Positions 1 through 22,670 of a stretch of 22,670 nucleotides of DNA are shown in pieces. Origin of the DNA: a virus. The notes below the pieces were generated by a model. The model saw only the letters and a program-made list of their open reading frames with translations, was not told the DNA's origin and searched no databases. The stretch spans positions 1-22,670 of IMG/VR virus record IMGVR_UViG_3300021379_001533, one strand, 5' to 3'. A program made the position numbers and the translations under genes. How positions within the stretch are numbered: the stretch's first letter is position 1; each line of letters opens with the position of its first letter.

Positions 1-860
1 ATAAAGTTCTCAGCCAACTCAGCACGAATGCCTCGCTCAACTGCCAACTCATTCTCTTTCATCCACTCTTCAGAGACGTAGGTAAGGTAGTCATCGATTT
101 TCTCAGACAACTTAGACTCAATCTCTTGCTTTTCCTCTTCGAGGGCAACATTGAAGTCTTCGTTTAACTGGTCGATTTTGTCGTTGACAAGATCAACTAC
201 GCGAGTAGCGACTGCTGCCTCAAAGATAACCATTGCATCTTTTTTGAACTCTTCGCTTAACTCAACATCTGCCTTTTCGAAAAGGGCATTGGCGTCAGTA
301 GAAATATCAAGTTGGAGGTCCTCAGCAGTGACTTTTTCTGCCTTGGCTTTGGCTTTGACTTCTTCTTCCTCGTCATCACCCATTTGTTTACCTTCATCTT
401 TCTTTTTCTTATCCATTGCTTTTTTCAATGCAGGTGGCATTTCACCTTCATCTACTTGCTCTTCCTCTTCGTCACCCTCTTCTTCCTGCTTCTTTGCCTT
501 GGCCTCTTCTTCTTCCTTGGCTTTGAAACCAGAGAGGACTTCTTCGACTTCTGCTTTTTTCATCGACGTAATCCTGTCTTGAATCTGTTTAATCATGCCG
601 AGTTTAGTATGGGGTTTAGGTTCTTGAACCTCCTCAACCTCTACTTCCTCGCCATCATACATTTTTTCTTGCTTAGCACTAGGATCTTTGACTGGAGTTG
701 CACTCGCTTCTTTGGATCCTGGTTTTGCTTTGCCTTTTGCAGTGGCGTTGCTTTTCATTTTCAGTTCTTTACTCTGACCATCTTCTCCACCCAGATCTTC
801 TGCTTTACCAGATTGACCTGGAGTCGCCACTTTAGTACCTTCTTCGTAAATATTTTCCAT
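1..860 (-). CDS. 22: gp22-like prohead core scaffold protein (3' end outside window)
   Basis: Internal scaffold of the prohead, around which the major capsid protein assembles and which the gp21 protease later degrades. About 286 codons are visible from the ATG at 860 and the frame is open to the window edge. The first ~170 residues are low-complexity Lys/Glu/Ala with runs of acidic residues. Past about residue 190 it becomes helical and matches T4-type gp22, including the stretch EEWMKENELAVERGIRAEL, very close to the T4 sequence around EWLAENKLAVDKG. A strong ribosome binding site (AAGGA) and a CTAAATA late-promoter box (893-887) lie just upstream, and gp21 precedes it, the standard T4 order 21-22. 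The charged N-terminal extension has no counterpart in T4 gp22 as I recall it. Identity is from motif and synteny and I am confident. Confidence 0.93.
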   Translation of the reverse strand, partial: MENIYEEGTKVATPGQSGKAEDLGGEDGQSKELKMKSNATAKGKAKPGSKEASATPVKDPSAKQEKMYDGEEVEVEEVQEPKPHTKLGMIKQIQDRITSMKKAEVEEVLSGFKAKEEEEAKAKKQEEEGDEEEEQVDEGEMPPALKKAMDKKKKDEGKQMGDDEEEEVKAKAKAEKVTAEDLQLDISTDANALFEKADVELSEEFKKDAMVIFEAAVATRVVDLVNDKIDQLNEDFNVALEEEKQEIESKLSEKIDDYLTYVSEEWMKENELAVERGIRAELAENF

Positions 861-886
861 TTATATCCTTTGGAATGTCCTAAAGT

Positions 887-895
887 TATTTAGGG
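887..895 (-). promoter_or_regulatory. late promoter box before gp22
   Basis: Minus-strand CCCTAAATA sits immediately after the gp21 stop codon (898-896), 27 bases before the gp22 ATG. It resembles the T4 late promoter TATAAATA and the CTAAATA form reported for T4-like cyanophages. The same box recurs at three other gene junctions here. Transcription would start around 880, giving a leader of about 20 bases containing AAGGA. Assigned by similarity and recurrence. Confidence 0.65.
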
Positions 896-1573
896 TTACC
901 GCAATCCAGAGGCAAAGATCTCAAACTTGTTGAGCCAGGTCTTCTGCCTCTCCTCACGGAGAACCTCATTCTTAGTTGCGGAAACCTTATTGATTTGTTG
1001 CTGGGCAAACTCAAGGTCAACAGCACGTAAAGCACCATTGTCCCAGATCCATTCCACACCCTCCATAATACCCTCAACGAAAGCATCGGGTGCCGAAGGA
1101 TCAGCAACTATGTCTGCGGCAGTCGCTAGAAAAAAGTCACTCTGGACTTCGTTAGCACCATCCTTACCTGGTTTGAGCGAACCCATTCCACGCGAGGATA
1201 CTCCTAATTTTGCACCTTCATTGATAAGATTTTTCACGATCTCTCCCATAGGAGTTCCCATGACTTTTGCCTTACCGATAAAATTATCACCATCCTGTTT
1301 TAGTTCAGTGATCATGTGCGAAACTCTATCAAGATTAACAGTCGGAGAATCAGGGTGACCCAACTCACCAAAAGCACGATTACTATCGATGTACTTTTCT
1401 GTGTATCTCTTGACTTCTTTAGATAATGTCTCAATGGGGTAAACTCTTCCATTGCGATTCTTGATATTGCCTTGGAGAAAAACACCTTCAATAAAATGCT
1501 TTTTGTCTCCTGCCTCATCAACCTTTGCCTCGCAAAGAACTAAGTCCTCATTGTATTCTTTTATTAGTTTCAT
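896..1573 (-). CDS. 21: gp21-like prohead core protease
   Basis: Serine protease of the T4 gp21 family (herpes-assemblin-like fold). It cleaves scaffold, capsid and internal proteins during head maturation, generally after Glu in a [L/I]-x-E context. The 225-aa protein shows the family hallmarks: GELGHP with candidate catalytic His73, and GVSSRGMGS with candidate nucleophile Ser126 or Ser127. The length is normal for the family (T4 gp21 is about 212 aa). The N-terminus contains KVDE followed by AG at residues 17-22, a possible self-cleavage site. The ATG at 1573 lies one base after the stop of the upstream basic protein, so the two are probably co-translated from the late promoter at 1973. 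Downstream is gp22. It is the likely processing enzyme for the leader-bearing proteins elsewhere in the window. Confidence 0.95.
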   Translation of the reverse strand: MKLIKEYNEDLVLCEAKVDEAGDKKHFIEGVFLQGNIKNRNGRVYPIETLSKEVKRYTEKYIDSNRAFGELGHPDSPTVNLDRVSHMITELKQDGDNFIGKAKVMGTPMGEIVKNLINEGAKLGVSSRGMGSLKPGKDGANEVQSDFFLATAADIVADPSAPDAFVEGIMEGVEWIWDNGALRAVDLEFAQQQINKVSATKNEVLREERQKTWLNKFEIFASGLR

Positions 1574-1574
1574 T

Positions 1575-1916
1575 TTAACGTCCCGGAGTTTTTATACCAA
1601 ACTTTTTTCGAGCACGGAGAGCACTCCCGACCTTACGGCCAAGAGCCATCTTATACCCTGCCCCTTTTGCTCTTTGTGTCCGTACCTTTTTCTTGATAGC
1701 GAACTTCTTTTTTAGTCTTGCAGCACCCTGAAGAGTCGGCACTCCCTTAGGTAAGCATTTGGGTGGTTTGTCTTTTCCCATCATCTTCTTTTTCTGCCCA
1801 GGAGGGCAGAACCAGAATCTAACTTTTTTGGGAGTCTTACCTCGACCACCACCTGTCATACGATACCCAAGTACGGGTCCTTCAGACAAAAAATCAGAAA
1901 ACTTGCTCAGAGTCAT
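1575..1916 (-). CDS. basic prohead-core/internal protein with capsid-targeting-like leader
   Basis: A 113-aa protein I cannot name. It occupies the place where T4 has the small core genes 67 and 68, just before gp21. The N-terminus MTLSKFSDFLSE followed by G fits a T4 capsid-targeting leader with a gp21 site after Glu12. The remainder is strongly basic (many Lys/Arg, e.g. KKKFAIKKKVRTQRAKG) with FCPPGQKKK and PPKCLPKG, whose two Cys may or may not be functional. Processed, it would be a small cationic protein of the kind packaged with DNA. The start is taken as the ATG at 1916, whose first base is the last base of the TAA of a 14-codon upstream ORF. A GTG at 1925 is the alternative and no clear ribosome binding site supports either. 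A late promoter lies at 1975-1967. Confidence 0.75.
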   Translation of the reverse strand: MTLSKFSDFLSEGPVLGYRMTGGGRGKTPKKVRFWFCPPGQKKKMMGKDKPPKCLPKGVPTLQGAARLKKKFAIKKKVRTQRAKGAGYKMALGRKVGSALRARKKFGIKTPGR

Positions 1917-1960
1917 TAACGCCACCAGTTACAATTTGGTTGGGGATACTGGATCCCCAT
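1916..1960 (-). CDS. possible 14-aa leader peptide ORF
   Basis: An ATG at 1960 opens a 14-codon frame (MGIQYPQPNCNWWR) ending in a TAA that shares one base with the ATG of the basic core protein. This is the same TAATG junction used between bona fide genes here. AAAGG lies two bases before the ATG, close for a ribosome binding site. The late-promoter box just upstream would put the transcript start almost at this ATG, and a 7-bp hairpin lies inside it. It may be a translated leader that couples translation to the core protein, or a chance frame in an untranslated leader. Confidence 0.3.
   Translation of the reverse strand: MGIQYPQPNCNWWR
1941..1959 (-). promoter_or_regulatory. hairpin at the 5' end of the core-protein/gp21 late mRNA
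   Basis: A perfect inverted repeat, TGGGGAT and ATCCCCA separated by CCAGT, gives a 7-bp GC-rich stem with a 5-base loop. It would sit within the first ~20 bases of the late transcript starting from the CTAAATA box at 1973. No T-run follows, so it does not look like a terminator. A 5' stabilising or translation-controlling stem is the likelier role. Confidence 0.5.
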
Positions 1961-1966
1961 TGCCTT

Positions 1967-1975
1967 TATTTAGGG
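1967..1975 (-). promoter_or_regulatory. late promoter box before core protein/gp21
   Basis: Minus-strand CCCTAAATA lies 12 bases after the nrdJ stop codon (1990-1988). It is identical over nine bases to the boxes before gp22 and before the KWDG gene. It would drive the 14-codon ORF, the basic core protein and gp21 as a late unit separate from the upstream nucleotide-metabolism genes. Confidence 0.65.
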
Positions 1976-1987
1976 TTTGTAGGTTTT

Positions 1988-3970
1988 CTAGATATCTACT
2001 ACCTCGCATCCACCAGCGGAGCACGCAAGTTCCTGGGCACCTGCTGTAAAATCTTGTGCCTCATAGCTAGCCAACTCACCCCAGTCGACATCTGCTGGCA
2101 TTTTTGCAACCCATTCATTGTAGGTTTCCTCATCGCAGTCTTGATAAGGTGCCTGCTCATAGACATGATCACTAAAAGGCAAGAAACTAATACCAGATAT
2201 ATCATCAATGTTATCATAAACCCATGCTCCTACTTCCATCCATTCATCTTCTTTCACTGATACGGTGATCGATGGTTTATGCTCACACCAGTGCTCTTGG
2301 TAAATTTTCCACAATTCCATCTGCTCAATAGCAGTCTTATCCTGTCTCATAACAGCATCTTTTGGAGACTGCATTGGAAAGGAGAAAACTGTTGTATGCT
2401 CTGGTTTCATAAAGTCAGGTTCATTTGGAAAACCTGCATCCTTCATGAACTGGCAGAGGGGATCTTTGTTGTCTGCTCTGACTGTCCGAATATAGTAAGG
2501 GTTATGGCGAGCATGTATACCACTGGCAGAATCAACCAACTGGCTAACTGTACCAGAAGGTTTAACGCAGGTGATACTCGCACTGGAGTTAATTCCAAGT
2601 CGTCTGGAATATTCTTCATTTGTTTCCCTCGCTACATCACGAAGATTGTTTAACCACTCTATAAGTTTTTTGTCACCCTTACTACCATTCATTACAGGGT
2701 GATCCATTATTCCTGTAAGCGAAACTCCCAGTAGTCGCTCATCTGTGCAGTTCCGTTCCCACTCTTTAGTGATGTATTTGAAGTCAGTGAGGGTAGACTG
2801 CCATGTTCCAAGTATTGTTGCATGCCGTACTTTATTCTCGAGAGACTCATAAGTGTCGGATTTTCTAACGACGACTTCAGAAAGGTTGCAGAACTCTCGT
2901 GACCGTAGAATGATCTCAGAGCATGGATTTGTGCCGAAATCTTCTCTGGGTTCTCTAACATCTCTTCTGCTATCCCCTCCATTATGTCGAGTTGTACTCC
3001 CAACTCCATTTCCATATCTACCATTTAATCTTTCTACTTGTTTTTTAGCGACGTAGGAACTATAGATTCCTCGTTCCCCAGACTTAGACTCATAAAGGGA
3101 TAACCACTCACGCATGAAGGTTGCCATTGATGGTCTAGACTGATAATTAACGGAGTTGTTAGCAAGGGCACGTTGACCTTCACCTTCCCACCAGTTGCCT
3201 GATTTAGCATGACGCATCTCACGGTCATTAAGATCAGAAAGACTAATAAGAGCACTCCGACGAACACCACCAACCACCACAATTTCGGCGATTTTGCAAA
3301 CAATGTCGTGGCATTCAATAGAGGTAAGTTTTCGTCCTTTGGCGTTTTGAAATTTCCGAACACAAAAGTTAAATAGATTGACGAGTGGCTCAGGTCCTGA
3401 GGCACGACCTCCGAAGGTCTTTAATGGTGCACCTGAGGGTCGAACTCTGCTTACATCCCAGTTTGGGATTTCTCCGTTGTACAGCAGGGCAATCAATTGC
3501 TTAAGTGCTTTAGCCCAGCCGAGTTTTGAGTCAGCAACAACGATAGTAGTATCTGTAGGATGGAACTCCTCATGTACTACGGGCAGTCGATCAGTATATT
3601 TAGTTTCGACTGAAAAACCTACACCTGTACCATTCATGAGTATGTATAAAATTTCATCAAAGGCACGAGGACTATCAACTGCAATATAAGAGCAGTTGTA
3701 TGCTGCAATATTTTCTTTTTCCAGTGCCTCTCCTGCTGTCATCATACATCGCATGGAGGGCATTACTCCTAATTTTTTGACCTCTTCTTTGGTCTCCTCT
3801 AATTCTTTTTCAGGGACATCGTAGTTGTTTTTGACTTTTAGGTTTTTCTTAAAAAATGCAAAGTAGCGATCGACAGTTTCGTCCCAACTCTCTCGTCTTT
3901 GCTTCGTATAATCCCATCTGGCGTAACGGGACTTGTGTATAAAATCTTGATAAAATGATGGAAGATTCAT
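1988..3970 (-). CDS. nrdJ: class II (adenosylcobalamin-dependent) ribonucleotide reductase
   Basis: Converts ribonucleotides to deoxyribonucleotides using a B12-generated thiyl radical, feeding phage DNA synthesis. The 660-aa protein fits the monomeric triphosphate-reductase type. Cys93 (in YNCSY) and Cys361 (in FCNLSE) form the likely reducible active-site pair, and NPCSE carries the radical Cys350 and Glu352. The C-terminus CSAGGC (Cys650/Cys655) matches the CX4C shuttle pair of Lactobacillus RTPR; the 350-to-361 spacing equals that enzyme's 408-to-419. The ATG at 3970 has GGAGAAG upstream and overlaps the thyX stop as ATGA, so translation is probably coupled. No NrdB-like partner is seen or needed. 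Activity would depend on cobalamin from the host. It is the last gene of the gp61-thyX-nrdJ unit. Confidence 0.93.
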   Translation of the reverse strand: MNLPSFYQDFIHKSRYARWDYTKQRRESWDETVDRYFAFFKKNLKVKNNYDVPEKELEETKEEVKKLGVMPSMRCMMTAGEALEKENIAAYNCSYIAVDSPRAFDEILYILMNGTGVGFSVETKYTDRLPVVHEEFHPTDTTIVVADSKLGWAKALKQLIALLYNGEIPNWDVSRVRPSGAPLKTFGGRASGPEPLVNLFNFCVRKFQNAKGRKLTSIECHDIVCKIAEIVVVGGVRRSALISLSDLNDREMRHAKSGNWWEGEGQRALANNSVNYQSRPSMATFMREWLSLYESKSGERGIYSSYVAKKQVERLNGRYGNGVGSTTRHNGGDSRRDVREPREDFGTNPCSEIILRSREFCNLSEVVVRKSDTYESLENKVRHATILGTWQSTLTDFKYITKEWERNCTDERLLGVSLTGIMDHPVMNGSKGDKKLIEWLNNLRDVARETNEEYSRRLGINSSASITCVKPSGTVSQLVDSASGIHARHNPYYIRTVRADNKDPLCQFMKDAGFPNEPDFMKPEHTTVFSFPMQSPKDAVMRQDKTAIEQMELWKIYQEHWCEHKPSITVSVKEDEWMEVGAWVYDNIDDISGISFLPFSDHVYEQAPYQDCDEETYNEWVAKMPADVDWGELASYEAQDFTAGAQELACSAGGCEVVDI

Positions 3971-4752
3971 CTTAACTTCTCCAGGAATTCTGTTTGTTCT
4001 CGTTTCGTTAAATTTCGTCCGACGTCGTCCATAGTCCAAGAACCATTTAGATGCTCCTTAATTATTTTCATTTCCTCTTTGCTAAAGGAAACTGCATCTC
4101 TTACGTAATCCTCCCATGCTTCGCATACTAAAGGGAACTTGGGTTTGACTAAGTCATACATTACATTAGCATAATCCTGTATCTCCTGTTGGGCATGGCT
4201 GTCGGTTCGTAGATTGACCATATGCAAAAAATTATGCAGGTCTGATTTCCATACAACCTCTGTGTAGTTCGACACAGGTAGAAGACACCGAGCAACCTCT
4301 CTGCTTAGGTCTTCTCTCAATAAATTTTCATAAGCAACATGTGCTCCATCATTCGTTCTATTGAACTCAAACTGCAATAGACCTGGTGAATCATGGAGTT
4401 CATCTCGCCCCTGTTTGTTTTGTTTGGATTGTTTTCGTAAATAGTCAGCAGATGGAACATAAAAATCATCTGACATAACTGAGTAACGACCACTGTACTC
4501 ATTGATACTTGCTGTCCGATGCCTCACCAACTGTCTCATTACAAATATGGGTAACTTCAAGTGGAACTGAACCTCTCCATGCTCTATAGGAGAAGTATGT
4601 TTATGTCTTACAAGGTATCGTATTAGATTTCTTGTCTCACTTGTTTTCCTTGTACCCTCACCATAACTTATTCGAGCACAGTTTTCAATGCTCTCATCAC
4701 TGCCCATGGTGTCGAGCAGTTTCACAAAACCATATTCATGTACTTTTATCAT
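3967..4752 (-). CDS. thyX: flavin-dependent thymidylate synthase ThyX
   Basis: Makes dTMP from dUMP with methylenetetrahydrofolate, FAD and NADPH. The ThyX signature RHRxxSxNExSGRY is present as RHRTASINEYSGRY at residues 77-90. The length, 261 aa, is normal. The ATG at 4752 overlaps the primase stop as ATGA, which favours it over another in-frame ATG at 4761; neither has a clear ribosome binding site, consistent with coupled translation. It lies between primase and ribonucleotide reductase in one operon, so dTMP production, dNTP production and priming are likely expressed together. Confidence 0.96.
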   Translation of the reverse strand: MIKVHEYGFVKLLDTMGSDESIENCARISYGEGTRKTSETRNLIRYLVRHKHTSPIEHGEVQFHLKLPIFVMRQLVRHRTASINEYSGRYSVMSDDFYVPSADYLRKQSKQNKQGRDELHDSPGLLQFEFNRTNDGAHVAYENLLREDLSREVARCLLPVSNYTEVVWKSDLHNFLHMVNLRTDSHAQQEIQDYANVMYDLVKPKFPLVCEAWEDYVRDAVSFSKEEMKIIKEHLNGSWTMDDVGRNLTKREQTEFLEKLR

Positions 4753-5765
4753 AACGACCATTGCGATAGTTCAAGTTTCGCACGCATTCCATTGTATTCA
4801 TGCGTCCGTATAAAGATCTGAAGGGCACCAGGATTCATGCCATTTTGAATCGCCTCATTCAGATCTTTGACTACATATCCTCGAGGTGGGATGAATACTG
4901 TCCAACCTTTGTCAATTGCTTGGGATATTTTCTTGACAGTTATAGGGTTGCGTGGTTCATTGTCGAAGATTAACGTAGTGGAGTTTTTATTTAGGGTCGT
5001 GAGACTTTCAAGATCAGCACCAGCGACTGCTAGGCAGTTTTTCAAGAAGAGAGAATCAATTGGACCTTCAACTACGTAGGTTCGACTATCTCTATTCCAT
5101 CTCTCTAACCCGTACACCTTTGGAGCATCCTCATCGATCCTGACCGTCAGGTATTTCATTTTAGATTTGAATAGACTTCGACCCTGAGCCATAAACATCT
5201 TACCTGCCTTATCATAGAAAGGGATAACAAGTCTTGGCTCATTGACAAACTTATATTTACCAGGGACCTTTGACTCTACCCACTCCTGGAAATCATTAGC
5301 AAAGAAAAGTTTGTCCCAATAGAGTTTTGGGATTTTCCTAGCGACGCAGACTTCATGAGCCATGTTCTCATCTTTGACCTGATTGATATTGGGGAGACCA
5401 ATGTACTCATCGTAGGTTGGCTTGACATTTGTCTCAAAATACTGCTTAAGAGTATTATCAATCTTTGGAGTAGATGGATTTTTCTGAGAGGAACCCTCTG
5501 CGAAATTCTCAAGTATATACTCACTATACAGAGGAGGGGAGACCTTTTTGAGAAAGTTTTTGAGGGAGAGACCAATACCACAGTTATGGCATTTATAGAA
5601 AAGATTATTTTTCTTAGGGAAGAAATAACCTCGTGCTTTGCGTTGATTCTTTTTTGAATCACCACAGATAGGACAGGAGAAATTAAAGGAGTTCTTGCCC
5701 TTGTCCTTCCAATTCCTCATCGAGACTCCTACCCGACGAGCGAATGACACATCAATATAAAGCAT
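4749..5765 (-). CDS. 61: DNA primase gp61
   Basis: Primase subunit of the T4-type replisome; with gp41 it forms the primosome and lays down RNA primers for Okazaki fragments. The 338-aa protein has an N-terminal zinc ribbon, CPIC (Cys31, Cys34) and CHNC (Cys59, Cys62), with GDSKKNQRKARGYFF between them as in T4 gp61. The TOPRIM-like half follows: VVEGPIDS with Glu233, then LIFDNE with Asp268 and Glu270. I chose the ATG at 5765 because the mature N-terminus MLYIDVSFARR aligns with the family and it lies about 30 bases after the predicted transcript start. The frame extends upstream only into the promoter. There is no obvious ribosome binding site. It overlaps thyX by 4 bases. It lies about 12 kb from gp41, its partner. 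Confidence 0.95.
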   Translation of the reverse strand: MLYIDVSFARRVGVSMRNWKDKGKNSFNFSCPICGDSKKNQRKARGYFFPKKNNLFYKCHNCGIGLSLKNFLKKVSPPLYSEYILENFAEGSSQKNPSTPKIDNTLKQYFETNVKPTYDEYIGLPNINQVKDENMAHEVCVARKIPKLYWDKLFFANDFQEWVESKVPGKYKFVNEPRLVIPFYDKAGKMFMAQGRSLFKSKMKYLTVRIDEDAPKVYGLERWNRDSRTYVVEGPIDSLFLKNCLAVAGADLESLTTLNKNSTTLIFDNEPRNPITVKKISQAIDKGWTVFIPPRGYVVKDLNEAIQNGMNPGALQIFIRTHEYNGMRAKLELSQWSL

Positions 5766-5801
5766 GTTTAGTTGTAATTTAGATTCACTGGGACACCAGT
5801 A

Positions 5802-5829
5802 ATTATACCACAAATAAAAATAAAGTCAA
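5802..5829 (-). promoter_or_regulatory. sigma70-type promoter for primase-thyX-nrdJ
   Basis: On the minus strand TTGACT (5829-5824) is followed by a 16-base AT-rich spacer and TATAAT (5807-5802), preceded by TGG, giving an extended -10 (TGGTATAAT). The same extended -10 occurs at the uvsX promoter. The predicted start is near 5795, about 30 bases before the primase ATG. It sits in the 68-base gap after the tail-anchored protein gene. Confidence 0.8.
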
Positions 5830-5833
5830 GTTA

Positions 5834-6214
5834 TTATTGGCTGGCGATAAATGAGGAGTAGGTTTGTACTGCGGTCATGGCGAAGGTCAGGGCAATCAAA
5901 ACACCCGTCATCATCCATCTCCATGTCATCATTTTCTTTGCTTCATTTCGATGATCATCAAGTTCATCTTGAATGTCGTCTCTCAGGTCTGAGATGCGTT
6001 TGTGGAGTTCCCGATACTCTTGTCGGTTTTCCTTGATGTGATTATCAAGATTACGGGTAAGTGCTGTAATCTTTTCTTTTAATATTGCTGTCTCAATAAT
6101 ATTGTCTTGCACTTCCTCACGAGGCACTATGTCACCTTTTTCTATTGGCAAGGTTCTCTTTCCTGAACGATGCCCACCTTCTGTTTGAGGATTCTGAACG
6201 ATTGGAGTGAGCAT
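5834..6214 (-). CDS. coiled-coil, C-terminally anchored small membrane protein (XhlA-like topology)
   Basis: Up to 126 aa, not assignable to a named family with confidence. After a polar N-terminus a charged helical segment (about residues 35-92, including LDNHIKENRQEYRELHKRIS) is predicted to form a coiled coil. A single hydrophobic segment near the C-terminus (WRWMMTGVLIALTFAMTAV) would anchor it in the membrane. This coil-plus-C-terminal-TM layout is that of XhlA-type haemolysin or holin-accessory proteins and of some phage spanin or adaptor proteins. The start is uncertain. The ATG at 6214 overlaps the upstream gene by 83 bases and has GGGA very close. A GTG at 6127, preceded by AAAGGTGA and just after the upstream stop, would give 97 aa and no overlap. 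The gene ends just before the primase promoter. Confidence 0.65.
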   Translation of the reverse strand: MLTPIVQNPQTEGGHRSGKRTLPIEKGDIVPREEVQDNIIETAILKEKITALTRNLDNHIKENRQEYRELHKRISDLRDDIQDELDDHRNEAKKMMTWRWMMTGVLIALTFAMTAVQTYSSFIASQ

Positions 6215-6437
6215 TTTCCCATTTTACGTTACCGATACTATAACCTTTACTATGATCTTTTCTACCTAAATGCCATTCTTTATAGTTTGGTTTAATGCCC
6301 TTCGCATCTGCCCGACGGGATAACTCTGCACACTCTTCTTGAGATAGATTGAACTCTTGTCCTTTGCCCTGAACATGCTGGCGTTTAGCTTGCCAGTAAA
6401 TTTTCCACTCGTTACTTGGGTATATTTTTTTGCTCAC
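6132..6437 (-). CDS. small HNH-like (His-Me finger-like) protein
   Basis: A 101-aa basic protein. The C-terminal half, WHLGRKDHSKGYSIGNVKWE followed by NxxxES, follows the pattern H..GR.DH..GY...N seen in small phage HNH/homing-endonuclease proteins, where the GYS-x-x-N segment forms part of the His-Me finger. The canonical full HNH triad and zinc Cys pairs are not evident, so activity is doubtful. A free-standing DNA-binding or degenerate homing-type protein is possible. The start is a GTG at 6437, inside the 3' end of the preceding 51-aa ORF (26-base overlap), with no strong ribosome binding site. Its 3' end overlaps the following membrane-protein gene if that gene starts at 6214. Confidence 0.6.
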   Translation of the reverse strand: MSKKIYPSNEWKIYWQAKRQHVQGKGQEFNLSQEECAELSRRADAKGIKPNYKEWHLGRKDHSKGYSIGNVKWENAHSNRSESSNRRWASFRKENLANRKR

Positions 6438-6567
6438 GGTCAGCCAATTCTTGCATCGCCTTATGCGATGTGGTATTAGGATTTAGCCCAAGTTTTCTGA
6501 GTAGTTCATCTGAACACGACTTTATCATTTCATCGATATCAGATACTTGCTTTTTTGCCTTTGCCAT
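6412..6567 (-). CDS. 51-aa hypothetical protein
   Basis: A short frame starting MAKAKKQVSDIDEMIKSC and ending in TAA at 6414-6412. The ATG shares a base with the stop of the upstream 180-aa gene (TAATG), the junction used repeatedly between genes here, which argues that it is translated. It is a charged, probably helical protein with no recognisable domain. Its last codons contain a perfect 6-bp hairpin (6454-6470) placed 17 bases before the GTG start of the next gene, and its end overlaps that gene by 26 bases. Function unknown. Confidence 0.5.
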   Translation of the reverse strand: MAKAKKQVSDIDEMIKSCSDELLRKLGLNPNTTSHKAMQELADREQKNIPK

Positions 6568-7109
6568 TATCTATAACCTTTGATTTTTACTTTATTTACG
6601 ATACCTCTTGATCCACCTGATTTACTCGAGATATGTTTTTTATCACTTACCTTACCCCGAGCACCTGCCCAAGATTCTTTTTGAGTTGCTTTCGCCTTTT
6701 CCTTTAACTTACCAAGACGATTCATGATGCGAGTGTAGGTTTCGCGATATGCTTTTGTTCGCCCGTCCACCTTCGAAGTCACATCCTCACAACCACATGA
6801 TTCATCAATATCGAAAGACTCACCGTAGGAATCTGTAGCACCAGTCTTGTTTTGCATCTCAACACTGTTGCCTAATTCCTTTGCTCTCTTTTTGACTTTT
6901 GCTTTAGTAACGTCCATACCATCTTTGACTTCTGCTTCGTAGTCATCGAGGTCCTCAGACCCGTGGTTGTGCCCGTCACCTGCTTCTGGCTTCATTGCCT
7001 TTTCCTGGAGAGATGATTTTTTAGCAAAGAAGGGATGGCTCAGAACATGATCCAACTTCTGCTCACTTGCTTCATTCTCCAGTTCTTTTAATGTTTTGTA
7101 AGTATGCAT
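6567..7109 (-). CDS. hypothetical hydrophilic protein, possibly head-associated
   Basis: 180 aa, no family recognised. The N-terminus MHTYKTLKELENE followed by A could be a gp21-cleavable leader (L-E-N-E then A), but the fit is weaker than for the enzymes at 13-17 kb. The middle is acidic with GHNHGSEDLDDYEAE and a SCGCED cluster. The C-terminal third is basic and rich in Lys, Gly and Ser, ending VNKVKIKGYR. It starts on an ATG that overlaps the TAA of the membrane-protein gene and itself ends on a TAATG overlap, so it is part of a co-translated chain. A role as a minor virion or assembly protein is only a guess from position. Confidence 0.7.
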   Translation of the reverse strand: MHTYKTLKELENEASEQKLDHVLSHPFFAKKSSLQEKAMKPEAGDGHNHGSEDLDDYEAEVKDGMDVTKAKVKKRAKELGNSVEMQNKTGATDSYGESFDIDESCGCEDVTSKVDGRTKAYRETYTRIMNRLGKLKEKAKATQKESWAGARGKVSDKKHISSKSGGSRGIVNKVKIKGYR

Positions 7110-7525
7110 TATTTCCCTACTGGTCCAGTCGGTTCACTGTCACCCTTAAACCAGAAATCTGAGATCTTGGTAAAGGTCGCTAGAAAACCACCGACTAAAA
7201 TGTTAAGTAAATCTCTGAATGAGTCCGAGATTTGAAAGAAAAATAGTATGGTAACAAGGACAATAAAAATACCCATTGTCAACAGACTCATCGTTACCCT
7301 AGCAGCAAACTGCCGTGTTCTTTGACTTGCTTCTAATTCTGCTTCGTGTACAATTAAATCAACTGGTACACCTCTTTGAATCGCATCAGCAATCTCATCT
7401 AACTGTGTATGTGGGTTGCCTACCTTTGGCGGTATGGCAGGTTCTTCCACTTGCTCTTCAGCCATGTCATTCACTTCCTCTGATGGTTTTGCCGTCAGAT
7501 CAACTTTCTGATTCGGTGTCAACAT
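7109..7525 (-). CDS. small membrane protein, holin-like
   Basis: 138 aa with a polar, acidic N-terminal ~70 residues and two hydrophobic segments. The first is VTMSLLTMGIFIVLVTILFF (about residues 77-96); the second is LLNILVGGFLATFTKI (about 107-122), followed by a short charged tail. The arrangement, and a second segment ending before FKGDSEP, resemble small phage holins, but I recognise no definite family. The ATG at 7525 has AAGGAA eight bases upstream and overlaps the preceding gene by 26 bases. An ATG at 7465, also with a good GAGGAAG site, would give a 118-aa form, so two products from dual starts, as in holin/antiholin pairs, are conceivable. No endolysin gene lies in the window. Confidence 0.7.
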   Translation of the reverse strand: MLTPNQKVDLTAKPSEEVNDMAEEQVEEPAIPPKVGNPHTQLDEIADAIQRGVPVDLIVHEAELEASQRTRQFAARVTMSLLTMGIFIVLVTILFFFQISDSFRDLLNILVGGFLATFTKISDFWFKGDSEPTGPVGK

Positions 7526-8966
7526 AATATCGTTCCTTCAACTCTGAGGAAATGTTACCAAATCTCAGATACTGCATCTCACCTGATTGTTTGTTTTGTA
7601 CGATAATTGGTGCAGTAGGATTCTTCTTACCGTACTCTTTGATTTTTTCAACTCCATTTGACTCACCAACGACCTTGTTCCATCGTTGGTATTTTTCCCG
7701 ACCCCACTTACACATATCGTAGACGTCAGGAGTCACCTGAAAAATAGGTGTACCTGTTTCCTCTATCCCCTCTTTCATTATAGCAATCAACTTTGACATT
7801 CCTCGTCCGAGGGCACGATTACCAAGAACAGAATCCTTCCAAGTCTCACCCGTATGCTTTTTCCATACTCTCATAAGACCCTTGCCTGTCTTGGAGTCAA
7901 CTGCCCACCCATCAGACTTTGGATTGTATTCTATTCTGCCGTATTTTTTGTGCTTGATGACGATATCATCTGCTGTCTTACCCATGACCTCAGCAGGGAC
8001 TTTGTGTTTCTTAAAGAGATTGTCGAGTTTGAACTCATCAGATCCTTCATTGACTTGTACCTCTTCGACCTTCTCAACCTCTTCTTGTTCCTCGAGTTCT
8101 TCCTCAGTAATCAAACTTGCTTCGGTCATCCAAAGTGCCTCAGATATCTGTGTTCTCTGGAAATCATCTAATGCATTGGCTAGTGTAACAAATTCTTCCT
8201 CGCTTAGCTCCTCGAGGTCCATGCCAATATCTTCAGCGAACTGCATTGTAGAATCTACTGTAGTCTCGATCCATTCATCACGTTCGAAAAGTGTTTGCAT
8301 GGCGATATCTACAGATTCGCTCTTCATCTTTTTCCTCTTAAATGGTTCAGTGAAACCTTTTATGTGACCTGTACCTGCGTTATTGGTTGGGATTTCTTCT
8401 TGCTCTACAGGTTCGACCTCGGAAATATTACCACCTACAAGTTCATCTACAAAATCCTGGAGACCTGCCTTTTTAAGAGCACGATCATCTAATTTTGCTC
8501 GCTTCATTTCTTGCTTGAACTTCCTGACATTGCCTTTGGATTTCTCCCACATGTCAGAGATTTTTTGGATCATGTCCTCGTCAGTTGCAGGATTTTTTGC
8601 AACCTCTAGCATGACTTGAACCAGTCTGTCCGATACTTCGTAACCCATTTCTTCCTTCATTAAGAGTGCAGTCGCTGCTGCTACGCCAGCAAGCATGCTA
8701 CCACCTCCTGGTATGAATGACATTAACTTTTTAATATTCCAAATTACCCTGTCGAGAAGGGTGTATGCTTTTCTCTCTTCATCAGACTCAAGTTCCTTCA
8801 TCTTTTTTAGGATGTTTCCCTTATCGTCGATGATACCGAGTTTATATGCTTTTGTCTTCTTGAATGGAGTCGCCATTTTCTTAACGAAAAAATACGCAGT
8901 CGCTAAGTTAAAAGCACCCGTCAGTAGTCCCTCATTAAGGTTTTGTTGTCGGGAGTATGATTCCAT
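7500..8966 (-). CDS. conserved T4-like marine phage protein of unknown function
   Basis: 488 aa. The N-terminal ~110 residues, including ATPFKKTKAYKLGIIDDKGN, then AYTLLDRVIWNIKKLM and a hydrophobic glycine-rich stretch (IPGGGSMLAGVAAATALLM), match a pattern I recall in many T4-like cyanophage and marine phage proteins with no known function. The middle is acidic (around EEELEEQEEVEKVEEVQ). The C-terminal half is mixed alpha/beta with no motif I know. The start begins ESYSRQQNLNEGL; L-N-E followed by G might be a gp21 site. The ATG at 8966 has GAGGAAC five bases upstream and overlaps the previous gene by 32 bases. A virion or head-core location is plausible from its late-region context. Confidence 0.8.
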   Translation of the reverse strand: MESYSRQQNLNEGLLTGAFNLATAYFFVKKMATPFKKTKAYKLGIIDDKGNILKKMKELESDEERKAYTLLDRVIWNIKKLMSFIPGGGSMLAGVAAATALLMKEEMGYEVSDRLVQVMLEVAKNPATDEDMIQKISDMWEKSKGNVRKFKQEMKRAKLDDRALKKAGLQDFVDELVGGNISEVEPVEQEEIPTNNAGTGHIKGFTEPFKRKKMKSESVDIAMQTLFERDEWIETTVDSTMQFAEDIGMDLEELSEEEFVTLANALDDFQRTQISEALWMTEASLITEEELEEQEEVEKVEEVQVNEGSDEFKLDNLFKKHKVPAEVMGKTADDIVIKHKKYGRIEYNPKSDGWAVDSKTGKGLMRVWKKHTGETWKDSVLGNRALGRGMSKLIAIMKEGIEETGTPIFQVTPDVYDMCKWGREKYQRWNKVVGESNGVEKIKEYGKKNPTAPIIVQNKQSGEMQYLRFGNISSELKERYYVDTESES

Positions 8967-9363
8967 CAAGTTCCTCTGTTGCTTTATCCATTGCCTCTCT
9001 TTCGATCTCTATATCTGATACCTGTATCAAGGCACCATTGATGCCATGCACTTTCTTAGGGCATCTATCGAGAATCATGAGAAACATTTTAAGTAGTGAC
9101 CAGTTGTCAGGAGCAGTCTTAAAGAATAATAATCTCTGTGCCGCATCGAACTGGAAAACATTAAAATAGACTATAATATGATTCATAGTCAATCGACACT
9201 TTAACACATCGTTCCTACGATAGTTGTTAAACTGGCGATTGATGTATTTTGTAATATTTACGTCAGAGACGAACTCTCTGGTTGTCGTATACTCTTTCAT
9301 CCTGTAATTTTGAAAGGCATACAACAACCAGTTTTCATTCGTCAGATTATCAAAAATCTGCAT
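8935..9363 (-). CDS. conserved T4-like phage protein (DUF7207-like, from memory)
   Basis: 142 aa. The opening MQIFDNLTNENWLLYAFQNY, the central YINRQFNNYRR and the MNHIIVYFNVF segment match a small all-helical family widespread in T4-like marine phages, which I recall as DUF7207 with unknown function. The usual pattern is FDNL..(N/D)N(F/W)..YA..(H/N)Y then (R/K)(Y/F)IxR..NRY. It lies directly after the fibre-like gene (15-base gap, no evident ribosome binding site) and before the 488-aa conserved gene. The last ~30 residues (from about residue 113) overlap nothing conserved and look charged. Confidence 0.8.
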   Translation of the reverse strand: MQIFDNLTNENWLLYAFQNYRMKEYTTTREFVSDVNITKYINRQFNNYRRNDVLKCRLTMNHIIVYFNVFQFDAAQRLLFFKTAPDNWSLLKMFLMILDRCPKKVHGINGALIQVSDIEIEREAMDKATEELDGIILPTTKP

Positions 9364-9378
9364 AATAAAGAGAGTTTT

Positions 9379-11022
9379 TTACTCAGTCCACTCCGTAACC
9401 AAAGACTCACCTGTTACCTGCTCGAGTGCTCGAGCGAGTTTCAGCATGTTAATCTTTCGGTTAAGAACTTTACCATCTGCCTGTGGTACTCTTTCGTAGT
9501 GTACCCACTCGCCATCTTCGTGAGATGCTTGTCTTACCTCAACTCCGTTGGAGTCCATTGCCCAGATTGAGCAGGAACCAGAGTCAACTTTACCGTAGAG
9601 ATATGCCTGAGTGTGGTTTGGTACGTTTTGTACCTGGGTAATACTTGGAGGAGCAGATGCGTTTTGCATTACAACTGTATCCTCAAGAACATTTCCACCT
9701 GTGGCATAAGCAAAGTTAATATTGGAATCACCAATACCAACTGGTGTAGTTTGGACTCTCATCAAACCAGGTCCATACATATGAAGACCATCTGATGTAG
9801 AATCAGCAGCACCAAGATGAACGTTAGATGTAAAAGTCGCACCCTCAGTAGAAGTCGAAGTGTAAGACAGTTCTCTGTCTGTTCCGTTAAAGAACAAATT
9901 CTCATTCGTGGATGAGGAATGGAAAGTCACATTCGCCTCAACAGTGTCTTGACCTGTGACCAAGGATCCGTGTACGATGAAACCATCAGTACCAGCAACA
10001 TTGGCAGTCATGACGTCAGTAGCAGAGTTCCAGTACAATCCTCTTGCTCCGTTTGAGCCATTGATTGTAACATTGAAACCAGCACCTGATTGTCCGACCT
10101 CAGTAATACCATTGGCGTTTAATCCACCATTGATAGTCATCTGAGTTGCAGATCCGTCCCAGAATGTATTACCACCAGCACCATAGAGTGTCATGTCGTA
10201 CTGGTTACCAAGTCCACCATTTCCGAAGTGGAAGTCTCCTGCCCACTCAGTATTGGCTACGTTTTGTGTCCACTTATTTGCGGCACTGTCAAAGTAGATA
10301 TTGTATCCACCTGATCCAATTACTTTGAGGTCTGATCCAGTTGCTTCGCAACCGAGTTGTGATGCACCATCAACATAGAGTGCTCCGGAGGAGTTTGCTA
10401 CAATCTGAGTAGGATTGGCAACTTCAAGAGTCGAGGTTGCTTTTTTCCACCAGACCCAATCAGTAGCGATTCCATCTTCGCCCCATGCTTTAATGTCTTG
10501 ACCTACTGTATTGTTACCAACGATAACACTGTTGGCAATTACGTTTAACTGTCCGGAAATCTCTACTGCCTGGTCTCCATCAGTTTTGATATGACCAGTA
10601 TCACCATAGAGTTCTAACTTCTTACCATTACCTACGCCAGTCGTACCAACGATGACATTTGCGGCAGCAGCATTGACTTCACCTGTGATATTGTAGTAAC
10701 CCCAATGATTGAAGACAAGAGAGTTAAATGTAGTAGCATCGCCAATTGAAACGAAACTCGTGAACTGTGTATTACAGTTAAAAGTATGAGTGTCGTTAGC
10801 AGACGTAAAAGTCTGATTGGCATTCATGTTGGATCCGTAAATCGTCACATCGCAAGGAGTAGACGATGACCCAAAAGTAGTATTCGATGGTATGAATGAG
10901 AGAAAATTTGCCATTGTAATTTTGGTATTTCTCGCACTCGGATTAAAGTCGATGATATGTATCACATCATCAGCAGACAAAGCAGATATCTCTGTTAAGT
11001 CCGTTATTTTTCTATCAGCCAT
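9379..11022 (-). CDS. repeat-built fibre-like virion structural protein
   Basis: 547 aa, beta-rich and full of Gly, Asn, Thr and Ser. The N-terminus MADRKITDLTEISALSADDV resembles the opening of many marine phage tail-fibre and virion proteins (KITDLT...DD...IID). The body repeats a motif of the form D-[ILMV]-x-[ILVA]-x-G-x(5-9)-[FWY]-x(2)-A, seen at residues 58, 176, 231, 276 and 317. Examples are DLKVIGSGGYNIYFDSAANK and DMTLYGAGGNTFWDGSATQM, as expected for a trimeric beta-solenoid or fibre shaft. The C-terminus (VLNRKINMLKLARALEQV) is helical, possibly a trimer clamp. Strong ribosome binding site GGAAGGA before the ATG at 11022. No receptor-binding domain can be named, so it may be a fibre, a baseplate-associated protein or a capsid decoration. 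Confidence 0.8.
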   Translation of the reverse strand: MADRKITDLTEISALSADDVIHIIDFNPSARNTKITMANFLSFIPSNTTFGSSSTPCDVTIYGSNMNANQTFTSANDTHTFNCNTQFTSFVSIGDATTFNSLVFNHWGYYNITGEVNAAAANVIVGTTGVGNGKKLELYGDTGHIKTDGDQAVEISGQLNVIANSVIVGNNTVGQDIKAWGEDGIATDWVWWKKATSTLEVANPTQIVANSSGALYVDGASQLGCEATGSDLKVIGSGGYNIYFDSAANKWTQNVANTEWAGDFHFGNGGLGNQYDMTLYGAGGNTFWDGSATQMTINGGLNANGITEVGQSGAGFNVTINGSNGARGLYWNSATDVMTANVAGTDGFIVHGSLVTGQDTVEANVTFHSSSTNENLFFNGTDRELSYTSTSTEGATFTSNVHLGAADSTSDGLHMYGPGLMRVQTTPVGIGDSNINFAYATGGNVLEDTVVMQNASAPPSITQVQNVPNHTQAYLYGKVDSGSCSIWAMDSNGVEVRQASHEDGEWVHYERVPQADGKVLNRKINMLKLARALEQVTGESLVTEWTE

Positions 11023-11063
11023 TTTATCCTTCCGATAGGTTAATTATTAGATCACGAAACATT

Positions 11064-12068
11064 TCACTCATAGTAGGATGCGTCCATTGACCCATCATTT
11101 CTACCATACTTTTGTATGTCCATCTGAGTTCCGCCAAAGTTCATATTACCTTTGTCGTCAGATGTAGGACGTACTCCATAAAGGTATTCAATCGTATCAC
11201 AAGACTGATCTAAAGTCATTCCTGCGGCACGGTACAACTCCAGCATTCGATAGAGTTGCAGTTGGGTAATTTCGGGTTTCCCGTAGATTTCCATGCTGTC
11301 AGCAACATTGCCGTCCCACATACCTTCAGAAATCATTTTTTCTTTGATCCCAAATTTGTCGTCGATTTCCAAAAACCTCTCCTTAAGTTGGATACGTTGT
11401 TTGAACTGCTCGACGGAGAACTTAGGTCGTTGTAGTCGTTCTTCTCTACGACGGATTTGATCGTCAAGAGATTCGCTCTTTGGTTTTAAATCCACTTTTT
11501 CCTTTTTTCCTGTCATTTCAACCTTCTTACCTTTAGTTTTCTTTGTGACTCCTGGCGTCGGTGGTGAAGGTTTCTTTTGAACATCGACGGCACCAGTGCT
11601 CATGACGTTTTCGGGATCGGGTTCTTTTGGAGCAGGTTCACCTCCCTCAGCTCCTTTTGCAGGTGGAGCATCCTTCTCCTTCTCATCTTCTCCACCATCT
11701 TCCTTATCCTCTTCTCCATCCTTGGAGTCATCCTTTTCCTTTTTCTTACCTACAGGATCATCATCCTCATCTTCCTTGTCCTCATCATCTTCAGACTCTT
11801 CTTCTTTTTTGTCTTTGACGTCATCACCTGCTTTGGTATCAAATGGGTCAAACTTTTTGCCTTTTTTGGCATCCTTCATTCTTGCTTTGAGATCTTCCTG
11901 TTCTTTATCTTTAAAACCAGGATTCTCATCGTCGACTGTAGGATCGAGTTCTTTAATTTTCTTTGCTTTGGCTTCAGCAGTCTTCTTACGTTCAGCACGT
12001 AAACCTGCCTTATGCTCTGCATGCACCAGATCAATTATCTTGCTGGCGAGATTTACATACTTAGACAT
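11064..12068 (-). CDS. highly charged structural/core-like protein
   Basis: 334 aa in three parts: a basic, helical N-terminus (MSKYVNLASKIIDLVHAE then Lys/Ala-rich), an extremely acidic and lysine-rich low-complexity middle (about residues 80-160, with runs such as EEESEDDEDKEDEDDD), and a folded-looking C-terminus (about 200-334, with RRREERLQRPKFSVEQFKQR). I do not recognise it. LVHAE followed by H could be a gp21-type site but is weaker than the F-[IL]-x-E leaders. Charged composition like this is typical of prohead core proteins such as gp22. It has its own CTAAATA late box (12094-12087) and a good AAAGGAAC ribosome binding site. The fibre-like gene follows after 41 bases. Confidence 0.75.
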   Translation of the reverse strand: MSKYVNLASKIIDLVHAEHKAGLRAERKKTAEAKAKKIKELDPTVDDENPGFKDKEQEDLKARMKDAKKGKKFDPFDTKAGDDVKDKKEEESEDDEDKEDEDDDPVGKKKEKDDSKDGEEDKEDGGEDEKEKDAPPAKGAEGGEPAPKEPDPENVMSTGAVDVQKKPSPPTPGVTKKTKGKKVEMTGKKEKVDLKPKSESLDDQIRRREERLQRPKFSVEQFKQRIQLKERFLEIDDKFGIKEKMISEGMWDGNVADSMEIYGKPEITQLQLYRMLELYRAAGMTLDQSCDTIEYLYGVRPTSDDKGNMNFGGTQMDIQKYGRNDGSMDASYYE

Positions 12069-12085
12069 AAGTTCCTTTCGTTCTA

Positions 12086-13432
12086 CTATTTAGGTTCGTT
12101 GCGTATGTCTGGATTCACAACGAATCCATTTTTCTGCATCCATCCTGTTCCCATAAGAACAGGGTAGTTCATATGACCACGATCTGCCAGGGAAAATCTG
12201 ACAGGGTATTCTTTCTTACGGAATGTCATTGGAATGGTGACCACGGGTCGCCTTTCCTTATCTGTACCAACTGCACCCTGAACAGTCTCAAACTCATCAA
12301 CAGGAAATGTTAATGTCTTCCCTGTATCTCCGACTTTGAAAATGGCACGATTATTCTTTGTTACCTTGAGTCCTCTGGCATCAAGTGTAGATGAGCCAGC
12401 ATTTCCTGTATCCATTTTTGCTAGCATCTCACCCCACTCAAACTTGACAGGTTCGATAACACCGATCTCAACTTTTTTCTTCGTCCAGTTTTTATCATCC
12501 TGGAAAAAGGTATGCATGTTTCTCACGACGTCTCTGCCATCGATGTCTTTTTTCTCGTTGATGGAATAGTATTTTCCAGAGACGCCAGGAGAACCATTTA
12601 CCTCGATGATAGTGTATCCAAAATCACCGACTCCAATATCAACTCCACAGAATCTCATGTTCATAGCATGTGCTGCTAGCTCAGCGATTCGTACCATCTC
12701 AGGTGTAGGTCGATAGGGTTCGTAGTTTGATCCGAGTTTTATATTGGTACGGAAGTCCTTGTCTGCCTTAAATCTTCTCATGGCAAAAATCGCCTCGCCT
12801 AATAAAACTCCGACTCGAATATCGTATTTGATAGGAAGGTATTGCTGAAGTAGGATTTCTTTGTTGTCAACGTCAAAGGCATCTACGACAGACTGTAGAG
12901 ATTCCATTGAGTCTATTTTCATGACACCCTTGCCCTGTGATCCTGTAACAGTTTTTAGGATCATTGGAAACTTGCCTCCGACAGTCTTCACTGCGTCCTC
13001 GAGTACGGCAGGATGAACTATGGATGTTATCGGAGTGACAAGTTTCGCATCAGTAAGAATGCGAGAAGTCGTGAGTTTGTTTCTCGCATTCTTCATTGTG
13101 CCGATCTCATTGAGCATAGACACACCGATCGTCTCAAGAGATTCTACGACACCTAACCTTGACTCATCTGTCAGAACAGAACCTAAAGGAATAGCAAAAG
13201 TCTCATTGACATTTATTTGAAGACTATCCATTTTACCATTGTAGTTGTTAATGGTAATCTTTCCAGACCTTACTTTTTTGGTATCAAGATAGCATTCATC
13301 TACGTAGACGATGTAGGTATTTTCCATATCTCCCCAAAACTCCTGGGGATTGCTATCCATTGGGTTTGAGATAGTCAATACAAGGAAGGTCGGTTTACTG
13401 ACCTCTTCAAACATTGTCTTAAAATGCTTCAC
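12086..13432 (-). CDS. RimK-like ATP-grasp ligase fused to RimB-like (zinc/aspartyl) protease domain, with capsid-targeting-like leader
   Basis: 448 aa. Residues ~85-310 are an ATP-grasp of the RimK kind (ATP-dependent carboxylate-amine ligation). They show Lys160 and the glycine loop in MILKTVTGSQGKGV, LLQQYLP at 194-200, the DIRV strand (Asp204), and the metal-binding IIEVNGSPG (Glu277, Asn279). Residues ~328-432 resemble the RimB / ATP-dependent zinc protease family: MDTGNAGSSTLDA (Asp341) corresponds to its DTGA motif, and DRGHMNYPVLMG to its RxxMxYPVLLG motif. In bacteria RimK and RimB modify and demodify protein C-termini such as that of S6; here they are one chain. The N-terminus MKHFKTMFEEV looks like a shortened capsid-targeting leader with a site after Glu10. 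It starts on an ATGA overlap with the nucleotidyltransferase. Substrate unknown. Confidence 0.88.
   Translation of the reverse strand: MKHFKTMFEEVSKPTFLVLTISNPMDSNPQEFWGDMENTYIVYVDECYLDTKKVRSGKITINNYNGKMDSLQINVNETFAIPLGSVLTDESRLGVVESLETIGVSMLNEIGTMKNARNKLTTSRILTDAKLVTPITSIVHPAVLEDAVKTVGGKFPMILKTVTGSQGKGVMKIDSMESLQSVVDAFDVDNKEILLQQYLPIKYDIRVGVLLGEAIFAMRRFKADKDFRTNIKLGSNYEPYRPTPEMVRIAELAAHAMNMRFCGVDIGVGDFGYTIIEVNGSPGVSGKYYSINEKKDIDGRDVVRNMHTFFQDDKNWTKKKVEIGVIEPVKFEWGEMLAKMDTGNAGSSTLDARGLKVTKNNRAIFKVGDTGKTLTFPVDEFETVQGAVGTDKERRPVVTIPMTFRKKEYPVRFSLADRGHMNYPVLMGTGWMQKNGFVVNPDIRNEPK
12087..12094 (-). promoter_or_regulatory. late promoter box before the charged 334-aa gene
   Basis: Minus-strand CCTAAATA is embedded in the last codons of the ATP-grasp gene (the TAG stop at 12088-12086 overlaps the box). 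The next ATG is at 12068, about 20 bases on, with AAAGGAAC between. Same box as at the other late junctions, here with CCT rather than CCCT. Confidence 0.6.
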
Positions 13433-14037
13433 TTTACTCCCATTCCTTTCCGTACTGCGATGAACATTTTCTTGACATCAGGTTCCTTGAGTTTTTCAGG
13501 TGACCCAAGCATAAAATGTGAATAATCATTATCCTTAGCAAATGCACGCATTTTACTAGCAGACATCCCTTCAGCACCATCTGCATCAGGATCTCTTTCG
13601 CCTGCTGAGATTACTTGTAGGTCGACTCCAATGTCTTTATCTTTATCAGCATGACCTGAATACTTTTTGAACATAGCAGTATATCCTGGGACTCTATCAG
13701 ATCCAGCAATAAACATTACCTTACCGTAACCTTCTGCTTTTAATCTGTAGACGATGGAAAAAGGGTTATCCGATTTGTTTTTACTATATACCATCAAATT
13801 TTTACCAAATGCTTTTTGGCAAATCTTGAATTTGGTATCGTAATCTAATGGATCTTTTTTCTTATCCTGAGTTTTAGAGACGAATACCATTGGCTTGCCT
13901 CCCTGTTGCTGGGCAACCCTCGATACGGTCTGGACAAGTTTCTGATGACCGATCGTAGGAGGATTCATTCTTCCGAATGTAACGACGGCAACCTTTTCGT
14001 TTTTCGCCTCGCGAATGAACTGCGTATAAGTTTTCAT
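13429..14037 (-). CDS. HxGH-type nucleotidyltransferase with T4 internal-protein-like capsid-targeting leader
   Basis: 202 aa. After a 10-residue leader the protein is a cytidylyl/adenylyl-transferase fold of the NMNAT/NadR-like kind. It has GRMNPPTIGH at 22-31 (the T-I-G-H form of the nucleotide-binding HxGH motif), FIAGSDR at 109-115, and SASKMRAFA at 159-167 in place of ISSTxIR, which binds the triphosphate. The substrate cannot be told from sequence; nicotinamide mononucleotide is one candidate. The N-terminus MKTYTQFIRE followed by A differs at only three of eleven positions from the T4 internal protein III leader as I remember it (MKTYQEFIAE followed by A), so gp21 cleavage after Glu10 is likely. 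The start is the ATG at 14037, just after the upstream stop. The frame is open further upstream but only as a shadow of the preceding gene. Confidence 0.9.
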   Translation of the reverse strand: MKTYTQFIREAKNEKVAVVTFGRMNPPTIGHQKLVQTVSRVAQQQGGKPMVFVSKTQDKKKDPLDYDTKFKICQKAFGKNLMVYSKNKSDNPFSIVYRLKAEGYGKVMFIAGSDRVPGYTAMFKKYSGHADKDKDIGVDLQVISAGERDPDADGAEGMSASKMRAFAKDNDYSHFMLGSPEKLKEPDVKKMFIAVRKGMGVK

Positions 14038-14038
14038 T

Positions 14039-14959
14039 TTACTTTTTCTTAGGACGGACTGTAGTAACTGATCCCTTGCCAGGAACTCCACCTTTACCAC
14101 CCCAACCCTCTTGCTTCTCTTTGACCTTCTCCTCCCAGTACTCTTTGGTAGACTGAGACCGAGTATCAGTAGCAAGTTTGACTGCCTCTTCCCAAGACAA
14201 CTCTTCCTTTTTGGTGATCTTGTGAGCAGTGTCTTTGTCCATGGTGACCTTGTGAGTCTTGTCGCCAATTTTTACTTCTTTTTTACCTGCCTTTGCGGCA
14301 TGAGCAATCTTGGCCATGAAGTCTTCGTCTTGAACTTTCTTCTTTTCCTGAAGATTCTCGACTTGTTTGAGATCAATATTCATATCGTCCTTTAATCTTT
14401 TGCGTTTGAGTTCCGGTGCTGGAACGTCGAAGTTATCTTTTACGATGTTGTAATCAAACATCTTACCTTTATACTTACCTGACTGGGGAACACCTGAAAT
14501 GGTATTGCCCTGAGGTTTTTCAAACTTAAAAACTACTTTATCATCCTCTTTGGCACCATTCTGTCCTATGGCTGGCCACCAGTCATATTTCATCTGACCT
14601 TTGAGAATAAATCCTACGGTGGTCTTGTCAATATAACCACTCATTGCTAGATTTGAGGGCATCGTCCTCTCATCAATAATCTCTTCTGATTCTACTGGAG
14701 ATTTCGTTTCTTTTTTCTTGACAGGATTCTCATGACCCTCAGTATCTTCTACGTTGTCCTTGTGCTCAGGTTTCTTACCTGTAATAAATTTTTCGCGATC
14801 GTCCTTCTCCGAGGCATGCTGGAAAAACTTTTCCTCGTAGTCAGATGTCTTTTTGGAAATAGGGTGCTCTTGAACACCATCTTTCTGACCAGGCGTATGG
14901 CTAGACTTTGCCTCATCTACTTTATTGACTACATTTTTGATTTGGTGTTCAAGTCTCAT
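14039..14959 (-). CDS. charged hypothetical protein of the packaged-enzyme operon
   Basis: 306 aa, unrecognised. The N-terminal ~100 residues are polar and low-complexity with HTPGQKDG and many Lys, Glu and Asp. A more ordered segment follows (about 105-190, with MSGYIDKTTVGFILKGQMKY), then Lys/Glu-rich helices, and a Gly-rich basic tail (GWGGKGGVPGKGSV). VNKVDE followed by AK at residues 12-19 is a possible gp21 site, similar to KVDE-A in gp21 itself. It begins on an ATGA overlap with the 275-aa gene and ends one base before the nucleotidyltransferase start, so it is part of the same translation chain. Its composition suits a protein resident in the head interior. Confidence 0.75.
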   Translation of the reverse strand: MRLEHQIKNVVNKVDEAKSSHTPGQKDGVQEHPISKKTSDYEEKFFQHASEKDDREKFITGKKPEHKDNVEDTEGHENPVKKKETKSPVESEEIIDERTMPSNLAMSGYIDKTTVGFILKGQMKYDWWPAIGQNGAKEDDKVVFKFEKPQGNTISGVPQSGKYKGKMFDYNIVKDNFDVPAPELKRKRLKDDMNIDLKQVENLQEKKKVQDEDFMAKIAHAAKAGKKEVKIGDKTHKVTMDKDTAHKITKKEELSWEEAVKLATDTRSQSTKEYWEEKVKEKQEGWGGKGGVPGKGSVTTVRPKKK

Positions 14960-15783
14960 AAGAACCTTTTGTATTCTTTCTTAAAGTTTTTAGCCCACTC
15001 AATATCATACTTTTCTAATCCTTTAGTATTTAAAATATTGAGTTCTTTTTTATCCATAGCAACACCAAATTTAGCATCGGTCAAAAGTTTACCTAATCCT
15101 GCCGATGGAGTTAATGGTTCTTGCTTTAACCAAAGTGTTTCAATGCCTTCTACCAGTGCTTTAAGTGGAAGCATTTTCCATGCTTTGTCTTTTTCTACTT
15201 TTAATAATGCTTCTTTGACTGCAGATTTCATTTGCCCTGGTCCATTTTTATAAGCACTGAAGCAAATTTTGAATCCATCATCATTTACATAATCTCCAGT
15301 ATCAACTCTGCCTTCCCCAAGTTCATGTTCTATCTGATCCTCAGGAGAAAAGTGTCGTGGTTCCATAGGTTGTACTTGACCACCAAATCTATCTGCAAGA
15401 TAGCACTGAACCAAAGGGTGATAAGAATCATCTACTGACATAAGATCCCCTATCGGAGTCTCATAAGGATTCCAACCATCTTCCATGTCATTCATATCAG
15501 CAAATACTTCTTCCCAATCTTTATCGGGATCTTTTCCTTCGTCTTCTAGATATTCCTCCATGCCCTCTTTGTCTTCAAAATTCTCATACCACTCATCATA
15601 AAAGAGGTCCTTGAAGTTTTTCGCATATTCATCTTCTATCCCACGATTTTCTAAATCTTCTTTAATTTTCTTAGGAGAATAAACATGAACATAATAGTCT
15701 ATCAACAAACGAATGGCAGATAAAGGTTCTATCTTAAGAGTTTTATCAGGTGCCTCTGCTAAAAATGTTTTTAATGTTTTCAT
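14956..15783 (-). CDS. acidic hypothetical protein with capsid-targeting-like leader
   Basis: 275 aa, unrecognised. The leader MKTLKTFLAE followed by A is a strong match to the T4 internal-protein capsid-targeting pattern with cleavage after Glu10. The processed protein is very acidic between about residues 38 and 115 (YDEWYENFEDKEGMEEYLED and similar), with many aromatic residues. The C-terminal part is less charged and more ordered (from about 165, FKICFSAYKNGPGQMKSAV). No catalytic motif was found. The ATG at 15783 lies one base after the stop of the KWDG gene, and the 3' end overlaps the next ATG by four bases. Confidence 0.8.
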   Translation of the reverse strand: MKTLKTFLAEAPDKTLKIEPLSAIRLLIDYYVHVYSPKKIKEDLENRGIEDEYAKNFKDLFYDEWYENFEDKEGMEEYLEDEGKDPDKDWEEVFADMNDMEDGWNPYETPIGDLMSVDDSYHPLVQCYLADRFGGQVQPMEPRHFSPEDQIEHELGEGRVDTGDYVNDDGFKICFSAYKNGPGQMKSAVKEALLKVEKDKAWKMLPLKALVEGIETLWLKQEPLTPSAGLGKLLTDAKFGVAMDKKELNILNTKGLEKYDIEWAKNFKKEYKRFL

Positions 15784-15784
15784 T

Positions 15785-17041
15785 TTACCAACTCTTTATT
15801 GCGTTAAAGTTCGCCATAGAGAACTCTAAACGATCTACGATTTTGACAGCATTGCCTTTCATCTTATCTACTGCGACAAAACCTTCGGGACCCGTAACTT
15901 TGAATCCCTTCTCGGTTTTGACGAAAGTATCTGTCATTTGTTTTACTTTTTCGAGTTTCTTGACAACGAAGTCTTTGGCAATCTGTATAGCATTCATCAA
16001 ATCAAACACTACTTTAACCTTTCCTTTCTGTTTTGTCAAGTCGGAAATAAACTTTTTGAGATCAGCAGTTTTGGCGTCGATGGTTTTTTGAGTTTTAAGT
16101 TTTGCAATCTTTTTCATCTGCTTCTCTTCGAGGTATGCTAGCAGTTCAATAGCCATCTTTGCTGTATTACCGATCCTCTGACCCTGGCGAATCTTAGAGT
16201 TCATAAATGCTTTTATGTCTACTCTCAGTTTTTCGTCAGATGCAAATCTCTCGATTAGAGACTTGTCAACCTTTGTTGCGATTTTCCTAGCATCCTTTAT
16301 CTGGCTAGAAAAATCCTTACTTTCTTTCGCAGTAAAAACTGCTGACCCTGATGCGTCAGAGTACTCAGCATCTTGAATCCATACATCTTTCGGTGCCCGT
16401 AGTTTATTTACGGCAGGATTAAATGATGCTCGGTACTCTGATAAGTCTCCCTTTCCTGAATAGTCAGTATGGAAAACTACACCGAGTTTGCAACCTTTGA
16501 TTTGTTTTGCGAGGGGAGTAGATTTAGGAATGGCGTAGACGATAGTATTTGGCTGGAACGTAACGTAGTCTGTTCCGTCGATCGTTTTGTCTACCAGATC
16601 TTCTGCCGTAAACATCATGTCTCCTTGGAAGACATGGCCATCTGGGATTCCTACATCAGCGAGTTTTGCTAACGCAGTTTTCAGTTTAGGATTGAGACCA
16701 GACTCTGGATAGAGATCGTCTACATCTTTTGCTGTCTTACAGAGTTTTGGATTCTGATTAAAGACAGATTTGGTCCCAACGAAAAACTGACCATCAGAAG
16801 GATCCTTGCCACAGAAAATAGCAGGTGCTCCATCCCATTTGGTTGTTATTTTTACGGATGATTTCGAACTGCCATTCATCATCTCTTCTAGTGCATCCAA
16901 AAATTTGAATGCTAATTGGACTCCCTCAACACCTCCGTTGAGGACCTCGTCTTCTAGATGTTCGAGATGCAGGTTTTTGCCTTCTTTACCCTCGACAATA
17001 AACCCTGATTCGGGAGCACGAAATGACGAAAATGCTAGCAC
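15785..17041 (-). CDS. KWDG nucleotidyltransferase/ligase-like protein (DUF6267-like) with capsid-targeting-like leader
   Basis: 418 aa. I recall relatives annotated as a phage family of unknown function (DUF6267). The sequence reads like a covalent nucleotidyltransferase (polynucleotide ligase/capping fold). VKITTKWDGAPAIF holds a KxDG motif I with candidate nucleotide-accepting Lys68; HVFQGDMMF (136-144) fits motif III; GPEGFVAVD (384-392) fits motif IV (EGxV); and AVKIVDR (398-404) fits motif V. The long helical insertion (about 245-380) between motifs III and IV is unusual and weakens the case. The first 17 residues end SGFIVE followed by G, a capsid-targeting-like site. The start is a GTG at 17041 with AGGGG five bases upstream; an out-of-frame ATG just before it terminates at once. 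It heads the operon behind the late box at 17075. Confidence 0.78.
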   Translation of the reverse strand: MLAFSSFRAPESGFIVEGKEGKNLHLEHLEDEVLNGGVEGVQLAFKFLDALEEMMNGSSKSSVKITTKWDGAPAIFCGKDPSDGQFFVGTKSVFNQNPKLCKTAKDVDDLYPESGLNPKLKTALAKLADVGIPDGHVFQGDMMFTAEDLVDKTIDGTDYVTFQPNTIVYAIPKSTPLAKQIKGCKLGVVFHTDYSGKGDLSEYRASFNPAVNKLRAPKDVWIQDAEYSDASGSAVFTAKESKDFSSQIKDARKIATKVDKSLIERFASDEKLRVDIKAFMNSKIRQGQRIGNTAKMAIELLAYLEEKQMKKIAKLKTQKTIDAKTADLKKFISDLTKQKGKVKVVFDLMNAIQIAKDFVVKKLEKVKQMTDTFVKTEKGFKVTGPEGFVAVDKMKGNAVKIVDRLEFSMANFNAIKSW

Positions 17042-17066
17042 ATTACCCCTATAAAAGATTGCCTTC

Positions 17067-17075
17067 TATTTAGGG
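17067..17075 (-). promoter_or_regulatory. late promoter box of the packaged-enzyme operon
   Basis: Minus-strand CCCTAAATA overlaps the TAA stop (17072-17070) of the metalloprotease-like gene. It is identical to the boxes before gp22 and before the gp21 unit. The transcript would start near 17060, with AGGGG and the GTG at 17041 following. The five genes down to 12086 have gaps of at most one base, and no other box lies between them. Confidence 0.65.
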
Positions 17076-17672
17076 TTTTACCATTTTTTGTAATACTTCT
17101 GCTTTGAGTGCGGTAAGATGGTAGAGTTCAGATTTGACCTCTACTGATTTGACCTTTTGAAACCTTTCGAATACGTCTGACTCATGCAGTGTACCCTTTC
17201 GTACGTAGTCATATGCAAGTTCAGTAGAGTAGGCATCGACCTCAAGAGGGTCTACAAAATCATACAGAGGATCATTTGAAGGTTGTATGTCCTTCTGATC
17301 TGCATGGGTGTATTCATGCAGGACGCATTTCGTAAACTCATGCGACAGTTCAGTAAGTATCGGGAGAGTGATAGGGACCTCTCTCCTGTAGACAGGTTTG
17401 GAGCAAAAGAAACTAATATCTATCCTCGGACTTTTCCTATGCTCATCAGGAACATAAGTCGATCCATCGAGGTAGCATTCATTTGATTGCAGTCTCGTTG
17501 CGATTTTGACTTTGAATGAAGTAGGAACTGAGAGAACTGTTGTCAGGTCTCGAGTCAGATTACCTTCTACTTCATCCCATGAGGTTGCGTGGTGATTGAC
17601 AAAATGATCCCAGCATTGATGTGCCGCATCTATCGTACCAAAGATACGATGCATTCGTTTTTCTTCGAACAT
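17070..17672 (-). CDS. HEXXH zinc metalloprotease-like protein
   Basis: 200 aa. The helix CVLHEYTHADQ carries HEXXH (His119, Glu120, His123), the zinc site of metalloproteases. The downstream PLEVDAYSTELAYDY (Glu144) provides a plausible third ligand on a second helix, as in gluzincins. No signal peptide or membrane segment, so it is likely cytoplasmic or packaged. I do not recognise a specific family; possible roles are a host-protein protease or a virion maturation factor. It follows gp41 after only six bases, and its stop codon overlaps the late box of the next operon, so it is probably expressed with the replication genes. The ATG at 17672 was chosen; a second at 17654 with GAAGAA upstream is possible and removes six residues. 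Confidence 0.75.
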   Translation of the reverse strand: MFEEKRMHRIFGTIDAAHQCWDHFVNHHATSWDEVEGNLTRDLTTVLSVPTSFKVKIATRLQSNECYLDGSTYVPDEHRKSPRIDISFFCSKPVYRREVPITLPILTELSHEFTKCVLHEYTHADQKDIQPSNDPLYDFVDPLEVDAYSTELAYDYVRKGTLHESDVFERFQKVKSVEVKSELYHLTALKAEVLQKMVKP

Positions 17673-17678
17673 AAGCCA

Positions 17679-19073
17679 TTAGAAGTTCCAGTTACCGAAT
17701 TCTCGTTTGTTAGTCATACGACTGTCAGTCCCTACATCGAAGGCAGGTTTGTCTTCCTGCTTTTTCTCTTCTGCCTTACCAGGAGAGTTGATCTGAGACT
17801 GATCCTGTACGTCAAACAAACGCATTTTAGAGCGATCGACTCCAATGATAAATCTCTTATACTGAGACGGATCATTGTATCGATTTTTGAGTTGCTTGAC
17901 AAGCAGTAGACCTTTTTCCTCCAGTTCATCAGATGTCTGGATTCCGACGAAAAAGTCTGCTGTGGCAGGCAACCCAAAACTTTCTGAGGTATCTCCAAGA
18001 TCAATATCAGACGACATAAAACCAGATCGGTTTAGCTGAGTCGCTGAGACGATGGGAACCTCAATCTCTACGGCGAATCCTCGAAGTTCCTCAGCAATAG
18101 ACTTTACCAATTGATACAGGTTAGTCGCTGAACCCTTCATTCGGGAGGATGCGCATATGTTCAGATAATCAATATAGATAATATCAGGTCGGATATTTCT
18201 TTTGATTTTCAATTCGTTGACAAGGTGTCGAAAGTGACCTACATGCGCAGATGCAGTAGGATATTCTTTGACAATCAACTTGCCTTTTACTGTACTTCTA
18301 AGACTCGCGATCTTTTTGTCGTAGACGTCGCGAGGAATTTCGCGTAACTGATGTATGGGAATGTCAAGAAGGTTGGCGTCTATCCTCTCAGCGATTCGTT
18401 CCTCTGCCATCTCCATTGAGATATACAGGACGTTTTTGCCAGCATACATATTTGCTGCTGCACAATGGCACATGAAAAGAGATTTACCAACTCCTGTCCC
18501 AGCCATGACAATGTTTAGAGTTTTGTCAGGGAGACCACCATCAGTTATTTTATTGAAGTGATCGAGATCAAATTCGATCTTCGTTTCTTTTTTATGATAC
18601 CAATCAAATCTTGCTTCAGAGTCCTTGACATAGTCATGTCCGATATTCGGATCAAAGGAGACTGAAAGGGCATCAGATAAGAGTTGTGGTATCGCTCCCT
18701 TATCCTCTTTTGCTTTTCCATCGAAAATCTCGATGGACTTCATTATTGAATTATAGACTGCCTTATCTTGGCAGAATTGTTCTGTCTGATCACAAAGCCA
18801 TTGTAGATCAGTCGCAGGTTCTTCAGGGACAAGTTCGTTTATAAGTCCGACTGACCCTTTGAAAATATCTTCTGTAAGATTCTTTTTACTGAGATCGATG
18901 CTCAGAGATTCTTGAGTTGGACACTGGTTGTATTTAGTAATAAAAGATGCTATCTCATCGAAAACTGTTCTTTGTACTGCATCATGAAAATATTCACTAC
19001 GGAGGAAGGGAATCGTCTTCCTCATATATGGTTCGTTAGTTAATAGATTCCGTAGGATTGTTTGCTCGATCAA
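17679..19073 (-). CDS. 41: replicative DNA helicase gp41 (DnaB-type)
   Basis: Hexameric 5'-3' helicase of the T4 replisome and partner of primase gp61. The 464-aa protein follows T4 gp41 closely along its length. It has Walker A AGTGVGKS at 191-198, VLYISMEMAEERIAERIDAN (216-235), Walker B IIYIDYLN around 298-305, and ESFGLPATADFFVGI near the end. The start is a TTG at 19073, supported by the family N-terminus (IEQTILRNLLTNEPY against T4 VEIILSHLIFDQAY). It lies inside the 3' end of the preceding gene (38-base overlap) behind GAGACGGA. Rare-start and overlap together may keep expression low. UvsX and gp43 are upstream in the same direction. Confidence 0.95.
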   Translation of the reverse strand: MIEQTILRNLLTNEPYMRKTIPFLRSEYFHDAVQRTVFDEIASFITKYNQCPTQESLSIDLSKKNLTEDIFKGSVGLINELVPEEPATDLQWLCDQTEQFCQDKAVYNSIMKSIEIFDGKAKEDKGAIPQLLSDALSVSFDPNIGHDYVKDSEARFDWYHKKETKIEFDLDHFNKITDGGLPDKTLNIVMAGTGVGKSLFMCHCAAANMYAGKNVLYISMEMAEERIAERIDANLLDIPIHQLREIPRDVYDKKIASLRSTVKGKLIVKEYPTASAHVGHFRHLVNELKIKRNIRPDIIYIDYLNICASSRMKGSATNLYQLVKSIAEELRGFAVEIEVPIVSATQLNRSGFMSSDIDLGDTSESFGLPATADFFVGIQTSDELEEKGLLLVKQLKNRYNDPSQYKRFIIGVDRSKMRLFDVQDQSQINSPGKAEEKKQEDKPAFDVGTDSRMTNKREFGNWNF

Positions 19074-19458
19074 GTCCGTCTCTCGCTAAGATTTGTATTG
19101 CTATGTGTTCAACAACTTCTTCAAACTCTTCTTTTTCCTCCTGCTTCCATTCAGTCCTATCTGCTGTAGAATCTTCGCAGACAGCGATTATATCATAGTC
19201 CACATAGAGGCGACCTGCCTTCGGATGGACTTCACCTGTTTCTGGGTTAGGATCATCTCCTATAACCCCTATGTTATTTAGGCGTATAATAGTTCCGTCA
19301 AAATTCGGATGACTGATTTCTATACAGTGGTGCTCAGTATCATCTGTATCAATAGGGTTCAAAACCCATGCCCAGGTGATACTTGCCTGAGCCATTGCCT
19401 TGTCGGTGTAGACTTTGTCACCGATTTGCACTTCATGTTCTACTTCTTCATCTGGCAT
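19036..19458 (-). CDS. hypothetical acidic protein between uvsX and gp41
   Basis: 140 aa, unrecognised. The N-terminal ~100 residues look like a small beta-rich fold (IGDKVYTDKAMAQASITWAW, then GTIIRLNNIGVIGDD and KAGRLYVDYDIIAVCED), followed by a Glu-rich helix (EWKQEEKEEFEEVVEHIAIQ). The ATG at 19458 overlaps the preceding small gene by 19 bases, and the 3' end overlaps gp41 by 38. A purine-rich AGGGA lies 13 bases before the ATG, rather far. Overlaps at both ends suggest translation coupled to the recombination/helicase block. No function can be assigned. Confidence 0.72.
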   Translation of the reverse strand: MPDEEVEHEVQIGDKVYTDKAMAQASITWAWVLNPIDTDDTEHHCIEISHPNFDGTIIRLNNIGVIGDDPNPETGEVHPKAGRLYVDYDIIAVCEDSTADRTEWKQEEKEEFEEVVEHIAIQILARDGLDRANNPTESIN

Positions 19459-19664
19459 AACTCTGCTATGTCCCTTCTTTTGTCTTCACCTCGAACAAGA
19501 CCAAGCAGTTCCCAGAACTCTTCGTCCTTCCCATTCAGGGCAAGTTTTTGTAATTCCTGGAGAGTCTCATGTTCAAATACATGGTCTCTCTCATGTTGTA
19601 GTTCTCCTGGTACGTATTTACTCGGGATCAATGGTGCTGGTGGACTCGGTCTGTGACTCGCCAT
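19440..19664 (-). CDS. small hypothetical protein after uvsX
   Basis: 74 aa starting [20 protein letters not shown]. The first third is Pro-rich and probably extended; the rest is helical and charged ([20 protein letters not shown]), ending CQMKK. The ATG at 19664 is preceded by a very strong ribosome binding site, GGAGGAAG, inside the 3' end of uvsX (47-base overlap). That decides this start over an upstream in-frame ATG at 19727. A short Pro-rich/helical protein between uvsX and gp41 is, as I recall, a regular feature of T4-like cyanophages. A helper or adaptor of the recombination machinery is possible but not shown. Confidence 0.75.
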
Positions 19665-20700
19665 CTTCTTCCTCCTCGATGTACTCAGTTGATGAATATA
19701 GAAATTCTTTTTTAGCACCCTCATCAATCTGCTCTAAGATTTCCTGTGTAAAATATTTGTCAGGATTTTCATTAATCGTCTTACCAAATTGTTTACTGCC
19801 GTCGGGAAGTTCGACCCTGGTAGATACACTTTTGAATATATTATACCGCAGGGCAAGATCCAAAAGACCATAATGACGATCCAGACCACTATCATATCTG
19901 ACTGCAACTTCTACCTGCTTATTCTCTTTAGTTAGACGTGACTTGAAATTTTTTGCCTTGACAATATTGCCAACGACCTCAGTCCCGTTTTTGATTTTCT
20001 TTTTACCAAGAAAAATAATATTAGATGCGGCATACTTGAGACCAGCACCACCACCCATATCTTTCATTGGTACATATGATCCGATCACATCAAAAGTATG
20101 ATTCGTAATAAAAATCGGAATATTTGCCTGACCTGCTTTGAGAGTCAGTACACGGAACGCACCTCGAATCAACTGTGCTCGGGTCATGTCCCTTGTATCT
20201 TTACCCTCTGCCATGTCATTGACCTCTTTTTCTGTCGATAGATTTCCAAGACTATCGAGACACATGACCAAAGGAGGTCTTTGTTTTTCAGGAGTTTTGA
20301 GGTGAGTTTCAATCACCTTCAATGCCTGTGAACGAAACTCCTGGATCGTAGTCACTGGCATAATATACATACGTTTGGAGTCGATCCCCCGACTCTCAAC
20401 CATCTCCTTACTTAGTGCTGACTCGCTCTCAAAATATAAAACCCCACCAGTTGGGTTGCTGTCAAGAAAGGACTTGACCATGCCGAGTACGAAGAAAGTT
20501 TTTCCAGTTGCTTGTTCACCTGCGATTGCAGTAATTTTATTCGACGGAAACCCTCCGAAGATTGAACCAGATACCAATGCGTTGAGAACATAACTGCCAC
20601 TATCGATATAATCGGTAACGTCACCTGCAGAAACACCCTCGCTGACCAATCCAGCATATTCATTTTTAGTCTCCTTTACGAGATCGTCAAAGTAATTCAT
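19618..20700 (-). CDS. uvsX: UvsX, RecA-like strand-exchange recombinase
   Basis: Forms filaments on single-stranded DNA and drives recombination-dependent replication and repair. 360 aa, with Walker A GEQATGKT at 61-68, the following [12 protein letters not shown] strand/helix, Walker [12 protein letters not shown], and [20 protein letters not shown] with the conserved GGG-type loop ([12 protein letters not shown]). The tail is acidic ([15 protein letters not shown]), as in UvsX proteins that contact partners through the C-terminus. The ATG at 20700 has AAGGAAA upstream and shares a base with the TAA of the small ORF before it. An in-frame ATG ten codons upstream lacks such support. A consensus sigma70 promoter lies at 20858-20830. 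Confidence 0.96.
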
Positions 20701-20858
20701 TACAATTTCCTTATTTGGATTACTCTCCAATTAAACGAAGAGCGATTAAAAAACGCATCCATGTCTTTCCAAGTACGACAAGTATGCTCATAAATCATGT
20801 TTGGGTCTCTAGGATTTTGAACAGTCACAATTATACCACGAATATTGATCCCTGTCAA
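20700..20858 (-). CDS. small conserved-looking ORF between gp43 and uvsX
   Basis: About 52 residues ending [20 protein letters not shown], then [20 protein letters not shown]. This looks like a compact beta-alpha-beta fold and resembles small proteins I recall after gp43 in marine T4-like phages. The start is uncertain: TTG at 20858, just after the gp43 stop, keeps the first strand; GTG at 20828 or ATG at 20798 shorten it; an in-frame ATG at 20930 lies inside gp43. It ends in TAATG with uvsX. The early promoter is embedded in its 5' part, so only read-through transcripts from gp43 would carry the full ORF. Function unknown. Confidence 0.6.
20830..20858 (-). promoter_or_regulatory. consensus sigma70 promoter for uvsX
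   Basis: On the minus strand TTGACA (20858-20853), a 17-base spacer and TATAAT (20835-20830) match the bacterial consensus at all 12 positions. TG at the extended -10 position gives TGGTATAAT. The start is predicted near 20823, about 120 bases before the uvsX ATG. It lies five bases after the gp43 stop, inside the small ORF. Confidence 0.88.
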
Positions 20859-20862
20859 GTTT

Positions 20863-22670
20863 TTATCCGAAAAAGTCCTCGATGGAGTTTCTCTTTTCAA
20901 GAGACCAACCAATTTTTTCAACAATGTCATTCAGTGGTAGTTTGTAGGTTTTATCAAACATCATATCACGGTCAATATATTTATCGAGTCCAAACTCTGG
21001 AGGCAAACCATCGACCATAGCAATCACGTTTTCACGGATTGGATTTGGCATCTTGAGGTAGACAAATTTGATTTTCTCACCCTCCTGGATGCTAGCATAT
21101 TTTTGAGACACCTTATGTTTTGACAGCAGGTTATTGTAGAGCAATGAACCTCTGACATGGATCGGAGTACCCTGTTTGTAGATGTCCTGCCGATCACCGT
21201 ACTTACTAAGACCTTTGACTGATCTTGGAAAGCAGACATCTTCGATAGGAAGTCCCAGGAACTTGTCCTTGAAATCCTTAACGAATTTTTGGAGAAACTC
21301 TTCATCCTTATTCATGATTACCTCAAAAGACTTTTTGAGACTATCACGACAGGCAGATGGAGTAGAGGATTTTACTGCCTCAATACCCATCATTTTGAGT
21401 TTTGGTTTTTCATATTGAACACCCTCATTATTCCAAACGTTGAGGATGTAATGTTTTTTAGCAGTCCAAATACCTTTGGAGGAGATGCCCTCTCGTTTCA
21501 TGAACATTTTCTGCTCAAAGGCATTTACATATTCAGCCAGTTCGTTGTATGCCTTGTCAATGACATCTTGTAGTGGGCCATCACCAACTTTATCCAGGAA
21601 CTCCACCACAGCAACGTCATCTGGGTCGAAAGGTAGATCCTTGAACCTGTCATTGACCATGTCCTCCATATTAATATACAACGAATCCGTATCTGCTGCA
21701 ATAACATAATCCTTATCATTTTTGAAGATTCCGTTCATCCACTTGTTCACTGCACGTTCTGCAGTTTTGATAGACAACTGACCTGCCAAGGTAACTGCCT
21801 CAGCAAGATTACGATTATACCAACGGAAGTGAATGTTACCGAGAGCACCGTAAGCAGAGTTCAATGAGATTTTACGTGCCATTTGCAGATTGTTCAAAGA
21901 TGAAATCTTTTTCTGCAGTTCATATCTTTTGTCAGGATCTGTCTCATGAACCAACTCTTGCTCATGTTTGAGCATTTGTTTTTTGAAGACCTTGCGATCG
22001 TCGTAGAACTGTTGCATCAGTTTAGGCAGAAAACCTCGAGTATCTGTCCGAAACTTTGCACCATTCGGAGTCATCGTAAAACCAACAGGTCGTTTGACAT
22101 TTTGATCAAGCATTGCCTGCACACCAGGAGTTTCGTCTACACCAAGGAAAGTCTCAGGTGATATGTTGTACTGCATTATCAAATGAGGATACAGACTGTT
22201 CAGGTCAAAGGACATGACCCATTTATACATACCAGGATGGACTTCCTTGACAAATGCACCTTCAACAGCATTTCTGTTTTCAGAATCCTTGCGAGGAGGC
22301 ACGATAATATTCTGCCGATACAGCACGTCATAGATTTTGTTATCCCACATTTGTACCTGTGTAAAACAGGCATCTGGAATAGACTTCATTGACATGGTCA
22401 GAGTCACGGCAGTCTCAATCAGTTTCATCTTTTCTTCCAACTGAACAACCAAGTCTACATCCTGTATGTTGTAGTCAAGGTAGAGTTGGAAATCAGACTT
22501 CCACAATGTATGGAGGTTACCGTACTCTTCAAAGGTAAGTTTACCTGTGCCGAGTTCTACATTGGCAATGTGGTCAAGTCGATACGACTCTTGGTTTGTG
22601 TATGTAAACTTCTTGTATAGCTCAATGTAGTCAAGTGTGGCAATACCAAGTATGTCCAGGTATTTTTGAG
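20863..22670 (-). CDS. 43: DNA polymerase gp43, family B (N-terminal part outside window)
   Basis: Replicative polymerase with 3'-5' proofreading. About 601 codons are visible and the frame is open to the window edge, so roughly the first third (T4 gp43 is 898 aa) is missing. The fragment starts in the exonuclease domain (YNIQDVDLV is the Exo III motif). It then shows polymerase motif A SFDLNSLYP (near 22206), motif B ARKISLNSAYG (near 21870) and motif C ADTDSLYI (near 21690), with the catalytic Asp residues present. It ends KRNSIEDFFG; a C-terminal hydrophobic/aromatic tail of this kind binds the sliding clamp gp45 in T4. The downstream small ORF and uvsX follow at once. Confidence 0.97.
   Translation of the reverse strand, partial: QKYLDILGIATLDYIELYKKFTYTNQESYRLDHIANVELGTGKLTFEEYGNLHTLWKSDFQLYLDYNIQDVDLVVQLEEKMKLIETAVTLTMSMKSIPDACFTQVQMWDNKIYDVLYRQNIIVPPRKDSENRNAVEGAFVKEVHPGMYKWVMSFDLNSLYPHLIMQYNISPETFLGVDETPGVQAMLDQNVKRPVGFTMTPNGAKFRTDTRGFLPKLMQQFYDDRKVFKKQMLKHEQELVHETDPDKRYELQKKISSLNNLQMARKISLNSAYGALGNIHFRWYNRNLAEAVTLAGQLSIKTAERAVNKWMNGIFKNDKDYVIAADTDSLYINMEDMVNDRFKDLPFDPDDVAVVEFLDKVGDGPLQDVIDKAYNELAEYVNAFEQKMFMKREGISSKGIWTAKKHYILNVWNNEGVQYEKPKLKMMGIEAVKSSTPSACRDSLKKSFEVIMNKDEEFLQKFVKDFKDKFLGLPIEDVCFPRSVKGLSKYGDRQDIYKQGTPIHVRGSLLYNNLLSKHKVSQKYASIQEGEKIKFVYLKMPNPIRENVIAMVDGLPPEFGLDKYIDRDMMFDKTYKLPLNDIVEKIGWSLEKRNSIEDFFG

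Follow-up and report, generated by a model that had tools for sequence, protein, structure and literature searches.

Candidate T4-type capsid-targeting leaders on proteins of a late operon in a marine T4-like bacteriophage

The window, i.e. the whole stretch of 22,670 nucleotides analyzed here, derives from a marine T4-like bacteriophage, an uncultured fragment known here from its DNA sequence alone. Its relevant features are as follows; a slash within a leader marks the proposed cut.

17067..17073, minus strand: CTAAATA late-promoter-like box before the operon (exact match)
15785..17041, minus strand: 418-aa DUF6267 protein, predicted RNA/DNA-ligase fold, KWDGAP motif (PF19782, E=9e-101)
16991..17041, minus strand: 17-residue leader of the 418-aa protein, MLAFSSFRAPESGFIVE/G
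14956..15783, minus strand: 275-aa protein without named relatives
15754..15783, minus strand: 10-residue leader of the 275-aa protein, MKTLKTFLAE/A
14039..14959, minus strand: 306-aa protein without named relatives
14912..14959, minus strand: weak leader candidate of the 306-aa protein, MRLEHQIKNVVNKVDE/A
13429..14037, minus strand: 202-aa cytidyltransferase/NMNAT-like nucleotidyltransferase, NPPTIGH and SASKMR motifs (PF01467, E=4e-4)
14008..14037, minus strand: 10-residue leader of the 202-aa protein, MKTYTQFIRE/A, nearly that of T4 IPIII
12086..13432, minus strand: 448-aa RimK-type glutamate ligase fused to a RimB-like retropepsin domain
13403..13432, minus strand: leader of the 448-aa protein, MKHFKTMFEE/V (or MKHFKTMFE/E)
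1575..1925, minus strand: 116-aa very basic protein adjoining gp21 (phrog_3503 head scaffolding protein, E=1e-5)
1881-1925, minus strand: leader of the 116-aa protein, VALMTLSKFSDFLSE/G
896..1573, minus strand: gp21 prohead protease, the presumed processing enzyme (PF03420, E=1.5e-34; phrog_207, E=6e-77)
1..860, minus strand: start of a putative gp22-like acidic scaffold gene, cut by the window end (position after gp21, acidic composition)

An earlier note on this DNA had placed five consecutive genes behind one CTAAATA box, and re-checking bore out all five ORFs with their coordinates, as well as the box (17073-17067, minus strand). Further such boxes precede a 334-aa gene (12093), the 116-aa gene (1973) and the gp22-like gene (893), the latter so called by its position and acidic composition. 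Since the box at 12093 belongs to the next gene, that of 334 aa, the five genes plausibly constitute a single transcription unit. Automatic start calling was wrong for the 202-aa and 448-aa genes (longer overlapping frame, internal ATG), and leaders in the window were therefore judged by the start codons conserved among relatives. These codons (ATG, GTG or TTG) occupy a constant place, while the sequence upstream diverges, and they yield leaders of 10 residues for the 202-aa and 275-aa proteins and of 17 residues for the 418-aa protein. The GTG start of the 448-aa gene overlaps the preceding stop codon (GTGA), and the relative L007 has ATG at the equivalent place.

The first product, the KWDG protein of the earlier note, belongs to DUF6267, a family with matches in 467 phage records. 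K68 and D70-G71 of the KxDG motif are invariant or nearly so (alignments A1, A5). In the AlphaFold model (pLDDT 81.7), residues 1-22 score below 50, i.e. the leader is predicted to be disordered. When this model was compared by VIA-align, the best 50 rows were all polynucleotide ligases (Z 5.8-8.5, rmsd 3.7-5.0); plain Foldseek against the PDB gave no match at E<=0.001, and a PDB sequence search with the DUF6267 profile found no relative. The prediction of an RNA/DNA-ligase fold is based on VIA-align and the motif. T4 RNA ligases 1 and 2 and the Naegleria RNA ligase share the predicted fold and the KxDG nucleotidyltransferase motif; however, DUF6267 is only about 10% identical to them and carries a long helical insertion.

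For the 202-aa protein, the proposed assignment as an HxGH nucleotidyltransferase held for the family, but the motif itself is TxGH (NPPTIGH). The Pfam match lies just above the cutoff (PF01467, E=4e-4), and the cytidyltransferase family phrog_3041 matches from residue 1 with E=1e-53. G30, H31, S159 and R164 of the TIGH and SASKMR motifs are invariant and K162 is nearly so (alignment A2); a PDB sequence search with the transferase profile found no relative. The suggested fusion of an amide ligase to a protease in the 448-aa protein could be specified as RimK (PF08443, E=4e-29) followed by a RimB-like domain (PF05618, E=2e-9) with its DTG motif kept; the best profile matches were 7qyr (E=1e-47) and 9g59 (E=7e-8). 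Both the S6 glutamate ligase RimK and the retropepsin-like RimB are thus represented, but in the phage as a single fused polypeptide with a leader. Neither the 275-aa nor the 306-aa protein matched Pfam, PHROGs or named phages. Relatives of the former occur in L002 and L009 and of the latter in L002-L009, and the predicted structure of the 275-aa protein is poor (pLDDT 45).

The N-termini were compared with those of T4 (NC_000866), in which IPII and IPIII both begin with MKTYQEFIAE/A and IPI with MKTFKEFTSTTTPVSTITE/A, and the site in gp23 reads FLTE/A. Mutagenesis in T4 has shown that residues 4, 7, 8 and 10 of the capsid-targeting sequence matter (PMC9026906). The 202-aa leader fits the T4 register (aromatic residue 4, F7, I/L8, E10) at every position and the 275-aa leader at all but position 4, which is L; the 418-aa leader combines F4 and F7 with an extended spacer, as in IPI. 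All three carry a gp21-type site, i.e. L/I-x-E followed by a small residue (FIRE/A, FLAE/A and FIVE/G in the 202-, 275- and 418-aa proteins, respectively). The 448-aa leader reads F4, M7, F8 and E10, and its site fits poorly, either as FEE/V or as MFE/E; the leader noted earlier is there, but the cut may fall one residue before the place assigned to it (M/L/I-F-E/E). The 306-aa candidate lacks the F/Y..F[IL] pattern, and its VDE/A is likewise a poor site. Our grading (202, 275 and 418 aa strong, 448 aa fair, 306 aa weak) agrees with the one made before, whereas the broader statement that all five proteins look tagged stands for the three strong cases, only in part for the 448-aa protein and only weakly for the 306-aa protein.

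An alignment of homologues, which had been suggested as a check, revealed a conserved leader pattern on variable linkers and bodies. Among 20 DUF6267 homologues, F4, I/L15 and E17 are present in 20/20 each and F/Y14 in 18/20, and the leader positions next to these columns vary. Relatives of the 202-aa protein keep K2, an aromatic residue at 4, F7, I/L/V8 and E10, with positions 5, 6 and 9 variable; those of the 306-aa protein keep [VI]DE. Tandem paralogues of the 275-aa type in L009 are identical at 11/12 leader residues, their bodies being about 25% identical, and in phage C48C1 the leader is found on five genes with unrelated bodies. ATP-grasp homologues at other genome positions bear it as well (Mosig, MQVQPFKNYLEE/A; Melnitz, MTQKFSQFITE/E); the YerA41 homologue bears a structural-protein annotation and no recognisable leader. 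Up to about 100 residues may separate leader and domain (S-SM1, S-SCSM1), and the leader nevertheless remains at the protein start.

The leaders could in principle reflect chance, if phage proteins often had N-termini rich in F, L or I and containing a Glu. A loose motif ([FYLMIV][FLIVM].E[AGS], residues 7-20) was rejected as too noisy, giving 12 matches in T4 itself, several of them in non-virion proteins. A fixed-register motif, ^M.{1,4}[FYWL]..[FYMLI][ILVFMT].E, was drawn up with the leaders already in view, its register being taken from the published T4 mutagenesis (PMC9026906). It matches 3/5 genes of the operon. If the 27/748 matches among other gene starts are taken as background, the most generous choice, three or more matches in five have a probability of 4e-4; with the internal-window rate of 0.0037, this drops to 5e-7. 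Against the same 27/748 other genes, the motif is enriched in nonredundant nucleotidyltransferases (19/36, p=3e-16) and DUF6267 proteins (10/22, p=8e-9), and many of the 27 matches lie inside the same phages' cluster or show full leader likeness. Across partly and fully read relatives, it occurs in 12/98 genes of the gp41-gp61 cluster but in just 6/480 outside it (p=2e-6); the scanned stretches of S-SM1 (186 genes) contain a single match, the nucleotidyltransferase detected in the virions of this phage. With these enrichments and the invariant F4/E17-type columns in independent homologues, a chance origin has a negligible likelihood; judged from the sequences, these are genuine leaders of T4 type, both conserved and modular.

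Mass spectrometry, according to the available parts of the reports, has found a nucleotidyltransferase in virions of the T4-like cyanophages S-SM1, S-SZBM1, S-SCSM1 and S-CREM2. These cytidyltransferase/NMNAT proteins (T4-GC190) are of the same family as the 202-aa protein (30-42% identity), and all four are leader-bearing (MKKFSAFLNE/A, MKSFLQFLKE/A, MKNFSSFLTE/A and MRFRQFIIE/A); in S-SM1, S-SZBM1 and S-SCSM1 the gene lies between gp41 and gp61, as in the window. In those parts of the reports they are presented without a packaging signal, and no new N-terminus is given for the virion protein. Two of the studies caution that the enzyme may be carry-over, and its emPAI in S-SZBM1 is low. It is nonetheless quite improbable that the virion finds are contamination by abundant late proteins, with a leader serving only for removal in the prohead, since the detections in four phages are independent, and in S-SZBM1 the neighbouring leaderless DUF6267 protein was not detected.

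Homologues with the domain but no leader, which the earlier note had named as evidence against its reading, do exist for DUF6267, namely in S-PM2, S-SZBM1 and S-SM1. As the S-SZBM1 protein is also missing from that phage's published virion list, the leader seems to be a real module which some family members carry and others do not. For S-SM1, the absence of DUF6267 (T4-GC71) from virions refers to the main text of the report, which names T4-GC15 and T4-GC190 among cyanophage core proteins. The leader would also not be the sole way in, given that other virion-detected neighbours in S-CREM2 and S-SCSM1 have no evident one. The nucleotidyltransferase of Pelagibacter phage HTVC008M, MKTLKELLRKKV, lacks the Glu. 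In this phage and in Melnitz (Methylophilales), both of them cultured relatives, variants of the leader occur on DUF6267 and other proteins.

Taken together, the data make it likely that these late proteins begin with capsid-targeting leaders of the T4 type, whereby the proteins would be packaged, cut by gp21 and ejected. This is highly likely for the 202-, 275- and 418-aa proteins and somewhat likely for the 448-aa protein, but rather unlikely for the 306-aa protein. During head assembly, the leader would be bound by the scaffold core and the tagged protein then enclosed in the prohead. gp21, which had been reported in the window and whose identity was borne out by both family matches and by conservation of the catalytic His (GHP) and Ser (GVSSRG) aligned with T4 gp21, would cut after the conserved Glu, releasing the mature enzyme into the capsid interior, from where it would depart with the DNA at infection. 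Packaging of the tagged members is well supported, published virion presence being confined to nucleotidyltransferase homologues, and the enzymes probably enter the host together with the viral DNA. During the initial minutes of infection, we infer, the transferase might serve nucleotide or NAD metabolism, the ligase-fold protein might join nucleic acid ends, and the RimK-RimB protein might glutamylate a host protein, ribosomal or other; host defence targets might also be acted upon.

Adjacent genes of one operon have the leader in common, and it might instead be an interaction helix joining their products in the infected cell, unrelated to packaging. This is very improbable: register and invariant Glu are identical to those of the T4 capsid-targeting sequence, the protein encoded next to gp21 bears the motif as well, as do ATP-grasp proteins at different loci of other genomes, and leader-bearing members are found in virions. 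Alternatively, the proteins may enter the prohead and be cut as head-core or DNA-condensing parts, like gp67, gp68 or IPIII of T4, rather than as effectors for injection, their enzyme folds acting in assembly or being left over. Similar sites on T4 core proteins, assembly defects of T4 IPIII mutants (PMC9026906) and the very basic 116-aa protein with its scaffolding match are consistent with such a role, to which we assign a minor though appreciable probability. A passive core protein would not need catalytic motifs, so that retention of KWDGAP, TxGH and DTG counts against it, as does T4 Alt, an enzyme that is both packaged and ejected (PMC9026906).

Packaging and delivery of the tagged enzymes, our preferred reading, would extend a known T4 mechanism to a conserved enzyme operon of Kyanoviridae. 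IPI, IPII and IPIII resemble the window proteins in their leaders (10-19 residues; F/Y4, F7, I/L8, E10, then Ala/Gly), kept on differing bodies, in late-type promoters and in a gp21 encoded by the phage. However, they are small, unrelated and basic, whereas the tagged proteins of the window are for the most part larger, identifiable as enzymes and encoded by a single conserved operon; homologues of just one of them are known from virions. The ADP-ribosyltransferase Alt, with its short gp21-cut N-terminal propeptide, is likewise comparable, but has another activity, and the window encodes several enzymes at once. In phage P1, an N-terminal signal brings the counter-defence protein DarB into the capsid (PMC9024508); that signal comprises 30 residues and belongs to another phage lineage (PMC9024508). 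Tentatively, and with somewhat more doubt than confidence, we propose that Kyanoviridae and related marine and freshwater T4-like phages have a conserved, expandable gp41-gp61 cargo operon encoding the ligase-fold DUF6267 protein, the nucleotidyltransferase, RimK-RimB and many orphan proteins, and that a shared leader loads these products for joint injection. If so, pre-made enzymes would repair nucleic acids or cofactors or modify host proteins before phage transcription. The leader would provide a simple sequence rule for capsid-riding proteins in a large and abundant group of aquatic phages, and a mechanism for the repeated, doubted nucleotidyltransferase finds in cyanophage virions. The question of injected cargo would become a list of testable genes, including the DUF6267 family with its predicted ligase fold.

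A sixth leader case, which had been missed before, is the 116-aa protein adjoining gp21 (SKFSDFLSE/G). In its mature form it would have a pI of 11.9, with 32 K+R vs 1 D+E, and its gene has its own CTAAATA box.

The tag on the proteins of the operon is genuine and T4-type. The window that carries it is a 22.7-kb piece of a T4-like myovirus genome, encoding gp21 (His and Ser kept and aligned with those of T4 gp21), a gp41-type helicase, a UvsX-like protein, DNA polymerase, primase, ThyX and ribonucleotide reductase. The gene order resembles the one in Kyanoviridae; apart from gp21, names were read from translations compared with annotated relatives. The operon comprises five close-packed genes (12086-17041, minus strand), which are named by protein length and listed with their leaders; the slash marks the predicted gp21 cut.

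17073-17067, minus strand: CTAAATA box upstream of the five genes
418-aa gene, minus strand: DUF6267 (PF19782, E=9e-101); leader MLAFSSFRAPESGFIVE/G, long form as in T4 IPI
275-aa gene, minus strand: without named relatives; leader MKTLKTFLAE/A
306-aa gene, minus strand: without named relatives; weak leader MRLEHQIKNVVNKVDE/A
202-aa gene, minus strand: cytidyltransferase/NMNAT-like; leader MKTYTQFIRE/A
448-aa gene, minus strand: fusion of RimK ATP-grasp (E=4e-29) and a RimB-like PF05618 domain (E=2e-9); leader MKHFKTMFEE/V
12093: second CTAAATA box, upstream of the gene after the operon

Because an identical box precedes a 116-aa gene and a gp22-like gene, both beside gp21, the operon looks late. 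The 200-aa gene directly upstream of it (17070-17672, minus strand) encodes a HEYTH sequence of the HExxH type known from zinc metallopeptidases, and has no leader and no Pfam or PHROG match.

According to the T4 record, IPII and IPIII begin with MKTYQEFIAE/A and IPI with MKTFKEFTSTTTPVSTITE/A, and the gp23 site reads FLTE/A. Mutagenesis of the IPIII leader assigned targeting to residues 4 and 7 and processing to residues 8 and 10 (PMC9026906). Of the leaders proposed in the earlier note, the strong ones (202, 275 and 418 aa) were borne out by this register, by conservation and by enrichment. Starts of the leader genes are kept at the same site in relatives, as ATG, GTG or TTG; the 448-aa gene has a GTG overlapping the preceding stop codon, and ATG in the related locus L007. 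The 202-aa leader follows the pattern MK[TS][YW]xxF[ILV]xE[ATV] across close relatives (L002-L009). In 20 DUF6267 proteins 33-94% identical to that of the window, F4 and E17 never change, I or L always fills position 15, and 18 of the proteins have F or Y at position 14, while positions 2, 3, 5, 6 and 16 vary. This conservation does not serve the fold, since residues 1-22 are disordered in the AlphaFold model (pLDDT <50), the body of which is good.

The leader also occurs on five genes with different bodies in phage C48C1, and it remains at the start of the S-SM1 and S-SCSM1 transferases despite up to ~100 residues inserted before the domain. Members of the ATP-grasp family carry it in phages Mosig (MQVQPFKNYLEE/A) and Melnitz (MTQKFSQFITE/E), at genome positions differing from that in the window. 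Tandem 275-type genes in L009 (9262-10858) share 11 of their first 12 residues and ~25% of the remainder; leader and upstream sequence were retained in this duplication, the body having strongly diverged.

For quantification we used a fixed-register motif (^M.{1,4}[FYWL]..[FYMLI][ILVFMT].E), which was defined with the leaders already known, but takes its register from T4. It matched 19/36 nonredundant transferases (Fisher p=3e-16) and 10/22 nonredundant DUF6267 proteins (p=8e-9), as compared to 27/748 other genes on the same loci, many of these 27 being neighbours within the same cluster. In the named relatives and the window, the gp41-gp61 region (for the window, the operon itself) yielded 12/98 matches versus 6/480 elsewhere (p=2e-6). 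The transferase was the only match among 186 genes in the S-SM1 stretches scanned. In the window operon three of five genes match, with P from 4e-4 to 5e-7 depending on the background.

There is good support for packaging of the transferase family, which the earlier note had proposed. Its cyanophage homologue T4-GC190 is reported from virions by mass spectrometry for S-SM1 (PMC3037559; MKKFSAFLNE/A), S-SZBM1 (PMC9146016, Table 1; MRFRQFIIE/A), S-SCSM1 (PMC9602691; MKSFLQFLKE/A) and S-CREM2 (PMC10665884, Table 3; MKNFSSFLTE/A). In their accessible parts these papers propose no packaging signal, two of them consider carry-over possible, and several neighbours listed for S-SCSM1 and S-CREM2 virions have no evident leader. 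In S-PM2, the transferase and a DUF6267 domain without leader form a single protein (591 aa, MATQNKHLEHLED), and PMC3037559 lists T4-GC190 as encoded by this phage but undetected in the virion. This contrast with the leader-bearing virion transferases is only suggestive, because that older study also missed genuine tail and head proteins. The S-SZBM1 DUF6267 protein (MAKNTHLEHLED) has no leader and is missing from the virion table of that phage (PMC9146016). For the other strongly tagged members packaging is likely; we infer that the tagged proteins would be cut, injected and put to use in the host, as the note had envisaged. The packaging mechanism itself is already known from T4, and in the literature searched, mostly outside subscription journals, a capsid-targeting sequence was not reported for either these enzymes or this group of phages.

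A homologue of the 448-aa protein in Yersinia phage YerA41 (YerA41_066; L109:4710-6131), likewise a RimK-RimB fusion, is annotated as structural protein. Its place among the genes suggests that it is g112, which is listed as particle-associated; no clear leader was recognised in it. Among solved structures, alpha-L-glutamate ligases (7qyr, E=1e-47) and PF05618-type proteins (9g59, E=7e-8) match the 448-aa protein. NPPTIGH and SASKMR motifs are present in the 202-aa protein. DUF6267 carries KWDGAP, and its best 50 matches in VIA-align are all ligases of RNA or DNA (top match: Z 8.5, rmsd 3.8, 185 residues). An RNA/DNA-ligase fold is predicted and graded only as likely, since Foldseek alone gave no significant match and a Z near 8 is borderline.

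The earlier note had missed the 116-aa protein beside gp21 (1575-1925, minus strand), which has its own CTAAATA box, a strong leader (SKFSDFLSE/G) and a very basic mature form (pI 11.9); one near relative was found (L131). Between DUF6267 and transferase, where the window has no such gene, relatives encode a small protein of very basic character (pI 11-12) that frequently bears the leader:

L129:5630-6001, L111:11254-11646, L103:803-1171 and ~35 further matches: small basic proteins in the DUF6267-transferase gap

These proteins resemble the T4 internal proteins more closely in type than the enzymes do.

Further starts were observed. The 489-aa gene of the window (7500-8969, minus strand) has NLNE/G close to its start, possibly a weak site; the gene is conserved in relatives. 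Transferases of L044, L063, L066, L079, L095 and others have short starts, e.g. MLLRELFEA or MKLRQLFEA, which are more like T4 Alt (MELITELFDE) than like the leader of 10 residues. In a 116-aa gene of L008 (6340-6687), the 306-aa protein's central domain follows immediately on a leader-like start, MKKYKDLFE/M; the body is the same, the leader different. Finally, the 105-aa protein S-SZBM1_191 (L125:37312-37629, minus strand), which adjoins a virion structural gene, starts with MKSFKSFLSES and is another candidate cargo.

What the first reader, a model, noticed from the sequence alone, without database searches (positions are those of the whole stretch)
15785..17041. Possible covalent nucleotidyltransferase (ligase-like) hidden in a family of unknown function
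KWDGAPAIF, FQGDMMF, GPEGFVAVD and AVKIVDR appear in the order and character of ligase motifs I, III, IV and V, with motif IV and V displaced to the C-terminus by a helical insertion of about 130 residues. An RNA/DNA ligase or nucleotidylylating enzyme packaged in the head could repair nicks or tRNA breaks at injection.
Basis: partly seen in the sequence, partly recalled or inferred. Interest (0 to 1): 0.7.

Follow-up and report, generated by a model that had tools for sequence, protein, structure and literature searches.

The report
Hidden ligase-fold enzyme of marine T4-like phages
A phage protein family of unknown function (DUF6267), carried by hundreds of marine relatives of phage T4, is predicted to have the fold and the invariant catalytic residues of RNA and DNA ligases, and in this phage's relatives it often carries the tag that sends proteins into the virus head.

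Summary
The ORF is real: 15785-17041, minus strand, GTG start, 418 aa. It is Pfam DUF6267 / phrog_455, of unknown function, found in 467 phage records. Sequence and profile searches find no ligase. Two AlphaFold models from separate alignments do: the window protein (pLDDT 89) and a compact 296-aa relative without the full helical insert (pLDDT 88). In both, the best structural matches are N. gruberi RNA ligase, then T4 Rnl2/Rnl1 and DNA ligases. Residues matching ligase motifs I, Ia, III, IIIa, IV and V (K68/D70/G71, K91, D141, H191, E386/G387, K400) are at least 99% conserved in 154 non-redundant relatives. Differences from known ligases: Asp instead of Glu in motif III, an inserted helical domain, an invariant HxxHxED N-terminus, no C-terminal OB domain, R404 in place of a second motif V Lys. 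Ten of 13 DUF6267 phages checked have no other recognised polynucleotide ligase. Of relatives of this long form, 55/123 start with a T4-type capsid-targeting sequence; compact forms never do. The conserved neighbour, an NMNAT-like enzyme, carries the same tag and is found in virions of three cyanophages. So the ligase-like reading is supported at fold level. Substrate, activity and packaging of this protein remain untested.

The parts
15785..17041 (-). DUF6267 protein, 418 aa, predicted ligase-fold covalent nucleotidyltransferase
   Evidence: ORF; PF19782 E 9e-101; phrog_455 E 1e-90; model pLDDT 89.3, pTM 0.86; ligase matches
16976..17041 (-). Residues 1-22: low-confidence N-terminal tail; F4 and F7 at the T4 CTS targeting positions, possible gp21-type site FIVE18|G
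   Evidence: pLDDT < 50 for 1-21; T4 CTS rules in PMC9026906; strict CTS in 55/123 relatives of the long form
16949..16969 (-). Residues 25-31 HLEHLED, invariant HxxHxED upstream of motif I
   Evidence: H25, H28, E30, D31 97-98% conserved in 154 relatives
16832..16840 (-). Motif I, K68-W-D70 (KWDG), predicted nucleotide-accepting lysine
   Evidence: 153/154; in the loop after strand 63-67
16769..16771 (-). Motif Ia, K91
   Evidence: 154/154
16619..16630 (-). Motif III, F138-Q-G-D141, Asp in place of the usual Glu
   Evidence: Q139 and D141 154/154; within strand 136-145
16469..16471 (-). Motif IIIa, H191
   Evidence: 154/154; within strand 186-195; RLIG1 also has His here
15950..16330 (-). Helical insertion, residues 238-364, between motifs IIIa and IV
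   Evidence: DSSP of the model; shorter in the compact forms
15875..15886 (-). Motif IV, E386-G-F-V389
   Evidence: E386, G387, V389 153/154, one gap; just before strand 388-392
15830..15844 (-). Motif V, K400-I-V-D-R404
   Evidence: K400 153/154, R404 152/154; strand 398-401
14956..15783 (-). Next gene in the run, 275 aa, no family; N-terminus MKTLKTFLAEA is CTS-like
13429..14037 (-). NMNAT-like cytidylyltransferase, CTS MKTYTQFIREA, conserved neighbour of DUF6267
   Evidence: PF01467 (just under its cut-off); phrog_3041 E 7e-54; 522 phage records; near DUF6267 in 76/94 long-form loci and 73/73 S-RIM2-type loci
12086..13432 (-). RimK-like ATP-grasp plus retropepsin-like domain, N-terminus MKHFKTMFEEV, same gene run
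896..1573 (-). T4 gp21-like prohead protease, the enzyme that would cut CTS propeptides
   Evidence: Peptidase_S77 E 1.5e-34; phrog_207 head maturation protease

Best explanation
DUF6267 is a divergent member of the covalent nucleotidyltransferase superfamily (RNA/DNA ligases, capping enzymes). Lys68 attacks the alpha-phosphate of a nucleotide donor, most likely ATP, to form a lysyl-N-NMP. K91, H191 and D141 hold the nucleotide, and D70, D141, E386 and K400 handle metal and phosphate. The NMP is then most likely passed to the 5'-phosphate of a nicked polynucleotide, which the enzyme seals, with the inserted helical domain (238-364) replacing the usual C-terminal nucleic-acid-binding domain. 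Shown by computation: ligase-like predicted fold, invariant motif residues, gene position near replication genes, conserved NMNAT neighbour. Inferred: catalysis, nucleotide donor, acceptor. Further inferred for this lineage: the protein is made with a capsid-targeting propeptide, packed into the prohead, trimmed by gp21 and injected with the DNA.
For: (1) Model of the window protein, pLDDT 89.3, pTM 0.86: ranks 1-44 of the structural comparison are all RNA or DNA ligases (N. gruberi Rnl Z 9.3, 187 residues, 3.7 A; T4 Rnl2 Z 8.1; T4 Rnl1 Z 7.8). (2) Separate model of the compact relative L221, built from a different alignment, pLDDT 88: all 50 rows are polynucleotide ligases (top Z 9.0, 172 residues, 3.6 A), and Foldseek ranks 1-5 are DNA ligases, though at weak E-values. 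(3) Motif residues at least 99% conserved in 154 sequences and placed as in ligases: K after a strand, D141 and H191 in strands, EG at a turn, K400 in a strand. Each corresponds to a motif residue of RLIG1: K73/D75, R89, E174, H195, E240, K253 (PMC11494293). (4) Motif IV-V spacing 14 (12 in compact forms) against 14 in N. gruberi Rnl and 13 in RLIG1. (5) Ten of 13 DUF6267 phages lack all four canonical ligase families searched; T4, as control, has three of them and no DUF6267. (6) Genes cluster with gp41 helicase, UvsX, DNA polymerase and primase.
Against: No sequence or profile method links it to ligases: PDB profile searches, Pfam (one stray RNA_lig_T4_1 hit at E 0.039), hhalign against T4 Rnl2 probability 0.1%. 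Foldseek E-values are weak (best 0.18 and 0.058), and Z 8-9 is only a little above the usual best for models without a match. Motif III is Asp, not Glu, in every member, and motif V lacks the second Lys. There is no OB or other known C-terminal domain. Active-site distances were not measured. Three phages have both DUF6267 and a canonical ligase (S-CRM01, DLP6, S-CREM1), so it is not simply an exchange.
Confidence: 0.68

Rival explanations
1. Same fold and Lys-NMP chemistry, but the NMP goes to a protein or small molecule (AMPylation or nucleotidylylation of a host target), as an injected host-takeover enzyme comparable in role to T4 Alt.
For: Head-packaged T4 enzymes include the modifier Alt (PMC9026906). 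The surrounding gene run encodes protein-modifying enzymes: RimK-like ATP-grasp with retropepsin here and a kinase gene near it in S-CRM01. No known nucleic-acid clamp domain.
Against: All close structural neighbours are polynucleotide ligases. The compact forms have no CTS, are not listed in virions, and at least the S-RIM2 and S-SM1 type sit near replication genes, which fits DNA or RNA metabolism better.
Confidence: 0.2
2. The donor is NAD+, not ATP: DUF6267 takes AMP from NAD+ and releases NMN, and the neighbouring or fused NMNAT-like enzyme remakes NAD+ from NMN and ATP, so the two form one unit.
For: NMNAT near DUF6267 in 76/94 long-form and 73/73 S-RIM2-type loci; natural single-ORF fusion of 1776 nt in S-PM2; phrog_455 spans both. 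An invariant His/Glu/Asp motif lies N-terminal to the ligase core, and NAD+-dependent ligases also recognise NMN with an N-terminal element (own knowledge).
Against: No match to the NAD+-ligase adenylation family. The N-terminal motif was not shown to resemble the LigA Ia domain; its place is closer to the T4 Rnl2 N-terminus. The nearest folds are ATP-dependent RNA ligases.
Confidence: 0.15
3. A ligase-fold protein without catalysis, kept as a nucleic-acid-binding or internal head protein.
For: Motif III Asp for Glu and the missing second motif V Lys are departures from known active enzymes; T4 internal proteins IPI-III are small basic proteins, not ligases.
Against: K68, D70, K91, D141, H191, E386 and K400 are kept in at least 153 of 154 sequences; a dead enzyme would be expected to lose some of them.
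Confidence: 0.08
4. Not a ligase fold; the motif resemblance is coincidence and the structural match is a general beta-sandwich likeness.
For: No sequence-level link; weak Foldseek E-values.
Against: Two separately built models give lists made up almost wholly of ligases, spanning both halves of the protein around the insertion, while the invariant columns include the ligase motif residues.
Confidence: 0.07

Closest known systems
Naegleria gruberi RNA ligase (PDB 6vt9, 5cot)
   Same: Best structural match of both models; motif IV-V spacing identical (14)
   Different: About 8-13% identity; Glu in motif III; only residues about 140-339 of the ligase align, so its N-terminal part has no counterpart; no such helical insert within the aligned core (III-IV spacing 85 against 245)
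RLIG1 / C12orf29 RNA ligase family (PMC11494293)
   Same: Motif set K, D, basic Ia, acid III, His IIIa, E IV, K V; also an NTase domain without the T4 Rnl1 RNA-binding domain; also recognised only recently
   Different: Glu, not Asp, in motif III; cellular and giant-virus proteins; no capsid tag; direct sequence comparison not made here
T4 Rnl2 and Rnl1
   Same: Fold (Z about 8), phage enzymes, EGYV-type motif IV; the structural alignment begins at the HxxHxED region and the Rnl2 N-terminus
   Different: No Pfam RNA_ligase or RNA_lig_T4_1 match; hhalign fails; no C-terminal domain; Rnl2 motif I is KIHG and motif V KCK
T4 gp30 DNA ligase
   Same: Fold of the NTase core; DUF6267 is present in phages where a gp30-type ligase is mostly missing
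   Different: No OB domain after motif V; no sequence match; both genes coexist in DLP6
T4 internal head proteins (IPII, IPIII)
   Same: MKxFxxFLxE-type N-terminus in 55/123 long-form relatives against MKTYQEFIAE in T4; gp21 protease encoded in the window
   Different: Body is an enzyme-like fold; the window copy has a displaced cleavage site; compact forms have no tag

Membership tests
Covalent nucleotidyltransferase superfamily | Motif I KxDG with nucleotidyl-accepting Lys | tested here: met
   K68, D70, G71 in 153/154 relatives, loop after a strand
Covalent nucleotidyltransferase superfamily | Motif Ia basic residue | tested here: met
   K91 154/154; RLIG1 has R89
Covalent nucleotidyltransferase superfamily | Motif III glutamate in a strand | tested here: inconclusive
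   Acidic and invariant but Asp (D141, 154/154), within strand 136-145
Covalent nucleotidyltransferase superfamily | Motif IIIa residue in a strand (Phe, Tyr or His) | tested here: met
   H191 154/154; His195 has this role in RLIG1
Covalent nucleotidyltransferase superfamily | Motif IV EGxV and motif V Lys about 12-25 residues later | tested here: met
   E386/G387/V389 and K400; spacing 14, compact 12
Covalent nucleotidyltransferase superfamily | Second Lys in motif V (KxK), common but not taken here as decisive | tested here: not met
   V402 in that place (88% conserved); a basic R404 lies two residues further on. T4 Rnl2 has KCK
Covalent nucleotidyltransferase superfamily | Two-sheet NTase fold | tested here: met
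   Predicted models only
Covalent nucleotidyltransferase superfamily | Motif residues converge on one nucleotide pocket | tested here: inconclusive
   Structural alignments span all motifs at once; no coordinates to measure distances
Covalent nucleotidyltransferase superfamily | Lys-N-NMP intermediate | not testable with these tools
   Needs a label-transfer assay
T4 Rnl1 / Rnl2 RNA ligase families | Sequence-profile membership | tested here: not met
   No Pfam match; hhalign probability 0.1% against Rnl2
ATP-dependent DNA ligase / capping enzyme | C-terminal OB domain with motif VI | tested here: not met
   Chain ends 18 residues after K400; no room for an OB domain
NAD+-dependent DNA ligase | Adenylation-domain profile | tested here: not met
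   PF01653 found in none of the 13 DUF6267 phages, so DUF6267 does not match it
T4-type internal (head-packaged) protein | N-terminal CTS with gp21 cleavage site | tested here: inconclusive
   55/123 long-form relatives pass a strict test against 0.42 expected; the window copy has F4 and F7 but a displaced site FIVE18|G
T4-type internal (head-packaged) protein | Present in purified virions | tested here: inconclusive
   DUF6267 not listed in the S-SZBM1 and S-CREM2 tables and not labelled virion in the S-SCSM1 record, but those copies have no CTS; no proteome of a CTS-bearing form found

The most novel reading that the evidence does not exclude
DUF6267 is the missing polynucleotide ligase of marine T4-like phages, replacing T4 gp30 and the RNA ligases. 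In part of the group it has gained a capsid-targeting propeptide, so that virions carry a ready-made ligase together with an NMNAT-like enzyme and inject both as a repair kit that acts before any phage gene is expressed.
Probability: 0.2. Interest if true: 0.9.

Novelty: new variant of a known kind. Interest (0 to 1): 0.72.

Why it matters
DUF6267 is widespread in one of the commonest groups of ocean viruses, yet has no function and no paper naming it in the library searched. A ligase-fold assignment gives a short, direct test (label transfer and nick sealing). It could explain how these phages manage without the T4 ligases; a review lists gp30 in a gene set of which many members are absent in one or more marine cyanophages (PMC2993671). 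It would also add a very divergent branch to the ligase superfamily. The head-packaged version would be, as far as I know, the first ligase pre-loaded in a T4-like capsid.

Tried and rejected
Sequence search of solved structures with the single protein and with two family profiles: only coiled-coil noise and chance hits such as enolase. Pfam, NCBIfam and PHROGs scans: only DUF6267 / phrog_455, the rest chance. hhalign against a 13-member T4 Rnl2 alignment: no link. Foldseek alone: ligases at rank 1 but with poor E-values. I first took S-SCSM1_90, a virion protein next to the NMNAT, to be DUF6267; translation showed another family, and the DUF6267 of S-SCSM1, S-SZBM1 and S-CREM2 is not listed as a virion protein, so direct proteomic proof of packaging was not obtained. 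Bacterial genome hits (40) are nearly all metagenome bins and look like phage contigs, so no cellular origin was found. Considered and set aside: DNA ligase with OB domain (no domain after motif V), capping enzyme (same reason), simple replacement of gp30 (three phages have both).

Full report
WHAT IS THERE. The finding lies on the minus strand: window 15785-17041 is one open frame of 418 codons starting with GTG. The window is a virus record of 22.7 kb with T4-like genes: gp21-type prohead protease (896-1573), class II ribonucleotide reductase, ThyX, a DnaB-type helicase, a RecA/UvsX-type protein and DNA polymerase.

FAMILY. The protein is Pfam DUF6267 (E 9e-101) and phrog_455, both of unknown function. 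tblastn finds it in 467 phage records, nearly all cyanophages, with some phages of Pelagibacter, Methylophilales, Stenotrophomonas, Vibrio and Pseudoalteromonas. No open-access paper in the library names DUF6267 or PF19782. Bacterial genome hits are almost all metagenome bins and look like phage contigs.

FORMS. Three forms emerged. The long form (about 400-420 aa) is that of the window. The S-RIM2 type (about 300 aa) and the P-SSM2 type (about 297 aa) have much shorter helical regions. hhalign joins the long and compact alignments with E 1e-90 (the compact alignment A4 holds three long rows, which helps this figure).

OBSERVATION TEST. A relaxed motif-order pattern is met by 1.7% of shuffles, so the order alone means little. 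Conservation decides. In 154 sequences non-redundant at 85%, K68, D70, G71, E386, G387 and K400 are kept in 153; K91, Q139, D141, P164, H191, Y194 and N281 in all 154; R404 in 152.

FOLD. AlphaFold with 87 relatives gave pLDDT 89.3 and pTM 0.86; only residues 1-21 are below pLDDT 50 as a segment. Motif positions sit as in ligases: K68 in the loop between two strands, D141 and H191 inside strands, E386-G387 at a turn, K400 in a strand. VIA-align puts RNA or DNA ligases at ranks 1-44: N. gruberi RNA ligase Z 9.3 over 187 residues at 3.7 A, T4 Rnl2 8.1, T4 Rnl1 7.8. The compact P-SSM2-type relative L221, modelled from a different alignment (pLDDT 88), gives 50 of 50 ligases, top Z 9.0, and Foldseek ranks 1-5 are DNA ligases. 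Single Z values near 9 are modest and Foldseek E-values are weak. The weight lies in the purity of the lists, in two separate models agreeing, and in the match spanning both sides of the insertion. The viral library also lists an RNA ligase right after the family's own members (rank 15). No sequence method sees the link, which explains why the family stayed a DUF.

COMPARISON. RLIG1 is a good parallel: it too has N. gruberi ligase as best structural match and lacks the Rnl1 RNA-binding domain. It uses K73/D75, R89, E174, H195, E240 and K253 (PMC11494293), corresponding to K68/D70, K91, D141, H191, E386 and K400 here. Motif IV-V spacing is 14 here, 14 in N. gruberi ligase and 13 in RLIG1. Departures: Asp in motif III throughout; V402/R404 in place of the second motif V Lys; a helical domain inserted between IIIa and IV (238-364); an invariant HxxHxED near the N-terminus, close to where Rnl2 has its own N-terminal stretch; and no domain after motif V.

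ROLE. Thirteen DUF6267 phages and T4 were searched for four ligase families. T4 shows gp30, Rnl2 and Rnl1 and no DUF6267. Ten of the 13 show none. S-CRM01 and DLP6 have a DNA-ligase match, S-CREM1 an RNA ligase. A review lists gp30 in the replication gene set and says many quasicore members of that set are absent in one or more marine cyanophages (PMC2993671). DUF6267 sits near polymerase, UvsX, gp41 and primase in the window and in several phages. Replacement of the T4 ligases is therefore plausible but not shown; host ligase may also serve.

PACKAGING. T4 internal proteins are targeted by their first ten residues; positions 4 and 7 target, 8 and 10 allow cleavage (PMC9026906; T4 IPII/IPIII start MKTYQEFIAE). 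A strict version of this pattern occurs in 55 of 123 long DUF6267 genes (0.42 expected from shuffles) and in none of 158 compact ones. The neighbouring NMNAT-like enzyme carries it in 73/73 S-RIM2-type loci, in 6/6 P-SSM2-type loci where it was found, in only 8 of 76 long-form loci, and in the window itself (MKTYTQFIREA). Orthologues of that enzyme are in virions of S-SZBM1, S-SCSM1 and S-CREM2 by mass spectrometry (PMC9146016, PMC9602691, PMC10665884), and all three have CTS-type N-termini. The authors caution that such proteins might be contaminants of the CsCl preparation. A kinase reported in S-CRM01 virions, which I take to be the one encoded two genes from DUF6267, starts MISFDQFLSE. DUF6267 of the three proteome phages has no CTS and is not listed as a virion protein, as the rule predicts. 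The window's own copy is a variant: F4 and F7 are in place, but the cleavage-type site is displaced to FIVE18|G. Packaging here is likely but not shown.

PARTNER. DUF6267 and the NMNAT-like protein are near neighbours in most loci and fused in one ORF in S-PM2. This suggests a shared pathway, possibly NAD+ as nucleotide donor with NMN recycled. That is a hypothesis.

VERDICT. The ligase-like reading stands at the level of fold and motifs (about 0.85 in my judgement for the superfamily). It falls to about 0.68 for the full statement with catalysis and most likely nucleic-acid joining, and lower still for ligation at injection.

Noticed in passing
window 12086-13432 (-): RimK-type ATP-grasp domain fused to a retropepsin-like aspartic peptidase (PF08443 and PF05618 / RloA3), with a CTS-like start MKHFKTMFEEV: possibly an injected glutamate ligase joined to its own protease.
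   Followed up: no
window 13429-14037 (-): NMNAT-like cytidylyltransferase with a T4 IPIII-type capsid-targeting start; the longest ORF start at 14268 is too far upstream, the likely real start is MKTYTQ at 14037.
   Followed up: yes
window 14956-15783, 14039-14959, 11064-12068 (-): Proteins without any Pfam or PHROG match in the same gene run; the first starts MKTLKTFLAEA, a CTS-like sequence.
   Followed up: partly
window 17070-17672 (-): 200-aa protein with HEYTH, a zinc-peptidase-like motif, directly upstream of DUF6267; no family match.
   Followed up: no
L332 3459-4793 (S-SCSM1_90, virion protein): A second uncharacterised family (KWSPADIY motif) in 54 phage records, often directly upstream of DUF6267, labelled virion protein in the S-SCSM1 record although it has no CTS.
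   Followed up: partly
L388 1992-3767 and L029 3992-5771 (S-PM2): DUF6267 and NMNAT are one 1776-nt ORF in one S-PM2 record but are split into two annotated genes in the older record, with a break inside DUF6267.
   Followed up: partly
L330 7676-10141 (S-CRM01 g130): Kinase gene with start MISFDQFLSE two genes after DUF6267; a protein kinase is reported in S-CRM01 virions. CTS scanning could predict head-packaged enzymes across marine T4-like phages.
   Followed up: partly
phrog_455: This PHROG joins DUF6267 and the cytidylyltransferase in one profile, so automatic labels for either can be misleading.
   Followed up: no
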